A stretch of 61,130 bases of DNA from Solirubrobacter phytolaccae (GTDB lineage Bacteria > Actinomycetota > Thermoleophilia > Solirubrobacterales > Solirubrobacteraceae), in NCBI RefSeq assembly GCF_027587195.1, contig NZ_JAPDDP010000045.1, positions 1-61,130 of the forward strand. The letters run 5' to 3'. The translations under genes and the position numbers were made by a program. The notes below the pieces were generated by a model, which did no database searches, was not told the origin of the DNA, and worked only from the letters and a program-made list of their open reading frames with translations. Positions 1 to 61,130 of the stretch are shown here, piece after piece (position 1 is the stretch's first letter; every line of letters begins with the position of its first letter).

Positions 1-1
1 G

Positions 2-373
2 CTGGTGTTCGACACGAGCGGCTCGATGCTCGCGACCGACGTCCAGCCGTCCCGCCTCGCCGCGCCGCCCCCGCCGCGCCGCCTCGGCCACGCACACCGC
101 CGGGCTGCGCCGTCTCTCGCTGTGCCGCCTGTCGCCGCGCCGCCTGTCGCCGCGCCGCCTGTCGCTGCGCCGCCCCTCGTTGCGCGGCCCACCGCCGCGT
201 TCCACCGCCGCGTCCCGCCGCGCCACGTCCCGCCGCGCCATCGCCGTGGAGCTCCGCGCGCGACGCGTCTCGTTGTGTCGCCGTGTCCGGGGAGCACACC
301 GTCGGGCGCCGCGTCAAGAAACTCGTGCCCGCCACGGCGGCGGAGTGCGCGGCCGTCGTCACGAGTTTCTTGA
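2..373 (+). pseudogene. 5'-truncated fragment of a VWA-domain protein that loses homology after about 20 codons
   Basis: The reading frame is open from the left edge and begins with the strand and MIDAS motif of a von Willebrand factor A domain (LVFDTSGSMLATDVQPSRL), containing the metal-binding DxSxS pattern. In BatA/BatB-like proteins this is followed by an Ala-rich helix. Here, after about base 62, the frame turns into Pro/Ala/Arg-rich low-complexity sequence with no VWA character and stops at 371-373. The simplest reading is a gene interrupted by a rearrangement or deletion at about base 62, with the rest of the domain missing. The N-terminus lies outside the window, so the upstream part could still be intact. 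Confidence 0.5.
109..183. repeat. Degenerate 15-bp tandem repeat, about five units
   Basis: Units of GCCGCCTGTCGCCGC occur at 124-138 and 139-153 (identical), 154-168 (one change) and 169-183 (four changes), with a decayed unit at 109-123. The period is a multiple of three, so the VWA frame reads VAAPP repeats through it. It follows directly on the point where VWA homology is lost. No spacer/repeat alternation is present, so it is not a CRISPR. The rest of 62-287 is C/G-rich and shows no gene. Confidence 0.75.
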
Positions 374-779
374 CCCGACGCGGCCGGCGCGCTCTGGGCT
401 AGTCAGGCCGGCTGGGGCCGGCGAGCCCCACGCGTGCCCAGAGCGCACCCGCCACTCGAGCGTTCACTTTGTCAACCAGAGGTTGACCAACCGATCACTC
501 GCATGGCCAATGCCACGCGAACGTCGGGTTTGTTCCCATAGCGGGAACAAAGTCAGAGTTCGCGTGGCCGACGCCACGCGAACCTCGACAAAACGACCGC
601 ATAGGTACAAAACTCGCGGTTCGCGTGGCACGACGGCCCAAACGAGCGCACTCGGCCCGCGCCCGGGCGCAAACCGGCGCAGCCGCTCACCCGCACAAGA
701 GCGCGCCGGCCGCCGCGTGTCAAGCGGCTCGCCGCGCAGCGCGAGTTGCTTGACACGCGGCCCGACGGTGTGCTCCCCG
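288..779. repeat. Non-coding island of nested inverted repeats (possible MITE-like element or structured RNA)
   Basis: A perfect 20-bp arm at 288-307 is matched in inverted orientation at 760-779. Directly inside each arm lies a perfect hairpin: 313-327 with 360-374 (15-bp arms) and 713-725 with 748-760 (13-bp arms). The core holds hairpins at 471-487 (7-bp arms), 529-551 (9-bp arms) and 558-583 (11-bp arms). The word GTTCGCGTGGC or its complement occurs four times, at 512-522, 558-568, 573-583 and 619-629, in alternating orientation. Short open frames cross the area on both strands but show no coding character. No transposase is present. Bases 780-826 hold nothing recognisable. Confidence 0.7.
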
Positions 780-826
780 ACGCGCACGAACCCGCCGCGC
801 GCCACACGAGCTGAACTCCGCCCCGA

Positions 827-2842
827 TCAGCCGCCCGGCAGCTTGGCGCGCGCGGCAGCGCGGAACCGCACAGCCGGATCGTCCGAGTTCAGGGCCTTCT
901 GCAGGTCCGTCGCCATCGGCTCGAACGGGTTGAGCCGCACCGCCTCGGCGGCCATCGGCCGCGGGTCCCGGCCCGCGATGGCCTGGGCCACGGCGAGTCC
1001 GTAGGCGTAGCGCCAGTTGTCCGGGTCGCGCTCGCGGGCCGACTGCATGGCCTCCACGCCGAGCGCGTAGGCGCCGCCGCGCAGGTTGCAGTAGCCGAGG
1101 ATCGCGTAGGGCTCGGGCGCGAACGGCAGCCGGTCGCGCGCGGTCAGCGCGTCGTTGACAGCGGTCGCGCAGTCGCCGCGCGAGAAGGCGCGGGAGGCGG
1201 ACGTCAGCGCCGAGTCCGCGCTGGCGACGAGCCACGGCGTGACCGCCACGAGCAGGCAGGCGAGGCCGACGACGACACGGGCCGTGCGTCCCGGCGGGCG
1301 TCCGCGCGCCGCGCCCAGCGGGGCGGCGACGATCACGCCGGACGCCGCGAAGAACCACACGAAGAGCGAGGGCATCTCCCAGTCCCAGTCCGTGCAGGCG
1401 TGCAGCAGCAGGGCGATGCCGGCGGCCGCCACCGCGGCGTGCGCGTCACGGTCCTCCCGCTCACGGTCGAAGCCGCGCCGCACCGCCACGACCAGCGGCG
1501 TCATCAGCATCACCAGCAGGAACGCGAGCCCGACCACGCCGAGCTCGGCGAGCGTCTCCAGCACGAGCGAGTGGGCGTCGCGAATGATGTAGAAGAACGG
1601 CCGCCGCTGCTCCCATTCGACCTGGAACGTGCCCGCGCCCGTGCCGAGGACGCGGTGGTCCTCCCAGATGTCGAGCGTGACCTTCCAGAAGTCCAGGCGC
1701 CCGTTGTTGCCGACCTGCAGCAGCCGGTCGCGCGCGTCGCCCGTGTCCGGGACGACGTTGCCGCTCTGGAAGGAGTCGACCGCGTCCGTGACGCGGCCCG
1801 GCGCGTCCACCCACAGCAGCGCGGCGACCACCACGAGCACGGCCGCGAAGCCCACCCCTAGGCGGTCGGCGCGCCGCTGCGGGCCCTTTCCCCGGGCGAC
1901 GCGGCGCAGCGCCGGCTCGACGCGCTCGGCGAGCAGGCGCAGACCGGCGGCGGCCACGACCATCAGGGCGAGCACGAGCGCCACGCGGTGTCCCTGCCCG
2001 GGCCCCGCGCCCTCCGCGTAGCGGTCCGTCCCGAGCTCCTCGGCCCGGTAGGCGAACCACAGCACGACGGCCGTCGGCGGCGTCACCGCCGCGAGCGCGA
2101 GGAACACGCGGAGCCGCCGCACGCACACGACGTAGACGACGACGCCGACCGCGCAGGCCGCGATCGCACCGCGCGAGAACGTCAGGTAGAGCGCGAGCGC
2201 GCCGACCGGCACGGCGGCCGCGCCGAGCACGCGCATCAGCCGCGGCTGCTGGGCGTCGGCGGCGTTCGCCAACGCGAGCAGGACCGTGATCGCGCTCGCC
2301 ATCCCCATCGCGTTCCAGTACGTGAGCGGGAACGCGAGCCGCCCCGCGACGAACCGCCCCGAGGTCGGGAAGACGTCCGGCACGATCCGGCTCGCCAACC
2401 CGGCGAGGCAGATGACCGCGAACGCGCCGAGCAGCCAGCGGAGCAGGACCGCGAGCGTCCGCGGCCCTCGCGGCGCCATCGCGAACAGCAGCAGCACCTC
2501 GAGGTAGAGCAACGCGCGATCGAATTCCAGGGTGGCCCGGGCCGGCGCGTCCGACCACACGGCGGACAGAAGCGCGAGGCTGGCGAGCCCCGCCGCGCCA
2601 AGTGCGGTGACCGCCGCGAGCCGGCTCCAGCCCGCGAATGGATCCTCCGCAAGTGTCACCCGTAAGACCAAAGCGACCGCGCCGGCGACCGCCGTGATCG
2701 CCGTGATCGACGGGAAGAACCCGCCCGCACGGAAGGCCAGCAGCAGGGTCAGAGCGGCTGCAAATGGGGCGGGAGCGTGGTGCGCGAGCTTGCGCGCACG
2801 CGCGCGAAGACTGTCCGCGCCGGGCGCGAGTTCGGTGGTCAT
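827..2842 (-). CDS. O-antigen ligase/polymerase-like membrane protein with C-terminal TPR region
   Basis: This is a 671-residue polytopic membrane protein of the Wzy/WaaL (O-antigen ligase) superfamily, expected to polymerise or transfer lipid-linked glycan repeats at the outer face of the membrane. About ten hydrophobic helices span residues 25-250 and 305-480. A Wzy_C-type periplasmic loop (GTGAGTFQVEWEQRR then the DAHSLVLETLAELG stretch) sits near residue 400. The last roughly 120 residues (ALTARDRLPFAPEPY and onward) look like two or three tetratricopeptide repeats, a known C-terminal extension in this family. The gene is divergent from the priming transferase at 3108. The start is ATG at 2842; no good ribosome site is visible. 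A second member of the same superfamily lies at 7709, so which one is polymerase and which ligase is open. Confidence 0.85.
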   Translation of the reverse strand: MTTELAPGADSLRARARKLAHHAPAPFAAALTLLLAFRAGGFFPSITAITAVAGAVALVLRVTLAEDPFAGWSRLAAVTALGAAGLASLALLSAVWSDAPARATLEFDRALLYLEVLLLFAMAPRGPRTLAVLLRWLLGAFAVICLAGLASRIVPDVFPTSGRFVAGRLAFPLTYWNAMGMASAITVLLALANAADAQQPRLMRVLGAAAVPVGALALYLTFSRGAIAACAVGVVVYVVCVRRLRVFLALAAVTPPTAVVLWFAYRAEELGTDRYAEGAGPGQGHRVALVLALMVVAAAGLRLLAERVEPALRRVARGKGPQRRADRLGVGFAAVLVVVAALLWVDAPGRVTDAVDSFQSGNVVPDTGDARDRLLQVGNNGRLDFWKVTLDIWEDHRVLGTGAGTFQVEWEQRRPFFYIIRDAHSLVLETLAELGVVGLAFLLVMLMTPLVVAVRRGFDREREDRDAHAAVAAAGIALLLHACTDWDWEMPSLFVWFFAASGVIVAAPLGAARGRPPGRTARVVVGLACLLVAVTPWLVASADSALTSASRAFSRGDCATAVNDALTARDRLPFAPEPYAILGYCNLRGGAYALGVEAMQSARERDPDNWRYAYGLAVAQAIAGRDPRPMAAEAVRLNPFEPMATDLQKALNSDDPAVRFRAAARAKLPGG

Positions 2843-3107
2843 AGAGAGGTCCGGAGTGCCAAAAATCCGTCATACGGACGGATGTACTGGTTGAGTACCG
2901 CCGAGGGCGGCCGCACAATCATCCCTGGACAACACCGTATTTGCCGCCAGGCGCGTGGAGGCGTCATCGGTAGCAGGAGACGGCCACCGAAACGAAGAAA
3001 CACCGAGTGTCTACACACAGAAATTGGGTACAGCGGCCCGTGGCGGGAGCGGCAGTGCCCGGCAGTGAGGTACAGGACGGCGTAGTAGAAGGGGCGTAGG
3101 CGGAGGC
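2843..3107. promoter_or_regulatory. Divergent intergenic region of the polysaccharide locus with a small inverted repeat
   Basis: This 265-bp spacer separates two divergent exopolysaccharide genes and must hold both promoters. The only clear structure is an inverted repeat ATCCGTC-atacg-GACGGAT at 2865-2883, placed 23 bases before the ATG of the minus-strand gene. It could be an operator or an mRNA 5' hairpin. No convincing -35/-10 pair and no riboswitch motif was recognised. Confidence 0.4.
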
Positions 3108-4592
3108 GTGAGCGAACAAGTGGCAACGAGCGAGAGGCTGCCAGCAGGGCTGGAGCTGCGGACCGTCGGTCGACCGACGACTGCCGCGCGTCGTTCGAGC
3201 AATGCACGGACGCTCGCGCTGGTCGGCATCGACGCCGTCGCGATGCTCCTGGCCGTCCTCGGCGCGCATGCCTGGAGCACGCAGCCGCTGCGTGACGGGA
3301 TCGCCGCCGTCGTCGTGCTCGCCACCATGGCCGCGTTCGCGACCGCCGGTTGCTACCGGCCCCGCGCGACGCTGCCCTCCCGTGAGGAGCGCCGGACGCT
3401 GCTCGTGGCACCCGCGCTGATCGTCATGTTCGCCGCCGCCTTCGAGCTCGCGACCACCCACCCGGGTGCGGGCGACGCCGGCGTGCGCCTGTGGCTGCTG
3501 ATGGCGACGCTCGTCGGCACCGGCCGGCTCGGCGTCGCCGGAGCCGAGGCGCTCGTGCGCCGGACGTCCACCCCGACGGGCCGCGCGACGCTCATCGTCG
3601 GCGCCGGCCACGTCGGCCAGACGCTCGCCCAGCGGCTGGTCGCCGAGCCGCAGTACGGCCTGCAGCCGATCGGCTTCCTCGACAAGGAGCCGCTCACCGG
3701 CGACGACGAGACGCTGCTGGACCTGCCGGTGCTCGGCGCGTCCTGGCACCTGGAAGAGGTGATCGCCGAGCACGACGTGCAGCACGTGATCGTCGCCTTC
3801 TCGACCGCCCCGCCGTCCGTCGTGCTGGACATCGTGCGTCGCTGCTGGCGCCTGGGCGTCGGTGTGATGGTCGTGCCGCGCCTGTTCGAGGTCGAGGGCC
3901 GCCGCGCGCGCGTCGAGCACCTCGGCGCCCTTCCGGTCGTCGCGTTGAACCCGTCGGACCCGCGCTCGTGGCAGTTCACGATCAAGTACGCGATCGACCG
4001 CATCATCGCCTCGTTCGTGCTGCTGGCGCTCTCGCCCGTCCTGGCCGTCCTGGCCGTCGGCACCAAGCTCAGCTCGCCGGGCCCGATCTTCTTCCGCCAG
4101 CGCCGCGTCGGCCTGGACGGGCACGCGTTCGACATGCTCAAGTTCCGCACGATGTCCGGTTCCCCGGACTCCCGGGGCGAGAACGACGCCGCCTGGGCGA
4201 TGGCCACGCTCGGCCTGGCCGAGGGCGGCACCGAGGCTGCGCCCGAGGACCGGCGCACGCGCTTCGGCACGTTCCTGCGTCGCACCTCGATGGACGAGCT
4301 GCCCCAGCTGTGGAACGTCGTGCGCGGCGACATGTCGATCATCGGGCCGCGCCCGGAGCGCTCGCACTACGTCGAGCAGTTCCAGGACGCCATCTATCGC
4401 TACCCTGACCGCCACCGCGTCAAGTCGGGGCTGACCGGGTGGGCACAGGTGAACGGGCTCCGGGGAGAGACCTCATTGCAAGACCGGATCGAGTGGGACA
4501 ATTTCTATATCGAGAATTGGAGTCCCCTCCTCGACCTGAAGATCGTCTTGAAGACGATCCCGGCCTTGCTCTTCGCCCGTGGCGACCGCTGA
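3108..4592 (+). CDS. Polyprenyl-phosphate sugar-1-phosphate transferase (exopolysaccharide priming enzyme)
   Basis: The protein (494 aa) initiates glycan synthesis by moving a sugar-1-phosphate from a nucleotide sugar to undecaprenyl phosphate. About four N-terminal membrane helices (residues 35-140) are followed by a Rossmann-like region with TLIVGAGHVGQTLAQ near residue 160. The C-terminal bacterial sugar transferase domain (from about residue 290) carries the re-entrant helix and signature pieces KYAIDRIIASF, FFRQRRVG, MLKFRTM, DELPQLWNVVRGDMSIIGPRP and SGLTGWAQVNG. This is the long WbaP/WcaJ-like layout. GTG at 3108 has GGAGG only one base away; a second in-frame GTG at 3120 has better spacing and may be the true start. 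It overlaps the next gene by 14 nt. Confidence 0.92.
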   Translation: MSEQVATSERLPAGLELRTVGRPTTAARRSSNARTLALVGIDAVAMLLAVLGAHAWSTQPLRDGIAAVVVLATMAAFATAGCYRPRATLPSREERRTLLVAPALIVMFAAAFELATTHPGAGDAGVRLWLLMATLVGTGRLGVAGAEALVRRTSTPTGRATLIVGAGHVGQTLAQRLVAEPQYGLQPIGFLDKEPLTGDDETLLDLPVLGASWHLEEVIAEHDVQHVIVAFSTAPPSVVLDIVRRCWRLGVGVMVVPRLFEVEGRRARVEHLGALPVVALNPSDPRSWQFTIKYAIDRIIASFVLLALSPVLAVLAVGTKLSSPGPIFFRQRRVGLDGHAFDMLKFRTMSGSPDSRGENDAAWAMATLGLAEGGTEAAPEDRRTRFGTFLRRTSMDELPQLWNVVRGDMSIIGPRPERSHYVEQFQDAIYRYPDRHRVKSGLTGWAQVNGLRGETSLQDRIEWDNFYIENWSPLLDLKIVLKTIPALLFARGDR

Positions 4593-6012
4593 CACCCTGA
4601 CCTCCTCCGGCCGCCGTACGGCGGCCGACGACATCCTCGGAATCGTGTGGCGCCGTCGCTGGACGGCGCTGACCGCGTTCGTGGCCGTGCTGGCCTCCGT
4701 GGCCGCGATCACGGCGACGCTGTCACCCGCGTACGAGGCGACGGGCTACATGCTCGTGACGCCGAGCCGGCCGGTGTCCTCGGACTTCGAGCAGACGCAG
4801 ATCTCCTCGGCGCTGCTGACCACCTTCGTGCAGCTGCTGCAGACGCAGAACCTCGCGGACGAGGTCGAGCGTCGCGTCCGCGGCCGGGCAGGCATGCCCG
4901 CTGACCCCAAGAACGCCTTGACCGTGGAGGGCGTGACGGACTCCCAGCTGCTCCGGGTGACGACCGAGGCCGAGACGCCCGAGGCGGCGCAGCTGCTCGC
5001 CAACACGTACACGCAGGTCTTCCAGGAGCGCACGCGGCAGCTCGCGTCCTCCGAGGCCTCGACGGGTAAGGCGAGCGTCGCCGAGCCCGCGACGCTGCCC
5101 TCGACCCCGGTCCGTCCGCGCCCCAAGCTCTACCTCGCGGCCGGCGCCCTGCTCGCCGCGCTGGCGGCGATCGGCGCCGCGCTCGCCGCGCACCGCCTGG
5201 ACCGCCGCCTCGAGATCACCGACTCCATGACCGACGTGCTCGGCCTCCCGATCATCGGCCGGATCCCGCAGGGCTCCACGGCCGACGTGGAGCAGCTGCT
5301 GCAGGGCGAGCGCCTCGAGACGCGCGACGCCCGCGCGGCCGCCGAGGGCTTCCGGCTCGTGCTCGCCAACCTCACCTTCGCGAACGTGGGCAAGCGCCCG
5401 CGCTCGGTGGCCATCGTGTCCTCGGACGAGCAGGAGGGCAAGTCGACCGTCGCGCTCAGCGTCGGCCGCGCCGCCGGCGAGCTCGACCTGCCGACGCTGC
5501 TCGTGGAGGCCGACCTGCGCCGCCCGAGCCTGGCCAGCAAGAGCGGCGCCTGGGTGAACTCCCCCCGGGGCTTCTCGAGCATCCTCGTCAACGGCTCCTC
5601 GATGGGCGAGGCCGTGTGGCCGATCGCCGACTCGAGCATGGACCTGCTGCCGGCCGGTCCGCTGCCGCCGAACCCGGCGGCGCTGCTCGGGTCCGAGGCG
5701 CTGAGCGACTTCGACCACGAGGCCCGCGCGCGCTACGAGCTCATCCTGTACGACACGCCGCCGCTCTCCGTGGCCGCCGACGCGTCGCTGATCGCGTCCG
5801 TCGTCGAGGGTGTCGTGCTCGTCGTGGACGCCCGCAGGACGCAGCGCCGGGTGGCCGAGCAGGCCGTCGACCAGTTGCGACGCGCCCAGGCCACGATCTT
5901 CGGCGTGGTGGTCAACCGCGTGGACCCCGGCCCCTTCACTTCTGGCTATTACGCCGAAGGGCCGCCGCAGAAGGCGCGCGACGAGCGCGACCGACGCACC
6001 GTCGAAAAGTAA
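4579..6012 (+). CDS. Wzc/CapAB-like chain-length determinant fused to a BY-kinase-type ATPase
   Basis: The protein (477 aa) combines a Wzz domain with a cytoplasmic bacterial tyrosine-kinase fold and is expected to control polymer length and export. Membrane helices lie at about residues 29-48 and 184-204, flanking the extracytoplasmic Wzz part with a Pro-rich segment (STPVRPRP) just before the second helix. The kinase domain shows Walker A (SSDEQEGKST, 281-290), Walker A' (LLVEADLRRP, 307-316) and Walker B (LILYDTPP, 388-395). The C-terminal tail has only one YY pair (457-458), not the usual tyrosine cluster, so autophosphorylation may be limited. The start is GTG, overlapping the priming transferase, so the two are probably translationally coupled. 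Its likely phosphatase partner is the PHP protein at 18546. Confidence 0.9.
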   Translation: MATADTLTSSGRRTAADDILGIVWRRRWTALTAFVAVLASVAAITATLSPAYEATGYMLVTPSRPVSSDFEQTQISSALLTTFVQLLQTQNLADEVERRVRGRAGMPADPKNALTVEGVTDSQLLRVTTEAETPEAAQLLANTYTQVFQERTRQLASSEASTGKASVAEPATLPSTPVRPRPKLYLAAGALLAALAAIGAALAAHRLDRRLEITDSMTDVLGLPIIGRIPQGSTADVEQLLQGERLETRDARAAAEGFRLVLANLTFANVGKRPRSVAIVSSDEQEGKSTVALSVGRAAGELDLPTLLVEADLRRPSLASKSGAWVNSPRGFSSILVNGSSMGEAVWPIADSSMDLLPAGPLPPNPAALLGSEALSDFDHEARARYELILYDTPPLSVAADASLIASVVEGVVLVVDARRTQRRVAEQAVDQLRRAQATIFGVVVNRVDPGPFTSGYYAEGPPQKARDERDRRTVEK

Positions 6013-6025
6013 TTTCGGCGAACAT

Positions 6026-6062
6026 TCTGGACGCTCATCAAATGTTTGAGCTTGTGTCCAGA
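6026..6062 (+). terminator. Stem-loop after the wzc-like gene, possible terminator
   Basis: TCTGGAC (6026-6032) pairs with GTCCAGA (6056-6062). Inside it GCTCA (6033-6037) pairs with TGAGC (6047-6051), leaving a four-base bulge. It lies 14 nt after the stop of the upstream gene and before the riboswitch. No T-run follows, so termination efficiency is uncertain. A second small inverted repeat, CCTGT-cgata-ACAGG at 6069-6083, could be an operator or part of the promoter for the riboswitch transcript. Confidence 0.4.
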
Positions 6063-6104
6063 GGGCATCCTGTCGATAACAGGTAGCGTCAGCCATCTTC
6101 CCGC

Positions 6105-6182
6105 CTGCGAAAGGGCAAACCCGTCGTGAGGCGGGGACGCAAAGCCACGGGACTCAACTGAGTCAGCCGAGCTGCCGAACAG
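6105..6182 (+). promoter_or_regulatory. Cyclic-di-GMP-I riboswitch (GEMM-I aptamer)
   Basis: The conserved GEMM-I core is visible. AGGGCAAAC (6112-6120) precedes a six-pair stem closed by a GTGA tetraloop (GNRA type, about 6120-6135). Then comes the hallmark GGGACGCAAAGCC (6134-6146), followed by ACGGG, a GACTC-aact-GAGTC hairpin (6151-6164) and AGCCGAGCTGCCG (6165-6177). These elements match the family in order and spacing. The aptamer sits directly upstream of the secreted glycosidase at 6223. A downstream TGCGT...ACGCA hairpin (about 6189-6204) ends just before the ribosome site GGGAGGT, suggesting control of translation, although the on/off sense cannot be read from the sequence. Confidence 0.93.
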
Positions 6183-6222
6183 GACCACTGCGTGGGCGGA
6201 CGCACATCGGGAGGTCATCACC

Positions 6223-7683
6223 TTGCTTCGCCCGCGGGTCAGCGCATATCTTGCTGCGTTCATTGCTGTGCTCGGTGCCTGGTCGATGATCCCGTCGTCC
6301 GCCGCGGCCGCCACCAAGCTGGCCGGTGTGCAGGCCCATCTGCTGTGGGCCAACGTCGACACCGCTGAGATGAAGCGCCAGCTCGATCTCGTCAAGTCCT
6401 CGGGCTCGACGATCACCCGCGTCGACGTCGGCTGGTCCTCGCTACAGGAGACCGGCCCGGACTCGTTCAGCAGCTACCACCTCGGCCGCCTCGACGCGCT
6501 CGTGAACGCGGCCGAAGCGCGTGGGATCAAGCTGCTGCTGACCTTCACGTGGACGCCGTGCTGGGCGTCCAGCGCGCCCGAGTCCCTCAAGCAGGGTTGC
6601 GCGGGCGAGTGGTGGTCGCGCGGTGTGGACCGCTACGTGCCGAAGGACCCCGCCGCGTACGCCAGCGCCCTGGGCAAGGTCGCCGCCCGCTACAAGGGCC
6701 GGGTCAAGGCGTGGGAGATCTGGAACGAGCCCAACCACGAGGCCTATTTCAAGGCGCCCGATCAGGCCGCGGCCTACGCCGCGCTGGTCAAGGCGGCCTA
6801 CCCCGCCGTCAAGGCGGCCGACCCGAACGCGACGGTCGTCGCCGGCTCGCTGTCCGCGTCCGACCATGCGTTCACCACGCGGCTGTACCAGCTCGGCATC
6901 AAGGGCTCGTTCGACGCCTTCTCCATCCACCCCTACAGCGACGACGTCTCGCCGCTGGACCCGCGCATCGACCAGGACCCGAAGTACTCGTTCATCCGCG
7001 GCGTGCCGGCGGTGCGTGACGTGATGGTGGCCAACGGCGACGGCGCGAAGCCGATGTGGCTGACCGAAGCCGGCTACAGCACCTCACCGACGCGCTCGAC
7101 CCACCGCTACCTCAACGGCGTCTCCGAGGCCACGCAGGCCGAGTTCGTCAAGTTGCAGGTGCAGCAGGTCGCCAAGTGGTCCTACGTGGACGCGACGATC
7201 TGGTTCAACCTCAAGGACACGAGCAACGACGTCAACGACCTCTACGCGAACTGTGGCCTGAGGAGGTGGGATGGGTCGGCCAAGCCTGCTTGGGCGGCGT
7301 TTCAAGACAGCATTGCGATCCTCACGCATGGCGAAGAGCAGCCGGGTCCAGGGCCGCAGCTCCCGGAAGGTCCGCGGGAACCGCTGACGCCGGCGCCGCC
7401 CGCGCCGCAGACGCCGGCCCCGGTGGACACCGCGCCGGTGGTCCCGGTCACGCCCGTCACACCCGTCAGCCCGGTCGCGCCCATCACCCCGGTCACGCCC
7501 GCCCCGCCCGCCACGCCGACGAAGCCGTCCATCACGAAGCGCCCGCCCGCGAAGACGACGAAGCGGCCGACCAAGAAGAAGACGGTGTCCGCGAAGACCT
7601 CGCGCGCCACCAAGAAGGCCAAGGCCCGGGCGAAGGCGCGCGTGGCCGCCAAGCGCAAGGCCGTGGCCAGGCGCGCCCGCTGA
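6223..7683 (+). CDS. Secreted glycoside hydrolase (GH39/GH5-like TIM barrel) with basic tail, under c-di-GMP riboswitch
   Basis: A TTG start at 6223 with ribosome site GGGAGGT fits well and gives a signal peptide (residues 1-30, ending SSAAAA). The catalytic barrel has the clan GH-A acid/base motif WEIWNEPN (Glu169) and a probable nucleophile in MWLTEAGYS (Glu282), as in GH39/GH5 beta-glycosidases. It is followed by a Pro-rich linker of repeated PVTPV units (about 375-440) and a Lys/Arg/Ala-rich tail of about 45 residues that may bind anionic polysaccharide or the cell surface. Role: probably trims or releases the polymer made by this locus. The exact GH family and substrate are not determined. 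Length is 486 aa. Confidence 0.88.
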   Translation: MLRPRVSAYLAAFIAVLGAWSMIPSSAAAATKLAGVQAHLLWANVDTAEMKRQLDLVKSSGSTITRVDVGWSSLQETGPDSFSSYHLGRLDALVNAAEARGIKLLLTFTWTPCWASSAPESLKQGCAGEWWSRGVDRYVPKDPAAYASALGKVAARYKGRVKAWEIWNEPNHEAYFKAPDQAAAYAALVKAAYPAVKAADPNATVVAGSLSASDHAFTTRLYQLGIKGSFDAFSIHPYSDDVSPLDPRIDQDPKYSFIRGVPAVRDVMVANGDGAKPMWLTEAGYSTSPTRSTHRYLNGVSEATQAEFVKLQVQQVAKWSYVDATIWFNLKDTSNDVNDLYANCGLRRWDGSAKPAWAAFQDSIAILTHGEEQPGPGPQLPEGPREPLTPAPPAPQTPAPVDTAPVVPVTPVTPVSPVAPITPVTPAPPATPTKPSITKRPPAKTTKRPTKKKTVSAKTSRATKKAKARAKARVAAKRKAVARRAR

Positions 7684-7708
7684 CAGCGCGCCGCCTACCA
7701 TCGTCGGC

Positions 7709-9076
7709 GTGACCGTCGGCTCGCGCGTCCTGCTCCTGGGTGGCATCGCCGCCGCCTGCATGGCGGCGGTCGTCCAGGTCATGGTGATGGCACAGCTCGG
7801 CGGGCCGGCCGGGTTCGGCCTGCCGATCGCGATCGTCGTCGTGATCGTGGTCGTCCGTCAGCCCCTGCTCGGCTTGCAGCTCGCGCTCCTGGCCGTGCCG
7901 CTCGAGTACTTCTCGTTCAGGGTCGGCGGCCTCGTCGGGTTCAGCGCCACGGAGTTGCTGCTGCTGCTCACCGCCGGCGCCACGCTGCTCGAGTGGGCGG
8001 TGCTCGGCCGCGTGCCGCCGGTGCCGCCGGCGCTGCGCGCGCTGGCGCTCATCTGCCTCGTGATCGCCCTCGGGCTCACGGTCGCGCGCGACACCGAGGC
8101 CGTGACGAAGGTCCTGCTCATGTGGTCCACGTTCACGGTCGTCGGCGTGCAACTCGCCAACGCGCCGTTCAGCGTCGTGCAGCGCACGATGGTCTGCATG
8201 GCGCTGGCGGGCGGGCTCGTCTCGTTGCTCGCCATCGCCACGAGCGGGACGCAGACGCTCGTCGCGGGCGGCGCCGCCGTCACGGGCCGCGCGCAGGGGA
8301 GCTTCCCCCAGCCGAACACGATGGGCTTCTTCTTGCTGATGACGCTGCCGATCGCGATGGTGCTGGCGACGCGGGGCTCGGTGTGGTTCCGCGCCACGAT
8401 GGCCGTCGTGGCCACGCTGAGCGTGGTGGCGCTGGTGCTCTCGCTGTCGCGTACGAGCCTGCTGGGCGCCGGGCTGGCCTTCCTCGTGCTGCTGCTGTCG
8501 CCGCCGTTCCGTCGCCTCGCGTTCGTGGCGCTCGCGGTGCTGCTCGTGTCCGCGTTCGCGAACGCGCGGGCGCTGTCCCAATCGCACCAGGTCGAGGTGG
8601 TGACCTCGCGGCTCGGCACGCTGGGCCAGGGCGGCAGCGCCGTCCGCAACGACCCGCGGTTCGAGATCTACAGCGCGGTGCCCGGCGTCTTCGCCGATCA
8701 TCCCTTGCTCGGGGTCGGCGCACACAACTTCCCGCTGGTCTCGCGGGAAGTCGGGCTGAACGAGGGCGGCGAGCCGTACGACCACGCCCACAACGTCGTG
8801 TTGACGTTCGCGGTGGAGCTCGGGACGGCCGGCTTGGTCGCGCTGCTCTGGCTGCTCGTGGCCGTCGGCCGCATGGTCGTGCAGGCGGCTCGCACCCGCG
8901 GCGATCCGGTCACGGGCGCGCTCGGGCTCGCGCTCACCGCGTCGATGGTGGGCAGCGTGATGACGAGCCTCGGCGACTACCCGCCGCGCAACAACGTGAT
9001 TGCGGCGACGTTCATCGCGCAGGTCGCGATGCTCGCCGCCCTCGCGCGCGCTCAGGCGGCGGCGCGCTCGGCGTAG
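7709..9076 (+). CDS. Wzy/WaaL-like polysaccharide polymerase or ligase
   Basis: The protein is a 455-residue integral membrane protein with about eleven hydrophobic helices. A periplasmic loop with the Wzy_C pattern (VPGVFADHPLLGVGAHNF, then YDHAHNVVLTFAVELG) lies near residues 325-375, typical of O-antigen ligase/polymerase proteins. It starts at GTG 7709, 25 nt after the glycosidase stop, probably in the same transcript. It lacks the TPR extension of the paralogue at 827. Its last 25 nt overlap the convergent glycosyltransferase gene. It is the better candidate for the Wzy polymerase because it shares the transcript side of the priming enzyme and the Wzc-like protein; this is inference. Confidence 0.85.
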   Translation: MTVGSRVLLLGGIAAACMAAVVQVMVMAQLGGPAGFGLPIAIVVVIVVVRQPLLGLQLALLAVPLEYFSFRVGGLVGFSATELLLLLTAGATLLEWAVLGRVPPVPPALRALALICLVIALGLTVARDTEAVTKVLLMWSTFTVVGVQLANAPFSVVQRTMVCMALAGGLVSLLAIATSGTQTLVAGGAAVTGRAQGSFPQPNTMGFFLLMTLPIAMVLATRGSVWFRATMAVVATLSVVALVLSLSRTSLLGAGLAFLVLLLSPPFRRLAFVALAVLLVSAFANARALSQSHQVEVVTSRLGTLGQGGSAVRNDPRFEIYSAVPGVFADHPLLGVGAHNFPLVSREVGLNEGGEPYDHAHNVVLTFAVELGTAGLVALLWLLVAVGRMVVQAARTRGDPVTGALGLALTASMVGSVMTSLGDYPPRNNVIAATFIAQVAMLAALARAQAAARSA

Positions 9077-10155
9077 ACCACTTCGAGGTCGTCCACCATG
9101 CGCGTGAGCGAGAACCGCTCGGACCAGCGCTCGCGAGCGCGCGCACCCATGGCGCGCAGCCCTTCCGGATCGTGGGCGAGCGCGCTGATCGCCGCCGCCA
9201 GCGCGGCCGTGTCCTCCGGCGGGACGAGCCGGCCGGTGACGCCGTCCTCGACGGCCTCGGCGATGCCGCCGACGTCGCTCGCGATCGTCGGCAGCCCGCA
9301 GGCCATCGCCTCGAGGATGGCCAGCGGCAGCGACTCCCAGCGCGAGGGCAGCACGAGCATGTCGAAGCCGTGCAGGAAGCGCTCCACGGGCGGGGTGAAG
9401 GGCAGGTGGACGACCCGCTCGCCGAGGCCATGGGCCGCGATCGCCTCGCGCACCTCCCCCTCGAACTGACCGGAGCCGACGATCACCACGGTGCCGGGGA
9501 ACGGCTCGAGCGCCGCCGCCTCGACCAACCGCACCGGCTCCTTCGGCGGATCCATCCGCGACAGGAAGCCGATGATCGGCCGGGGCAGGGCCGTGAGCCG
9601 CGGGTCAGGCTCGGCGCTCACGCACGCCGGGACGCCGTTCGGAACGACGTGGAGCTTCCGGCGCGTGCCGAGGAGACTGCGCCGGCTCCCCGCCGCCTCC
9701 CAGTTCGAGCAGGCCACCAGCGCGCCGGTGCGCGGCAGCAGCGCTTGCTCGGCGGCCCAGTAGACGGGGCGCGCGGCGCCGAACCCGGCCAGGAACGCGA
9801 AGCAGTGCGGCGTGTACACGATCCGCCGGGAGCGCGGCAGCGCCGCGCGGACCAGCGCGCCGGCCTTGGACGAGTGGGCGTGGATGACGTCGTAGCGCCG
9901 GTCGGAGTCGAGCTCGCGCAGACGCGCGATGGTCCGCACGCCCCCGGCGCCGATCAGCCCCGACATCGGCAGCGCGTGCACACGCGCGCCCGCCGCTTCC
10001 AGCCGGGCGCGCTGCGGAGAGCCCGGTCCGGCCGCCTCCGAGGCCGCGACCTCGACGTCCCAGCCGCGCGCGCTGAGCTCGCCCGTGAGGTGGACCACGT
10101 GCTGCGGGACGCCGCCTTCGGCTGGTTGCACGACGTGCAGGATGCGGCGGGTCAT
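9052..10155 (-). CDS. Glycosyltransferase family 4
   Basis: The protein (367 aa) has a GT-B fold. The N-terminus shows ILHVVQPAEGGVPQHVVHL, the usual first strand and Gly-rich loop. The C-terminal domain shows PRPIIGFLSRMDPPKEP and the nucleotide-sugar binding stretch RWESLPLAILEAMACGLPTIAS followed by DVGGIAEAV, with the retaining EX7E-type acidic residues. It transfers a hexose or related sugar from an NDP-sugar to the lipid-linked repeat in the cytoplasm. The ATG at 10155 overlaps the stop of the next upstream gene (ATGA), so it is the third gene of a three-glycosyltransferase operon read leftward. The donor sugar is unknown. Confidence 0.9.
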   Translation of the reverse strand: MTRRILHVVQPAEGGVPQHVVHLTGELSARGWDVEVAASEAAGPGSPQRARLEAAGARVHALPMSGLIGAGGVRTIARLRELDSDRRYDVIHAHSSKAGALVRAALPRSRRIVYTPHCFAFLAGFGAARPVYWAAEQALLPRTGALVACSNWEAAGSRRSLLGTRRKLHVVPNGVPACVSAEPDPRLTALPRPIIGFLSRMDPPKEPVRLVEAAALEPFPGTVVIVGSGQFEGEVREAIAAHGLGERVVHLPFTPPVERFLHGFDMLVLPSRWESLPLAILEAMACGLPTIASDVGGIAEAVEDGVTGRLVPPEDTAALAAAISALAHDPEGLRAMGARARERWSERFSLTRMVDDLEVVYAERAAA

Positions 10156-11246
10156 CGGACGGCCTCGCGATACCGCTCCTGCATGCGCTCGGCCATCCGC
10201 TCGAGCGTGAAGTGCTCGGCCACACGGCGCCGACCGGCGACCGCGAAGCGCTCGCGAAGGGCCGGGTCGAGCAGCACGTCGGCGAGCGCGTCGGCCAGCG
10301 CGTCGGCGGTCGGCGGCACGAGCCGGCCGGCGTCGCCCAGGACTTCCGGGAGCGCCCCCGCCGCCACGGCCACCACGGGCGTGCCTGCCGCCATCGCCTC
10401 GATCGCCACCAGGCCGAAGCCCTCCCCCGGGGATCCGCCCGGGACGTGCGGCCCGCTCGGGACCGCGACCACATCCGCGCCGGCGAGCAGCCGTGCGGGA
10501 TCGTCCTGCCACGGCAGGAAGCTGACCGCGCTCGTCACGCCGAGGCCCGCCGCGTGCACGGGCAGCTCGTCCGCGATCTCCGGCTCTGAGACATCGCGCT
10601 CCCCCGCGATCACCACCTGCGTGTTCGGAACGCGCTCGCGCAGTCGAGGAAGCGCCGCGACCAGCATCCCGGCGCCCTTCACACGGCTCAGGCGGCCGAG
10701 GAAGAGCACGACCGGCGCCGTCATGTCGAGGCCGAGCCGTTCGCGCAGCTGCGCTCGAGCCGCGTCACGGTCCACGTCGACCGGCCGGGTGCCGTTGGGC
10801 ACGACGTGCACACGCGCGGAGAGGGCGCCGGGCACGGCCGCGGTGACCGCCGAGCTCACGCCGACCACCTGCCGGCACAGCGGGGCGACCACGCTCGTGA
10901 GCCAGCGATCGCCGGAGAAGTCGTGCTTGACCCAGATGACGGGCACGCTCGAGCCGAGCGTCGCGAGCCCCGCGACCAGGGCCGCTTTGATGCCGTTGGC
11001 ATGGACGACGCGGGGCCGCACGCGCCTCAGCTCACGGCGCAGACGCACCGCGCCCGTGAGGAGGCCGAGTCGCCTGCCCGCCGGCACGACGGTCACGGGG
11101 TACCCCGCCGCGCCCAGCCGATCCACGAGCCAGCCCGCCTGCAAGACGACGACCTCGGCGATCCATGAGGGTCCGAGCTCGCCGAGCAACAGCTCGAGAT
11201 AGCGCTCCGATCCGCCCGGTTGCGCGTGCGAGGAGACGAAGGTCAC
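10152..11246 (-). CDS. Glycosyltransferase family 4
   Basis: The protein (about 364 aa) is a GT-B transferase. The N-terminal motif FVSSHAQPGGSERYLELL and the C-terminal PVVLFLGRLSRVKGAGML and GEGFGLVAIEAMAAGTPVVA identify GT4. No ATG exists near the expected N-terminus. GTG at 11246 places the protein start exactly at the first beta strand and is my choice; CTG further upstream is possible. It lies 20 nt after the GT2 gene and overlaps the next GT4 gene by 4 nt. It presumably adds one sugar of the repeat unit. Confidence 0.86.
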   Translation of the reverse strand: MTFVSSHAQPGGSERYLELLLGELGPSWIAEVVVLQAGWLVDRLGAAGYPVTVVPAGRRLGLLTGAVRLRRELRRVRPRVVHANGIKAALVAGLATLGSSVPVIWVKHDFSGDRWLTSVVAPLCRQVVGVSSAVTAAVPGALSARVHVVPNGTRPVDVDRDAARAQLRERLGLDMTAPVVLFLGRLSRVKGAGMLVAALPRLRERVPNTQVVIAGERDVSEPEIADELPVHAAGLGVTSAVSFLPWQDDPARLLAGADVVAVPSGPHVPGGSPGEGFGLVAIEAMAAGTPVVAVAAGALPEVLGDAGRLVPPTADALADALADVLLDPALRERFAVAGRRRVAEHFTLERMAERMQERYREAVR

Positions 11247-11266
11247 CCGGACGGGACCAGGCGCGC

Positions 11267-12160
11267 TCAGAGGGTTCTCCGCCGTGCGACGTCCCACAGC
11301 CCGTCGAGCAGCCCGCGGGCACCCTGCCAGTCTGCGTTGACCACGCGGTGGACGACGGTGATCGCCATCATCGCCCACCAGTGCGCGTGCGCCCCGCGCC
11401 GATCGGAGAAGGACTTCTCGAGCGTGTAGTGGCGCCGGACGACGAGCCTGCGGTTGAACTCACGCGCACGCGACGTGCTGAAGCCGGTGTTGCGGTGGAC
11501 GAGCTGGGCTTTGGGCGTGTAGATCAGCCGGCCGCGCCGCGAGAGCCGGTAGGCGAAGTCCTCGTCGTCGAGGAACGCGTAGCCGTTGGGCGCCTCGAGC
11601 CGCTCGTCGAAGCGCGTGGCCCGCGCGTCTTGGATGCGTGCCGCCATGAAGCACCCGGACATCGTCTCGACCGTGTGCTGCTCGTCGACCGACCACAGCC
11701 GGTTGGGGTAGCCGCTGCGGGTCATCGTGCCCTGGGCGCCGGCGCCGGGCAGCCAGCGGCGCAGCCGCGAGTGCTTGAGGGACAGCCTCCGTGGAGACCC
11801 CTCGATGATCTTTCCCGTGGCGCCCACGACGCCCGGGTCCTCGAAGGGCTCGAGCAGCTGCTCGAACGCGTCGGGCTCGAGCAGCACGTCGTCGTCCACG
11901 TACACGACGATCTCGCCCTGCGCCTCGTCGAGTCCGTAGTTGCGCTGACGGCAGAGGCCCGGCGCGGAGCCCAGATGGCGGAGCTCCAGCGCGGGGTGCG
12001 CCGCCGTCGCCGCGCTCACCGCGTCCCGGCTTTCGCTTCCCTCGGACGCGTCCACGACGAGCACCTCGGCGGAGCGCAGCGCGCATGCCGCGAGGCTGGC
12101 AAGCGTGTCGGCCAGCAGCTCCGGACGATCCTTCGTCACGATCACGATCGACTGGCGCAC
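11267..12160 (-). CDS. Glycosyltransferase family 2
   Basis: The protein (297 aa) has a GT-A fold. QSIVIVTKDRPELLADTL is the nucleotide-binding start and EIVVYVDDDVLLEPDAFEQLL holds the metal-binding DxD-type motif. The C-terminal part retains GYAFLDDEDFAYRLSRRG, a typical GT2 acceptor/base region. The GTG start at 12160 gives a standard N-terminus; longer upstream frames have no family character. It is the first gene of the leftward glycosyltransferase operon and is divergent from a second GT2 gene at 12222, with about 60 bp shared for promoters. Confidence 0.88.
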   Translation of the reverse strand: MRQSIVIVTKDRPELLADTLASLAACALRSAEVLVVDASEGSESRDAVSAATAAHPALELRHLGSAPGLCRQRNYGLDEAQGEIVVYVDDDVLLEPDAFEQLLEPFEDPGVVGATGKIIEGSPRRLSLKHSRLRRWLPGAGAQGTMTRSGYPNRLWSVDEQHTVETMSGCFMAARIQDARATRFDERLEAPNGYAFLDDEDFAYRLSRRGRLIYTPKAQLVHRNTGFSTSRAREFNRRLVVRRHYTLEKSFSDRRGAHAHWWAMMAITVVHRVVNADWQGARGLLDGLWDVARRRTL

Positions 12161-12221
12161 GCGCGGACTAACACTAGCGGTGCCCTGCGCCCTGGCCACG
12201 GGGGCTAGCCTTGCGTGCGTG

Positions 12222-13166
12222 ATGCAGCTCGTGAGCGCCGTGATCCTGTCGCACAACCGCAAAGAGCGGCTGGTCGAGGTGCTCGAGGAGCTGCTTCGCC
12301 TCGACGTCTTCGACGAGATCATCGTCGCCGACTCCTCCTCCGACGGCAGTGCTGAAGCGGTCCAGGCGTTCGGCGAGCCGATCCGGCTGGTGCCGGTCCC
12401 CGACCTCGGCGCCGCGGGCCGCAACCTGGGTGCGGAGGCCGCCCGCAACGAGCTGATCGTCATGCTCGACGACGACTCGCACCCGTGCCCCGGTGCGGTC
12501 GAGCGCCTCGTGGACGCGTTCGAGGCCAACGCTCGGCTCGGGGTGGCGACGGGCCTGGTGCGCGACGTCGACCCGGACTCGCGCGAGATCGTGGTCTCGA
12601 CGGAGCTCGGCTCGTTCGACTGGTGGTTCCGCCGCGGCCGTCCGGGCGCGCCGGCCGAGGGGCTGGACTGCTACTTCTTCGCCGAGGGCTGCTGCATGCT
12701 GCGGCGCACGCCGTTCCTGGAGGTCGGGGGGTTCTTCCCGCCCTACTTCTTCACGCTCTCGGAGATCGACGTCACCGTACGGCTCGCCGGCGCCGGCTGG
12801 GAGACGCGGTACTTCCCCGACGCGCCCTTCGACCACCTGCGCCCGCTGAGCCGCAAGCCGGCCTCGGCGCGCACGCTGCAGCTGCGCACCCGCAACAACC
12901 AGTGGCACCTGTGGCTGCGGTATCCCGTGGCCATGGCCGTGCCGCGGATGGCGTTCCACGCGGTCTTCGACCTGATCGACGCCATCTACCTCGGTCATCA
13001 CAAGGCGTGGTGGCGGGGGATCCGCCAGGCCTGGACCCAGCGCGGCGACGTCGCCGCGTACCGCCACCCGATCCCGGCCGCCGTGCTGCGTCCCGTCGAG
13101 GGGCGGCGGACGCGCCAGCACGTCGACCTCCTCGTCGGGCAGCTGCGCAACAAGCTGCGCCGCTGA
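12222..13166 (+). CDS. Glycosyltransferase family 2
   Basis: The protein (314 aa) opens with LVSAVILSHNRKERLVEVL and has a clear DDDS metal-binding motif in NELIVMLDDDSHPCPGAVERL. Later FAEGCCMLRRTPFLEVGGF, then FTLSEIDVTVRLAGAG, matches rhamnosyl-type GT2 enzymes. ATG 12222 is preceded by an in-frame GTG (12219), either of which may be used. It is a single-gene rightward unit between leftward glycosyltransferase and flippase genes; its stop lies 3 bp from the convergent flippase stop. Confidence 0.87.
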   Translation: MQLVSAVILSHNRKERLVEVLEELLRLDVFDEIIVADSSSDGSAEAVQAFGEPIRLVPVPDLGAAGRNLGAEAARNELIVMLDDDSHPCPGAVERLVDAFEANARLGVATGLVRDVDPDSREIVVSTELGSFDWWFRRGRPGAPAEGLDCYFFAEGCCMLRRTPFLEVGGFFPPYFFTLSEIDVTVRLAGAGWETRYFPDAPFDHLRPLSRKPASARTLQLRTRNNQWHLWLRYPVAMAVPRMAFHAVFDLIDAIYLGHHKAWWRGIRQAWTQRGDVAAYRHPIPAAVLRPVEGRRTRQHVDLLVGQLRNKLRR

Positions 13167-13169
13167 GGG

Positions 13170-14594
13170 CTACGAGCGGCGCAGCGTCGCCCACACGCGG
13201 CGGACGTCCTCCGGGTAGCGCCAGCGCTCGACCGCGACCAGCACCGCGACGTAGACGACCGGCGCGATGAGCAGCGCCGCCAGCGTGGGTCCCATCGCCA
13301 GCGTGAGGAGCGCGATCGCCAGGCAGCCCGCGAGCGGCCCGGTCACGATCCGGCCCGCGGGGAGGCGCCCGGTCACGCGGACGACGTAGACCATGAACGC
13401 CACGGCCAGCAGCAGCTCCGACAGCGAGGTGACCAGCGCCGCACCCCGGAACGACAGCGACGGGATCAGGATCAGGTTCGCGATGACGTTGAAGACCAGC
13501 ACGACCGCGACGACCACCGGCAGGATCCGTTGCCGCCCCTGGGCGATGAGGACGAACGAGGCGAAGTAGCCCACGCCGTACAGCGCCGCGGCGCCGCCCA
13601 GCAACCGCACTGCCGGGATCGCGGGCCCGTAGTCGCTGCCGTACACGAGGTCGACGAGCGGCTCGGCGAGCAGCGCGTACGCCGTCCCGAGCGGGGCCAT
13701 CAGGCACAGGGTCAGCTTCAGGCCCGTCGTGGCGAACTCACCGATCGATGGGCTGCTCGTCCGCGAGGCGCGCGACAACGAGGGCAGCAGCGCGCCCGTC
13801 AGCGCGTAGGCCACCAGCAACGGGCTCTCGAGCAGCCGGTACGCCGCGCCGTAGAAGCCGACGGCGGCGTTGTCCTTGAGCATCGACAGCAGCACCGTGT
13901 CGACCCGGAACAGCGCCGTGTTGAGCAGCACGGTCAGCCCGATCGTGAACGTCATCTTCACCAGCGCGAGCGAGCGCGCCGCCGACGCCGACGGCTCGGG
14001 GCGGACGCCGACCGCCGCCAGGCGCACGGCGACGAGCGCGGCGGCGGCCAGCGCGCACGCGAGATAGATCGCCGCGACCACCACGATCCCCGCCCCGGCC
14101 AGCAGCGCGATGATGCCGAAGATGCCGATCGAGGCCCGCTCCAGCATCGCCGCCGCCGCCGGCCAGCGCTGGTCGTCGAGCCCCTGGAAGGTGGCGTTGA
14201 ACGTGTTCATGTAGAGCTCGACGAGCGTGCCGAGCGCCAGCAGGGCGACCGTGGCCTGCACCTCGCCCGGGTACCCCCCCACCACCGCGAAGAGCACCGC
14301 CGCGACGCAGCCGGAGACGCCGAACACGGTCTTGGCGAGCAGTCCGTCGGTGATCAGCCGCGAGGCGGTGCTCGGGTCGCGCGCGACCGTCCGCCCCGTC
14401 CACTCGTCGATCCCGAAGCCGGCGAAGGTCGTCATCAGCTGGGCGAGCGAGAGCGCGAACGTGTAGGCGCCGAAGCCGTGCTCGCCCAGGACACGCGCCA
14501 TCACGACGTAGAATCCGAGCGAGGCCAGCTTGCCCAGCACCTGGGCGGCACTCACGACCAGCGCGTTGCGAGCGATCGTACGAGCGCCGGTCAC
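13170..14594 (-). CDS. Polysaccharide flippase (Wzx-like, MATE/MVF superfamily)
   Basis: The protein (474 aa) has about 12-14 hydrophobic helices and the RfbX-like N-terminus ALVVSAAQVLGKLASLGFYVVMARVLGEHGFGAY, seen here across residues 8-42. It is expected to flip the lipid-linked repeat across the membrane. An ATG exists at 14633, but it would leave only 14 bp to the divergent gene at 14648, no room for two promoters. GTG at 14594 is therefore preferred and puts the first helix close to the N-terminus. The remaining 53-bp gap carries no obvious consensus promoter. Confidence 0.88.
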   Translation of the reverse strand: MTGARTIARNALVVSAAQVLGKLASLGFYVVMARVLGEHGFGAYTFALSLAQLMTTFAGFGIDEWTGRTVARDPSTASRLITDGLLAKTVFGVSGCVAAVLFAVVGGYPGEVQATVALLALGTLVELYMNTFNATFQGLDDQRWPAAAAMLERASIGIFGIIALLAGAGIVVVAAIYLACALAAAALVAVRLAAVGVRPEPSASAARSLALVKMTFTIGLTVLLNTALFRVDTVLLSMLKDNAAVGFYGAAYRLLESPLLVAYALTGALLPSLSRASRTSSPSIGEFATTGLKLTLCLMAPLGTAYALLAEPLVDLVYGSDYGPAIPAVRLLGGAAALYGVGYFASFVLIAQGRQRILPVVVAVVLVFNVIANLILIPSLSFRGAALVTSLSELLLAVAFMVYVVRVTGRLPAGRIVTGPLAGCLAIALLTLAMGPTLAALLIAPVVYVAVLVAVERWRYPEDVRRVWATLRRS

Positions 14595-14647
14595 GGGTAC
14601 ACCATCTTGAACGACGTGCCGACCGATAACCACCTGAAAGTAGTGCG

Positions 14648-15391
14648 ATGAGGCGAGCGGTGGTCCTTGCGGGCGGCGAAGGCGTGCGCCTGCGCCCGTA
14701 CACCGCGGTTATCCCGAAGCCGCTGATGCCGGTCAAGGACCGCCCCGTCCTGGACATCGTGCTGCGTCAGCTCTGCCGCGCGGGCGTCGAGCACGTGACG
14801 ATCGCGACGGGCTACCTCGCCGAGCTGATCGAGGCCTTCTGCGGCGACGGCAGCGCGTACGGGATGCGGATCGACTACTTCCGCGAGCGCGAGCCGCTCG
14901 GCACGGTCGGCGCGCTGCGGCTGATCGAAGGCCTCGACGACTCGTTCCTGGTGATGAACGGGGACATCCTCACGGACATGTCCTACGAGGCGCTGATGGC
15001 CGACCATCGCTCCTCGGGCGCCGCCTCGACGATCGCGACGACGAGCCGCACGATCGAGGTGTCCCTCGGCGTCATGCACTTCCAGGACGTCGGCGACGAG
15101 GGGCGCGTCACCGACTACACCGAGAAGCCGACGCTCTACTACGAGGCGTCGATGGGCATCTACACCTTCCATCCGCGTGTGCTCGAGCACATCGAGCCGG
15201 GCGTCCGGCTGGACTTCCCCGACCTCATCCTGCGACTCATCGGCGCGCGTGAGCACGTGCGCGCGTTCCGCCCGGACGCCTACTGGCTGGACCTCGGGCG
15301 CCACGACGACTACGAGCGCGCGATGCAGGAGTTCGAGACCGTCCGGCACCGCCTGTTGGGCGAAGAGGCGGATCAACCCGCCGAGCGCTGA
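14648..15391 (+). CDS. Sugar-1-phosphate nucleotidyltransferase
   Basis: The protein (247 aa) activates a hexose-1-phosphate to an NDP-sugar. It has the pyrophosphorylase signature LAGGEGVRLRPYT, the sugar-binding PKPLMPVKDRPVLD, NGDILTDMSYEAL (metal Asp) and the catalytic-lysine region DYTEKPTLYYEASMGIY. There is no left-handed beta-helix acyltransferase tail, so it is a short single-domain enzyme like RmlA/RfbF or short GDP-mannose types. Which nucleotide and sugar it uses is undetermined. The end overlaps the convergent FkbM gene by 19 nt. Confidence 0.87.
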   Translation: MRRAVVLAGGEGVRLRPYTAVIPKPLMPVKDRPVLDIVLRQLCRAGVEHVTIATGYLAELIEAFCGDGSAYGMRIDYFREREPLGTVGALRLIEGLDDSFLVMNGDILTDMSYEALMADHRSSGAASTIATTSRTIEVSLGVMHFQDVGDEGRVTDYTEKPTLYYEASMGIYTFHPRVLEHIEPGVRLDFPDLILRLIGAREHVRAFRPDAYWLDLGRHDDYERAMQEFETVRHRLLGEEADQPAER

Positions 15392-16248
15392 CCGCGGACG
15401 AAGTCGATCCGGCGCGGATCGCGCCGGGCGTCGAAGCCCAGCGCCGTGAGGTCGCGCACGCAGTCTTCGACCGTGTAGTCGTGGTGCACCTGGAGCGCGA
15501 TCTCGTCCACGCGATCGGCCCAGTGCGGTGCCGCGGGGACGAGCAGCTTCGCCTCCACGCCCTCGACGTCCATCTTGAGGAAGTCGACCCGCTCGCCCGC
15601 GGGCACATGACCCAGGATCGTCGCCATCGAGAACGCCGGCGCGCGGGCCTCCCCGCCGTCGGCGACGAAGAAGCCGAACTCGTGCCCGTGCTCGTTGACG
15701 TAGGCGATCTCGCCGTCCTCGACCCAGGCGGCGCCGTGCAGGAGCGTTGCGCGGTCGGCCCAGCGCGCCGTGTTGCGCCGGGCGAGCTCGACGTTGCCCG
15801 CGTCCAGCTCGACGGCGACGATCCGCGCGTCGGGATGGCGCAGGGCGTTGTCGGCGACGGTGATCCCGATGTTCGCGCCGATGTCGACGATGTTCCGCGC
15901 GCCCGACCGGAGCTCAGGGCGGTGGACGTTGTCGCGGAACGTCTCGCGCAGCATCTGCGCGTCGCTGGTTCCCGGCCGCAGCTCGACCGCGTGCCCGCCG
16001 AGCGGCTTGATCCTTACGCGCTCGGTCGTGTCACGGACGGGGCCGCCGCGATGGTCCGCCCGCCGGTAGGCGCGGTAGCTCTCCAGGTCGGACGCGAGCA
16101 GGGTCGCGAACCGCCAGCGCTGCCACGCGATGTAGACCGCGCGTGCCGCCGCGTCCACGTGCCGCAGCCGGCGCGCGCCGAGGACCCGGTACACGTGCCG
16201 CAGCCGGTCGCTCGCCCCGCCCGTCCGGCGCTCGTAGTCGTCGCTCAT
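15373..16248 (-). CDS. FkbM-family SAM-dependent methyltransferase
   Basis: The protein (291 aa) has a class I methyltransferase fold of the FkbM type. The SAM-binding motif I is IVDIGANIGITVADNAL, followed by the acidic end of strand 2 (IVAVELDAGN) and the family hallmark FLKMDVEGVEAKLL. FkbM enzymes O-methylate sugars or polyketides; here a glycan O-methylation is likely. The ATG at 16248 overlaps the stop of the upstream aminotransferase (ATGA), so it is the third gene of a leftward DegT-DegT-FkbM operon. Confidence 0.88.
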   Translation of the reverse strand: MSDDYERRTGGASDRLRHVYRVLGARRLRHVDAAARAVYIAWQRWRFATLLASDLESYRAYRRADHRGGPVRDTTERVRIKPLGGHAVELRPGTSDAQMLRETFRDNVHRPELRSGARNIVDIGANIGITVADNALRHPDARIVAVELDAGNVELARRNTARWADRATLLHGAAWVEDGEIAYVNEHGHEFGFFVADGGEARAPAFSMATILGHVPAGERVDFLKMDVEGVEAKLLVPAAPHWADRVDEIALQVHHDYTVEDCVRDLTALGFDARRDPRRIDFVRGQRSAG

Positions 16249-17375
16249 GCCGCGGCGCGCACCGCTTCGCTGACGGCGTCCAGGTGCGCTTCGGTGGTCA
16301 GCGCGGACAGCGGCAGCGCGAGGTGCCGGTCGGCCGCGGCCTCGGCGGCCGGCAGCGTGCCGTAGCCGGCGAACGACGCGTACTCGGTCAGCGCGTGCAG
16401 GACGGGGTAGCGCGTGGTCTGGATGCCGCGCTCGGCGAGCAGGTCGCGCGCGCGGGCCCGGGCGGCGCCGTCGGCGAACAGCACCGCGAACGCGAAGTGC
16501 GAGCCGGCTTCGACCGCCGCGTCGTCCCACACGAGCGTCACCCCGGGCACGTCGGCGAGCCGCTCGCGGTAGCCGCGCACGGCCGCGCGTCGATGCTCGA
16601 TCTCGCTCCGCAGCCGCCCGAGCCGCGCAAGCCCGAACGCGGCACGCAGCTCGTCCATCCGGTAGTTGAAGCCGAAGCCGACGACGTCGTAGGACTCCTG
16701 GCGGCCCGTGTGGCGGTCCCAGGTCCCGGAGGTCATCGCGTGCGAGCGCAACGAGCGCACGGACGCGTCCAGCTCCGGATCGCGCGTGAGCACCATGCCG
16801 CCCTCACCCACCGACAGCTGCTTCTTGGAGAAGAACGACAGGCAGCCGAGCGTGCCCGCGGTGCCGGCGAGCTGGTCGCCGTCGACGCGCGCGCCGATCG
16901 CCTGCGCGGCGTCCTCGATGATCGCGATGCCGCGCGGCTCGCAGACCGCCCGCAGCCCCGCGATGTCGGCCGGATAGCCCCAGAAGTGCACGGCGATCAC
17001 GGCCTTCGTGCGCGGCGTGATCCGGCGCTCGACGTCCGCCGGGTCCAGGTTCGGGCGCTCGGGGGCGACCACGTCCGCCAGCACCGGCGTCGCGCCGCAG
17101 TAGCGCACGCAGCCCGCGCTGGCCAGGAAGGTGAACGCGGGCACGATCACCTCGTCCCCGGGCCCGAGGTTGAGCGCGCGGCAGGCGAGGTGCAGCGCGG
17201 CCGTGCCGCTGGAGACGGCCGCGGCGTGCGGCACGCCGTGCCACTCGGTCATCGCGGTCTCGAACGCGCCGGTCCGCGGGCCCATGGTCAGCCAGCCCGA
17301 CTCCAGGCACGCGCGCGCGGCCGCGAGGTCCTCCTCGGTCACGACGACGTCGGTGAGCGGGATCTCCCAGCTCAC
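16245..17375 (-). CDS. DegT/DnrJ/EryC1/StrS family PLP aminotransferase
   Basis: The protein (376 aa) is expected to transfer an amino group to a keto-sugar nucleotide. The PLP lysine lies in SFFSKKQLSVGEGG (Lys185), with IIEDAAQAIGA providing the cofactor Asp and aromatic-side contacts, and the substrate motif NYRMDELRAAFG near residue 220. The GTG start at 17375 overlaps the preceding aminotransferase stop. It is clearly a paralogue of that neighbour: both share GWLTMGP, GPGDEVIVPA, ITPRTKAV and MTSGTW. The pair probably acts on different intermediates of one aminosugar pathway. Confidence 0.92.
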   Translation of the reverse strand: MSWEIPLTDVVVTEEDLAAARACLESGWLTMGPRTGAFETAMTEWHGVPHAAAVSSGTAALHLACRALNLGPGDEVIVPAFTFLASAGCVRYCGATPVLADVVAPERPNLDPADVERRITPRTKAVIAVHFWGYPADIAGLRAVCEPRGIAIIEDAAQAIGARVDGDQLAGTAGTLGCLSFFSKKQLSVGEGGMVLTRDPELDASVRSLRSHAMTSGTWDRHTGRQESYDVVGFGFNYRMDELRAAFGLARLGRLRSEIEHRRAAVRGYRERLADVPGVTLVWDDAAVEAGSHFAFAVLFADGAARARARDLLAERGIQTTRYPVLHALTEYASFAGYGTLPAAEAAADRHLALPLSALTTEAHLDAVSEAVRAAA

Positions 17376-18520
17376 ACGGTGTCCTCGAGGGCGGCGATCA
17401 CGCGCTCCTGCGCGGCGGCGTCCATCGCCATGTGCAGCGGGATCGTGATCTCCGCGCGCGCCGCATGCTCGGTGTGCGGCAGCGACGGGGTGCCGAAGCG
17501 CTCGCGGTAGGCGGTGAACTCGTGGACCGCGGGATAGAAGATCGACGTCTGGACGCCGTGCTTCTCGCGCAGCGCGAGGCGGATCGCGTCACGGCGCGCC
17601 GCGTCGCGCACGAGCACCGGCATCACGTAGCAACTCGAATGCTCGACGTCCTCGTCCGTGTAGGGCACGATCAACCCGTCGTGGCCGGCGAGCGCCACGC
17701 GGTAGGCGCGGGTGAGCTCCCGGCGGCGCGCGATCTCCGCGTCCAGCCGCTTGAAGCGCGAGAGCAGCAGCGCGGCGCGCGGCTCATCCAGCCGGTAGTT
17801 GTAGCCCAGGCCCTCGGCGTCGTAGGTGATCGTCTCGCCGGTGTGGCGGCTCCACGTGCCGGACGTCATGCCGTGGCTGCGGCGGGACCGGGCGAGCGCG
17901 GCGACGGCGTCGTCATCGGTGGCGACGAGCCCACCCTCACCGCACGCCAGCACCTTGTTGGAGAAGAACGAGAACGCGCCCGCGAGCCCGAACGAGCCGG
18001 CCGCGCGACCGTCCACGTAGGCCTGCGGCGCGTGCGCGACGTCCTCGATCAGCGCGAGGCCGTGCGCGTCGCAGAGCTCGCGCAGCGCCTGCACCCGGGC
18101 CGGGTAGCCCGCGAAGTGCACGACGCAGACGGCCTTCGTGCGCGGCGTGATCGCGCGCTCGACGGACGCGGGGTCCAGGTCGAGCTGCTCCGGGCCGACG
18201 ACGTCGGCGAACACCGGGGTCGCGCCGCAGTAGACGACGGCCGCGGCGGTGGCCGCGAACGTGAGCGCGGGCACGATCACTTCGTCGCCCGGGCCGACAC
18301 CGGCGGCGAGGTAGGCGAGGTGCAGCGCGGCGGTGCAGGAGGAGACCGCGACGGCGTGCTTGACGCCCAGGTGCTCGGCGAACGTGCGCTCGAACTCGGC
18401 GGTCAGCGGGCCCATCGTCAGCCAGCCCGAGCGCAGCACGTCGAGGACCGCCTCGACGTCCTCTCCGGACAGCCGCAGGTCGAAGAGCGGGATCTCCGGT
18501 GAGCGTTCGGTAGCGTCCAT
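17372..18520 (-). CDS. DegT/DnrJ/EryC1/StrS family PLP aminotransferase (tandem paralogue)
   Basis: The protein (382 aa) carries the PLP lysine in SFFSNKVLACGEGG (Lys189) and IEDVAHAPQA around residue 160. It begins at ATG 18520 and is the first gene of the leftward operon with the second aminotransferase and the FkbM methyltransferase. In the region where the neighbour has NYRMDELRAA, this protein has NYRLDEPRAA, a Pro change at an inter-subunit loop that may alter specificity. Reaction: amination of an NDP-keto-sugar, the acceptor being unknown. Confidence 0.92.
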   Translation of the reverse strand: MDATERSPEIPLFDLRLSGEDVEAVLDVLRSGWLTMGPLTAEFERTFAEHLGVKHAVAVSSCTAALHLAYLAAGVGPGDEVIVPALTFAATAAAVVYCGATPVFADVVGPEQLDLDPASVERAITPRTKAVCVVHFAGYPARVQALRELCDAHGLALIEDVAHAPQAYVDGRAAGSFGLAGAFSFFSNKVLACGEGGLVATDDDAVAALARSRRSHGMTSGTWSRHTGETITYDAEGLGYNYRLDEPRAALLLSRFKRLDAEIARRRELTRAYRVALAGHDGLIVPYTDEDVEHSSCYVMPVLVRDAARRDAIRLALREKHGVQTSIFYPAVHEFTAYRERFGTPSLPHTEHAARAEITIPLHMAMDAAAQERVIAALEDTV

Positions 18521-18545
18521 CCCTGTTCCCGATGTTGACAGAGCC

Positions 18546-19307
18546 CTGATCGACCTACACGCGCATCTGCTGCCCGGGATCGACGATGGCGCGCCCGACG
18601 AGGCCGCCGCCGTCGCGTTGGCCGAGCACGCCGCCGCCACCGGCGTGCGGACGATGGTCGCCACGCCGCACCTGCGGCACGACTACCCGGACCTCGATCC
18701 GGCCGAGCTTCCGGGCCGCGTCGCGGCGCTGCAGGCCGCGTTGCAGGCGCGCGGCGTGCCGCTCGAGGTCCTCGTCGGCGGCGAGGTCGACGCGGTGTGG
18801 GCGCAGCACCAGACCGACGAGACCCTGCGCGCGGTCTCCTACGGCGGGCGCGGCACCGACCTGCTCGTGGAGACCCCGTACGGCGAGCTGCCCATGGTGC
18901 TCGAGGAGCTGCTCTTCCGGATCCGCACGCGCGGCTTCCGGATCCTGCTCGCCCATCCGGAGCGCAACCCGACCTTCCAGCGCGACCCGGAGCGGCTCGG
19001 CCGGATCGTGGACAGCGGGGTGCTGGTGCAGCTCACGGGCGCCTCGGTCACCGCAGGCCGGCGCTCGCGCGCCTGCGCGCTCGCCCACGCGCTGATCGCC
19101 GAGGGCCGCGCGCACGTGATCGCCAGCGACGCGCACAACGTCGGCGGCCGCGCCGGGCTGGCCGAGGCCGTCGCCGCGTCCGATCATCCGCGGGCGCGCT
19201 GGATGGTCACGGACGCGCCGGCCGCGATCCTGGCGGGCGAGGCGCTGCCGCCCGCCCCGGCCGCGCCGGCACCCACGCGCCGGCGCTGGTCCCTGCGCAG
19301 GGGCTAG
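18546..19307 (+). CDS. CpsB/YwqE-type PHP-domain tyrosine-protein phosphatase
   Basis: The protein (about 253 aa) has the PHP metal-binding motifs DLHAHLLPGIDDG at the N-terminus, ATPHLRHDYP, FRILLAHPERNP, and VIASDAHN near the C-terminus. These are characteristic of manganese-dependent phosphatases that dephosphorylate Wzc/CpsD tyrosine kinases; the Wzc-like protein at 4579 is the likely partner. There is no ATG, GTG or TTG in frame between the divergent gene start (18520) and the first PHP motif. CTG at 18546 is the best-placed initiator, so the start is uncertain. A C-terminal Pro/Ala linker ends in RRRWSLRRG. The gene ends in a CTAG shared with the convergent epimerase. Confidence 0.82.
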   Translation: MIDLHAHLLPGIDDGAPDEAAAVALAEHAAATGVRTMVATPHLRHDYPDLDPAELPGRVAALQAALQARGVPLEVLVGGEVDAVWAQHQTDETLRAVSYGGRGTDLLVETPYGELPMVLEELLFRIRTRGFRILLAHPERNPTFQRDPERLGRIVDSGVLVQLTGASVTAGRRSRACALAHALIAEGRAHVIASDAHNVGGRAGLAEAVAASDHPRARWMVTDAPAAILAGEALPPAPAAPAPTRRRWSLRRG

Positions 19308-20269
19308 TTGCGGTAGCGCGCTTCGTCGGAGTCGGCGAAGCGCCCGGCCTCGAGCTCTCCGATCAGCTCGGCGATGCCTTCCGGCACCGTCTTCGTGATC
19401 TTGTAGTCGAGCCGCGCGGCGATCTTGTCGAAGTTGACCTTGTAGTCGCGCGGGTCTTCCTCGCGACGGACGTAGCTGACCTCGCCGCGGTCGGTCTGGC
19501 GGCGGATCTCCTCCACGAGGTCCAGCTTGCGGTAGTTCTCGCGCGTGTCGCCGACGTTGAAGACCTCACCCGCGACCGCCTCGACCGGGGCCTCGAGGAT
19601 GGTGCGGATGCCCCGCGCCGCGTCGCGCACGTGCACGTACGGGCGCCAGAACTGCTCGCCGAAGACCTCGAGCTTGCGGTCGTCCCAGAGGTCGCGCGTG
19701 AACTCGTTGACGGTGAGGTCGAAGCGCATCCGCGGCGCGACGCCGTAGACCGTCGCGAAGCGCAGGCAGGTGAGCGTGAACGGCGCCGGGTCCAGGCCGA
19801 GCAGGTGCTGCTCGATCGCCACCTTCTGCTCCGCGTACAGGCTCACCGGGGCGAGCTCGCCGGTCTCGTCGATCGGCGTCGTCGGATCGGCCATGCGCCC
19901 GTAGTTCGAGCAGGTGCTCGCCATCACGAAGCGCTCGACCTGGCCGGCCGCCTCGCTCGCCAGCGCCAGGCTCGCCTCGACGTTGACCTCGTTCGCGAGC
20001 TCCGGGTCACGCGCGCACGCCGGGTCGCCGACGATCGCCGCGAGGTGGACGACCGCGTCGGCGCCCTGGAGCGCGTGGCCGCGCGCGACCGGGTCGCGGA
20101 TGTCGCCCTCGACGACGGTCACGCCGCGCTCGCGCAGCGCCTGCGCGTGGTCGGCCTGCCCGTGCAGCAGCCGGTCGAGCACGGTGACGTCGTGCCCCGA
20201 CTGGAGGAGCTCGTCGCACAGCTCCATCCCGATGTAGCCGGCGCCGCCGGTGACCAAGGTCCGTCCCAT
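19304..20269 (-). CDS. NAD-dependent epimerase/dehydratase (extended SDR)
   Basis: The protein (321 aa) begins with the NAD motif LVTGGAGYIG at residues 4-13. It has the SDR catalytic residues in ASTCSNYG (Ser/Thr) and LYAEQKVAIE (Tyr-x3-Lys variant, YAEQK), and a C-terminal sugar-nucleotide part. It acts on an NDP-sugar for glycan assembly. The ATG at 20269 follows a -10-like TACGCT by seven bases, so the mRNA may be leaderless. The upstream region is duplicated in front of the neighbouring epimerase. Both genes run leftward and are separated by 79 bp. Confidence 0.88.
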   Translation of the reverse strand: MGRTLVTGGAGYIGMELCDELLQSGHDVTVLDRLLHGQADHAQALRERGVTVVEGDIRDPVARGHALQGADAVVHLAAIVGDPACARDPELANEVNVEASLALASEAAGQVERFVMASTCSNYGRMADPTTPIDETGELAPVSLYAEQKVAIEQHLLGLDPAPFTLTCLRFATVYGVAPRMRFDLTVNEFTRDLWDDRKLEVFGEQFWRPYVHVRDAARGIRTILEAPVEAVAGEVFNVGDTRENYRKLDLVEEIRRQTDRGEVSYVRREEDPRDYKVNFDKIAARLDYKITKTVPEGIAELIGELEAGRFADSDEARYRN

Positions 20270-20301
20270 GGCTGACAGCGTAGGGATCGGCGCGCCAGCG
20301 C
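20270..20301 (-). promoter_or_regulatory. Putative leaderless promoter, copy 1
   Basis: Read on the minus strand, the block GGCGCTGGCGCGCC, then TACGCT, then GTCAGCC runs straight into the ATG at 20269. TACGCT fits the actinobacterial TANNNT -10 form and ends seven bases before the ATG, which would start transcription at or within a base of the start codon. A near-identical block is found at 21276-21306. No -35 is recognisable; the palindromic GGCGCGCC may be an operator. Confidence 0.5.
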
Positions 20302-20348
20302 CGATCAGGCGCAGCCGGCCGGCACTCGTCTCGCGGCGCCCGGACCGC

Positions 20349-21242
20349 TCACCGGAGCGACTCCAAACCGTCGGCCAGCACGACCTCGGCACGCCAACCG
20401 AGGCTGTGCGCCGCCGCGGTCGGGTTCAGGCAGGAGCGCTGGATCTCCCCCGCGCGCCCCGGCATGAACTGCATGTCCAGCCCGAACTGCTTGGCCAGCC
20501 CGAACACGCTGGTCTCCTGGCCGGTGGCGACGTTCAGCACCCCGGTGACCGGTGAACGCCCGGCGGCGACGAACGCCCTCACGACGTCCGAGACGTGCAC
20601 GTAGTCGCGTGTCTGCGTGCCGTCGCCGTAGATCGTCGCCGTGCGACCCTCGCGCGCGGCGCCGCTGAAGATCGCGACCACACCCGCCTCGCCGTGCGGG
20701 TCCTGGCGCGGGCCGTAGACGTTGGCCATCCGCAGCGCGAGCGTCGAGATCCCGTGCAGACGCGTGAACAGCTGCATGTAGCTCTCGGCCGCGGCCTTGC
20801 TCGCACCGTACGGGCTGAGCGGCGCGATCGGCGAGTGCTCGGGCGTCGGCAGCGTCCCGGGGTCCCCGTACACACCCGCCGTGCTGGCCAAGATGACGCG
20901 CGGGGTGCCGACTTCACGCGCGGCCTCGAGCACCGCCGCGGTGCCGCCGATGTTCACGTGCGCGTCGGTCGACGGGTCCGCGATCGAGCGGCGCACATCG
21001 ATCTGCGCGGCAAGGTGGTAGACGGCGTCGGGCCGAACGGCCTGGAAGACCGCGAGCATCGCCGGCACGTCGGTGACATCGGTTTTGTGGATGGCCACGC
21101 CGCGCCCGATCGCCCGCTCGAGGTTGCGCGTGTGCCCGCGGCTGAGATGGTCGACCACCGCGACGTCGTGGCCCGCGGCCTGCAGGGCGTCGACGAGGTG
21201 GCTGCCGATGAACCCGGCCCCGCCGGTCACGAGGGCTCGCAT
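20349..21242 (-). CDS. UDP-glucose 4-epimerase-like NAD-dependent epimerase
   Basis: The protein (297 aa) is an extended SDR with ALVTGGAGFIGSHLVDAL at the N-terminus, catalytic Ser/Thr in ILASTAGVYG and the YGASK (YxxxK) motif. GDGTQTRDYVHVSDVVRA is a strong GalE/RmlB-like signature. It likely interconverts a UDP- or dTDP-sugar used by the transferases of this locus. The ATG at 21242 directly follows the TAG of a nine-codon upstream frame. It shares promoter-region sequence with the gene at 19304 and may come from a local duplication, although the two proteins have since diverged strongly. Confidence 0.9.
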   Translation of the reverse strand: MRALVTGGAGFIGSHLVDALQAAGHDVAVVDHLSRGHTRNLERAIGRGVAIHKTDVTDVPAMLAVFQAVRPDAVYHLAAQIDVRRSIADPSTDAHVNIGGTAAVLEAAREVGTPRVILASTAGVYGDPGTLPTPEHSPIAPLSPYGASKAAAESYMQLFTRLHGISTLALRMANVYGPRQDPHGEAGVVAIFSGAAREGRTATIYGDGTQTRDYVHVSDVVRAFVAAGRSPVTGVLNVATGQETSVFGLAKQFGLDMQFMPGRAGEIQRSCLNPTAAAHSLGWRAEVVLADGLESLR

Positions 21243-21272
21243 CTACGGGAGGTCCACCAGGGTCCGTGCCAT
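21243..21272 (-). CDS. Nine-codon leaderless upstream ORF (MARTLVDLP)
   Basis: Within the duplicated promoter block, the position equal to the start codon of the 19304-20269 gene is also an ATG. Here it opens a frame of only nine codons (MARTLVDLP) ending in TAG, which is directly followed by the ATG of the real epimerase. The first residues mirror MGRTLV of the neighbour. It is either a relic of the duplicated gene start or a leader peptide that delivers ribosomes to the next ATG by termination-reinitiation. Expression is not shown by sequence alone. Confidence 0.4.
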   Translation of the reverse strand: MARTLVDLP

Positions 21273-21306
21273 ATCTGACAGCGTAGGGACCGGTGCGCCA
21301 GCGCCC
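21273..21306 (-). promoter_or_regulatory. Putative leaderless promoter, copy 2
   Basis: Bases 21276-21306 match 20271-20301 in 29 of 31 positions, including TACGCT (the -10 candidate) and GGCGCTGGCG. The similarity continues through the following ATG and four more codons (ATGGCACGGACC against ATGGGACGGACC). The divergent secreted glycosidase at 21369 starts 63 bp to the right; the sequence between holds nothing else recognisable. Confidence 0.5.
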
Positions 21307-21368
21307 TTCAGGGCCGGTGCGTTGCTGCCGAAAACCAGGGTGTACCGCCGTCCTTACGAAAGACCCCG

Positions 21369-22856
21369 ATGCCGAGCACGTTCCGGGGGCCGCTGGCCGC
21401 TGCCCTCTTCGCCATCTTCACGCTCTGCTGCACCGCCTCGGCTGACGCGGCAGCGCCGCGCATCGTCCGTGGTACGGCGGACGCCACGGTGCGTCCCTCG
21501 TGGGTGCCCGGCGCGTGGGTGCGCCAGCACGCCTACGGCCTCGACCCCGCCGAGCTCGCCGCCCATCCCGAGTGGCAGCTCAAGGACGCCTCGAACACAC
21601 CGCTGTACATCGGCACGCGCGCCGCGGCCGACTTCGGCAACGCCGCGTTCCGCAGCTGGTGGATCGCCAAGGCCCAGGCCGCCACGAGCGGCGCGCGCGG
21701 CCTGTACGTCGACGACGCCTTCATGGAGCGCCGCGCCACGAACCTCAGCGGCACGTCGCGCACGCCGATCGACCCGCGCACCGGCGCCGCGATGACCGAG
21801 GCCAACTGGCAGAAGTACATGGCGGACTTCCTCGTCGCCGTGCGCGCCGCGCTGCCGAGCGCCGAGATCGTGCACGACGTCCTCTGGTACAAGGGCGACT
21901 CCGGCACGGACGTGCTGCGCGCGATCCAGGCCGCGAACTTCCTCTCCGTCGACGGCGGCTTCAACGGCGCGCTCGTCACCTACGGCGGCGGCACCTACGG
22001 CTACCAGACGCTCGCGGGGTTCATCGAGCGCGAGCAGGCCCGCGGCGGCGGCGTCATCCTCGACTTCCCGACCACGGCCGCGGCCGCGCGCATGTACGGG
22101 CTCGCGAGCTACCTGCTCGTCGGCAACGGCATCTCCGCGATCGCCAACGACGCGTCCACCACGCCGCTGTGGGCGGGCTACACCGTGGACGTGGGCACGC
22201 CGAACACCGGCCGCTACCAGGTCGCCACGGGCACGTGGCGCCGCGACTTCACGCGCGGCATCGTGCTCGTCAACGAGCCCTACCGCGCCACGCGCACGAT
22301 CACCGTCCCCGACGGCTATCGGGACCTTGACGGCGTGCCGCGCACGTCGGTCACGCTCGCCGGCGGCCAGGGCGCGGTGCTCGTGCCGATCCCCGTGCCG
22401 GTCTCCACCCCCACCCCGACGCCGACCCCCGTCGCGCCGACCGAGACCGGCGTGGGCGTGTCCACCGTCTCGGTCCCACCCGTCGCGACCGCCCCGCCGT
22501 CCGCGCCCACCAAGATCACGACCGTCTCCACGGGCGGCAACGGCGCGCGCATCGCCCGCGCCGGCGGCACCGCGGGTGCGAAGGCGCCCGGCTCGACCCG
22601 CGTCTCCGTCCGCGGCTCGCGCACGAAGCTCGTGGGCAGCGTCAAGGGCGCCGTGGCGGGCTACGTGCGCGTGACCATCGAGCGCAAGCGTGGCGCCAAG
22701 TGGGCGATCGTGCGGCGCGTGAAGGTCGCGGTGAAGCGCACGGGGCGCTTCACCAAGGACATTCCGACGCTGCCGAGCGGCAGCTACCGCGTGAGCGGCT
22801 ACTTCGAGGGGACCGGCACGTCGAAGCCGGCCCGCTCGGGCTACTCCACCTTCTGA
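21369..22856 (+). CDS. Secreted putative glycosidase (GHL15-like) with Pro/Thr linker and C-terminal Ig-like domain
   Basis: The protein (495 aa) has a signal peptide (residues 1-28, ending SADAAA). A TIM-barrel-like domain resembling hypothetical glycosyl hydrolase family 15 follows, with GLYVDDAFMERR, LWYKGDSG, FLSVDGGFNG and ILDFPTT. A Pro/Thr-rich linker (PTPTPTPV, near 345) leads to a small beta-rich C-terminal domain (VRVTIERKRGAKW). It probably cleaves or modifies extracellular polysaccharide as the second hydrolase of the locus. The start is ATG 21369 without a clear ribosome site. It overlaps the convergent stress-protein gene by 16 nt. The family call is moderate and the substrate unknown. 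Confidence 0.78.
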   Translation: MPSTFRGPLAAALFAIFTLCCTASADAAAPRIVRGTADATVRPSWVPGAWVRQHAYGLDPAELAAHPEWQLKDASNTPLYIGTRAAADFGNAAFRSWWIAKAQAATSGARGLYVDDAFMERRATNLSGTSRTPIDPRTGAAMTEANWQKYMADFLVAVRAALPSAEIVHDVLWYKGDSGTDVLRAIQAANFLSVDGGFNGALVTYGGGTYGYQTLAGFIEREQARGGGVILDFPTTAAAARMYGLASYLLVGNGISAIANDASTTPLWAGYTVDVGTPNTGRYQVATGTWRRDFTRGIVLVNEPYRATRTITVPDGYRDLDGVPRTSVTLAGGQGAVLVPIPVPVSTPTPTPTPVAPTETGVGVSTVSVPPVATAPPSAPTKITTVSTGGNGARIARAGGTAGAKAPGSTRVSVRGSRTKLVGSVKGAVAGYVRVTIERKRGAKWAIVRRVKVAVKRTGRFTKDIPTLPSGSYRVSGYFEGTGTSKPARSGYSTF

Positions 22857-23335
22857 GCCGGGGAGCCGTGCGCCACGAAGACCGAGGTCTTCGCGTGGTG
22901 CATGACGTAGCTCGAGACGCTGCCGAGCATCGAGCCGACCCGGCCGACGCCGCGGGCACCGAGGATGATCGCGTCGTAGTCGCCCTCGAGGGCGGCCTTG
23001 ACGATCTCGCAGCCCGGCTTGCCGCGCCGGTAGAGCGTGGTCACGGGGATGGCTTCCGGCATCCGCTTCAGCGTCGCCTTCAGGCGCTTGCTCGCGTCCT
23101 CGTCGACGGCGTCCTGGTCGAGCGCGCCGGCGAGTGGCAGCGACCAGGCCGCCGGCCCGGCCGCGAGGTCGGGGCCGACGGTGATCAGCGTGATGGTGGC
23201 GTTGTCGCGGTTGGCGGCGGTGATCGCCGCGGACAGCGCGAGGTCGGCATGCTCGGAGCCGTCGACGGCGACGAGGATGCGGTGCAGCTTGAGCTCGCCG
23301 AGAGTCTCGGTCCGCTCGGGGTCGGCGACGCTCAT
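22841..23335 (-). CDS. Universal stress protein (UspA family)
   Basis: The protein (164 aa) has the Usp alpha/beta fold with HRILVAVDGSEHADLAL at the first strand and the ATP-binding loop GARGVGRVGSMLGSVS near the C-terminus, so it is probably an ATP-binding type. The ATG at 23335 overlaps the stop of the MFS exporter by four bases. It is therefore the third gene of the MarR-MFS-Usp operon and may be induced together with drug export. Cytoplasmic. Confidence 0.9.
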   Translation of the reverse strand: MSVADPERTETLGELKLHRILVAVDGSEHADLALSAAITAANRDNATITLITVGPDLAAGPAAWSLPLAGALDQDAVDEDASKRLKATLKRMPEAIPVTTLYRRGKPGCEIVKAALEGDYDAIILGARGVGRVGSMLGSVSSYVMHHAKTSVFVAHGSPAQKVE

Positions 23336-24909
23336 GAGGCCGCTCCTTGGTTGGTGGTGGTGGCCCGCTCACGGGCGATGTCGATGCCGCTCTTGCCGCC
23401 CAGCGGCACTTCGCGCAGGAAGGCGACGGCGATCAGCGCGATCAGGCCGAGCGGCGCGGCGGTCAGGAAGATCTCGCCCACGCCGGTGCCGTAGGCGTGC
23501 TCGACGATCTGGGCGACCGGACCCGGAAGCGTGGAGACGTCCGGCACCTTGTCGGCGCTGCCGGTGGCCTGGAGGCCCGCGTCGGAGAGCCCGCTCGTGA
23601 TGTCCGTGCGCGCGTGGTGGGCGAGCAGGGCGCCGAGGACGCTCACGCCGATCGCGCCGCCGAGGCTTCGGAAGAAGGCGATCAGCGAGGAGCCCGCGCC
23701 GATGTCCTCCTGGCGCACCGTGTTCTGGACGACGAGCACCAGGTTCTGCATCAGCATGCCGACGCCGGAGCCCATGATCGCCATGAAGAAGCCGAGCTCG
23801 ACCAGGCTCGTGGTCTCGTCGAGCGTGCCCATCAGGCCGAGCCCGACCGTCAGCAGGACCCCGCCGGTGACCAGGAACCGCTTGTAGTGGCCGGTCTGGG
23901 TGACGAGGCGGCCGACGATCGTGGAGGCGAGGAACAGGCCGGTGACCATCGGGATCGTCAGCAGGCCGGACTCCGTCGGCGACTTGCCACGCGCGACCTG
24001 CATGTACTGGCTGAGGAAGACGGTGGTCCCGAACATCGCGATGCCGACGGCGATCGAGGCGATGACCGCGAGGACGACGCTGCGGTCCTTGAATAGGCGC
24101 AGCGGGATCAGCGGTTCCTTCACGCGACCCATCGAGAACACCGCGGCGACCAAGAGGACGATGCCACCGACGACGAGCACGGCGGTCTGCCAGCTCACCC
24201 AGTCGTACTGCTGGCCGGCGAGCGAGACCCAGATCAGCAAGCTGGAGACGCCACCGGCGATCAGCGTCGCGCCGAGGTAGTCGATCTTGGCTTCGCGGCG
24301 GCGGCGCGGGAGGTGCAGCGTCTTCTGCAGCAGGACGAACGCGGCGATCGCGAACGGGACGCCGATGTAGAAGCAGTAGCGCCAGCCGAGCCCGTCGGTG
24401 ACGACGCCGCCGATCAGCGGGCCGGCGACGGTGCCGACGCCGAACACCGCGCCGAGGTAGCCGGCGTAGCGGCCGCGCTCACGCGGGGAGACGAGGTCGG
24501 AGAGGATCACCTGCACGAGCGCGGTGAGGCCACCGACGCCGATGCCCTGCAGCACGCGACAGGCGATCAGGAAGCTCGTGGACTCGGAAAGCCCGGCGAG
24601 GATCGAGCCGACCGTGTAGAGGACGAGGCCGGTCTGGACGAGCAGCTTGCGGTCGAACAGGTCGGCGAGCTTGCCCCAGATCGGCGTGGTGACGGTGAGC
24701 GCGAGCAGCGTGCTCGTGACCACCCACGTGTAGCTCGACTGCGAGCCGCCGAGGTCGCCGATGATCTGCGGCAGCGCCGTCGAGACGATCGTGCTCGAGA
24801 GGATCGCGACGAACATCGCGAGCAGGAGGCCCGAGAGCGCCTCGAGCACCTCCCGATGCGACATCTGGGCTTGGGCGGGTGCCGGTAACTCGGCGGCGGT
24901 GGTGCTCAT
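23332..24909 (-). CDS. DHA2-type (EmrB/QacA) MFS drug exporter
   Basis: The protein (525 aa) is a 14-helix major facilitator antiporter. Motif A-like GKLADLFDRKLLVQTG, motif C-like GAVFGVGTVAGPLIGG and the first helix with the D/S-rich TALPQIIGDLGG loop place it in the proton-linked multidrug family. It begins at ATG 24909, overlapping the MarR gene (ATGA) and the following Usp gene. Control by the adjacent MarR protein is the standard arrangement. Substrate unknown. Confidence 0.93.
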   Translation of the reverse strand: MSTTAAELPAPAQAQMSHREVLEALSGLLLAMFVAILSSTIVSTALPQIIGDLGGSQSSYTWVVTSTLLALTVTTPIWGKLADLFDRKLLVQTGLVLYTVGSILAGLSESTSFLIACRVLQGIGVGGLTALVQVILSDLVSPRERGRYAGYLGAVFGVGTVAGPLIGGVVTDGLGWRYCFYIGVPFAIAAFVLLQKTLHLPRRRREAKIDYLGATLIAGGVSSLLIWVSLAGQQYDWVSWQTAVLVVGGIVLLVAAVFSMGRVKEPLIPLRLFKDRSVVLAVIASIAVGIAMFGTTVFLSQYMQVARGKSPTESGLLTIPMVTGLFLASTIVGRLVTQTGHYKRFLVTGGVLLTVGLGLMGTLDETTSLVELGFFMAIMGSGVGMLMQNLVLVVQNTVRQEDIGAGSSLIAFFRSLGGAIGVSVLGALLAHHARTDITSGLSDAGLQATGSADKVPDVSTLPGPVAQIVEHAYGTGVGEIFLTAAPLGLIALIAVAFLREVPLGGKSGIDIARERATTTNQGAAS

Positions 24910-25358
24910 GCGGCGTCCTTCTGAATCGGTAGCGATGCCACCGCGGCGAAGTCCTCGCGCAGCCGCTCGAGCTGCGCGGCGAGGCTCGTGACGTCCTGGG
25001 CGGACCACGCGTTCAGGGCGGTCTCGGCCGTGGCGACCATCCGGCGGTGCGAGTCGCGCAGCACGCGCGTGCCCGCGGTCGTCAGGTGGATGCGGGTCGC
25101 GCGGCGGTCGTCGGGGTCGGGCTCGCGCTCGACGTAGCCGGCGAGCGCGAGCGCCGCGACCTGGCGGCTGGCCACCGACAGGTCGACGCTCAGGTGCTCG
25201 GCGACCTCGCTCACGCGCGCGGGACCGTCCCGGTGGACGACGGCCAGCGCGGCGAACCCCTGGCCGCCGAGCTCCGCGAGCGCGTCGCGGGCGATGGCGC
25301 GCTGGACGCGGCCGAGGCGGTAGAGGGCGATCACGAGGTCTTCGACGGGTTCTGGCAT
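24906..25358 (-). CDS. MarR-family transcriptional repressor
   Basis: The protein (150 aa) has a winged helix: RVSEVAEHLSVDLSVASRQVAALALAG is the recognition segment, followed by the wing with DPDDRRATRIHLT, the DxRxxR signature of MarR. It probably represses its own operon (exporter and stress protein) until a small ligand binds. The ATG at 25358 is chosen because the upstream sequence carries the predicted operator and -10. A longer frame to 25427 would run through the operator. Confidence 0.92.
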   Translation of the reverse strand: MPEPVEDLVIALYRLGRVQRAIARDALAELGGQGFAALAVVHRDGPARVSEVAEHLSVDLSVASRQVAALALAGYVEREPDPDDRRATRIHLTTAGTRVLRDSHRRMVATAETALNAWSAQDVTSLAAQLERLREDFAAVASLPIQKDAA

Positions 25359-25367
25359 CAGGCAAAT

Positions 25368-25390
25368 TAGTTGCGTTCTGCAAGCAACTA
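25368..25390. promoter_or_regulatory. Predicted MarR operator overlapping the operon promoter
   Basis: A perfect inverted repeat TAGTTGC (25368-25374) and GCAACTA (25384-25390) with a nine-base centre lies ten bases before the marR ATG. On the minus strand TATAGT (25387-25392) fits a -10 hexamer and overlaps one arm, so binding would block transcription. TTGC/GCAA half sites are typical of MarR operators. Confidence 0.65.
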
Positions 25391-25440
25391 TATCGCGGTG
25401 CCGAGCGAGGACTGTGCCCCGCGTCACCTGGAGGACGGCG

Positions 25441-26097
25441 TCAGGTGGGGATGATCCGCAGGATGTCCGCGAGGCCGGAGACGACGTGCGTCGCGCCGGC
25501 GGCGAGGAGCGGGCGCGGGTCGCCGTCGCGGTCGATGCCGATCCGGATCGGCACCCCGTGCTCGGCGCCGAGGCGCATGTCGGCCGGGCTGTCGCCGACC
25601 GTGATCGCCCGGCGGGTCCAGCGCGGGTCGGCGGCCTGGGCGGCGGCCACCTGCTCGTAGTGCGCGTGGCCCTTGCGGCACGCGTCGGTGGAGCCGAGGA
25701 CGACCTTGAACGCGTCCCAGCCCTCCTGGTCGAGGATCTGGCGGGCGCGCTCGGGCGGCGAGCCCGTGCTCAGGGCGAGCGTGCAGCCGCGGGCGGCGAG
25801 CGCGTTGAGCGTGTCGTGCGCGTCGGCGTAGGCGACGGTCGGCAGCGCGCCGTTGAGCTCGTCGAGGCGGGCGAGGAAGCGGTCGGTCGCGGCCTGCGCG
25901 GCTGCGGCGTCGAGGCCGAGGCACTCGAAGATGTCCTGGGCGGGCCGGCCGGGGAGCGTGTCGAGCGTGCGCGTCATCAGCACGGGGTCGATCCCCCGCT
26001 CGCGCGCGACACAGGCGAACGCCTCGCGCACCGCGTTCGAGTGCACGAGCGTGTCGTCGAGATCGAAGATCACGATGCGCTCCATTGCTCTTGTCAT
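25441..26097 (-). CDS. HAD-family hydrolase (phosphatase-like)
   Basis: The protein (about 218 aa) carries HAD motif I (VIFDLDDTLVHS), motif II (ALSTGSPPE), motif III lysine (CRKGHAHYEQ) and motif IV (AITVGDSPADMRLG), with a helical cap between. It belongs to the phosphoglycolate phosphatase-like subgroup. Two starts are possible: ATG 26097 (MTRAMERIV) and ATG 26085 (MERIV); neither has a strong ribosome site. It is divergent from the HTH regulator at 26148. Confidence 0.88.
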   Translation of the reverse strand: MTRAMERIVIFDLDDTLVHSNAVREAFACVARERGIDPVLMTRTLDTLPGRPAQDIFECLGLDAAAAQAATDRFLARLDELNGALPTVAYADAHDTLNALAARGCTLALSTGSPPERARQILDQEGWDAFKVVLGSTDACRKGHAHYEQVAAAQAADPRWTRRAITVGDSPADMRLGAEHGVPIRIGIDRDGDPRPLLAAGATHVVSGLADILRIIPT

Positions 26098-26106
26098 CGG
26101 CACGCC

Positions 26107-26137
26107 ATTTGACAAATTCACTTTCCTAAACGAGGAT
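26107..26137 (+). promoter_or_regulatory. Divergent promoter region with consensus -35 and an 11-bp palindrome
   Basis: TTGACA at 26109-26114 is a perfect -35 and, after 17 bp, GAGGAT at 26132-26137 is a weak -10 for the HTH gene. The -35 lies inside the palindrome ATTTG-A-CAAAT (26107-26117), which is a plausible operator for autoregulation by the adjacent regulator. Confidence 0.45.
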
Positions 26138-26147
26138 AGACCCCCGT

Positions 26148-26681
26148 ATGGGGGTCGTCGACTTTGTGTCCAAACCGCTTGCGCCGCTCCGCCGTTCCGT
26201 GCTAGAGGGGCTGCGAGAAGGGCCCGCTTCGGCCACAGAGCTGGCCTCGCGGCTCGGCGAGTCACGCCAGCGCGTGAACTACCACGTGCGCGCGCTGGAG
26301 CGCGACGGGCTCGTGGAGCTGCACGAGGAGCGGGCGCGGCGCGGCTGCACCGAGCGGATCGTGCGCGCCACCTGCCACGCGGTCGTCGTGGAGCCGACGG
26401 TGGTCGGCGAGCTGCGCGGGGAGCAGGACCGCTTCGCGGCCGACACGCTGCTCGCCGGCGGCGCGCGGCTGGTGCGCGACGTCGCCGCGGCCCGCACCGC
26501 CGCGACCGCACGCGGCCAGCGCCTGCTCACCTTCGCGATCGAGGCCGAGGTCGGCTTCTCCCGCCCGGCGGACCTGGAGCGCTTCGCCGACGCGCTGGCC
26601 GATCGTGTCGCGGAGCTGGCGGCGGAGTTCGGCCCCGGCGAGCGCACGTACCGAGTCCTGATCGGAGGTCACCCGGCGTGA
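26148..26681 (+). CDS. ArsR-like winged-helix transcriptional regulator
   Basis: The protein (177 aa) starts with a winged HTH: SVLEGLREGPASATELASRLGE, then RQRVNYHVRALERDGLVEL, as in ArsR/HTH_20 regulators that pair with SRPBCC proteins. It has no visible metal-binding Cys cluster; the single Cys residues (RGCTE, ATCHA) are not in a CxC box. It is followed after 70 bp by the SRPBCC gene, a frequent regulator/effector pair. A short AGCATC...GATGCT hairpin lies in the spacer (about 26679-26700). Confidence 0.85.
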   Translation: MGVVDFVSKPLAPLRRSVLEGLREGPASATELASRLGESRQRVNYHVRALERDGLVELHEERARRGCTERIVRATCHAVVVEPTVVGELRGEQDRFAADTLLAGGARLVRDVAAARTAATARGQRLLTFAIEAEVGFSRPADLERFADALADRVAELAAEFGPGERTYRVLIGGHPA

Positions 26682-26751
26682 GCATCTGCGAAGCGATGCT
26701 TGAAGCGACCCCCGATGGCGCCGCGTCAGCGGCTGCCCGGATGGTTCGCCC

Positions 26752-27351
26752 GTGAGCATGGACAAGCCGTTCCACATCGAGGTGACCGTCGACGCGCCGC
26801 GCGACGTCGTCTGGCGCGAGCTGACCGAGCCCGAGCGGATCAAGCACTGGTTCGGCTGGGACTACGACGGGCTCGACGGCGAGATCGACGTCATCTTCGT
26901 CGAGCACGCCGAGCTGCACCCGCCGAGCCGGATCGAGATGGGCATGGAGCAGACGATCGAGCTGATCGAGGTCGACGCGCGGCGGACGCTGATCCGCGTG
27001 ACGAAGCCCGGCGACCTCGACGGGCTCGAGTGGAAGGACGTCTACGGCGACATCGAGGAGGGCTGGATCATGTTCTTCCACCAGCTCCGGCACCGGCTGG
27101 CGGTCGCGCCGGACGCGCCGCGGCGGACGATCCTGCGCGAAGGCCCCGCGCGCCTGGCGGACCTGCCGGGCACGCCCTGGCACGCGTCCCAGTTCCAGCG
27201 CGGCTTCGACGCGGACGGCACGCTGGCCGTGCTCGGCGTCAAACCCGACGGCGAAGGGCGGCTGGTGGTCACGACCTACGGCCTCGACGACGGCGCGTTC
27301 GCCGCCGTCGAGGCACGTTGGGACGAGGTGTGGCGGTCGGTCTCAGCGTGA
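26752..27351 (+). CDS. SRPBCC (START/AHSA1-like) domain protein
   Basis: The protein (199 aa) has the hydrophobic-pocket fold of the Bet v1-like superfamily. FHIEVTVDAPRDVVWRELTEPERIKHWFGWDY at residues 7-38 is the characteristic first strand, helix and W-F motif of activator-of-Hsp90-like proteins. It probably binds a hydrophobic ligand and is controlled by the preceding ArsR-like protein. GTG at 26752 and ATG at 26758 are both possible starts. It overlaps the convergent hydrolase by nine bases. Confidence 0.85.
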   Translation: MSMDKPFHIEVTVDAPRDVVWRELTEPERIKHWFGWDYDGLDGEIDVIFVEHAELHPPSRIEMGMEQTIELIEVDARRTLIRVTKPGDLDGLEWKDVYGDIEEGWIMFFHQLRHRLAVAPDAPRRTILREGPARLADLPGTPWHASQFQRGFDADGTLAVLGVKPDGEGRLVVTTYGLDDGAFAAVEARWDEVWRSVSA

Positions 27352-28452
27352 GCAGAGCGCGCCGTCGACCACGGCCTGGATCCGGCCGACCTGCTCCTCG
27401 GTGCGCGGCAGGTTGGTGACGGCGACGGCCGCGGCGCGGCCGTCGTCGGTCGCGGCGTTCGTCGTGGCGTAGCCGGTGATCGTCCCGCCGTGGCCCCACG
27501 ACAGGCCGCCGCAGGCCAGCGGGTTGCTGATGAGGCCGAGGCCGTACCGCGCGTCCTTGCCCACCTCGGGCGCCGGGACGGTCTTGCGCATCTCGCGCAG
27601 CAGCTCGGGCTTCAGCAGGCGGCCCTGCAGCAGCGCCACGAAGAAGCGGTTGATCTCGCTCGGGGTCGAGACCATCTGGCCCGCCGCCCAGCCGAAGGAC
27701 GGGTCCTGCTCGCTCACGTCGGTGAGGGGGAGCGCCGGGTCGTCGTGGTGGTAGCCGTGCGGGTGCGGGCCGCGCAGCCGCTCCTCCCCCACGCCCGGGA
27801 AGTACGTGCGGCGCAGGTTCAGCGGCTTGATGATCCGGCGCTCGATGTGCTCGGCGATCGGACGGTGCGTGACCCGCTCGACGATGAGCCCGGCGACCAG
27901 GTAGTTCGTGTTGCTGTAGGCGAACGTCGTGCCGGGCGCGGAGGTGGCCTTCTGCTCGAGCGCGAGGTCCAGCAGCGTGCGCGGCTCGGCGTACCAGTGC
28001 TGGTACGGCAGCAGGCCGTCCGCGAGGAAGTTCGTGTAGTTCGGCAGCCCGCTCGTGTGCTGCAGCAGCTGGCGGATGGTGATGTTGTTGCCGTCGATGC
28101 CGTCGCCGCGAACCAGCTTGGGCAGGTAGCGCTCGACGGGCGCGTCGAGCTCGAGCTTGCCTTCGGCGACGAGCTGCAGGACGACGACCGCGGTGAACGT
28201 CTTCGTGTTGCTGCCGATCCGCACCTCGCCGTCGACGGGGACGGGCTCGCGCGTCTTGAGGTCGCCGACGCCGGCCGTGGCGTTGCGGACGTGCCCGCTC
28301 TTCTCGCGGACTGAGGCGAGCGCGGCGGGGTACCCGTCCTGCTTGATGAGCGCGCGCAGCTGGGAGGACGTGTCGGCCGCCTGTGACGGGGCGGCGGTGA
28401 TGGCGAGCGCACCGCCGGTGATGGCGATGGCCATGGCGTGTCGAATGCTCAT
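27343..28452 (-). CDS. Secreted serine hydrolase (class C beta-lactamase/DD-peptidase family)
   Basis: The protein (369 aa) has a signal peptide (residues 1-26, ending SQAAD). It has the three catalytic elements: SNTK (Ser81-Lys84), YSN (Tyr179-Asn181) and HGG in the WGHGGTITG stretch. These are typical of AmpC-like enzymes, Streptomyces R61 DD-carboxypeptidase and related esterases. The substrate could be peptidoglycan peptides or small esters; resistance activity should not be assumed. Divergent from the two-component system at 28563. Confidence 0.9.
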   Translation of the reverse strand: MSIRHAMAIAITGGALAITAAPSQAADTSSQLRALIKQDGYPAALASVREKSGHVRNATAGVGDLKTREPVPVDGEVRIGSNTKTFTAVVVLQLVAEGKLELDAPVERYLPKLVRGDGIDGNNITIRQLLQHTSGLPNYTNFLADGLLPYQHWYAEPRTLLDLALEQKATSAPGTTFAYSNTNYLVAGLIVERVTHRPIAEHIERRIIKPLNLRRTYFPGVGEERLRGPHPHGYHHDDPALPLTDVSEQDPSFGWAAGQMVSTPSEINRFFVALLQGRLLKPELLREMRKTVPAPEVGKDARYGLGLISNPLACGGLSWGHGGTITGYATTNAATDDGRAAAVAVTNLPRTEEQVGRIQAVVDGALCSR

Positions 28453-28562
28453 GCCGTGCAGCGTCGTGTCGCGGCGGCGGTTCGACGAGAGCGCAGGGAC
28501 CTTGATCGAGACAGGTGCTGGCACCCTTCTGGGAGCGTGGCGTGCGTCCTAGGTTCGTCTCT

Positions 28563-29606
28563 GTGAACGCGGTCGTCCGCCTCCTACGCGCCGGTTGGGA
28601 AGGGCTCTTCGGGCTCCTGCTGCTCGTCGCCGCGCCGTTCGCGATGCCGCGCGTGCGGAAGCGCGTGCGGCGGCTCGCCGGAACCGCGCCCACCTCGCTC
28701 TGGCGGGAGCTCACGTGGCTGGCGACGCCGCTCGGGCTGCTGCTCGCCGTGTTCTGGCTCGACCTCGCGCTGGCCGGGCTGATGGGGGTCGGGATGCCGC
28801 TGCTGTTCGCGCTCGAAGGCGACGGGGAGCTCTGGTACCAGTGGGTCGTCGTCGACGATCTCGCGGGCGCGTTCTTCGCGGTGCCGGTCGGGGCGTTGAT
28901 GCTGTGGGTGGCCTGGCGGCTCGCGCCGCGGTTCGTGCGGGCGGAGGCGTGGCGGACGCGGCGGCTGCTCGCGCCGTCGCTCGCCGAGCGCGTGGAGTGG
29001 CTGACCGAGACGCGGTCGGCGGCGTTGGACGCGTCCGCCCTGGAGCTGCGGCGGATCGAACGTGACCTCCATGACGGCGCGCAGGCGCAGCTCGTTGCGC
29101 TCTCGCTGCAGCTCGGGATGGCCGAGGACATGCTCGACCGTGACCCGACGGCCGCGCGCGGCCTGCTGCTGGAGGCGCGCGCGGGGGCGGAAGCGGCGAT
29201 GGCGGAGCTGCGCGCGCTCGTGCACGGGATCCATCCGCCCGTGCTCTCCGAGCGTGGGCTCGGCGGCGCGCTCGAGGCCTTGGCGGTGCGCAGCGGTGTC
29301 GAGTGTGAGGTCGCGCTGCGTCGCCGACTGCCGGCGCCGCTGGAGTCCGCGCTCTACTTCACGGCGGTCGAGCTCGTCTCCAACGCGCTGCGCCACAGCG
29401 GCGCGTCGCACATCGCGGTGACTGTGGACGACGGCGTCGTGCTGCGCGTGACCGACGACGGGCGCGGCGGCGCGCGTGTGGAGGACGGCAGCGGGCTGCG
29501 CGGGCTCCAGCGCCGGCTCGCCCCGTTCGACGGCGTGCTCGATGTCTCGAGCCCGGTCGGAGGTCCCACCGTCGTGACCGTGGAGCTGGCGTGCGCGTCG
29601 TCGTAG
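28563..29606 (+). CDS. NarL-type sensor histidine kinase
   Basis: The protein (347 aa) has three predicted membrane helices (about 15-30, 55-83, 98-120), a short cytoplasmic linker and a HisKA_3 dimerisation region with the phosphoacceptor His170 in RIERDLHDGAQAQL. The HATPase_c domain follows (TAVELVSNALRHSGAS, TDDGRGGARV, GSGLRGLQRRL). GTG 28563 is preferred; an in-frame GTG at 28515 would add 16 residues. The response regulator gene starts inside its last 16 bases, so the two form a cognate pair. No sensory domain beyond the membrane part is present. Confidence 0.9.
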   Translation: MNAVVRLLRAGWEGLFGLLLLVAAPFAMPRVRKRVRRLAGTAPTSLWRELTWLATPLGLLLAVFWLDLALAGLMGVGMPLLFALEGDGELWYQWVVVDDLAGAFFAVPVGALMLWVAWRLAPRFVRAEAWRTRRLLAPSLAERVEWLTETRSAALDASALELRRIERDLHDGAQAQLVALSLQLGMAEDMLDRDPTAARGLLLEARAGAEAAMAELRALVHGIHPPVLSERGLGGALEALAVRSGVECEVALRRRLPAPLESALYFTAVELVSNALRHSGASHIAVTVDDGVVLRVTDDGRGGARVEDGSGLRGLQRRLAPFDGVLDVSSPVGGPTVVTVELACASS

Positions 29607-30244
29607 CCGAAGACCTCAGCCTGCTGCGCGACGGGCTGACCCGCATGTTCGACGCCTACGGCTTCGAGGTCGTCGCGGCGCTCGAGGACGGCGCGGGCCT
29701 GGTCGAGCGGCTTGTCGAGCTACGGCCGGACGTCGCGGTGCTGGACGTGCGCCTGCCGCCGACCTTCACTGACGAAGGGCTGCGCGCGGCGATCGAGGCG
29801 CGCCGCGCGGTGCCGGGACTTCCGGTCCTGATCCTCTCCCAGTACGTCGAGCCCCTGTACGCCACCGAGCTCCTGTCGGACCGCTCGGGCGGCGTCGGCT
29901 ACCTGCTCAAGTCACGGGTCGGCGACGTGCGCGAGTTCGTCGAGTCGGTGCGGCGCGTGGCCGGCGGCGGGACCGCGTTCGACCCGGAGGTCGTCGCGCA
30001 GCTGCTGCACCCGCGGCGAACCGGGTTCGACCAGCTCACGCCGCGCGAGCGCGAGGTGCTGGCCGTGATGGCCGAGGGCCGCTCGAACGCGGCGATCGCC
30101 GACCGACTCGTCATCACCGAGAAGTCAGTCAGCAACCACATCAACTCGATCTTCGCGAAGCTCGACCTACCGCCCTCGGACGAGGATCACCGCCGGGTGC
30201 TGGCGGTGCTCACGCACCTCGCTTCTTCGCCGCCCGGACCGTGA
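29591..30244 (+). CDS. NarL/FixJ-family response regulator
   Basis: The protein (217 aa) has a receiver domain with acidic pocket VAED, phosphoacceptor Asp52 in VAVLDVRLP and the conserved Lys in GYLLKSRVGD. A LuxR-type HTH follows (LTPREREVLAVMAEGRSNAA, then VSNHINSIFAKL). The start is GTG 29591, overlapping the kinase. It presumably controls genes responding to an envelope signal. The last 35 nt overlap the convergent secreted-protein gene. Confidence 0.93.
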   Translation: MRVVVAEDLSLLRDGLTRMFDAYGFEVVAALEDGAGLVERLVELRPDVAVLDVRLPPTFTDEGLRAAIEARRAVPGLPVLILSQYVEPLYATELLSDRSGGVGYLLKSRVGDVREFVESVRRVAGGGTAFDPEVVAQLLHPRRTGFDQLTPREREVLAVMAEGRSNAAIADRLVITEKSVSNHINSIFAKLDLPPSDEDHRRVLAVLTHLASSPPGP

Positions 30245-32279
30245 AGGTCGCGGTCGCCTTGGCGGTGTTGCCGGCGGTGTCCGTCGCGGTGATGGCGATC
30301 GTGTAACTGCCGGCCTTGAGCGTCTTGGGCAGCTTGATCGTGCCCGCGCCGACCTTGAACGCGCCCTTGCGCGTGGTCTTCGTCACCAGCAGCGTGCAGG
30401 GCTTGGCGCCCTTGGGCTTCGTCTTCGGCGCCTTGCCGCACTTGCCCTTGGCGGTGCGCTTGATGCCCTTCGTCTTGAGCTGCACGACGGCGGTGACGTT
30501 CGCCGCCTCGCTAAGGCCGAACGTGAGCGTCGCCGCCTTCTTCGCGGTGGGCTTCGTCGGCGTGACGCGCGGCTTGGTGGTGAAGCGCGGCGCGGTCGTG
30601 TCGGCCGGGAGCGGCGGCTGGATCGGGCCCGTGCGCTGCGGCGGGAGGGTGATCGCGACCGGGCCGCTCTTCGTGCTCGCGTTGCCGGCCTCGTCGGTGG
30701 CCGTCACGGTCGCGGTGAACTGGCCCGCGTTCGCGTACGTATGCTCGCCGCCGGCGCCGCTCGCGCCGTCGCCGTACGTCCAGGCGAGCTTGACCGGACC
30801 CCACACGTCGAACGCCGTCGTGGCGAAGCTGAGCGGCGTGCCCGGCTGCCCCACCGCGGGGACCGCGAGGTCGGTCAGCACCGGCGCGGCGCCGTCGAAC
30901 GGGACGTGCGTGAGCGTCGCCGCGTCAGCCGAGGTCGACACGCCCGACAGGACGCCGTTGCCCTTGCCGTCGGTGGCGACTTCCATGCCCTCGTTGACCA
31001 GCGCGAGGTTGGTGTAGTTCGCGAGGAGCAGCCGCGGCGCGGCGGAGAGCGTGCCGTCGGCGGCCACGGACCGGGTGTACGCCGCCAGCGCCGCGGCGTC
31101 GGCGTACACGATCTCGGAAGTGCCGTCCGGCAGGCCGATCACGCTGGCCGGCAGCTCCGGCTCAGCGCCCGTGCCGACCCGCTGCGGCGTCCTCCAGCTG
31201 CCGTCCGGGCGGCGCACGGACACGAAGTTCGCCCCCAGCGCCTGATCGAAGTACGTCAGCACCGGCGTCGTCCCGGCGAGCGTCAGCTTCGTGGTCGCGA
31301 GCCTGATCGGCGAGGACGGGTGCGGGAAGGTCTGCGGCGCAGACCATGTCGTCGCGCCCGGTGCCCGGGAGACGAGCGTGATCTGCTGCGCCGCGTCGAG
31401 GGACGACCCGGCCGGGTTCGGGACCTGCTCGTCATACACGGCCGTGAGCGTCCCGTCGGCGAGCCGCAGGACGCTGACGCCGGCGATCTTCACCGGCAGG
31501 CAGGACGGGTCCGATCCGGGCGCGTAGGTGATCGGTGCCCGCTCGGCGAGCAGCTGCGGCGTGCCGACTCCCGCCGCCGTGCCGTTGATCGCGAACAGCC
31601 GCTGCGTCCCACACTCGGCGCCCGCCGCTTTGGCCTGGGTCGTGTACAGGACCGTGAAGCTGCCGTCCGGCGCGACCGCGATCGCGGTCTCCGACTCGCT
31701 CGTGTCGAACCCCGTCATCGGGAAGAACTGCGTCGCCCGCGAGCCGTCCGCACGCTGCACCTCGACCGTTCCGAGCGTGTCGTTGCTCGGGTACGGGCGC
31801 GCGACGTACAGCGTCGACGCGGCGTCGTACCCGATCATCTTGCTCGTCGCCCAGTACAGGTTGTCCGGCGTGAAGTTCGGCGGCGAGAACGTGCCGTCGG
31901 CGCGCAGGAACGACACCAGGATCCCGCCGGCGCCTGCCTTCAGGTACGGGATCGCGAACTGCCCGTCCGGCGACGCGTTCACCCGTCCGAGGAACAGCGC
32001 CGCGCCCGGGGCGACCGTGTCCAGCACCTGCGCGGGCCCGAACGCCCGCCCAGGCCGACGGACGCTCGCCACGAGCTGGATCGACCCGCCGTCGCCGATC
32101 CGCGTGGCCGCGGTCACGATCGTCCCGTCCGCGGCCATCGCGGTCTTCGTCTCCGAGTACCTCGCGCTTCCCTCAAAGGTCTGCGGCGTGAGCCACGACG
32201 GCGCAGCCATCGCGGCTCCGGGAGCCAGGAGCACAGCGGCGAGAACGGTGGCGACGAGCGTCAGCCAGCGCTTGGACAT
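30210..32279 (-). CDS. Large secreted protein: propeller-like repeats, PKD domain and Lys-rich C-terminal beta domain
   Basis: The protein (689 aa) starts with a signal peptide (MSKRWLTLV to AAMAAPS). Residues 30-480 contain repeated beta-strand units of the type VRRPGRAFGPAQVLD and RRPDGSWRTPQRVG, spaced like blades of a beta-propeller. A PKD domain follows (KLAWTYGDGASGAGGEHTYANAG near 505), then a C-terminal domain with TFGLSEAANVTAVV and the TDTAGNTAKATATFTV end typical of bacterial Ig-like modules. Cell-surface or matrix adhesion is possible; no catalytic motif is seen. Its gene overlaps the response regulator tail to tail by 35 nt. It resembles the protein at 38488 in the repeat units. 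Confidence 0.8.
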   Translation of the reverse strand: MSKRWLTLVATVLAAVLLAPGAAMAAPSWLTPQTFEGSARYSETKTAMAADGTIVTAATRIGDGGSIQLVASVRRPGRAFGPAQVLDTVAPGAALFLGRVNASPDGQFAIPYLKAGAGGILVSFLRADGTFSPPNFTPDNLYWATSKMIGYDAASTLYVARPYPSNDTLGTVEVQRADGSRATQFFPMTGFDTSESETAIAVAPDGSFTVLYTTQAKAAGAECGTQRLFAINGTAAGVGTPQLLAERAPITYAPGSDPSCLPVKIAGVSVLRLADGTLTAVYDEQVPNPAGSSLDAAQQITLVSRAPGATTWSAPQTFPHPSSPIRLATTKLTLAGTTPVLTYFDQALGANFVSVRRPDGSWRTPQRVGTGAEPELPASVIGLPDGTSEIVYADAAALAAYTRSVAADGTLSAAPRLLLANYTNLALVNEGMEVATDGKGNGVLSGVSTSADAATLTHVPFDGAAPVLTDLAVPAVGQPGTPLSFATTAFDVWGPVKLAWTYGDGASGAGGEHTYANAGQFTATVTATDEAGNASTKSGPVAITLPPQRTGPIQPPLPADTTAPRFTTKPRVTPTKPTAKKAATLTFGLSEAANVTAVVQLKTKGIKRTAKGKCGKAPKTKPKGAKPCTLLVTKTTRKGAFKVGAGTIKLPKTLKAGSYTIAITATDTAGNTAKATATFTVRAAKKRGA

Positions 32280-32431
32280 GGGGCCATCCTTCGGTTTGAG
32301 CGGCGCGGAGCCAGGGAGCAGGGGATTCGCGACGCCGCCGACCCTATCCGGTCGCCCCGGTCCGTTCCGGTCCCGGACCTGGCCTTTCAGACAGCGACTT
32401 TTCCGGCCCATCGGCGATCTCGGGGTGCCGC

Positions 32432-32437
32432 TAGACT
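32432..32437 (+). promoter_or_regulatory. Possible -10 element of the tRNA promoter
   Basis: TAGACT (TANNNT form) lies 15 bases before the first tRNA. No matching -35 was recognised. Confidence 0.3.
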
Positions 32438-32452
32438 TCCTCGTCCTCCTGA

Positions 32453-32526
32453 GGGCGATTAGCTCAGTTGGTTAGAGCGCACGCTTCACACGCGTGAGGT
32501 CACTGGTTCGAGTCCAGTATCGCCCA
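32453..32526 (+). tRNA. tRNA-Val (anticodon CAC)
   Basis: The 74-nt gene folds completely. The acceptor stem is GGGCGAT with ATCGCCC and the discriminator A; the D arm is GCTC/GAGC. The anticodon stem CACGC/GCGTG carries loop TTCACAC, giving anticodon CAC, and the T stem is ACTGG/CCAGT with loop TTCGAGT. CCA is not encoded. Confidence 0.95.
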
Positions 32527-32545
32527 CTGCTTCCTCCTTCTCTGC

Positions 32546-32617
32546 GGGCGCGTAGCTCAGTGGGAGAGCGCTCGCTTCACACGCGAGAGGTCGCAGGTTC
32601 GAAACCCGCCGCGCCCA
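32546..32617 (+). tRNA. Second tRNA-Val (anticodon CAC) with a T-stem mismatch
   Basis: The 72-nt gene has acceptor stem GGGCGCG/CGCGCCC, discriminator A, D arm GCTC/GAGC, anticodon stem CTCGC/GCGAG and loop TTCACAC (anticodon CAC). The T stem is GCAGG/CCCGC, which contains one A-C mismatch. CCA is not encoded. It lies 19 nt after the first tRNA and its 3' end directly abuts the stop codon of the convergent cyclase gene. It has the same anticodon as its neighbour but a different body. Confidence 0.92.
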
Positions 32618-33592
32618 TCACCCGTTCTCGAGCGAGGGGCGAATCGGGTACTCGATCGTCAGGTGGATGGGCCACGTGCGCTTGATGCCCTGCTCCGCCG
32701 CCAGTTCGCGGATCTCGACGAAGTTCACCTTCGCGTAGTGCGTCTGGACCCGGAAGTCGTACTGCGCCGTGAAGGTCCAGTTGTAGACCCCGGTCTTGCT
32801 GCGCCCGCCCGACTTCGTCGGCTTCGGAGCGTTGACGAAGACCTGGATTTTGTCCTTGACCGCGGGCTCATGCGTGAGCGGGAACGAGAAGTCCCCCCAT
32901 TCCGCGAGCTGGACGAGCGTCCGCTCGACCTGGTCCTCGGTGAACTGGTGGAAGCGGTCGATCGGGTGCCGGTTGAACACCGGGATGTCCACGCGCTTGT
33001 CGACGTAGACCCCCACCGCGTCGGCCTCCGCGATGCCCTTCACGTAGACCGACTCCTGGGTGAACTGCTCCGAGAGGTCGTCCCGAAGCAGCTCGATGCG
33101 GATGCCCTCGTCGATGACCACGCCGGACGGGCGGCCCAGGTCCATGAGGCGCGCCGCGAGGTTCAGCGGCCGGCCGGAGTAGTCGAGCACCTTCTCACCC
33201 GAGATGAGCGCGGTCGCGGCGCCGCGAGCGATGCCGATCCCGAGGTTCCCCGGCACCTCGAAGTTGACCATCGGGTCCTCGGCGCAGAGGCCCCCGAAGT
33301 CGGTCACCAACCGCAGGCTGGTCTCGACGGCGGTGTTGACGACATCGATCAACGACTCCCGGTCGTACCGATACAGGATCAGCATGCCGTCGCCCGTCAG
33401 CTTGAAGAACTCGGGCTCGACGAAGTAGTCGTCGACGATCTGCGTGTAGACGCTCCGCAGGAACTCCGCCGCATCCGAGGACTCGGCGATCTTCGCGAAC
33501 GACGAGAACCCTCGCACGTCCAGGAAGATCACGACGACGTGCCGGGACTGCCCTTCGGCCGAATGCAGGAGCTCACGCAGGTCCTTGTGCAT
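32618..33592 (-). CDS. Class III nucleotide cyclase-domain protein
   Basis: The protein (324 aa) has a class III cyclase catalytic domain in the N-terminal two thirds. VVIFLDVRGFSSFAKIAESSD holds metal Asp25 across residues 19-40, FKLTGDGMLILY contains a Lys and metal Asp68, and GRPLNLAARLMDLG contains the Asn and Arg that stabilise the transition state. It therefore looks catalytically competent, probably for cAMP, although no second substrate-specifying residue was assigned. The C-terminal approximately 120 residues (from FNRHPIDRFHQF) form an unrecognised domain. It is soluble and cytoplasmic. The start is ATG 33592. Confidence 0.8.
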   Translation of the reverse strand: MHKDLRELLHSAEGQSRHVVVIFLDVRGFSSFAKIAESSDAAEFLRSVYTQIVDDYFVEPEFFKLTGDGMLILYRYDRESLIDVVNTAVETSLRLVTDFGGLCAEDPMVNFEVPGNLGIGIARGAATALISGEKVLDYSGRPLNLAARLMDLGRPSGVVIDEGIRIELLRDDLSEQFTQESVYVKGIAEADAVGVYVDKRVDIPVFNRHPIDRFHQFTEDQVERTLVQLAEWGDFSFPLTHEPAVKDKIQVFVNAPKPTKSGGRSKTGVYNWTFTAQYDFRVQTHYAKVNFVEIRELAAEQGIKRTWPIHLTIEYPIRPSLENG

Positions 33593-33710
33593 GCCGCCGA
33601 GTCTAAGCGGGCTTTCCCTACCGCGCCGGTTCTTCAGCGGTAGTGTGCGGTGTTCGACAGAACGACTGTCGTGGCCGCGACACAACGGGGACCGGGCGTC
33701 CCCGGCGGCG

Positions 33711-34436
33711 TCAGTGACCGTGGCCGAGATAGAGCACGGCTGAGACCGAGGTGGCCAGGTTCAGCGAGGAGACGCCCGGGCGCATCGGCAGCGCCACACG
33801 CGCGTCGGCGACCGCCAGCAGCTCGTCGGTGAGGCCGTCGCGCTCGGTGCCGAAGGCCAGCAGCGCGCGCGGTGGGATCACGCCCGGGGCGACGATCGTG
33901 CCTTCCGGGTCCAGTGCGATCAGCGGGCGGTCGCCCGTGCGCAGGACGCGCGAGCGGGCGACCGGAAGCGCGAAGTGCAGGCCGGCGGAGCCGCGCAGCG
34001 CGTCCGCGTGCCAGGGGTCCTGCACGCCCGTGGTGATCACGCCCGCCGCGCCGGCGGCCGCGGCGACGCGCACGACCGCGCCGAGGTTGCCGAGGTGGCG
34101 CGGTGCTTCGAGCAGGACGACCGGCTCGGGACCGGGCAACGCGAGGATGCCGTCGGGATCGGGTTGCCGCGGGCGCCGCGCGAGCGCGACCACCTGCGCG
34201 CGCGGGACGACGGCCGCCAGCTCCTTCACGTCCACGAGCGTCGGCGACAGCACCACGTCCGGTGCGAGTCGCGCCGACAGCGCCGCGAGCTCGTCGGCGT
34301 CCGCCGTCCACACGCCGAGCAGCTCCGCCCCGAAGCGGACCGCGTGCTTGACGGCGTGGAAGCCCTCGAGGACCACCAGACCGGGGTCGCGCCGCGCGCG
34401 CTGGACGTCACCGAGTTCGACCACGCGCCAAGACAT
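33711..34436 (-). CDS. SpoU-family RNA ribose methyltransferase (SPOUT)
   Basis: The protein (241 aa) has the three SPOUT motifs: HLGNLGAVVRVAAAAGAAGVI (motif 1, here around residues 115-135), LLAFGTERDGLTDELLA (motif 2) and LPMRPGVSSLNLATSVSAVLY (motif 3, in which SLN holds the trefoil-knot SAM site). It methylates a ribose 2'-OH in tRNA or rRNA; the target is not predictable. The ATG at 34436 is 12 bp from the divergent PPOX gene. Bases 33593-33710 between it and the cyclase hold no visible gene. Confidence 0.9.
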   Translation of the reverse strand: MSWRVVELGDVQRARRDPGLVVLEGFHAVKHAVRFGAELLGVWTADADELAALSARLAPDVVLSPTLVDVKELAAVVPRAQVVALARRPRQPDPDGILALPGPEPVVLLEAPRHLGNLGAVVRVAAAAGAAGVITTGVQDPWHADALRGSAGLHFALPVARSRVLRTGDRPLIALDPEGTIVAPGVIPPRALLAFGTERDGLTDELLAVADARVALPMRPGVSSLNLATSVSAVLYLGHGH

Positions 34437-34448
34437 TAGGCTGCCGCC

Positions 34449-34904
34449 ATGGAGGATCCTCCTCGGCCACGCGCGCAGCGCCGTCGCGACACCGAGCAGC
34501 GGCTGAACCACGACGTCGACCTCTGGGTCGCGAGCGCCTCGGCGGACGGGGTGCCGCATCTCATCCCGCTCTCGTTCGACTGGGACGGCGCCGCGCTGCT
34601 GCTCTCGACGCCGCGGGACAGTCCCACCGGCCGGAACCTCGCCGCGTCCCGTCGCGCGCAGCTCGGGCTCGGCGAGACCCGCGACGTGACGCTGATCGAC
34701 GGGGACGTCGAGGTGCTCGCGATCGACGCGCTGGCGGCCGCGGCCGGTGACCGGTTCGCGGCGCGCACGGGCTTCGATCCGCGCACGTTGAAGACGCCGT
34801 ACTGCTGGTTCCGGGTCACGCCGCGGCGCATCCTCGCGTGGCGCGAGGTGGACGAGCTCGCCGACCGCGAGCTGATGCGCGACGGGCGTTGGACAGTGGA
34901 CTGA
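34449..34904 (+). CDS. Pyridoxamine 5'-phosphate oxidase-fold (PPOX) flavin/F420-binding protein
   Basis: The protein (151 aa) has the split beta-barrel start VDLWVASASADGVPHLIPLSFDWDGAALLLST and ends with YCWFRVTPRRILAWREVDEL, as in actinobacterial FMN- or F420-dependent PPOX proteins. The ligand and substrate are unknown. The start is ATG 34449, very close to the divergent SpoU gene. Confidence 0.82.
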   Translation: MEDPPRPRAQRRRDTEQRLNHDVDLWVASASADGVPHLIPLSFDWDGAALLLSTPRDSPTGRNLAASRRAQLGLGETRDVTLIDGDVEVLAIDALAAAAGDRFAARTGFDPRTLKTPYCWFRVTPRRILAWREVDELADRELMRDGRWTVD

Positions 34905-34993
34905 ACCACCCACTCGGCGAGCGTCTATGCGCCACTTTCGGATTAGTGGGTTGAATCCTCAAGGTCCGCGGTATTCCCGCCGAGAGCCGTCAC

Positions 34994-35209
34994 ATGACCG
35001 TCCACTCGTCGCACTCCCTGACGCTGCTGAGTGACAGCAGCGAAGCCCACATGGCCCTGTGGCGGCTGCGCGCCGCGCTGCCGGGGTGCGCGATCACCGT
35101 CGAGGGCACGAAGGTGCTCGTCGCGCCCCGCGGCACCGGTGGTCCGGTCACGTCGATCGAGCGCGTGATGGCGCAGATCCCGGACGCTCGCTCGCACCTC
35201 GCCTGGTGA
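34994..35209 (+). CDS. Small hypothetical protein (71 aa)
   Basis: The frame from ATG 34994 to TGA 35209 shows the strong third-position G/C bias of genuine genes in this window and a balanced composition (SHSLTLLSDSSEAHMALWRL, then ALPGCAITVEGTKVLVAPRG). No family is recognised. It overlaps the convergent monooxygenase by 62 nt, unusually long, so either the monooxygenase tail or this gene could be mis-ended. The 89-bp region before it (34905-34993) holds no clear promoter. Confidence 0.6.
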   Translation: MTVHSSHSLTLLSDSSEAHMALWRLRAALPGCAITVEGTKVLVAPRGTGGPVTSIERVMAQIPDARSHLAW

Positions 35210-36641
35210 CGCCGAACCAGGTGCTCAACGCCTCGGCCAGGCCCGCGGGCGTGCCCTCCCCCACCCACGCGACGTAGCCGTCGGGCCGGATGAGCACGGC
35301 CGTCGGCGCGGGGACCGCGCCGATCACCGGCAGCTCCCACGCGTCCTCGGTGCGCGCGTCGACGACGAACGGCAGGCCGTCGAGCGCACCGGGCTCGCCG
35401 AAGTTGAGGAGCACCGGCTTGGCGTCGTGGAGGAGCTCGTAGACGCGGCGCCCGTCTTCCAACGCCAGGTCGGGCATGCGGCGCCCGAGCAGCGGATGCC
35501 CCTCGCCGAGGTCGTAGTGGATGTCCAGCCCCGAGACGAGCCCCGCCAGCCGGCGCCGCGACTCGTCCGTGACGACCGTGTCCGCGAGGAGGTCGACCAG
35601 GGCCTTCACGCGATCGTCCTGGCGCTGGAGCGTGCCCTGGGCCATCGTGTACCGCAACGCCCGCGCGGTCACCGGATGGCGCTCGGCGAAGTACCTGTCC
35701 AGCAGCCGTTCCGACGAAGTGCCGTGGACGACCTGGGCCAGCTTCCACCCGAGGTTGACGGCGTCCTGGACGCCGAGGCTGAGGCCCTGCCCGCCCGCCG
35801 GGTAGTGGATGTGCGCCGCGTCGCCGGCCAGCAGCACGCGCCCGGCGCGGTAGGCGGCGGCCTGGCGGGTCATGTCGGTGAAGCGGGAGATCCAGGTCGG
35901 ACGGTGGACGCCGAAGTCGGTGCCGAACACGGCCACCAGCGCGTCGCGCAGCTCGCCCAGCGTGGCCTCGCCGCTCGGCCCGACCGCCTTCTCGGTCACA
36001 ACGATCCGGACCGTCTTGCCGTCCTCGAGCCGGTGCAGGCCGTGGACGCCGATCGCGTCGAAGCGCGGCCCGGCCGGCGGCTCCTCCGTGACCTCGGCCT
36101 CGGCGATCAGGTTGCTCTTGGTCGCGTCCCAGCCCGGGAACTCGATGCCGGCGGCCTTGCGGATCGCGCTGCGCCCACCGTCGCAGCCGACGAGGTACTG
36201 CGCGCGCAGCGTCCCGCCGTCCGCCAGCTGGACGTCGACGCCCGCGTCGTCCTGCGCGAAGCCCGTGACCTCGCGGCCGTGGAGGATCCGCGCCGGCAGC
36301 TCGGCCACCCACGCGCCGAGGATCGCCTCGATCTTGTTCTGAAACAGCGCGAGCGTGTACGGGTGCCGCGACGGGAAGTCGCTCATGTCCAGCACCGTCG
36401 ACCCGAACGTGACGACCTGCACCGGCTGCCCTTCCGCGAGGAACCGCTCGGCCACTCCGCGCTGGTCGAGCACCTCGATCGACCGCGCGTGCAGCCCGCC
36501 CGCGCGCGAGCCCACCAGCTCATGATCCGCCCGCCGCTCGACGACCGCGACGTCCACCCGCGCCAACGCCAGCTCGGCCGCCAACATCATCCCCGCGGGG
36601 CCCCCGCCGACGATGACCACCTCGTGCTCTGTCGTGCCCAT
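35148..36641 (-). CDS. FAD-dependent aromatic-ring monooxygenase (PheA/TfdB/Rox-like)
   Basis: The protein (497 aa) is a class A flavoprotein hydroxylase with GxGxxG dinucleotide motif (VVIVGGGPAGMMLAAELAL), DG motif (YLVGCDGGRSAIRKAAG) and GD motif (RVLLAGDAAHIHYPAGGQGLS). The C-terminal thioredoxin-like domain includes LIRPDGYVAWVGEG. It uses NAD(P)H and O2 to hydroxylate a phenolic or polyketide substrate, and members also inactivate rifampicin or tetracyclines. The substrate is unknown. The start is ATG 36641. Confidence 0.9.
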   Translation of the reverse strand: MGTTEHEVVIVGGGPAGMMLAAELALARVDVAVVERRADHELVGSRAGGLHARSIEVLDQRGVAERFLAEGQPVQVVTFGSTVLDMSDFPSRHPYTLALFQNKIEAILGAWVAELPARILHGREVTGFAQDDAGVDVQLADGGTLRAQYLVGCDGGRSAIRKAAGIEFPGWDATKSNLIAEAEVTEEPPAGPRFDAIGVHGLHRLEDGKTVRIVVTEKAVGPSGEATLGELRDALVAVFGTDFGVHRPTWISRFTDMTRQAAAYRAGRVLLAGDAAHIHYPAGGQGLSLGVQDAVNLGWKLAQVVHGTSSERLLDRYFAERHPVTARALRYTMAQGTLQRQDDRVKALVDLLADTVVTDESRRRLAGLVSGLDIHYDLGEGHPLLGRRMPDLALEDGRRVYELLHDAKPVLLNFGEPGALDGLPFVVDARTEDAWELPVIGAVPAPTAVLIRPDGYVAWVGEGTPAGLAEALSTWFGVTRRGASERPGSAPSRARST

Positions 36642-36669
36642 GGCGGCGAGTATGCGGGACCGATCACGG

Positions 36670-36714
36670 CCTCATGAGGGCCTCGGTTCCGGTATAAATT
36701 GGAGGTGGAGAGGG
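36670..36714 (+). promoter_or_regulatory. AT-rich -10 element with upstream palindrome and ribosome site
   Basis: CCTCATGAGG (36670-36679) is a perfect palindrome. TATAAA (36693-36698) stands out in a very GC-rich context and fits a -10. GGAGAGGG (36707-36714) is a good ribosome site seven bases before GTG 36722. Together they indicate real expression of the micro-ORF that follows. Confidence 0.5.
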
Positions 36715-36721
36715 CACTGGT

Positions 36722-36814
36722 GTGGCCATGCCCAATATTGGCCCCCTGGAAGTTCTCGTGGTGCTGTTCTTCGTGCTCGCGGTGGTCTTGATCGTGCGCG
36801 TCGCCCGTCGCTAG
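36722..36814 (+). CDS. Micro-protein resembling the TatA/TatE transmembrane segment
   Basis: The 30-residue product reads MAMPNIGPLEVLVVLFFVLA from the GTG at 36722 and ends in a Val/Arg stretch (VVLIVRVARR). The MPNIGPLE start is typical of actinobacterial TatA, but the FGPKRLPE hinge and the amphipathic helix that follow in TatA are absent, so it is only the membrane anchor. An ATG at 36728 is an alternative start. A -10 and ribosome site precede it. The next gene begins 17 bp later, probably on the same transcript. It could be a Tat decoy/regulator, a single-span membrane peptide or a degenerate tatA; homology is by appearance only. Confidence 0.6.
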   Translation: MAMPNIGPLEVLVVLFFVLAVVLIVRVARR

Positions 36815-36831
36815 CGCGCGTGGACGGTCAC

Positions 36832-37533
36832 GTGAGCACGCGGTATGAGGTGCCGCCGCAGGTCGCGCCACGGTGGTTCGGCGAGACCTTGGGCTGGGGT
36901 CCCGCGAAGAACGTGACGCTGGAGCTCGTGGGCGGCGGCGAGCGGTCCGGCCTGATGATCCCGCCCGAGCCGGAAGTCGATCCCGCAACGGGTCAGATGG
37001 CGTTGTGGTTCAGAGTCCCAGGCAAGCTCCACGAGGAGCCCGTCCCGCTCAGCGAGGTGCTGGCGATCACGGTGCACCGGTACGCGCCGCCCCAGCCGGA
37101 GACGCTGAGCCCGGTCGGATGGGTCCTGAAGATCATCGCCGTGCTGTTCTGGCACCTCCCGCGGCTCGTGTTCGAGCTCATCAGGGACCGCAACGCTCCT
37201 GTCCCGAGGCCGGCGCCCGAGCCGGTGACCGACGAGCAGCCGCTCGAGCTGGTCGTCGTCGCGAAGCTGGCCCTGGAGCGCGACGACGACGCGATCGCCG
37301 AGCAGACCCAGCGCGCGATCGAGGCGGCGCTCCGCGGGCTCCCGCACCTCTCGGATCAGCAGTTCACGCGCGAGGGTGACTTCCTGCAGGTCGACATGCT
37401 GCTCGTGGCGCCCAACGGGCCTGACCGCCAGCGGGCGAACGAGGATCTGTGGAACAGCGCGGTGGCGGTGTTCCCAAGCACGGCGGACCTGCCCGGCGTC
37501 GACTGGGCGGAGCTCGAGCAAGGCGACTGGTAG
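36832..37533 (+). CDS. Hypothetical membrane-associated protein
   Basis: The protein (233 aa from GTG 36832; an in-frame GTG at 36820 is possible) has an N-terminal globular part (YEVPPQVAPRWFGETLGWGP), one hydrophobic segment near residues 105-125 (GWVLKIIAVLFWHLPRLVFELI), a Pro-rich stretch and a C-terminal alpha/beta domain beginning LELVVVAKLALERDDDAIAE. No family is recognised. It follows the TatA-like micro-ORF by 17 bp. Its stop is 4 bp from the convergent lipoprotein gene. Confidence 0.7.
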   Translation: MSTRYEVPPQVAPRWFGETLGWGPAKNVTLELVGGGERSGLMIPPEPEVDPATGQMALWFRVPGKLHEEPVPLSEVLAITVHRYAPPQPETLSPVGWVLKIIAVLFWHLPRLVFELIRDRNAPVPRPAPEPVTDEQPLELVVVAKLALERDDDAIAEQTQRAIEAALRGLPHLSDQQFTREGDFLQVDMLLVAPNGPDRQRANEDLWNSAVAVFPSTADLPGVDWAELEQGDW

Positions 37534-37537
37534 CGCG

Positions 37538-38017
37538 TCAGCCGCGGCAGTCGCTGATGTCGAGCACGAGCCCGCGTGCCGATCCGTTCCGCCCCGACGA
37601 CGACGGCTCGAGCGAGTACGACACGGACGGAAGGTCATCGCTCGACGCCGGCAGCGACGACACGGCCATCAGGTGCAGGCAGGACCCGTCGCGCCGGCCC
37701 GCCGCGTAGCCCGGCTCGGGCTTCCAGCCGTTCCGGCCCAGGTTGTCGTGCACGAACGCGAGCACCTCGTTCTCCGGCGTGGGGCGCGCGAGGCGGAGCA
37801 AGCGCCGGGTCGAGTAGCCGACGATCGGGCCGTCGGACGTGTCGGGCGCCTTGTGCCCGAGCGTCTGGGTGCGCACCATCGTCGCTCCCGGAGGACTGGG
37901 CACCGCGTCGAGCGCGCGGAGGTTGCGCCGCTCCGCCGGTTCGCGCTCGGCGTCCTGCGCACACCCCGCCCACGCCAGTGCGAGCGCGGCCACGACGACG
38001 AGCCGCACCGCGGTCAC
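37538..38017 (-). CDS. Putative lipoprotein, function unknown
   Basis: The protein (159 aa) begins at GTG 38017 (overlapping the preceding stop as GTGA) with a lipoprotein signal: RLVVVAALALAWAGC, lipid-modified Cys near residue 19. The mature part has EVLAFVHDNLGRNGWKPEPGY, a pattern seen in small secreted actinobacterial proteins, and two further Cys residues (GSCLHL and ISDCRG) that may form a disulphide. Second gene of a two-lipoprotein operon. Confidence 0.75.
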   Translation of the reverse strand: MTAVRLVVVAALALAWAGCAQDAEREPAERRNLRALDAVPSPPGATMVRTQTLGHKAPDTSDGPIVGYSTRRLLRLARPTPENEVLAFVHDNLGRNGWKPEPGYAAGRRDGSCLHLMAVSSLPASSDDLPSVSYSLEPSSSGRNGSARGLVLDISDCRG

Positions 38018-38457
38018 GGGTAGATCTGGTCGCCCGCGACGGCTTCGACGCAGGCACTCGCCACCGACTCCGCGCCGGCCGTCGGCGGCAGGATGACGAG
38101 CTGGCGCGCGCCGGTGCGCTCGCCACGCTGGGCGCGGCGGATCAGCTCGGCGGGGTCGGTCGCGCGATTCGACGCCGGCTGCGGGATCTGCGGGCGGTTG
38201 ACGAGCACGAGCGTGTGGACCTTGTCCCCGACCTCGACGTCGATGGTGTCGAACGCGACGCTCTCGAGCGAGAACCCGGTCGAGTACTCGGCGCCGGCGG
38301 TCGGGAAGTCGGCGAGCTGCGCGGGGCGCTCGACCACCGTTCCCTTCCCGAGCTCCAGGCAGGAGACGAAGCCCGCCGTGCGGTCCTCCGGTTCGGCGGT
38401 TCCGCATCCAGCGAGCGCGGCGAGGACCGCGAGCAGCACTCCGGGTACGCGCATCAT
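38014..38457 (-). CDS. Putative lipoprotein, function unknown
   Basis: The protein (147 aa) has the lipobox LAALAGC at about residues 12-18 and a mature domain with two further Cys residues (FVSCLEL and ASACVEA), possibly disulphide-linked. Segments such as KVHTLVLVNRPQIPQP are strand-like. No family is recognised. It is the first gene of the lipoprotein pair and starts with two adjacent ATG codons (38457 and 38454). Confidence 0.75.
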   Translation of the reverse strand: MMRVPGVLLAVLAALAGCGTAEPEDRTAGFVSCLELGKGTVVERPAQLADFPTAGAEYSTGFSLESVAFDTIDVEVGDKVHTLVLVNRPQIPQPASNRATDPAELIRRAQRGERTGARQLVILPPTAGAESVASACVEAVAGDQIYP

Positions 38458-38487
38458 TCGACGCGCGTACCCGGTTCGCGCCGGGTC

Positions 38488-40275
38488 CTACCGGCGCGGG
38501 ACGCGCACCGTGCGCGTCGCGACGTAGCGGCCGCTCGCGTCGGTCACGCGCACGGTCAGCTTGCGGCCCGTCTTCGCGTAGCGGGCGGCGACGGTGATCT
38601 TGGTGCCGGTCGCCTTCAGCGCGGCCGTGCGGCCGGGGACCTTGACCTGCAGCTTCGAGGTCTTCGTCAGGCCCGTGAGGCTGAGCGCGAGGCGGCCCTT
38701 GGCCCAGCGCGCGGTGAGGCGGATCGGGGTGCGCTTGGCCGGGGCCGGCGTGACGGTCGTGCCGGGGGTCGGCGGCCCGGGCGTGGCGGTCGGGACGACG
38801 GTCGGCAGCGGCGTCGCGGGGGTCGGCTCCGGTGTCGCGGTCGGCTCGGGCTCGACGACGACCGGCGGCGCGGGTACCCAGGTGCTCGCCTGCACGCCGA
38901 TCAGGCCACTCGTGGCGTTCGCGTGCCAGACCGCGGTGAGCTCCTTCGGGCCGGCCGCGAGGCCGATGTCCCAGCTCATCTGCGAGGAGCTCGTGCCACC
39001 GGGGCCGGACAGGGTCGCGGGCTCGCTCCAGGCGCCGGCGAAGCCCTCACGCACGGCGACGCGGATGAGCTTGTTGCGCTTGGCCGCGTCGACGTAGCCG
39101 GCCCAGCCGAGGACGGAGCTGCCGTCGGCGCGGGTCGCCAGCGCGACGTGGCGGAGCGTCGCGTTCGGCGGCTCGGTCGCGACGCTCAGCGGCGCCGACC
39201 AGGTCTTCGTGCCGGCGGCGCGCGTGGCGACCTGCATCGTGTCGACGGTCGCGGCCTCACCCGCCGTCGGGTTGCCGCTGTACGCCGTCCACAGCCACGC
39301 GACGGTCTGGTTGCCGGCGGCGTCCGTGGTCAGGACCGCGTCCTGGTGGTTGGCCTGCTCGTCGTAGGCGGTGAGCGCCACGGCCTCGGTCCACTCGCCG
39401 GCCACGAGGTCGCTGGTGAAGAGCTGATTGCGGGCGTAGCGCGGGTTGTCGGTGCGCTCCTGCCAGACCACGGTCGGGGTGCCATCGGCGACCGTCACCG
39501 CCGGGAAGGTGCCGTACTCGGCGGGGTCGCTGACCGTCTGCTCGGGGTCCCAGGTCGTCTCGCCGGCCGGGAGGATCGCGGTGTTGGCGGTGGGCTGCCC
39601 GGTCGCGTCGTCGTAGTCGACCCAGGCGGCGACCGCGGTGCCGTCGGCGCCGACCGCGAGCGACGGGAACGAGCCCCAGGTGCCGGGCTCGGTGAGCGCC
39701 TCGGTGCGGTTCCAGCCGCCACCGGCGCGCGTGCTGGCGCTCTCGACCGCGGTGCCTTCCGCCCAGTCGATGCTCCAGAGCGCGATCACGCGACCGTCGG
39801 GGCGGATCGCGATCTGGGGCTCGTCGGCCTCGGGGGCGGAGAGCCGCGTGGGCTCGTCCCAGGCCTGGCCGGGCCGGCGGACGGTCGCCCACGCCGACGG
39901 GTCGTCCTTGATCCCGCTCTGCAGCCAGATGATCGCGACCGTGCCGTCGGCCGCGGCGCTCACGCGCGGGAGGCTCGCGGTCTGGTCGGTGCCGGTCGAG
40001 AGCGTCTGCGGGGCGCTCCAGGCTCCGCCGGCCGGGCGGGTCGCGACCTCGACGATCGCCGAGCCGACGCTGTCGTCGAGGCTGCGGACCCACACGGCGG
40101 TGCTCGTGCCGGTGGCATCGGTGGCGACGGTCGGGGTCGACGCGTCCTTGTTCGGCGCCGTGTTGAGCGCGGCCGCCGCGGACCAGGTGCCGGCGGCGGA
40201 GGCGGGTGCGGCGACGGCGAGCGCGAGCAGCGACGCGGCCAGCACCCCGCGGAGAGGAGTCAGGTTCAGAGTCAT
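38488..40275 (-). CDS. Secreted beta-propeller-like repeat protein with Pro/Thr linker and C-terminal beta domain
   Basis: The protein (595 aa) has a signal peptide (ends ASAAG, about residue 28). Repeats of about 45-50 residues with a core such as TRPAGGAWSAPQTLSTG or VRRPGQAWDEPTRLSAP each contain a strand like GTAVAAWVDYD, consistent with propeller blades (BNR-like). A long Pro/Thr linker (ATPEPTPATPLP) leads to a C-terminal Ig-like domain (LTVRVTDASGRYVATRTVRV). It is similar in blade motif to the protein at 30210. Surface adhesion or structural role is inferred; no enzyme motif. Confidence 0.8.
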   Translation of the reverse strand: MTLNLTPLRGVLAASLLALAVAAPASAAGTWSAAAALNTAPNKDASTPTVATDATGTSTAVWVRSLDDSVGSAIVEVATRPAGGAWSAPQTLSTGTDQTASLPRVSAAADGTVAIIWLQSGIKDDPSAWATVRRPGQAWDEPTRLSAPEADEPQIAIRPDGRVIALWSIDWAEGTAVESASTRAGGGWNRTEALTEPGTWGSFPSLAVGADGTAVAAWVDYDDATGQPTANTAILPAGETTWDPEQTVSDPAEYGTFPAVTVADGTPTVVWQERTDNPRYARNQLFTSDLVAGEWTEAVALTAYDEQANHQDAVLTTDAAGNQTVAWLWTAYSGNPTAGEAATVDTMQVATRAAGTKTWSAPLSVATEPPNATLRHVALATRADGSSVLGWAGYVDAAKRNKLIRVAVREGFAGAWSEPATLSGPGGTSSSQMSWDIGLAAGPKELTAVWHANATSGLIGVQASTWVPAPPVVVEPEPTATPEPTPATPLPTVVPTATPGPPTPGTTVTPAPAKRTPIRLTARWAKGRLALSLTGLTKTSKLQVKVPGRTAALKATGTKITVAARYAKTGRKLTVRVTDASGRYVATRTVRVPRR

Positions 40276-40299
40276 GGGGAGTGGGGAGTCAGGTCCGCG

Positions 40300-41463
40300 C
40301 TAGGCGGACGGGATGGTGGCCCGGACGGTGATCTGCCCGAACGGTTCTCCGGCCTTGTAGGCCAGGAAGGGAGCGGCGCCCTCGGTGGTGAGCAGGACGG
40401 GGACGGACGTCCACGTGACGGTGTCGCCGCTGACGACCGGCGTCGCCGCCGAGAGGTCGAGCGTGCCGAACACGACCCGGCGCGTGGTGCCGTCGCCGCC
40501 GCTGCCCTCGCCGCCGGGGATTCCACCCTGGCTGGAGTCGGTCAGCAGGACGCTGATGCGCGGCGCCGGGCCGAGCTCGACGATCGGGTCGGCGAGCGCG
40601 ATCGAGATGCCGTGCGCGGAATACAGGAACGTGACGGTGCCGCCGTGCTGGAGCGACCAGCCCGCGGTGAGGTCGTACGTGCCGCCCTGGCCGGGGTAGA
40701 CGAACGAGCCGTCGGCGGTCTTCGCCGCGCCGCCGGTGGTCGCGACGGTGCCGCCGCCCGCGACGAGGTAGCGCAGCCAGGAGCCGCGGAAGGCCCAGTC
40801 GGCGGCGTTCGCGCGCACGGCGCCCGCGGGGACGCCCGGCGGGAAGATCCGATCCGCGGGCGGCGGGGTCGGGGTGGGCGTCGGCGTGGCGGCGACGGTC
40901 GGCGCGGGGGTGGCGACGGGCGTGGGAGCGGGAACGGTCGGCGACGGCGTGCTCGGCAGCACAGTCGCCGGGCCCTGGACCGGCGCGGGCAGGACCACGC
41001 TCAGCGTGCCGACGGTGCCGGTCGGGAGGCGCCGCAGCCGCAGGCCCGACCGCAGCGCGGACCGTCCCGCGGCGGTGAGGCGCAGCGTGGTGCTGCGCGT
41101 CGTCAGCGGGGCGCGCGCGGCGGTGAAGACCGTCACGCGCTTGCGGCCGACCGCCGCGCTCAGCGAGCGGCCCTGCAGCCGCAGCGCGGTCAGCCGGACG
41201 GAGCGGCGGCCCGCGCTGAGCCGGAGGCCCGCGGCGGACGGGTACGCGACGCTCGTCGTCGACGGGGAGCCGGTGAACGGCACGACGAAGCGCGACGCCT
41301 CACGCACGGTCGGACCGACGGCGGTGACCTTCACGCCCTTCAGACCGGAGAGCTGGAGCGAGGTGCCGGGCGTGGCGGCGGAGGCCGCGGCGGGCAGCGG
41401 AAGCATCAACGCGGCGGCGATCACTAGCACTCGCCGCCGCGGAACGACATCACGACGGAACAT
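40300..41463 (-). CDS. Secreted HtaA-domain protein (haem-binding-like)
   Basis: The protein (387 aa) has a signal peptide (ends ASAAT), an N-terminal beta-rich half with GLKGVKVTAVGPTVREAS, a Pro/Thr linker and a C-terminal HtaA-like domain starting ADWAFRGSWLRYLVAGGGTV. The domain continues with TVTFLYSAHGISIALADPIVEL and ends FLAYKAGEPFGQITVRATI. HtaA domains bind haem in Corynebacterium iron uptake. Here there is no membrane anchor or ABC transporter nearby, so transport is not shown. A TTAGGG/CCCTAA palindrome immediately upstream suggests iron control. It lies 24 bp downstream-oriented to the propeller gene, probably in one transcript. Confidence 0.78.
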   Translation of the reverse strand: MFRRDVVPRRRVLVIAAALMLPLPAAASAATPGTSLQLSGLKGVKVTAVGPTVREASRFVVPFTGSPSTTSVAYPSAAGLRLSAGRRSVRLTALRLQGRSLSAAVGRKRVTVFTAARAPLTTRSTTLRLTAAGRSALRSGLRLRRLPTGTVGTLSVVLPAPVQGPATVLPSTPSPTVPAPTPVATPAPTVAATPTPTPTPPPADRIFPPGVPAGAVRANAADWAFRGSWLRYLVAGGGTVATTGGAAKTADGSFVYPGQGGTYDLTAGWSLQHGGTVTFLYSAHGISIALADPIVELGPAPRISVLLTDSSQGGIPGGEGSGGDGTTRRVVFGTLDLSAATPVVSGDTVTWTSVPVLLTTEGAAPFLAYKAGEPFGQITVRATIPSA

Positions 41464-41466
41464 CTA

Positions 41467-41480
41467 TTAGGGCACCCTAA
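41467..41480. promoter_or_regulatory. DtxR/IdeR-like palindromic operator
   Basis: TTAGGG-CA-CCCTAA is a perfect palindrome with 6-bp arms ending four bases before the ATG of the HtaA-domain gene. TTAGG...CCTAA half sites resemble iron-box half sites, but the spacing (4 bp between TTAGG and CCTAA) is shorter than in the classical 19-bp box. Confidence 0.6.
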
Positions 41481-41553
41481 CAACGCGCCTCGAGAGTCCT
41501 TGTGACGTCTGTTCGCATCGCTCGACGGATGACGGATTCCGCTTCGCCCGGCC

Positions 41554-42171
41554 GTGAATACGGTCCACTCGGTGTTCTCGAAGCGCATGCTGGCCGCCGG
41601 ACTGGGCGTCGCCCTGCTCGGCGTGCTGCTCGTGGTCGCGCTGGCCCGGGCGATCCCGCCGACCAACACCGGGTGGGGCACGCAGGCCGACGCGCCGCAG
41701 TACCTGCCGTGGACTCCGGGCAAGGCGGTGTGGGTCAGCCAGGGCCCGTACGGCGACTACAGCCACCGCGGCGAGAAAAGCCGGTTCAGCTGGGACTTCC
41801 TGATCGGCATCCACGAGCCGGTCCTGACGGGCGTCGCCGGCGAGGTCGTCCTCACGTTCGGCGGCTGCGACATCCTCGACAGCCAGGAGTGCGGCGACGG
41901 CTGGGGCAACCACGCGCTGCTCCGCGTCAAGGACGGCACCTGCGCCCGCTTCGCCCACCTCGCGACGGTCGCCGTCAAGCGCGAGCAGCGGGTCGCCGTC
42001 GGCACGCCGATCGGCACCGTCGGCTCCTCAGGCCACTCGACCGAACCGCATCTGCACTACCAGCGCGAGGAGTGCGCGACCGGCCGCGCGCTGCCGTCCC
42101 GGTTCATCGAGGCCGGCGTGCCGCAGGCCGGCGGCGAGGTCACCTCCGCCCTCGGCCGCAAGCTCGACTAG
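41554..42171 (+). CDS. M23-family metallopeptidase (LytM-like), membrane-anchored
   Basis: The protein (205 aa) has one N-terminal hydrophobic anchor (residues 12-33) and a lysostaphin-like zinc peptidase domain. The first zinc ligands appear in YSHRGEKSRFSWDFLIG (His and Asp) and the third in EPHLHYQ (HxH). It probably cuts peptidoglycan cross-bridges outside the membrane. Three Cys (GGCDILDSQEC and GTCARF) could form disulphides. GTG 41554 is chosen; GTG 41572 is also possible. The distance to the divergent HtaA gene is 90 bp, including the palindrome. Confidence 0.86.
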   Translation: MNTVHSVFSKRMLAAGLGVALLGVLLVVALARAIPPTNTGWGTQADAPQYLPWTPGKAVWVSQGPYGDYSHRGEKSRFSWDFLIGIHEPVLTGVAGEVVLTFGGCDILDSQECGDGWGNHALLRVKDGTCARFAHLATVAVKREQRVAVGTPIGTVGSSGHSTEPHLHYQREECATGRALPSRFIEAGVPQAGGEVTSALGRKLD

Positions 42172-42181
42172 CGTGTGCGCC

Positions 42182-42292
42182 GTGAGCGAGGACGACCGCG
42201 AGCCCACGCCGCAGCTCGGCGATCCGAACGCGCTCGAGGCGCCGCCGCCCACCGAACGCCGGCGTCGCTGGCCCTTCGGCCGTCGCGACTAG
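42182..42292 (+). CDS. Small Pro/Arg-rich hypothetical protein (36 aa)
   Basis: GTG 42182 opens a 36-codon frame ten bases after the peptidase stop. The product starts SEDDREPTPQLGDPNALEAP and ends in an Arg-rich tail (RRRRWPFGRRD). Its acidic/Pro-rich head and basic tail resemble tiny conserved actinobacterial proteins, but it is too short to judge. It ends in a CTAG shared with the convergent cupin gene. Confidence 0.4.
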   Translation: MSEDDREPTPQLGDPNALEAPPPTERRRRWPFGRRD

Positions 42293-42675
42293 TCCTGCGG
42301 CCAGAAGTCCTTGAAGCCCTCGTTGTCGTTGCCGGCCGGGCGAGGGCCGCCGACGCAGATCAGCTCCATCCCGTCCGGGCCGGCCTCGAACGAGCGGAAC
42401 ACCTGCGGCGCCACGCGCACGACGTCCCACAACGCCAGGTCGATGATCTCGTCCTCGAGCTTCGCGCGCCCCGAGCCGGCGACGACGACGTAGACCTCCT
42501 CTTGCACACCGTGCCGGTGGCCGAACGGCATCCGCGCGCCGGGCTCGTAGCTGAAGCGGCTCACGCCGACCTGCTCCGACTTGACCTCGTTGCGCGAGAA
42601 CAGCCACCGGATCCGGACCTCCTCCGGGGCGCGGTCCTTGAAGTCCTCGAAGTTCTTCCTCGTCCAGTCCGCCAT
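42289..42675 (-). CDS. Cupin-domain protein
   Basis: The protein (128 aa) is a single-domain cupin. FGHRHGVQEEVYVVVAGSGRAKLED contains the first metal-binding motif (G-H-x-H-x3-4-E-x6-G type) across residues 52-76, and VRVAPQVFRSFEAGPDG is close to the second motif but has lost its His. It could be an isomerase, a dioxygenase or a binding protein. The ATG overlaps the epimerase stop by one base (TGATG), so it is the second gene of that operon. Confidence 0.84.
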   Translation of the reverse strand: MADWTRKNFEDFKDRAPEEVRIRWLFSRNEVKSEQVGVSRFSYEPGARMPFGHRHGVQEEVYVVVAGSGRAKLEDEIIDLALWDVVRVAPQVFRSFEAGPDGMELICVGGPRPAGNDNEGFKDFWPQD

Positions 42676-43652
42676 CAGCGCACCGTATAGACGCCGGTCG
42701 ACTCGGCGTGGTAGCCCTTCGCGCCGACCGCGAGCGTGAGCTCGGAGCGCCACTCCTCGCCGGCCGAGAGGCGGGCGACCGCTGAGGCGAAGTCGTACCG
42801 CGGCGTCCAGCCCAGGTCGGTGCGGGCGGCCGCGTTCACGTAGACGCGTTCGATCGCGTCGAACATGCGCCAGCCGAGCTGCTCGTACACCGCCTCGTAC
42901 GACGGGACGTGGCGCGCGACGACCGGCGGCGCGTCGGCGTGCAGGGCCGCGAGGTCGTCCGGGACGAACGGCGTCGTGGCGCTGATGATGTAGCGGCCGA
43001 AGCCGATCGCGTCGGCGCGGTCCAGAGCGCAGCGGTGCGCAGAGACGACGTCCTCGATGTCCACGCGCCGGTACAGCAGCTCGTTGACCTTCAGGTTGGC
43101 GTCGGCGAACGCGGTGCGCACCGCGTCGCGGTCGTCGCCCTCGGGGAAGAAGCGCGAGGTGCGCAGGATCACGACCGGCAGGCCGTGGTCGCGGTGGACG
43201 AGCTCGCAGAGGTCCTCGGCGGCGGTCTTGGTGACGCCGTAGATGTTCTTGGGGACGGGCCGCACGGCCTCGGTGATCCAGGCGGCGGGCGAATCGGCGG
43301 GCGGGACGAGCGCGTGACCGAAGGCGCTCGTCGTGCTCGTGAAGACGAACCGGCCGACGCCCGCGGCGACGGCCTCCTCGAGCAGCGTCAAGGTCCCCGT
43401 CACGTTGGTGTCGACGAAGTCCTGCCGCGTGTGCGAGCCGACGTGCGGCTTGTGGAGCGTCGCCGCGTGCAGGACAGCGTCGGCGCCCGCGATGAGCTTC
43501 CGGACCAGCGCACGGTCGGTGACCGAGCCGACGTGCGTCGTGTACGCCCCGGGCAGGACGTCGATCGACACGACGTCCTCGCCCGCGGCGCCCAGCACAC
43601 GGCAGAGGGCCTCGCCGAGATGGCCTGAACTTCCGGTGATCACGACGCGCAT
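42675..43652 (-). CDS. NAD-dependent epimerase/dehydratase family protein
   Basis: The protein (325 aa) is an extended SDR: VVITGSSGHLGEALCRVL (NAD motif), VFTSTTSAFGHAL (catalytic Ser/Thr) and NIYGVTKTAAEDL (YxxxK). It differs from classic GalE in lacking the typical sugar-nucleotide C-terminus; RRVDIEDVVSAHRCAL is seen instead. The substrate is unknown. It is co-transcribed with the cupin protein, which suggests a small carbohydrate pathway. Confidence 0.86.
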   Translation of the reverse strand: MRVVITGSSGHLGEALCRVLGAAGEDVVSIDVLPGAYTTHVGSVTDRALVRKLIAGADAVLHAATLHKPHVGSHTRQDFVDTNVTGTLTLLEEAVAAGVGRFVFTSTTSAFGHALVPPADSPAAWITEAVRPVPKNIYGVTKTAAEDLCELVHRDHGLPVVILRTSRFFPEGDDRDAVRTAFADANLKVNELLYRRVDIEDVVSAHRCALDRADAIGFGRYIISATTPFVPDDLAALHADAPPVVARHVPSYEAVYEQLGWRMFDAIERVYVNAAARTDLGWTPRYDFASAVARLSAGEEWRSELTLAVGAKGYHAESTGVYTVR

Positions 43653-43694
43653 ACGTATGACGGTACCGTCCGCGGCCGTGCGCGGTGGTTCGGT

Positions 43695-44030
43695 TTACTC
43701 GACGATCACCTCGACCCGACCGGGCCACGGGGCGAGCAGGCCGGCGATCGGCTTGGCGTCCTCCTCGGACGGCGCCTCGTAGACCCAGAACGCGTCCTCG
43801 ACGTCGGGCGCGGAGAAGTAGGACGCGTCGCCCTTGAACGGGCAGTGCGAGGTGGTGTCGGTCGAGGTCAGCAGCTCCATGCGCACGTCCTCGCGCGGGA
43901 GGTAGAAGCGCGTCGGCAGCCCAGTCTCGTGGAGCTCGACCGCCCGGTCGGACTCGGCGAGCACCTGGCCGTTGGACTCGACGCGCACATGGCGCTCGCT
44001 CGGGGTGGTGCTGATGCGGTGCGCAGACAT
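43695..44030 (-). CDS. DUF427-family protein
   Basis: The protein (111 aa) has the DUF427 beta-sandwich pattern: VRVESNGQVLAESDRAVELHETGLPTRFYLP at residues 16-46, then the signature TSHCPFKGDASYFS and DAFWVYEAP. Members are common in actinobacteria and of unknown function. The ribosome site GGAGGT lies five bases before ATG 44030. It is probably independent of the epimerase operon (42-bp gap). Confidence 0.9.
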   Translation of the reverse strand: MSAHRISTTPSERHVRVESNGQVLAESDRAVELHETGLPTRFYLPREDVRMELLTSTDTTSHCPFKGDASYFSAPDVEDAFWVYEAPSEEDAKPIAGLLAPWPGRVEVIVE

Positions 44031-44085
44031 ACCTCCATCTTTGCGCGTGCGATGAGTTGCACCGCGCCGGACGGTCCAAGCCCCC

Positions 44086-44580
44086 ATGCACGCGAAGATC
44101 GACCGCCGCTTCAGCGACCCGTCCGCCGACCCCACGCCCTGGGCGACGACCGAGGGCGCGCTCACGCAGGCCGAGCTGTACTGGATCACCACCGTGCGTG
44201 AGGACGGCCGCCCGCACGTGACGCCGCTGATCGGCGCCTATCACGACGGCGCCCTGCACTTCACCACCGGTCTGCGGGAGCAGAAGTACCGCAACCTCGA
44301 GCGAAGCCCGAAGCTCGCCATGACGACCGGGAACAACACCTGGGCGCAGGGCCTCGACGTCGTCGTCGAGGGCACGGCCGCGCGCGTCTCCGACAATGCC
44401 GAGCTCCAGCGGCTCGCGGACGCGATCGTGGCCAAGTACGGCGAGGTGTGGCGCTTCACGGTCGGCGACGGCGTGTTCGACGACGCCGAGGGCGGACCGG
44501 CCGCTGCGTTCCGCGTCGAGGCGACCAAGGTCATCGCCTTCGCGAAGGATCCCCATGGTCAGACCACGTACGCATTCTGA
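44086..44580 (+). CDS. PPOX-fold F420/flavin-dependent protein
   Basis: The protein (164 aa) shows YWITTVREDGRPHVTPLIGAYHDGALHFTTG at residues 32-62, typical of actinobacterial F420- or FMN-dependent PPOX enzymes. It continues with QKYRNLERSPKLAMTTGNN and the end FRVEATKVIAFAKDPHG. It could be a small flavin or F420 oxidoreductase. Substrate unknown. Whether it supplies reduced flavin to the monooxygenases of the 48-60 kb operon is speculative. Confidence 0.84.
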   Translation: MHAKIDRRFSDPSADPTPWATTEGALTQAELYWITTVREDGRPHVTPLIGAYHDGALHFTTGLREQKYRNLERSPKLAMTTGNNTWAQGLDVVVEGTAARVSDNAELQRLADAIVAKYGEVWRFTVGDGVFDDAEGGPAAAFRVEATKVIAFAKDPHGQTTYAF

Positions 44581-44633
44581 AGACTCAATGAAGAATCGGG
44601 CCGAGCGCAACCTCTCGCGGCCAGACTCGAAGG

Positions 44634-45383
44634 ATGAAGCTTGCCGTCACCGGTCCTGTCCTCGCGCTCGCCGCGGCGCTCACGCTCGCCGCCTGTGGAG
44701 AGGAAGAGCAGAAGGTGGCGACGCACTCCGCCTCCGACAAGGAATCGGGGCTGAGCGTCAGCGTCGCGGGGGACCAAGTGACGATCAAGCGCACGTCGGC
44801 GAGCGCGGCCGGCACCGGCGGCAAGGCCGGGCAGGTGTACTGCACCGACGACTACGCGAAGCTGATGGGCGCGCAGGAGCAGCCCGCGCCTTCGCTCGGC
44901 TGGTACGCGGCGAGCCTGATCACGTGGCCCGAGAAGGCCAAGTCGACCACGGTGACGCTCTCGCACGCGCTCAAGGGCAAGCCGGACCTGTGCGTCGCAC
45001 AGTCCACGGACGGCTCCGCGCAGGCGATCATGTACTTCGACGCCAAGGTCAAGACCGCGATCGATACCCAGCAGGCCAGCGCCGGCCGTGAGCAGCAGGC
45101 CGCGTCCGCCGAGGAGGCGCTCACGAGCGCCGCGGGGATGGCGGTGGCCGCGGTGGCCGAGGACAAGTTCCCCGCCGCCGCGGAGCTCGTGAGCGCGCTC
45201 ACCGCGCAGGGCCTGATCGCGAAGGCCGCGGCGGACGAGGCGGCGGTCAGCGAGACCGGGACGCTCTACGTCCTGACCGGCGAGACGACCGACACGCAGG
45301 TCGTCCTCGCCATCAAGGGCTCCGACAACAAGGTCATCACCGCGACGCAGAAGCGGACGGGCGACCCGAAGATCGCGAAGTAG
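44634..45383 (+). CDS. Putative lipoprotein, function unknown
   Basis: The protein (249 aa) has the lipobox LTLAAC at about residues 16-21. The mature domain contains YCTDDYAKLMGAQEQPAPSL and an Ala-rich helical stretch (residues 140-200), then a strand-rich end (TGTLYVLTGETTDTQVVLAI). No family is recognised. It ends 47 nt inside the convergent GGDEF-EAL gene. Confidence 0.75.
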   Translation: MKLAVTGPVLALAAALTLAACGEEEQKVATHSASDKESGLSVSVAGDQVTIKRTSASAAGTGGKAGQVYCTDDYAKLMGAQEQPAPSLGWYAASLITWPEKAKSTTVTLSHALKGKPDLCVAQSTDGSAQAIMYFDAKVKTAIDTQQASAGREQQAASAEEALTSAAGMAVAAVAEDKFPAAAELVSALTAQGLIAKAAADEAAVSETGTLYVLTGETTDTQVVLAIKGSDNKVITATQKRTGDPKIAK

Positions 45384-47562
45384 CGAGGTGCGCGGCCGCG
45401 GCCGCCTCGGGCAGCGGCCGTGAGAACAGGTAGCCCTGCCCGCGGTCGCAGCCGAGCGCGCGCACCGCGGCGAGCTGCGCCTCGGTCTCGATGCCCTCGG
45501 CGACGGTCGAGAGGCCGAGGCCGTTCGCGAGGCCCGCGATCGCGCCCAGCACCTGGCCGCGGTTGTCCGCGGCGACCCCGGAGACGAACGCGCGATCGAT
45601 CTTCAGGCCTTCGAGCGGCAGCCGCTCGAGGTAGCCGAGCGCGGAGAAGCCCGTGCCGAAGTCGTCGAGCGCGATCCGCACGCCGAGCGCGTTCAGCGCC
45701 TGCAGCCGCTCCGCGACCATCGCCGTGTCGGAGAGGAAGACGCCCTCGGTCACCTCGAGTGAGAGGCACCGCGGGCCGACCGCGGCGACTTCCAGCGCCG
45801 AGCGCACCACGTCCACGATCCACGCGTTCTCGAGCTGCAGCGGCGACACGTTCACGTTCATCGCCAGCTCGTGATCGCCCGACGCGTCCTGGAACCGGCG
45901 GAGCGCTCCGGTCGCCTCGCGGATGACCCACGCGCCCAGGCGGTGGATGATCCCGGTCGACTCGGCGAGGCCGATGAACATGTCCGGGGCGAGCAGCCCG
46001 CGCGTCGGGTGCTGCCAGCGCACGAGCGCCTCGAAGCCGGTGACCGCCTCGGTCTTGAGGTCGACGATCGGCTGGAAGTGCAGCACCAGCTCGTCGTTCT
46101 CGAGCGCGCGGTGCAGCTCGGCGCGCAGGGTGAGCCGCTCGCTCGCCTCCTCGCCCATGCCGGACTCGAACAGCGTCCACGTCCCCTTGCCCGCGCCCTT
46201 GGCGGAGTACATCGCGAGGTCGGCGTCCCGCAGTAGGTCGTCCGCGTCGAGCTGGGCGCCGACGACGTAGCGCACGCCGACGCTCGCGCGGCAGTGGAAG
46301 GCGCCGACGCTGAGCTCGAACGGCGCGTCGAACGCCGCGAGCACGCGCTCGGCCAGCTCGGCGGCCTCGTCGATGCTGTCGACGTCCTCGGCGAAGATCA
46401 CGAACTCGTCGCCGCCGAGCCGGGCGGCGGTGTCGGCGGAGCGGATCGCGCCCTCCAGGCGGCGGGCCACGGCCTGCAGCAGCAGGTCGCCCTCGCGGTG
46501 CCCGAGGCCGTCGTTGACCGACTTGAAGTCGTCGAGGTCGATCAGCATCACGGCCGCGCCCGCCGTCTCGTTGCGCCGGGACCGCGCCGCCGCGTGGCCG
46601 ATCCGCTCGCGCAGGAGCGCGCGGTTCGCCAGCCCGGTGAGCGCGTCGTGGAACGCGAGCTCGGTGAGCTCGCCCTCCAGCTCGCGCCGGTCCGTCACGT
46701 CGCGCACGTTGAAGACGATCGCGCCGACCGCGGACTCGTCGAGCAGGTTCACGACCGTGCCGTCCAGCAGCCGCTTGGTCCCGTCGGTGTGCAGCACCGA
46801 GAACTCGACCGGGAGCTGTCCGCCGGTGTCGGCGAGCGGCGCGAGCTGGCGCGTGAGCCGGCCCGCCTCGTCCTCGGGGATCAGCCCGCACAGCTCGGCG
46901 CCCTCCGCGTCCTCCGGGGTGACGCCGATCACGCGCTCGAGCGACGGGCTCGCGTACTGGATGACCCCGCGCTCGTCGATCAGCAGCGTCACGTCGGAGG
47001 CGTGCTGCACGAGCGCGCGGAACCGGCGTGAGCTCTTCGCGCGGGCCTGCAGCGTCGCGGCGACGGCGAGCACGAGCGTCAGCCCGATCAGCACGGCGAG
47101 CAGCCGCTGCGTGCCGCCGCGCGCGTCGACCGCGTCGGCGACCGTCGCTCGGAACGCCAGGTTGCTGGAGTCGGAGAAGGCCTTGAAGTCGCGTTCGACG
47201 GCAGCGATCTGCGCGTCGGCCTCCGCCACGGGGCCGGTCAGGTCGACCGCGCGCACCCGCTGTTCCAGCCGCGTCATGGACGCCGGGTCGGGGGCGTGCC
47301 GCTCGAGGTTCTTGAGCTGCTGGAGCGCGAGCCCGCGCCGCAGCTCGGCCTCCTCCACGGTCCCGTCGAGCGCGAGCCCGTTGACGGCGCGCTGGAAGAG
47401 CAGCAGGTCGCGCTGGCCGTTCGCGGTCTGGGAGGCCACGATCCGCGTGGCGGCGAGCTCGTCCGTCGTCGAGCCGACGTTCAGCAGCAGGTGGCCGAGC
47501 ACGGCGAGCGCGGCCAGCGTCGTCGCGATCACCACGGCCAGCAGCAGCGACGGGCGCTTCAC
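45337..47562 (-). CDS. Membrane GGDEF-EAL protein with PAS domain (c-di-GMP metabolism)
   Basis: The protein (741 aa) starts at GTG 47562, overlapping the preceding lipoprotein gene. Order: membrane helix (5-28), extracytoplasmic helical domain (30-150), helix (152-172), PAS domain (180-295), GGDEF (300-465), EAL (475-730). The cyclase active motif is RLGGDEF at 381-387, preceded by an RSAD inhibitory (I) site at 374-377. The phosphodiesterase motif GFEALVRW (509-516) keeps the Glu, and DDFGTG, KIDRAF and EGIET also look intact, so both activities are possible. A c-di-GMP riboswitch lies in the same window at 6105. The extracytoplasmic ligand is unknown, but the neighbouring SUOX-like lipoprotein may deliver it. 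Confidence 0.93.
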   Translation of the reverse strand: MKRPSLLLAVVIATTLAALAVLGHLLLNVGSTTDELAATRIVASQTANGQRDLLLFQRAVNGLALDGTVEEAELRRGLALQQLKNLERHAPDPASMTRLEQRVRAVDLTGPVAEADAQIAAVERDFKAFSDSSNLAFRATVADAVDARGGTQRLLAVLIGLTLVLAVAATLQARAKSSRRFRALVQHASDVTLLIDERGVIQYASPSLERVIGVTPEDAEGAELCGLIPEDEAGRLTRQLAPLADTGGQLPVEFSVLHTDGTKRLLDGTVVNLLDESAVGAIVFNVRDVTDRRELEGELTELAFHDALTGLANRALLRERIGHAAARSRRNETAGAAVMLIDLDDFKSVNDGLGHREGDLLLQAVARRLEGAIRSADTAARLGGDEFVIFAEDVDSIDEAAELAERVLAAFDAPFELSVGAFHCRASVGVRYVVGAQLDADDLLRDADLAMYSAKGAGKGTWTLFESGMGEEASERLTLRAELHRALENDELVLHFQPIVDLKTEAVTGFEALVRWQHPTRGLLAPDMFIGLAESTGIIHRLGAWVIREATGALRRFQDASGDHELAMNVNVSPLQLENAWIVDVVRSALEVAAVGPRCLSLEVTEGVFLSDTAMVAERLQALNALGVRIALDDFGTGFSALGYLERLPLEGLKIDRAFVSGVAADNRGQVLGAIAGLANGLGLSTVAEGIETEAQLAAVRALGCDRGQGYLFSRPLPEAAAAAHLATSRSSGRPSASASR

Positions 47563-48083
47563 TTCACCCTCACCGTCGCCAGGCTCCAGATCCAGTAGTT
47601 CTCGACGTCCGCGCCCTTCGCGTCGTCGGTGAAGACGATCCGGAGCGGCCCGCCGCTGGAGACGGGCAGCGGCGCGCCCGCGCCGTCCCGGACGGCCAGA
47701 TACACGCCGTCGGCGAGCGCGACGTCGAGCGGGATGTCGACCACGTAGTCGTTGAGCGCGACCGCGTGCAGGGTCCTCGCCTCCGGCTCGATCCCGGCCA
47801 GCCCGAGCACGTCGCGCAGCGGTGCGGCCCGGAAGCGCATCCGGCGCTTCTCGAACGGCTCGTAGAGCTCGATCTCCTCGTCGGCGAGCGCCAGGAGCGT
47901 CGCGTCGCCGAGCCGCACGCCCCGCTGCACGTTCCCGCTGACCCGCAGCGGAGCCTCCGCGCCCCCGTCGGCGACCAACGGGAGCGTCAGGGAGACCCGC
48001 TGCACCGGCTCGTCCGCACCGCAAGCGGTGAAGGGGAGGACGGCCAGCACGGCCAGCGGGGCGAGCGCTCTTCGGGGGTTCAC
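47559..48083 (-). CDS. SUOX/molybdopterin-domain-like lipoprotein, partner of the GGDEF-EAL protein
   Basis: The protein (174 aa) has a lipobox (LPFTAC near residue 21) and a fold resembling the molybdopterin-binding domain of sulphite-oxidase-like proteins: RDVLGLAGIEPEARTLHAVALNDYVVDIPLD at residues 89-119 and the C-terminal YWIWSLATVRVK. After the lipid-modified Cys it has no other Cys, so the Mo-binding cysteine is missing and catalysis is unlikely; a binding role is more probable. It overlaps the GGDEF-EAL start by four bases. Similar small proteins beside diguanylate cyclases are known in other bacteria, to my recollection. Confidence 0.75.
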   Translation of the reverse strand: MNPRRALAPLAVLAVLPFTACGADEPVQRVSLTLPLVADGGAEAPLRVSGNVQRGVRLGDATLLALADEEIELYEPFEKRRMRFRAAPLRDVLGLAGIEPEARTLHAVALNDYVVDIPLDVALADGVYLAVRDGAGAPLPVSSGGPLRIVFTDDAKGADVENYWIWSLATVRVK

Positions 48084-48140
48084 ACCCCTGGAGATCGACC
48101 GCGCCTCTCAATTCAGGGTCAGCGCTGTATCAAGGAACCG

Positions 48141-49202
48141 TCAAGTGGCAGCCAGCTGACGCTTCAGCACCTCGCGCGCGGCGCGCAGCGGCCGGTCGTC
48201 GACGAACGTGTCCCAGTCCAGCGGCCCGTCCAGGAACCCGTGCCGCTCGAGCAGGTTCGCCTGGTCGGCGAGCGCGGCCAGGCGCGCCTTCGAGAGGTCG
48301 ATGTCGAGCTGCGCGGCCACGGCGGGCGAGTAGGCCGCGTCGAGGTCCTCGACCGCGACGCCCGACTCACGCGCCAGCACGGGCCGGGCCGCTTCGGGCT
48401 CGTCCACGGCCCAGCGCCCCGCGCGGATGACGGCGGCCAGCACGCCCGCGACCAGCTCCGGCCGCTCGTCGAGCAGGTCGCCGGTGACGGTGAGCGCGGC
48501 CGGGTTGCCGTTGTTGACGTTGCGCGCCCACTCGTCGAACGCGCCGACGTCGATCACGACGAGCGCACCGGTCGCCGCGCGCAGCCGTGCGGCGTGCCCA
48601 CCACTCGCGAAGACGACGTCGACCGTGCCGTCGCGCAGCGCCGCGGCCTCCTCGCGCTGGAAGCCGGTCAGGTAGCCGGCGTCCCACAGCGAGTCGCGCT
48701 CGCCGGTAGAGGCCGTCGACTCGGCGATGAAGCTGCGGTCGACGACGACCTCGACGAGCTCCACGTCGTCGAGCGTCAGCCCGGCGCTCGCGAGCGCCTT
48801 CTCGTAGCCGCGCAGGGCGGTCGCGCGCACGAAGTCCACGGACGAGTTGACGCGCCGCGGGAGCGAGAGGCGCCGACCGCGCAGGTCCTCGGGGCTGCCG
48901 ATCCCGCTGCCGGGGAGCGTCAGCAGCTGCTGCGGGATCTGCGCCCACGAGAGCCCGATCACGCGCACGTCGACGCCGCGCGAGCGCGCCACGAGCGGCG
49001 GGATGTTGCCGCCGTGGCGGAAGAACGCGCTCAGGTTCTGGTCGAAGTGCGCCTGGCGGACTTTCGGGTCCGAGCTGGCGGACAGCGAGCGGGCGACGAG
49101 GCCGTGCTCGCCCACCGCGTCGTCGATCCAGCCCTGCTCGACCGCGAGCGAGAACGCGGTCGGGACAGGGCAGCGGGTGTACCAAACGCCTTCGATGCTC
49201 AC
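48141..49202 (-). CDS. DszB-like sulfinate desulfinase (periplasmic-binding-protein fold)
   Basis: The protein (353 aa) has no signal peptide, so it is cytoplasmic. It resembles SsuA/NMT1-type binding proteins, but key positions match DszB (2-(2-hydroxyphenyl)benzenesulfinate desulfinase). RCPVPTA aligns with NCPVPNA of DszB (catalytic Cys, here Cys11). QAHFDQNLSAFFRHGGNIPPL, residues 50-70, aligns with the DszB segment holding His and Arg ten residues apart (here His52, Arg62), followed by GG-IPPL. I recall these as the DszB active-site residues. Expected reaction: release of sulfite from an organic sulfinate. It is the last gene of the nine-gene operon and overlaps the monooxygenase by four bases (GTGA). 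Confidence 0.78.
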   Translation of the reverse strand: MSIEGVWYTRCPVPTAFSLAVEQGWIDDAVGEHGLVARSLSASSDPKVRQAHFDQNLSAFFRHGGNIPPLVARSRGVDVRVIGLSWAQIPQQLLTLPGSGIGSPEDLRGRRLSLPRRVNSSVDFVRATALRGYEKALASAGLTLDDVELVEVVVDRSFIAESTASTGERDSLWDAGYLTGFQREEAAALRDGTVDVVFASGGHAARLRAATGALVVIDVGAFDEWARNVNNGNPAALTVTGDLLDERPELVAGVLAAVIRAGRWAVDEPEAARPVLARESGVAVEDLDAAYSPAVAAQLDIDLSKARLAALADQANLLERHGFLDGPLDWDTFVDDRPLRAAREVLKRQLAAT

Positions 49203-50524
49203 GCGATGACCTCCAGTTGACGATGGGCCGGCCGGGCGAGCCCGTAGTGCTCGCGCAGGGTGCGGCCGGTGTACTCGTGGCGGAACAGCCCGCGCCGGCG
49301 CAGGATCGGCACCACGTGTTCGACGAAGCGCTCCAGGCCGGACGGGAGCACGGCCGGCATCACGTTGAAGCCGTCGGCGGCGCCGGCGCGGAACCACTCC
49401 TCGATCGTGTCGGCGACCTGCTCCGGCGTGCCCGCGAACGTGCGGTGGCCGCGTCCGCCGCCGAGCTTGCCGATCAGCTCGCGCACGGTCAGCGACTCGC
49501 GCCGCGCGAGCTCGGCGACGAGCGTGGCGCGGCTCTTGGTGCCCTCGATCTCGGACTCGGCCGGCACCTCGGGCAGCGGGCCGTCGAGCGCGGCGCCGCT
49601 CAGGTCGACGCCGAAGAAGCTCGACAGCTGCTTGAGGCCGTAGGCCGGGACGATCAGCTCGTCCAGCTCCCGCTCGAGTGCGCGCGCCTCGGCCTCGGTG
49701 GCGCCGAGGACGGGCACGATCCCCGGCAGGATCTTGATCGCGTCGGGATGGCGGCCGGCCGCGCGGGTGCGCGCCTTGAGGTCGGTGTAGAACGCCTGGC
49801 CCTCCGCGAGCGAGCGCTGCGCGGTGAACACGGCCTCGGCGTGACGGGCCGCGAACGCGCGGCCGTCCTCCGACGAGCCCGCCTGCACGAGGACGGGCCG
49901 GCCCTGCGGCGTGCGCGAGACGTTCAGCGGCCCGGCGACGCGGAAGAACGCGCCCTCGTGCTCGATCGCGCGGATCCGGTCGCCGTCGGCGTAGACGCCC
50001 GCGTCCTTGTCGGCGAGCTGCGCGTCGTCCTGCCAGCTGTCCCACAGCTTGAGCGCGACCTCGACGAACTCCTCCGCGCGCTCGTAGCGCTCGTGGTGCA
50101 GCGCCTGGCCGTCGCGGCCGAAGTTGCGCGCCGCGTCGTCGCCCGCGGTGGTGACGATGTTCCAGCCCGCGCGCCCGCCGCTGATGTGGTCCAGCGACGC
50201 GAACCGCCGCGCGATCTCGTACGGCTCGGTGTAGGACGTGGACGCGGTGGCGATCAGCCCGATGTGCTCCGTGCGGGTGGCGATCGCGGCCAGCAGCAGC
50301 GTCGGGTCCAGCCGCTCCACCGGGCGGAACCGCGGGTCGCCCCGCAGCACCGGCCCGTCGGCGAAGAAGATCGAGTCCAGCGTGCCGGCTTCCGCGAGCT
50401 GGGCGATCCGGACGAAGTGCTCGACGTCGAGGTTCGCGCCCGGGTCGGACTCGGGCAGCCGCCACGCCGCCTCGTGGTGGCCGACGTCCATCACGAACGC
50501 GTTCAGGTGCAGGTGGCGGCTCAC
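49199..50524 (-). CDS. NtaA/SnaA/DszA-type FMN-dependent monooxygenase, copy 1
   Basis: The protein (441 aa) is a bacterial luciferase-like (LLM) flavin monooxygenase. LHLNAFVMDVGHHEAAWRLPE opens the barrel across residues 5-25, GLIATASTSYTEPYEIARRF holds the flavin-side loop, and FVEVALKLWDSWQDDA and GRPVLVQAGSSEDGRAFAARHAE are family signatures. The C-terminal EYTGRTLREHYGLARP is shared with copies 3 and 4. These enzymes use FMNH2 from a reductase, which is not encoded nearby, and typically cleave C-S or C-N bonds. The start is GTG 50524, overlapping the copy 2 stop. Confidence 0.9.
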   Translation of the reverse strand: MSRHLHLNAFVMDVGHHEAAWRLPESDPGANLDVEHFVRIAQLAEAGTLDSIFFADGPVLRGDPRFRPVERLDPTLLLAAIATRTEHIGLIATASTSYTEPYEIARRFASLDHISGGRAGWNIVTTAGDDAARNFGRDGQALHHERYERAEEFVEVALKLWDSWQDDAQLADKDAGVYADGDRIRAIEHEGAFFRVAGPLNVSRTPQGRPVLVQAGSSEDGRAFAARHAEAVFTAQRSLAEGQAFYTDLKARTRAAGRHPDAIKILPGIVPVLGATEAEARALERELDELIVPAYGLKQLSSFFGVDLSGAALDGPLPEVPAESEIEGTKSRATLVAELARRESLTVRELIGKLGGGRGHRTFAGTPEQVADTIEEWFRAGAADGFNVMPAVLPSGLERFVEHVVPILRRRGLFRHEYTGRTLREHYGLARPAHRQLEVIA

Positions 50525-51891
50525 GCGACCACCGCCTTTCTCCGGTACGCCGTCCCCGGGTGCGTGTCCGCGAGCCGCGGTCCCACCCGCCCGTCGAACA
50601 GCTTCTCCCGGAAGGTCCCCTCGTGGTACTCGCGCTGGACGACTCCACGGTCCTGCAGCACCGGCACCACCCCGTCGATGAAGTCCTCGAACGACCCCGG
50701 GGTCGTCGTGTAGGTCAGGTTCACGCCGTCGATCCCGCCGTCCACGTGCCAGCGCTCCAGCTCGTCGGCGACGTGCTCGGGCGTGCCGACGATCCGGCGG
50801 TTGGCGATCGAGAAGATCAGGTCGCGGAACGTCCACGTCTTGTCCGGCGCGGCCTCCGCGAGCGACTTGACGATGCCCTGCTGCGCGTTCGTGCGCAGAT
50901 CACCGACCGGGGCGTCGGGGTCGACCGCCGACAGGTCCGTCCCCAGCCAGCCCGACACGACCGCGAACGTGCCCTCGTCGCTCAGGTGCTCCTGCACCTC
51001 GCGCTCCTTGCGCCGCGCCTCCCCCTCGGTGGCCGCGGTGATGACCGTCAGCCCCTGGAAGACGAGCAGGTCGTCGGGCCGGCGGCCGGCGAGCACGAGC
51101 CGCCGGTGCAGGTCGTCGACGTTCGCCCGCGCGCCGCGGATGTTGCGGGCGGAGATGAACGTCGCCTCGGCGTGGCGGGCCGCGAACTCGCGCCCGCGCT
51201 CGGACGAGCCGGCCTGGAAGAGCACCGGCGTGCGCTGCGGTGAGGGCTCGCTCAGGTGCGGGCCGGCGACGTCGTAGTACTCGCCGCGGTGGTCGATCTC
51301 GTGGACCTTGGCCGGGTCGGCGTAGACCCCGCGCTCGGTGTCGGCGAGCACGGCGTCGTCCTCCCACGAGCCCTCCCACAGCTTGTAGACGACGTCGAGG
51401 TACTCGTCGCCGCGGTCGTAGCGCGTGTCGTGCAGCGGCAGGCCGCGGTAGCCGAGGTTGTTGGCCGCGTTCTCCAGGTAGGAGGTGACGATGTTCCAGC
51501 CGACCCGCCCGCGGGTGTAGTGGTCGAGCGTGGAGGCGCGGCGGGCGAAGCTGAACGGGTGCTCCTGGAGGATCGAGAGCGTGAACGCCAGCCCGAGGTG
51601 CTCGGTGACGAGCCCGAGCGCCGGGATGAGTGCGCTCGGGTCGTTCACCGGGAACTGCACGGCGCGGCGTACGGCCGCGTCGCGGTTGCCGTTGTAGACG
51701 TCGTAGGCGCCGATCACGTCGGCGAAGAAGATCGCGTCGAAGCGGCCCTTCTCCAGCAGCTTGGCCAGCTCGACCCACGGCTCGAGCGACGTGTAGTCGC
51801 GCTGGCGTGTGTCGGGACGCGTCCACTGGCCCTGCACGATGTGCGAGACGACGTTCATCGTGAACGCGTTCAGCCGCAGTCGCCGGCTCAT
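50521..51891 (-). CDS. NtaA/SnaA/DszA-type FMN-dependent monooxygenase, copy 2 (divergent)
   Basis: The protein (456 aa) has the LLM pattern RLNAFTMNVVSHIVQGQWTR, GLAFTLSILQEHPFSFARR, YLDVVYKLWEGSWEDDA, and VLFQAGSSERGREFAARHAE. It differs from the other three in the C-terminus: EYHEGTFREKLFDG in place of EYxGTTLRxHLGL, and the tail RRKAVVA. DNNR-type loops (VYNGNRDAAVRRAV) are also unique, so it likely uses a different substrate or step. ATG 51891 overlaps copy 3. The gene is the longest of the four. Confidence 0.9.
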   Translation of the reverse strand: MSRRLRLNAFTMNVVSHIVQGQWTRPDTRQRDYTSLEPWVELAKLLEKGRFDAIFFADVIGAYDVYNGNRDAAVRRAVQFPVNDPSALIPALGLVTEHLGLAFTLSILQEHPFSFARRASTLDHYTRGRVGWNIVTSYLENAANNLGYRGLPLHDTRYDRGDEYLDVVYKLWEGSWEDDAVLADTERGVYADPAKVHEIDHRGEYYDVAGPHLSEPSPQRTPVLFQAGSSERGREFAARHAEATFISARNIRGARANVDDLHRRLVLAGRRPDDLLVFQGLTVITAATEGEARRKEREVQEHLSDEGTFAVVSGWLGTDLSAVDPDAPVGDLRTNAQQGIVKSLAEAAPDKTWTFRDLIFSIANRRIVGTPEHVADELERWHVDGGIDGVNLTYTTTPGSFEDFIDGVVPVLQDRGVVQREYHEGTFREKLFDGRVGPRLADTHPGTAYRRKAVVA

Positions 51892-53213
51892 GCCGCCACC
51901 TTCTTTCTCGCGTAGCGGCTCACCGGGCGCTGAAGCCCGAGGTGGTCCCGCAGGGTCGTTCCCGTGTATTCGCGGCGGAAGAGGCCACGGTCGCGCAGGA
52001 TCGGCACGACGTGCTCGACGAACGCGTCCAGCCCTGAGGGCAGGACGTCGGGCATCAGGTTGAAGCCGTCGACGAGCCCCGTCTCGAACCACTCCTGGAT
52101 CGAGTCCGCGAGCTGCTCCGGCGTGCCGATGAACTGCCGGTGCCAGCCGCTCACGCGCTCGAGCAGCTGGCGGGCGGTCAGCCGCTCGCGGCGGGCGAGG
52201 TTGACGATGATGTCGCGCGCGCCCGTCGAGCCGGCGCGGATCTCGTCCGTGCTGAGCGCGTGTTCCGGGAGCGGCTTGTCCCACGCCAGCTCGTCCTCGG
52301 CGACGCCGAGGTGGAAGGCCAGCCACTGCAGCGGCTGCTCGCCGGCCAGCGCGTTGAGCTCGGTCCAGCGCGCCCGCGCCTCGGCCTCGGTGCCGCCGAG
52401 CGTGAACACGAGCCCGGGCAGGATCTTCAGGGCGTCGGGCGCGCGCCCGTGCAGGGCGAGCCGCCGCCGCACGTTGGTGGCGTAGCGCTCGGCGTCCTCG
52501 AGCGAGCCCGCGGACGTGAACACCATCTCGGCGTACTTGGCCGCCAGGCCCAGCCCGCCGGTCGACGCGCCGGCCTGCACCTGCACCGGCCGGCCCTGCG
52601 GCGAGCGCGGCAGCAGCGACGGTCCCTCGACCTCGAAGTACGTGCCCGCGTGCTCGATCCGGTGGATGTGCGCGGCGTCGCCGTAGCGCCCGGCGGCCGC
52701 GTCACCGACGAGCGCCCCGTCCTCCCACGAGTCCCACAGCTCGTGCACGACGGTGAGGAACTCGTCGGCGCGGGCGTAGCGCTCGGCGCGGTCGGGATGC
52801 TCGAGCCCGCCGAAGTTGCGCGCGCTCGCCGGGTTCGCCCCGGTCACCGCGTTCCAGGCCGCGCGCCCCCGGCTCAGGTGGTCGAGCGACGAGAAGCGGC
52901 GGGCGACGTGGAACGGATGGTCGTAGGTGGTGAGGCTCGTGCCGACGAGCCCGAGCCGGCTGGTGACGCCCGCGAGCGTCGACAGCAGCACGCTCGTGTC
53001 GAACCCGAGCGACGGTCCGGCGGCCGGCGGCGTCGTGAACGACGACAGGTCGGCGAGGAACAGCAGGTCGAACGTGGCCCGCTCGGCGGTCTGCGCGAGC
53101 CCGATCCAGTGATCGGGGTCAAAGATCCCGAGCGGGTCGCTCTCCGGCCAGCGCCAGGCGCCGCGGTGCGTGCCGGCGCCGAGCGCGTTCAGGCCGAGGT
53201 GGAGCTCCCTCAT
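51888..53213 (-). CDS. NtaA/SnaA/DszA-type FMN-dependent monooxygenase, copy 3
   Basis: The protein (441 aa) carries LHLGLNALGAGTHRGAWRWPE, SRLGLVGTSLTTYDHPFHVA, FLTVVHELWDSWEDGALVG, GRPVQVQAGASTGGLGLAAK and the C-terminal EYTGTTLRDHLGLQRP. The barrel and loop order match LLM enzymes such as DszA and nitrilotriacetate monooxygenase. ATG 53213 overlaps the copy 4 stop (ATGA). Substrate unknown. Confidence 0.9.
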   Translation of the reverse strand: MRELHLGLNALGAGTHRGAWRWPESDPLGIFDPDHWIGLAQTAERATFDLLFLADLSSFTTPPAAGPSLGFDTSVLLSTLAGVTSRLGLVGTSLTTYDHPFHVARRFSSLDHLSRGRAAWNAVTGANPASARNFGGLEHPDRAERYARADEFLTVVHELWDSWEDGALVGDAAAGRYGDAAHIHRIEHAGTYFEVEGPSLLPRSPQGRPVQVQAGASTGGLGLAAKYAEMVFTSAGSLEDAERYATNVRRRLALHGRAPDALKILPGLVFTLGGTEAEARARWTELNALAGEQPLQWLAFHLGVAEDELAWDKPLPEHALSTDEIRAGSTGARDIIVNLARRERLTARQLLERVSGWHRQFIGTPEQLADSIQEWFETGLVDGFNLMPDVLPSGLDAFVEHVVPILRDRGLFRREYTGTTLRDHLGLQRPVSRYARKKVAA

Positions 53214-54517
53214 ACGAACACCGCCTCGTGGCGCACCGGACGTGGCAGCCCGAGGTGCTCGCGCAGCGTCGTGCCCTCGTACTCGGTGCGGAAGATCCCG
53301 CGGCGGCGCAGCTCCGGCACGACGTGGTCGACGAACGCCTCGAGGCCGGTCGGGAACACGTCGGGCATCAGGTTGAAGCCGTCCGCCGCGCGTTCGCGCA
53401 CCCACGCCTCGATCGTGTCCGCGACCTGCTCAGGCGCGCCGACGACGAGCCGGTGGCCGCTCGCGAAGCGGGTGACGATCTGGCGGACGGTCAGGCCCTG
53501 CGCGGCCAGCGAGAGGAACGCGTCCTGGAAGCCGACGGAGGACTTCAGCCGCGACCGGTCGATCGGTGGGAGCGGCGCGTCGAGGTCCAGCGACTCGGCG
53601 TCGAGGCCGAGCTGCGCCGCGAGGTGCCAGAGCGAGCCCGACCCGCCGGCCAGCTCCTCCAGCCGCTCGTAGCGCGCGTGGGCCTCGGCCTCGGTGCCGC
53701 CGATGACGGTCGTCAGCCCCGGCAGGATCAGCACGCCGTCGGGGTCGCGGCCTTCACGCAGGACGCGCGACTTGATGTCCGCGTAGAACGCCTGACCGGC
53801 CTCGAGCGTGAGCTGCGAGGTGAAGATCGCCTCCGCGTGCTTGGCCGCCAGCGCCCGGCCCTGTGGCGAGCCGCCGGCCTGCACGAGCACCGGCCGACCC
53901 TGGCGCGAGCGCGGGACGTTGAGCGGCCCGCGCACGGAGAAGTGCTCGCCGACATGGTCGATCGGCTCGATCCGGCCGGTGTCGGCGTACACGCCGGCGT
54001 CCACGTCACCGACGAGCGCGTCGTCGGCCCAGCTGTCCCACAGCTGCTTGGTCACGGAGAGGAACTCGTCCGCACGGCCGTACCGCTCGTCATGCGACGC
54101 GGGCGCCTCGAAGCCGAAGTTCGCGGACGCCGTCGGCGCGTAGGTGGTGACCGCGTTCCAGCCCGCCCGGCCACCGCTCAGATGGTCGAGCGACGCGATC
54201 CGCCGCGCGAGGTTGAACGGCTCGTTGTAGGACGTCGAGGCGGTGGCGACGACGCCGATCCGCTCCGTCGCGCTCGCAACCGCGGCCAGCACGACCGTCG
54301 GCTCCAGCGCCGTCATCGGCGGGCGCCGGTCCGGCGGCTCGAACAACCCGGGTTGGTCGGCGAGGAAGACGGCGTCGAGCGTCCCGCGCTCGCCGATCCG
54401 CGCGACCTGCTGGAAGTAGGCGACGTCGAACTGCGCCGTCGGCTCGACCTCACCCGTGCGCCACGCCGCCGGGTGGCAGCCCACCCCGAGCACGTTGACC
54501 CCGAGGCGCACTCTCAC
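53210..54517 (-). CDS. NtaA/SnaA/DszA-type FMN-dependent monooxygenase, copy 4
   Basis: The protein (435 aa) shows RLGVNVLGVGCHPAAWRTGE, TERIGVVATASTSYNEPFNL, FLSVTKQLWDSWADDALVGD, GRPVLVQAGGSPQGRALAAK and C-terminal EYEGTTLREHLGLPRP. It is the first of the four monooxygenases in transcription order and directly follows the transporter ATPase (GTG 54517 overlapping the ATPase stop). A second in-frame GTG at 54511 could also serve as start. It is closest to copies 1 and 3 by eye. Confidence 0.9.
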   Translation of the reverse strand: MRVRLGVNVLGVGCHPAAWRTGEVEPTAQFDVAYFQQVARIGERGTLDAVFLADQPGLFEPPDRRPPMTALEPTVVLAAVASATERIGVVATASTSYNEPFNLARRIASLDHLSGGRAGWNAVTTYAPTASANFGFEAPASHDERYGRADEFLSVTKQLWDSWADDALVGDVDAGVYADTGRIEPIDHVGEHFSVRGPLNVPRSRQGRPVLVQAGGSPQGRALAAKHAEAIFTSQLTLEAGQAFYADIKSRVLREGRDPDGVLILPGLTTVIGGTEAEAHARYERLEELAGGSGSLWHLAAQLGLDAESLDLDAPLPPIDRSRLKSSVGFQDAFLSLAAQGLTVRQIVTRFASGHRLVVGAPEQVADTIEAWVRERAADGFNLMPDVFPTGLEAFVDHVVPELRRRGIFRTEYEGTTLREHLGLPRPVRHEAVFV

Positions 54518-56136
54518 GCGGCCACCTGCTCCCGCTGATACCCGAGCCGCGGCACGGCGGCGACGAGCCGCTGCGTGTAGTCGTGCTTCGGGTTCAGGAA
54601 GACGGCGTCGGCGGTGCCCTGCTCGACGACGCGCCCCTCGCTCATGACGAGCACGCGGTCGGACAGGTGGTGCACGACGCCGAGGTCGTGGGAGATGAAC
54701 AGCAGGCTCACGTCGAGCTCGTCGCGCAGGTCGGCGAGCAGGTCGAGCACCTGCGCCTGGATCGACACGTCCAGCGCCGAGACGGGCTCGTCGCAGACGA
54801 TCACCGACGGCCGCGGCGCGAGGGCGCGGGCGATCGCGACCCGCTGGCGCTGCCCGCCCGAGAGCTCCAGCGGACGCCGGTCGCGAAGGCTGCGTTCCAG
54901 CCCCACGAGGTCCAGCAGCTCGCTCACCTGCGCGGCGTCCTCGGCGGCGTCGCCGACGATCCGCTCGACCGGCCAACGGGGATCGAACGAGCTGAGCGGG
55001 TCCTGGTAGATGACGGAGATCTCGCGTCGCCGCGGACGGCGCTCGCGCTCGCTGAGCGTCGACCACGCGCGCCCGCCCAGCTCGACGACACCCGAGTCCG
55101 CCGTTTCCAGCGCAAGCACGAGCCGCGCGGTCGTGGACTTGCCCGACCCGGACTCGCCGACGATCCCGAGCGTCTCGCCGCGCGCGAGGTCGAACGACAC
55201 GTCCTGCACGACGGTGCGCGCCAGCTTGTCCGGCCCGCGGAAGCTCTTCACGAGGTCCCGCGCACGCAGCAGCGGCCCTTCGCCCGCCGGCGCCGTGCGG
55301 TGCTCGGGCACGACCGCGAGCCGCGGCGCCGATGACGGCGAGAGCCGCGCGCCACGCGAATGCGCCGACGGCACCGCGTCCAGCAGCTTGCGCGTGTACT
55401 CGTGCTGCGGGTCGCCGAACACCTGCGCGGCCGGCCCGCGCTCGACCACCTCGCCCTCGCGCATGACGAGCACGAAGTCGGCCATCCGCGAGACGACCGC
55501 GAGGTCGTGGCTGATGAGGATGAGCGCCTTGCCGCGCGCCCGGGTCGCCTCCAGCAGCTCCAGGACCTGGGCCTGGATGGTCACGTCGAGCGCGGTGGTC
55601 GGCTCGTCCGCGATCAAGAGGCTCGGGTCGAGCGCGAGCGCGGACGCGATCAGCGCCCGCTGTCGCTGCCCGCCCGAGAGCTCGTGCGGGAGCTGGCGCG
55701 CCTTCAGCTCCGGCTCGGGCACGCCGACGTCGCGCAGCAGCTCGACGACGCGTGCCCGCAACTCGTCCTTGGAGCCGCTCCAGCCGTGCAGGCGCGGGCC
55801 CTCGCCCACCTCCTTGCCGACCGGCCGCAGCCCGTCCAGCGAGACGAGCGCGTCCTGAGTGACGAACCCGATCTCCTTGCCGCGGACCTTGCGCCACTCG
55901 CGGTCGCTGAGCGCGGAGACGTCGCGCCCGAGGTACTCGTAGCGGTCCACGCCGACCTGCGCGCGGCCGCCGGTCAGCCCGACGAGCGTGCGCGCGGTGA
56001 CGCTCTTGCCCGAGCCGGACTCGCCGACGATCGCGAGCGAGCGCCCGGGCTGCAGCTCGAAGGAGACCTCGCGGACGGCCTCGGTGGGCCCGAAGGCGAC
56101 CCGCAGGCCCTCGAGGCGGATCAGTGGAGCGCTCAC
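54514..56136 (-). CDS. Fused double ABC ATPase of a dipeptide/nickel-type importer (DppD-DppF-like)
   Basis: The protein (540 aa) has two complete nucleotide-binding domains in one chain. Domain 1: Walker A GESGSGKSVTART (38-50), signature LSGGQRQRA (153-161), Walker B LLIADEPTTALD. Domain 2: Walker A GESGSGKSTTARL (327-339), LSGGQRQRV (425-433), Walker B VIVCDEPVSALD. The OppD-like domain has the C-terminal oligopeptide-transporter region (DPQHEYTRKLLDAVP), repeated at the end (NPKHDYTQRLVAAVP). It energises the permeases at 57008 and 56133. GTG 56136 overlaps the permease stop. Confidence 0.93.
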   Translation of the reverse strand: MSAPLIRLEGLRVAFGPTEAVREVSFELQPGRSLAIVGESGSGKSVTARTLVGLTGGRAQVGVDRYEYLGRDVSALSDREWRKVRGKEIGFVTQDALVSLDGLRPVGKEVGEGPRLHGWSGSKDELRARVVELLRDVGVPEPELKARQLPHELSGGQRQRALIASALALDPSLLIADEPTTALDVTIQAQVLELLEATRARGKALILISHDLAVVSRMADFVLVMREGEVVERGPAAQVFGDPQHEYTRKLLDAVPSAHSRGARLSPSSAPRLAVVPEHRTAPAGEGPLLRARDLVKSFRGPDKLARTVVQDVSFDLARGETLGIVGESGSGKSTTARLVLALETADSGVVELGGRAWSTLSERERRPRRREISVIYQDPLSSFDPRWPVERIVGDAAEDAAQVSELLDLVGLERSLRDRRPLELSGGQRQRVAIARALAPRPSVIVCDEPVSALDVSIQAQVLDLLADLRDELDVSLLFISHDLGVVHHLSDRVLVMSEGRVVEQGTADAVFLNPKHDYTQRLVAAVPRLGYQREQVAA

Positions 56137-57011
56137 AGTGCCTGCACCTTCACTTTGCCTTCGAGACGTTCTTGGATGTGCCGGCCGACGACGGTCACCG
56201 ACAGGGCGAAGAGGACGATCGCCAGGCCGGGCATGACCTCCAGCCACCACGCGCTCGTCGTGTAGTTGCGGCCGGCGTCGAGCAGCGCGCCCCACTCCGG
56301 CGACGGCGGCGCGACGCCCAGCCCGAGGAACGCGAGGCCGGAGGCCCACACGATCGCCTGGCCGACGCCGAGCGTGAACATCACGACCAGCGGCCGCATC
56401 GCGTTCGGGAAGATGTGCTGCGCGACGATCCGCGGGTACGGATGGCCGACCGCGCGCGCCGCCTCCACGTACGTGGAGCCCTTCACCTGCAGGAACTGGC
56501 CGCGGATGATGCGCGCGTAGCCCGGTGCGGTGCCGATCGCCACCGCGACGATCTGCGTCGTCACGGTCTGGCCGAACACGGCCACGAACAGCAGCGCCAG
56601 GAACAGCGTCGGGAACGCGAACAGCACCTCGAGGAAGCGGTTCACGCCGCCGTCCACGAGCCGCGGCCCGAGCCCGGCGGCGATGCCGAGCACGAGCGCG
56701 ATGACGAAGCTCAGCGCGGTCGCGCCGATGCCGATCGCGAGCGACTGGCGGGCGCCCTCGACCACGCGCGAGAACAGGTCCCGGCCCGACTGGTCGGTGC
56801 CGAACGGGTGCTGCAGCGAGGGCGCGAGCAGCGAGCTGTCGAGGTCGGTGGAGAACGGGTCGTGCGGCTGCAGCACGCCGGGGGCGACCGCGGCGAGGAC
56901 GTACAGCGCCACGACGAGCGCGGCGAGCTTGACCCCGGGCGGGACGCTGCGCAGGAACGCGCCCGTCCGGCTCGCGCGGGCCGCGCGCGGTTGGAGGGTG
57001 ATCGCGGTCAT
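56133..57011 (-). CDS. DppC/OppC-type ABC permease
   Basis: The protein (292 aa) has an N-terminal OppC-type extension (PHDPFSTDLDSSLLAPSLQHPFGTDQSGRDL at residues 49-79) before the six-helix transmembrane domain. The coupling EAA loop is EAARAVGHPYPRIVAQHIFPNA. With the permease at 57008 it forms the membrane channel of the importer. ATG 57011 overlaps the stop of that gene. Confidence 0.92.
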   Translation of the reverse strand: MTAITLQPRAARASRTGAFLRSVPPGVKLAALVVALYVLAAVAPGVLQPHDPFSTDLDSSLLAPSLQHPFGTDQSGRDLFSRVVEGARQSLAIGIGATALSFVIALVLGIAAGLGPRLVDGGVNRFLEVLFAFPTLFLALLFVAVFGQTVTTQIVAVAIGTAPGYARIIRGQFLQVKGSTYVEAARAVGHPYPRIVAQHIFPNAMRPLVVMFTLGVGQAIVWASGLAFLGLGVAPPSPEWGALLDAGRNYTTSAWWLEVMPGLAIVLFALSVTVVGRHIQERLEGKVKVQAL

Positions 57012-57943
57012 GCCGTCCTCAGCCTCGGGTCGACGTAGCGGTAGGCGACGTCCACGAGCAGGTTCGCGACGATGTACATGACCGCCGAGGCGAGCATCAC
57101 GCCCGTCACGAGCGGGATGTCACGCCCCGAGGTCGCCTGCACGAGGATGCCGCCGATCCCTGGCCGTGAGAACACGGCCTCGATCAGCACGGCGCCGCTG
57201 AACAGCGCGCCGAGCGCCCAGCCCGAGAGGGTGACCGCCGGCAGCACCGCGTGCCGGAGCACGTGGCGCAGCCGGACACCGAGGTCACCCATCCCGCGGG
57301 TGCGGGAAGAGGTCACGAACGGCTGCTCGAGCACCCGTTCGAACTCGTCCTGGGTCACCTGCCCGAGGAAGCCCGAGAGCGGGATCGCGAGCGTCAGCGC
57401 GGGCAGGATGAGCCCGATCACGCTCGTGTCGCCCTCGACCGGGAAGATCCCGGTCTGGACCGCGAGCAGGACCAGCAGGATCGTGCCGATCCAGTACGGC
57501 GGCAGCGCGGCGGTGACGATCTGGAAGCCCGTCGCCGCCCGCGACCAGACGTTGTCACGCCCGGTCGCGAGGACGGTGATGATCAGCGAGATCACCCACG
57601 CGAGGATCAGCGCCGAGACGGTCAGGACGATCGTCGGGCCGATCTGCGCCGCGATGATCTCCGTCACCGGCTGGTGCTGGTTGTAGGAGACGCCGAGGTC
57701 GCCGCGGGCGAGGTCGCCCAGGTAGTGCAGGTACTGCGTCAGGTAGGAGTCGTCGAACCCGTACCGCTCGTTGAGGGTGGCGATCTCCTCCGGGCTCGGG
57801 TTCTGCAGGTTGCCCGCCTGCGTGTTGATGATCATCGTCGCGCGGTCGCCGGGCATGAACAGCTGGACGACGAACGTGAACGTCGCCGTCGCCCACAGGA
57901 CGAGGACCGCGCCGGCGAGGCGCTTGAGGACGGTCGCCGCCAT
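57008..57943 (-). CDS. DppB/OppB-type ABC permease
   Basis: The protein (311 aa) opens with the characteristic first helix (RLAGAVLVLWATATFTFVVQLF), a periplasmic loop with ERYGFDDSYLTQYLHYLGDLARGDLGVSY at residues 59-87, and five further helices. The EAA-like region is FVTSSRTRGMGDLGVRLRHV. Its ATG at 57943 directly follows the TAG of the binding-protein gene with no gap, so coupling is tight. Confidence 0.92.
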   Translation of the reverse strand: MAATVLKRLAGAVLVLWATATFTFVVQLFMPGDRATMIINTQAGNLQNPSPEEIATLNERYGFDDSYLTQYLHYLGDLARGDLGVSYNQHQPVTEIIAAQIGPTIVLTVSALILAWVISLIITVLATGRDNVWSRAATGFQIVTAALPPYWIGTILLVLLAVQTGIFPVEGDTSVIGLILPALTLAIPLSGFLGQVTQDEFERVLEQPFVTSSRTRGMGDLGVRLRHVLRHAVLPAVTLSGWALGALFSGAVLIEAVFSRPGIGGILVQATSGRDIPLVTGVMLASAVMYIVANLLVDVAYRYVDPRLRTA

Positions 57944-59635
57944 CTACTTCCCCTTGACGAAGTAGGCGTCGTTGAAGATCGGCTCGCCGATCGACGCGTT
58001 GAGCTTGATCCCGGTGATGCGCTCGCTGAGGGCCAGCGAGACGGTCAGCGGGTACGCGCCGACGGTCACGGCCTGCTCCTCGACGAGCTTGCGCTGGACC
58101 TGCTCGTAGAGCGCGGTGCGCTTGGCGTCGTCGTACTCCTGGTCGGCCTGGCGCACGAGCTGCCAGATCCCGACCTGGTCGGTCTGCAGTCGGCTCGTGT
58201 TGTTGGCGTTGGGCAGCACCGTGCCGTCGTCGGCCTTGGCGTCCGGCTTCCAGACGACCTGGAAGATCTCCGCGCTGCGCGCCACCCAGTAGCCGGGCTG
58301 GATCTCGAACTCGCCCGGCTGGCGGCCCTTGCCGGCGAAGAAGTCGGCGGTGGTGATCGGCTTGAGCTGGACGTCGAACCCGACCTGCTTGGCCTGGTCC
58401 TGCACGATCTGGAGGAACTCGGAGCCGTCGGAGCTGATGATCGAGCCCGCGCCGTAGACGATCCGGACCGTCAGCTTCTTGCCGTTCTTGGAGCGGATGC
58501 CATCGGCGTCCTTCTCCGTCCAGCCGGCCTCGTCGAGCAGCTGGTTGGCCTTCGCTGGGTCGTACTTGTAGTAGTCCTCGAGGTCCTTCAGGTGCTCGGG
58601 CGAGCTGGCGCTGAGGGCGCCGTTGCCGTTGTAGGGCACGGCGCCCTGGAAGACCGTCTCCACCGCCTTGCGACGGTCGGACGCGTACTGGAACGCCTTG
58701 CGGACCTTCACGTCGTCGAACGGCGCGTGGTCGGTGGCGAGCGCGAGCTGGCTCGGGCGGCCGCCCGTGATGTGGCGGAGCACCTCGTAGCGCTCGTTGG
58801 CCTCGGCCCAGTTGACGCCCGGGATGTCGTAGATGACGTCGGACTGGCCGGACTTCAGCGAGCCCCAGCGGGCCGTGTTGTCCTTGAGGAACTTCCAGTT
58901 GATGCCGTCGACGTAGGCCGGGCCCTTGTTCTCGACGTCACCGGGCGCGGAGTTGTAGTTCGGGTTGCGCTTGAGGACGACGTTCGTCCCCCGGTTCCAC
59001 TTCTCGACGATGAACGGGCCGGTGCCGACCGGGCGCACGCACCACTCCTCCGGGCCGGCCTTGACGACCGACGGCGCGAGGAAGCCGAACGCGTACTGGG
59101 AGAGCGCGCTCAGGAACGGGTGGTGCGGGTGCTTGAGCTTGAAGACGACGGTGAGGTCGTCCGGCGTCTCGATCTTGTCGATGTGGTCCTCGACGTGGAA
59201 GGCGACGTAGCCGTTGCGGCGCGTCGGGTCGGTCGAGAACCAGTTGTCGAAGTTGACCTTGACGGCCTCGGAGTTGAAGGGCTCGCCGTTCGTGAACTTG
59301 ACGTTCGGCTTCAGGTGGAACGTGTACGTCTGCTTGTCGTCGGAGATGTCCCACGACTCGGCGAGCCAGGGCAGGAACTCGCCCTTCTCGTCGACCGTGA
59401 TCAGCTGCTCGAGGTACTGGCGGGTCAGGTAGCCCGTCTGCACCCAGGTGGTCACGAGGCACGGCGGCTCTTGGTAGTGGCCGTACTCGATCGTGCCGCC
59501 CGTGGTGGGCTTGGAGTCCTGCTTGGCGCCGAGCGCCGCCGCCTTCGTCGAGCTGCCGCCGCCCGATCCACACGCGCAGACGGCCACGGCGAGGAGGGCG
59601 GAGAACAGGGCGGAAACCGTTGATCTGCGCGTCAT
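57944..59635 (-). CDS. Family 5 extracellular solute-binding lipoprotein (dipeptide/nickel type)
   Basis: The protein (563 aa) has a lipoprotein signal (AVAVCACGSGGG; Cys near residue 22) and the SBP_bac_5 fold: LAESWDISDDKQTYTFHLKPNVKFTNGEPF is the hallmark around residues 95-125, and RKAFQYASDRRKAVE with KANQLLDEAGWTEKDADGIR is a second one. It captures the operon substrate outside the membrane and is the first gene. Lengths and motifs match dipeptide, nickel or glutathione binding proteins, so the substrate may be a peptide or a peptide-like conjugate. Confidence 0.93.
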   Translation of the reverse strand: MTRRSTVSALFSALLAVAVCACGSGGGSSTKAAALGAKQDSKPTTGGTIEYGHYQEPPCLVTTWVQTGYLTRQYLEQLITVDEKGEFLPWLAESWDISDDKQTYTFHLKPNVKFTNGEPFNSEAVKVNFDNWFSTDPTRRNGYVAFHVEDHIDKIETPDDLTVVFKLKHPHHPFLSALSQYAFGFLAPSVVKAGPEEWCVRPVGTGPFIVEKWNRGTNVVLKRNPNYNSAPGDVENKGPAYVDGINWKFLKDNTARWGSLKSGQSDVIYDIPGVNWAEANERYEVLRHITGGRPSQLALATDHAPFDDVKVRKAFQYASDRRKAVETVFQGAVPYNGNGALSASSPEHLKDLEDYYKYDPAKANQLLDEAGWTEKDADGIRSKNGKKLTVRIVYGAGSIISSDGSEFLQIVQDQAKQVGFDVQLKPITTADFFAGKGRQPGEFEIQPGYWVARSAEIFQVVWKPDAKADDGTVLPNANNTSRLQTDQVGIWQLVRQADQEYDDAKRTALYEQVQRKLVEEQAVTVGAYPLTVSLALSERITGIKLNASIGEPIFNDAYFVKGK

Positions 59636-59681
59636 GCCGTGCAGACTACACAAAGTTGATCGGGTTTATAGGGTTTAAGTC
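59636..59681. promoter_or_regulatory. Short divergent control region of the organosulfur operon and the aldo/keto reductase
   Basis: Only 46 bp separate the two ATG codons. The region is AT-rich for this genome and contains the direct repeat GGGTTTA at 59662-59668 and 59671-59677, with TATA/TTTA runs that could act as -10 for either strand. Divergent genes sharing so small a region are likely co-regulated. No regulator gene is adjacent. Confidence 0.45.
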
Positions 59682-60818
59682 ATGAGCGACTCAAGACGAC
59701 CCTTCGGGCGTACCGGTGTGTGGATCAGCCCGCTGACCCTCGGGGCGATGAACTTCGGCGCGCGGGCCAACGCCGACCACGCCGATTCGATCCGGATCAT
59801 CCACGCGGCGTTGGCCGGCGGGATCAACGCGATCGACACCGCCGACGTGTACTCGGGCGGCGAGTCGGAGGAGATCGTCGGCAAGGCGCTCAAGGGCCGG
59901 CGCGACGAGGTCTTCCTCGCGTCGAAGTTCCACGGGCAGGTCGGCGAGGGCGAGTGGCGGCGCGGGAACTCGCGGCGTTGGATCAACCTCGCGATCGAGG
60001 ACAGCCTGCGCCGGCTCGGCACGGACTGGATCGACCTCTACCAGGTGCACCGCCCCGAGGACGAGACCGACTTCGAAGAGACGCTCGGCGCTTTGAACGA
60101 CCTCGTGCGGGCGGGCAAGATCCGCTACATCGGCACGTCGACCTTCGACCCGTGGGAGGTCGTCGAGGGCCAGTGGGTCGCGAGGACACACGGCTGGTCG
60201 CGCGTGGTGAGCGAGCAGCCGCCGTACTCGATCCTCGCCCGCGGCATCGAGCGAGAGCTGCTGCACGTGGCCTCGCGGTACGACCTCGCGGTGCTGCCGT
60301 GGAGCCCGCTGGCGGGCGGCTGGCTGTCGGGTCGGCACCGGCGCGGGATCGAGCAGCCCGTCTCCAGCCGGGCTTCGCGGTTGCCGGGACGGTTCGACCT
60401 CGCGCGTCCGGAGAACCAGGCCAAGCTGGAAGCGGCGATCGCGTTGGGCGAGCTGGCCGACGAGGCCGGGCTGTCGCTGATCCACCTCGCGCTGGCGTTC
60501 GTGCTCGAGCACCCGGCGGTGACGTCGGCGATCATCGGGCCGCGGACGCTGGAGCATCTGCAGAGCCAGCTCGGCGCGGGCGACGTGAAGCTCTCCCAGG
60601 ACGTGCTCGACCGGATCGACGAGATCGTCCCGCCGGGCACGACGGTCAACGCCGCCGACGCCGGCTACCTCCCGCCGTCGTTGAGCACGCCGGCGCGCCG
60701 CCGCGGCGGGCCGGCCAACACGGGTCCGCGCGCGGCGTGGCCGCCTCACGCCGCCCAGGCCTCCGCCAACGGGAAGCCCGCGGCCGCGGCGAGGACGCTC
60801 GCGGCGTCGGGCGCGTAG
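59682..60818 (+). CDS. Aldo/keto reductase
   Basis: The protein (378 aa) is a TIM-barrel NADP-dependent oxidoreductase with the catalytic tetrad Asp52, Tyr57 (NAIDTADVYSGG), Lys82 (FLASKFHG) and His123 (YQVHRPED). The cofactor end is SAIIGPRTLEHLQSQLGA near residue 295. Beyond about residue 340 there is a Pro/Ala/Arg-rich tail of about 35 residues which lies in the 73-nt overlap with the convergent gene and may not be conserved. It is divergent from the nine-gene operon, so it may process its aldehyde or ketone product; this is inference. Confidence 0.88.
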   Translation: MSDSRRPFGRTGVWISPLTLGAMNFGARANADHADSIRIIHAALAGGINAIDTADVYSGGESEEIVGKALKGRRDEVFLASKFHGQVGEGEWRRGNSRRWINLAIEDSLRRLGTDWIDLYQVHRPEDETDFEETLGALNDLVRAGKIRYIGTSTFDPWEVVEGQWVARTHGWSRVVSEQPPYSILARGIERELLHVASRYDLAVLPWSPLAGGWLSGRHRRGIEQPVSSRASRLPGRFDLARPENQAKLEAAIALGELADEAGLSLIHLALAFVLEHPAVTSAIIGPRTLEHLQSQLGAGDVKLSQDVLDRIDEIVPPGTTVNAADAGYLPPSLSTPARRRGGPANTGPRAAWPPHAAQASANGKPAAAARTLAASGA

Positions 60819-61130
60819 TCGCCGCGCCACGCGATCAGGCGATCGGGACGCACGAGCACGAGCCGCTCGGGGTAGGCGGCGCGCACCGACGGGGGCGCGC
60901 CGCCGATCGCCACGACGCGCAGGGGAAGCCCGCGCGCGCCGGCCGCGCGAACGAGGCCGGCGGCGTCGCGCGGGTCGTGCACGACAACCGCGTAGCCATG
61001 CCCGAAGTGGTCCGACAGGGCGACGCCGCCACGCGCGCCGGCGCCGCCACCCTCGCCGCGCCCGCCAGCGCCCCCAGGGGGATCTCGCCGCGCCGATGCA
61101 GCTGCTCGCCGACCTCCTTCACGACTGCCC
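60746..61130 (-). CDS. C-terminal end of a second FAD-dependent aromatic monooxygenase (cut by the window edge)
   Basis: The frame is open through the right edge of the window and ends at 60746. It shows VALSDHFGHGYAVVVHDPRD and LVLVRPDRLIAWRGDYAPD, which parallels LIRPDGYVAWVGEG in the thioredoxin-like C-terminal domain of the monooxygenase at 35148. The first part (edge to about 61040) is Gly/Arg-rich and less typical; a frameshift cannot be excluded. The last 73 nt overlap the aldo/keto reductase. Confidence 0.55.
   Translation of the reverse strand, partial: GSREGGRRAAASARRDPPGGAGGRGEGGGAGARGGVALSDHFGHGYAVVVHDPRDAAGLVRAAGARGLPLRVVAIGGAPPSVRAAYPERLVLVRPDRLIAWRGDYAPDAASVLAAAAGFPLAEAWAA

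Follow-up and report, generated by a model that had tools for sequence, protein, structure and literature searches.

The window analysed here, a stretch of 61,130 nucleotides from Solirubrobacter phytolaccae, holds a c-di-GMP-I riboswitch directly in front of a predicted polysaccharide hydrolase gene within an exopolysaccharide (EPS) locus. This arrangement raises the question of what c-di-GMP would achieve by acting on such an enzyme, and of how transcription of the leader that carries the riboswitch is itself controlled.

The identity of the RNA element was established with covariance models. A whole-genome search gave an RF01051 (c-di-GMP-I) match at 6104-6179 (+) that scores 67.8 bits (cut-off 35), and cmscan of the window gave an RF03167 (c-di-GMP-I-GGC) match at 6106-6180 (+) that scores 65.8 bits (cut-off 59; E 2.5e-13). 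A sequence-only reading of this DNA had proposed a full GEMM-I core with a GNRA tetraloop and the GGGACGCAAAGCC element. The P2 loop, GUGA, is indeed of the GNRA type, GGGACGCAAAGCC is present in the aptamer, and scores over both cut-offs confirm, at the level of homology, a genuine c-di-GMP-I riboswitch. Covariance models and aligned aptamers delimit the aptamer to 6104-6183 on the forward strand, including a P1 extension, recognized by eye, of CCUG (6104-6107) with CAGG (6180-6183). In Vc2 numbering, the canonical bases that we take from the Vc2 structures to be the ligand contacts, G20 (6114), A47 (6141) and C92 (6175), are all present in the alignment. Because A occupies the A47 position, and because the CGCAAA stretch and the final CC are invariant in an alignment of 24 aptamers drawn from this genome and others, the pocket is predicted to be that of an ordinary c-di-GMP-I riboswitch, and to bind c-di-GMP.

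The two models belong to one clan, and the GGC label, presumably named for the three contact bases, prevailed on E-value. We rejected a GGC variant with a ligand other than c-di-GMP as very improbable: its one support is this automatic Rfam label, whereas at the A47 position the window and all 24 aligned aptamers carry A against the G of the RF03167 consensus (cmscan alignment), and RF01051 outscores RF03167 by 2 bits. The element shares with the Vc2 type of RF01051 its fold, GNRA loop, conserved core and assumed G20, A47 and C92 contacts, but differs from it, by eye, in that its P3 loop is short and its P1 has an AA bulge; many of its relatives, moreover, carry a WhiG-type promoter directly 5' of the aptamer.

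The leader is flanked by EPS genes, as the sequence-only reading had held. On the forward strand, a WcaJ-like EPS polyprenyl glycosylphosphotransferase gene (3108-4592; TIGR03025 over its cut-off) and a Wzz/BY-kinase gene (4579-6012; by profile matches, a polysaccharide co-polymerase with tyrosine autokinase) lie upstream of it. The glycoside hydrolase (GH) gene, with a TTG start (6223-7683), follows, and 25 nt after its stop comes a Wzy_C gene (7709-9076; O-antigen ligase/polymerase-like by Pfam). The frame at 6223-7683 matches Pfam Cellulase (GH5) with 54.8 bits and Glyco_hydro_39 with 32.0 bits, and the nearest solved structure by sequence is PslG (E 1.1e-19), which upholds the earlier placement in clan GH-A. 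The motifs WEIWNEPN and WLTEAGYS align with their PslG counterparts through NEP and TE, which we assume to hold the catalytic glutamates. With acid/base and nucleophile motifs both aligned, the product is predicted to be a PslG-like GH39/GH5 hydrolase. Its secretion, also proposed earlier, is consistent with a signal-like N-terminus, the signal peptide having been recognized by eye. A homologue with 76% identity is found in Solirubrobacter sp. CPCC 204708. We also observed that the C-terminal tail (7360-7683) is Pro-rich and then Lys/Arg-rich, and is kept with altered sequence in the orthologous loci L044 and L055; this basic tail may perhaps bind acidic polymer or the cell wall.

PslG is a hydrolase encoded inside an EPS cluster, and is proposed to help release or clear polymer (PMC9075953). 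The window enzyme and PslG of the Psl operon of Pseudomonas aeruginosa have in common a homologous catalytic domain, aligned catalytic motifs and a gene in an EPS cluster, whereas the RNA switch, the signal-like N-terminus and the basic tail distinguish the window enzyme. In P. aeruginosa, c-di-GMP acts on psl via protein regulators.

The sequence-only reading had found it notable that the riboswitch controls a hydrolase and not the synthase genes. The gene order does not support this, and we rejected hydrolase-only control on that ground. Because Wzy_C begins 25 nt past the GH stop on the same strand, and because three further Solirubrobacter loci of the GH group have an ORF of 456-457 aa at this 25-nt spacing too (Pfam having been run on the window copy only), GH and Wzy_C are probably on one transcript, which would place a polymerase/ligase under the same riboswitch. 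Elsewhere in the window, two adjacent tRNA genes (32453-32617) share the apparent anticodon loop UUCACAC.

The window genome (7.74 Mb) has five c-di-GMP-I riboswitch sites. Across seven Solirubrobacter genomes, where we examined 32 of 35 sites (the aptamer stretches being identical in L044/L049, L046/L051 and other pairs), the targets are the GH (four of the seven genomes), CAP-domain proteins (two groups), subtilisin-like proteases and type IV pilins, and, in two genomes, further secreted proteins, one of them Pfam GHL15; one member of each non-GH group was checked by Pfam. In the Solirubrobacteraceae, 89 of 146 genomes carry the riboswitch. BLAST clustering of the first downstream ORFs (94 ORFs for 103 sites, nine of which, including five pilin-type Solirubrobacter leaders, were missed by the ORF callers) yielded as the largest clusters a mix of GHL15 and helical secreted proteins (19), pilins (17) and CAP proteins (16); the locus L209, described below, entered with the gene after rsiG. 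GHL15 was confirmed in L168, L175, L074 and L183. The same locus of the window also encodes a GHL15 hydrolase (21369-22856), which is without a riboswitch here, whereas riboswitches do precede GHL15 genes of other genera in the family.

Riboswitch control of a PslG-like hydrolase is recurrent and not a singleton, because a custom covariance model detected aptamers directly 5' of the GH gene in four of 80 other GH-homologue loci, L080, L084, L086 and L104. L080 is from Solirubrobacter; the other three lie outside the genus and have different neighbours, the GH standing again between Wzz/kinase and Wzy_C genes in L084, and within a different shared context, with ftsX, in L086 and L104. In L082, an aptamer is present at a distance from the GH gene. 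An Rfam run on 12 of the 80 loci agrees for L080, L082, L084 and L086, and L104 is a match of the custom model only.

We then considered the DNA upstream of the aptamers. Flagellar and WhiG sigma factors share the consensus TAAA/GCCGATAA, according to PMC8325347, and we counted matches to TAAA-N14-16-GCCGATAA within 75 nt 5' of the aptamer. In the family set (102 of 103 leaders, one with less than 75 nt upstream having been dropped), 27 leaders match with at most two mismatches, against a mean of 0.2 and a maximum of 2 in 100 shuffles and 0.2% of the 604 windows taken from other parts of the loci. At three mismatches or fewer the count is 50 of 102 (shuffle mean 2.5, maximum 6; 1.3% elsewhere). 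Solirubrobacter accounts for 18 of 32 leaders at the stricter and 30 of 32 at the looser level, many of these leaders being orthologs, and the rest of the family for 9 and 20 of 70. An additional family set of 13 leaders (of 15), which partly overlaps the 102 and was not pooled, gave 1 and 3.

The enrichment extends to the phylum. Among 90 leaders, one per genome, from 28 families other than that of Solirubrobacter (the top of the E-value list and no random sample), 43 have the promoter at two mismatches or fewer (shuffle mean 0.75, maximum 3; none of 88 windows 3' of the aptamer) and 56 at three or fewer (shuffle mean 6.6, maximum 13; 1 of 88 downstream); 14 of the 28 families include at least one leader at the stricter level. 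None of 30 cobalamin riboswitches of the family has it at three mismatches or fewer, three of these 30 matches covering only part of the model, so that their upstream windows are inexact. The pattern is not universal: at this level, 52 of 102 family leaders lack it (50 of the 70 from outside Solirubrobacter), as do 34 of 90 phylum leaders. When no motif was preset, GCCGAT, CCGATA, CGTCCA and TAAAGC were within the 15 most enriched 6-mers of the family leaders, and CTCAAG and CCGATA within the 15 of 30 phylum leaders. For the other GH leaders, TCAA-N15-GCCGATAA precedes riboswitch and GH in L086, and the best matches have four mismatches in L104 and five in L084. The window genome as a whole contains 65 matches to TAAA-N15-GCCGATAA (spacing 15 only) at two mismatches or fewer, compared with 28 for the reversed pattern, and these include three of its five riboswitch leaders. 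Separately, sigma28-type matches were seen about 500-600 nt 5' of GGDEF domains, on the same strand, at C110:17158, C124:14315, C82:93969 and C140:22393 of genome G000. Promoters of this kind lie ahead of DGC/PDE genes in Rubrobacter (PMC8325347).

Which sigma factor would read these promoters has to be asked at the level of the genome, given that FliA has the same promoter specificity and consensus as WhiG. The window genome encodes two sigma factors over the FliA/WhiG cut-off. The first is FliA-like and adjoins FlaG and other flagellar-looking genes, the latter named by eye. The second has its best match in chain 6pfj_A (E 4.2e-89), whose entry says no more than RNA polymerase sigma factor and which we take to be Streptomyces venezuelae WhiG; the best FliA chain, 6pmi, follows with E 9.5e-54, and 7lq4, a shorter chain named WhiG, with 2.8e-35. 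The genome further encodes an RsiG that bears the c-di-GMP motif E(X)3S(X)2R(X)3[QH](X)3D, a motif present in 30 of 30 RsiG loci inspected. Both components of the RsiG-WhiG switch, a WhiG-like sigma and a motif-bearing RsiG, are thus encoded in this genome, which also has 61 GGDEF matches. In the window itself, a GGDEF domain lies in a 930-aa frame at 46186-46656 (-). RsiG is an anti-sigma factor that holds WhiG together with c-di-GMP, and the RsiG-WhiG pair is present in Thermoleophilia; structures and binding, together with promoter mapping in Rubrobacter, indicate that RsiG-WhiG promoters are active at low c-di-GMP, and WhiG is reported to control pili in Rubrobacter (PMC8325347).

It is conceivable, and in our view rather unlikely, that the leaders belong to the regulon of the flagellar sigma FliA and not to that of WhiG, RsiG being irrelevant. 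The identical consensus would allow this, as would the FliA-like gene beside FlaG and the flagellar-looking genes, on whose contig the only promoter match with no mismatch is located. The promoter was also found, at two mismatches or fewer, in two of five leaders from genomes without an RsiG hit, compared with 41 of 85 from genomes with RsiG, and this near-equal frequency counts against a strict tie between promoter and RsiG. On the other hand, RsiG accompanies the riboswitch in 144 of 155 phylum genomes, compared with 104 of 241 genomes without the riboswitch (odds ratio 17, Fisher p 3e-26, shared ancestry uncorrected). This comparison covers 396 phylum genomes, with matches counted at E<=0.001 and at most 10 riboswitch and 15 RsiG candidates scored per genome, and absences may be misses. 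The reported control of pili by WhiG in Rubrobacter likewise argues against FliA, pilins being among the commonest riboswitch targets here. We infer that WhiG rather than FliA reads the promoter. The system resembles that of PMC8325347 in its WhiG-like sigma, single-motif RsiG, promoter consensus and pilins among the targets; the main text of that paper mentions no riboswitch, whereas here such promoters lead riboswitch transcripts.

One genome (G018) adds a further combination. At L209 (C17:33500-36700), a second, divergent rsiG starts 32 nt past a c-di-GMP-I aptamer. Its product matches Pfam PF22802 with 42.9 bits against a cut-off of 27, and the leader has a promoter-like TCAA-N15-GCCGACAC with three mismatches. 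An RNA sensor of c-di-GMP here stands ahead of a protein sensor of c-di-GMP, and an MreB-like gene (by eye) comes after rsiG.

In the window leader, a candidate sigma28/WhiG-type -10 box, GTCGATAA, is located at 6072-6079 (+), and agrees with the consensus in 7 of 8 bases, a single mismatch equalled by 25 of 2000 shuffles of the same stretch. The -35 TAAA is absent, its position being held by a poor TGTG (6053-6056), and the match overall has 4 mismatches of 12, a level reached on average by 15 of 102 leaders in shuffled sets. Because the -35 TAAA is missing, the match is weak and we do not file the window promoter as a certain sigma28/WhiG member. In the orthologs L044, L049 and L055, the -10 box is the perfect GCCGATAA, 8 of 8 (L044 and L049 being identical here), which arose by chance in 1 of 2000 shuffles for L044 and 3 of 2000 for L055. 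The block 6021-6103 is near-invariant among the window, L044 and L055. A perfect 7-bp inverted repeat, TCTGGAC (6026-6032) and GTCCAGA (6056-6062), spans 6026-6062 and is a candidate regulator site or a terminator of the upstream operon. Since this conserved repeat sits at the place of the -35, an activator may replace the -35 at this promoter. We also noted GTCCA, often as CGTCCA or GTCCAG, in 56 of 102 family leaders, 48-110 nt (once 18 nt) 5' of the aptamer; the shuffle mean is 12.4 and the maximum 22, and 13 of 102 have it downstream. GTCCA is likely to be the site for a regulator of the same regulon.

The locus could instead represent an ordinary c-di-GMP-I riboswitch that serves a pair of EPS genes, transcribed from another promoter that is activated via the GTCCAG site, with the -10-like octamer incidental. 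The total of four mismatches, the lack of a -35 and the overlap of the conserved repeat with the -35 position would all suit this proposal. We nevertheless consider it doubtful, given the perfect GCCGATAA of L044/L049 and L055 (1 and 3 of 2000 shuffles) and an octamer-aptamer distance in the orthologs that is about that in other Solirubrobacter groups. A sigma70-like TTGTGT-17-GATAAC, noticed by eye, was superseded by the sigma28 reading, and a rule-based scan of 5950-7800 found neither a sigma70 promoter nor an intrinsic terminator. The sequence-only reading of this leader was right about the riboswitch but overlooked the -10 box (6072-6079) and the pattern that extends from it across genus and phylum.

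Downstream of the aptamer, sequence and folding place the putative expression platform at 6184-6222 (+). The ribosome site and TTG start reported earlier are found there, with the Shine-Dalgarno GGGAGG at 6209-6214 ahead of TTG at 6223. The hairpin said to follow the aptamer also exists but does not amount to a clear switch, folding having given no consistent mutually exclusive pair, and global folds of the leaders and bound/free comparisons likewise failed to differ consistently in the window group. When the protease-group leaders were read by hand as OFF switches, the energies did not bear this out. Terminators are more readable: they occur in 12 of 30 phylum leaders, and pair significantly with the P1 5' strand in two, L264 and L267 (p 0.00 and 0.01 in 200 shuffles), and less clearly in L258 (p 0.09). 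In L264 and L267, this strand is bound by the terminator loop together with its 3' arm, as would suit an OFF switch. L264, L267 and L258 are AT-rich actinobacterial leaders with strong terminators and P1 pairings of 11, 9 and 8 nt, and would make good OFF-switch models.

Both switching signs occur in the c-di-GMP-I class. We lean towards a ligand-OFF riboswitch at the ribosome site in the window, a sign that we regard as somewhat probable. An ON switch is a less likely alternative, in which c-di-GMP raises GH and Wzy and the polymer is processed while the matrix is built, like PslG during Psl synthesis; combined with a WhiG promoter, this would confine expression to intermediate c-di-GMP. The GH gene adjoins those of Wzy and Wzz, the window folding gives no sign in a class that has both, and PslG aids Psl production (PMC9075953). 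However, the two relatives with readable terminators resemble OFF switches, and the RsiG-WhiG gate would oppose an ON switch.

The explanation that we consider best, and to which we would give about an even chance, is that a canonical c-di-GMP-I riboswitch and a WhiG-type promoter jointly gate the GH-Wzy pair by c-di-GMP. Transcription would begin at the sigma28/WhiG-type promoter, some 30 nt 5' of the aptamer. At high c-di-GMP, RsiG would hold WhiG and the leader would hardly be made, while the riboswitch, most likely ligand-OFF at the ribosome site, would shut the remaining transcripts. When c-di-GMP falls, both locks would open and the GH could trim or release polymer, leading to matrix release; Wzy, made alongside, may reset chain growth by supplying a polymerase for new chains. 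That c-di-GMP sets the trimming or release of the polymer, as first proposed from the sequence, is plausible. A ligand-OFF riboswitch would work in the same direction as the promoter gate and make a double lock; an ON riboswitch would turn the pair into a band-pass. On the scale of the Actinomycetota, we hold with similar, evenly balanced confidence that the c-di-GMP-I riboswitch acts as a second lock after the RsiG-WhiG promoter gate. Were both locks OFF, the threshold would be sharp; with opposite signs, a band-pass would result. The genes so governed would be those for pili, matrix hydrolases and proteases, joined in one genome by that for a second RsiG.

Singly, the riboswitch, the hydrolase, WhiG and RsiG are already known. 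A parallel for their combination is Vibrio cholerae gbpA/Vc1 (PMC4545359), where c-di-GMP affects transcription of a gene whose leader also contains a riboswitch. Unlike the present leaders, gbpA is a single case. To our knowledge, its promoter effect is not via RsiG-WhiG. In Bdellovibrio, the FliA attack-phase regulon (TTAAG-N16-CCGATA) is a global one of the sigma28 kind to which proteases and surface proteins belong, and a c-di-GMP riboswitch RNA, merRNA, occurs in the same phase; Table 2 of PMC3627812 does not mark merRNA as FliA-driven, and it leads no conserved gene. Our searches of open-licence papers, judged by their listings and by passages of PMC8325347, PMC13232838, PMC3627812, PMC4545359, PMC9075953, PMC7266159 and PMC12452182, gave no report of WhiG/FliA promoters before actinobacterial c-di-GMP riboswitches. 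The word 'riboswitch' is absent from the main texts of the RsiG papers PMC8325347 and PMC13232838, and PMC6916266, which deals with type IV pili in monoderms, contains a single mention of a c-di-GMP riboswitch.

If the proposed mechanism is true, one second messenger would control a single gene twice in succession, first through a protein and then through an RNA, repeatedly across the phylum. WhiG is a sporulation sigma factor in Streptomyces, and such a role would help to explain its retention in unicellular relatives. The leaders would also yield a candidate list of c-di-GMP target genes in actinobacteria, and for the window locus, matrix hydrolysis would be a direct output of c-di-GMP.
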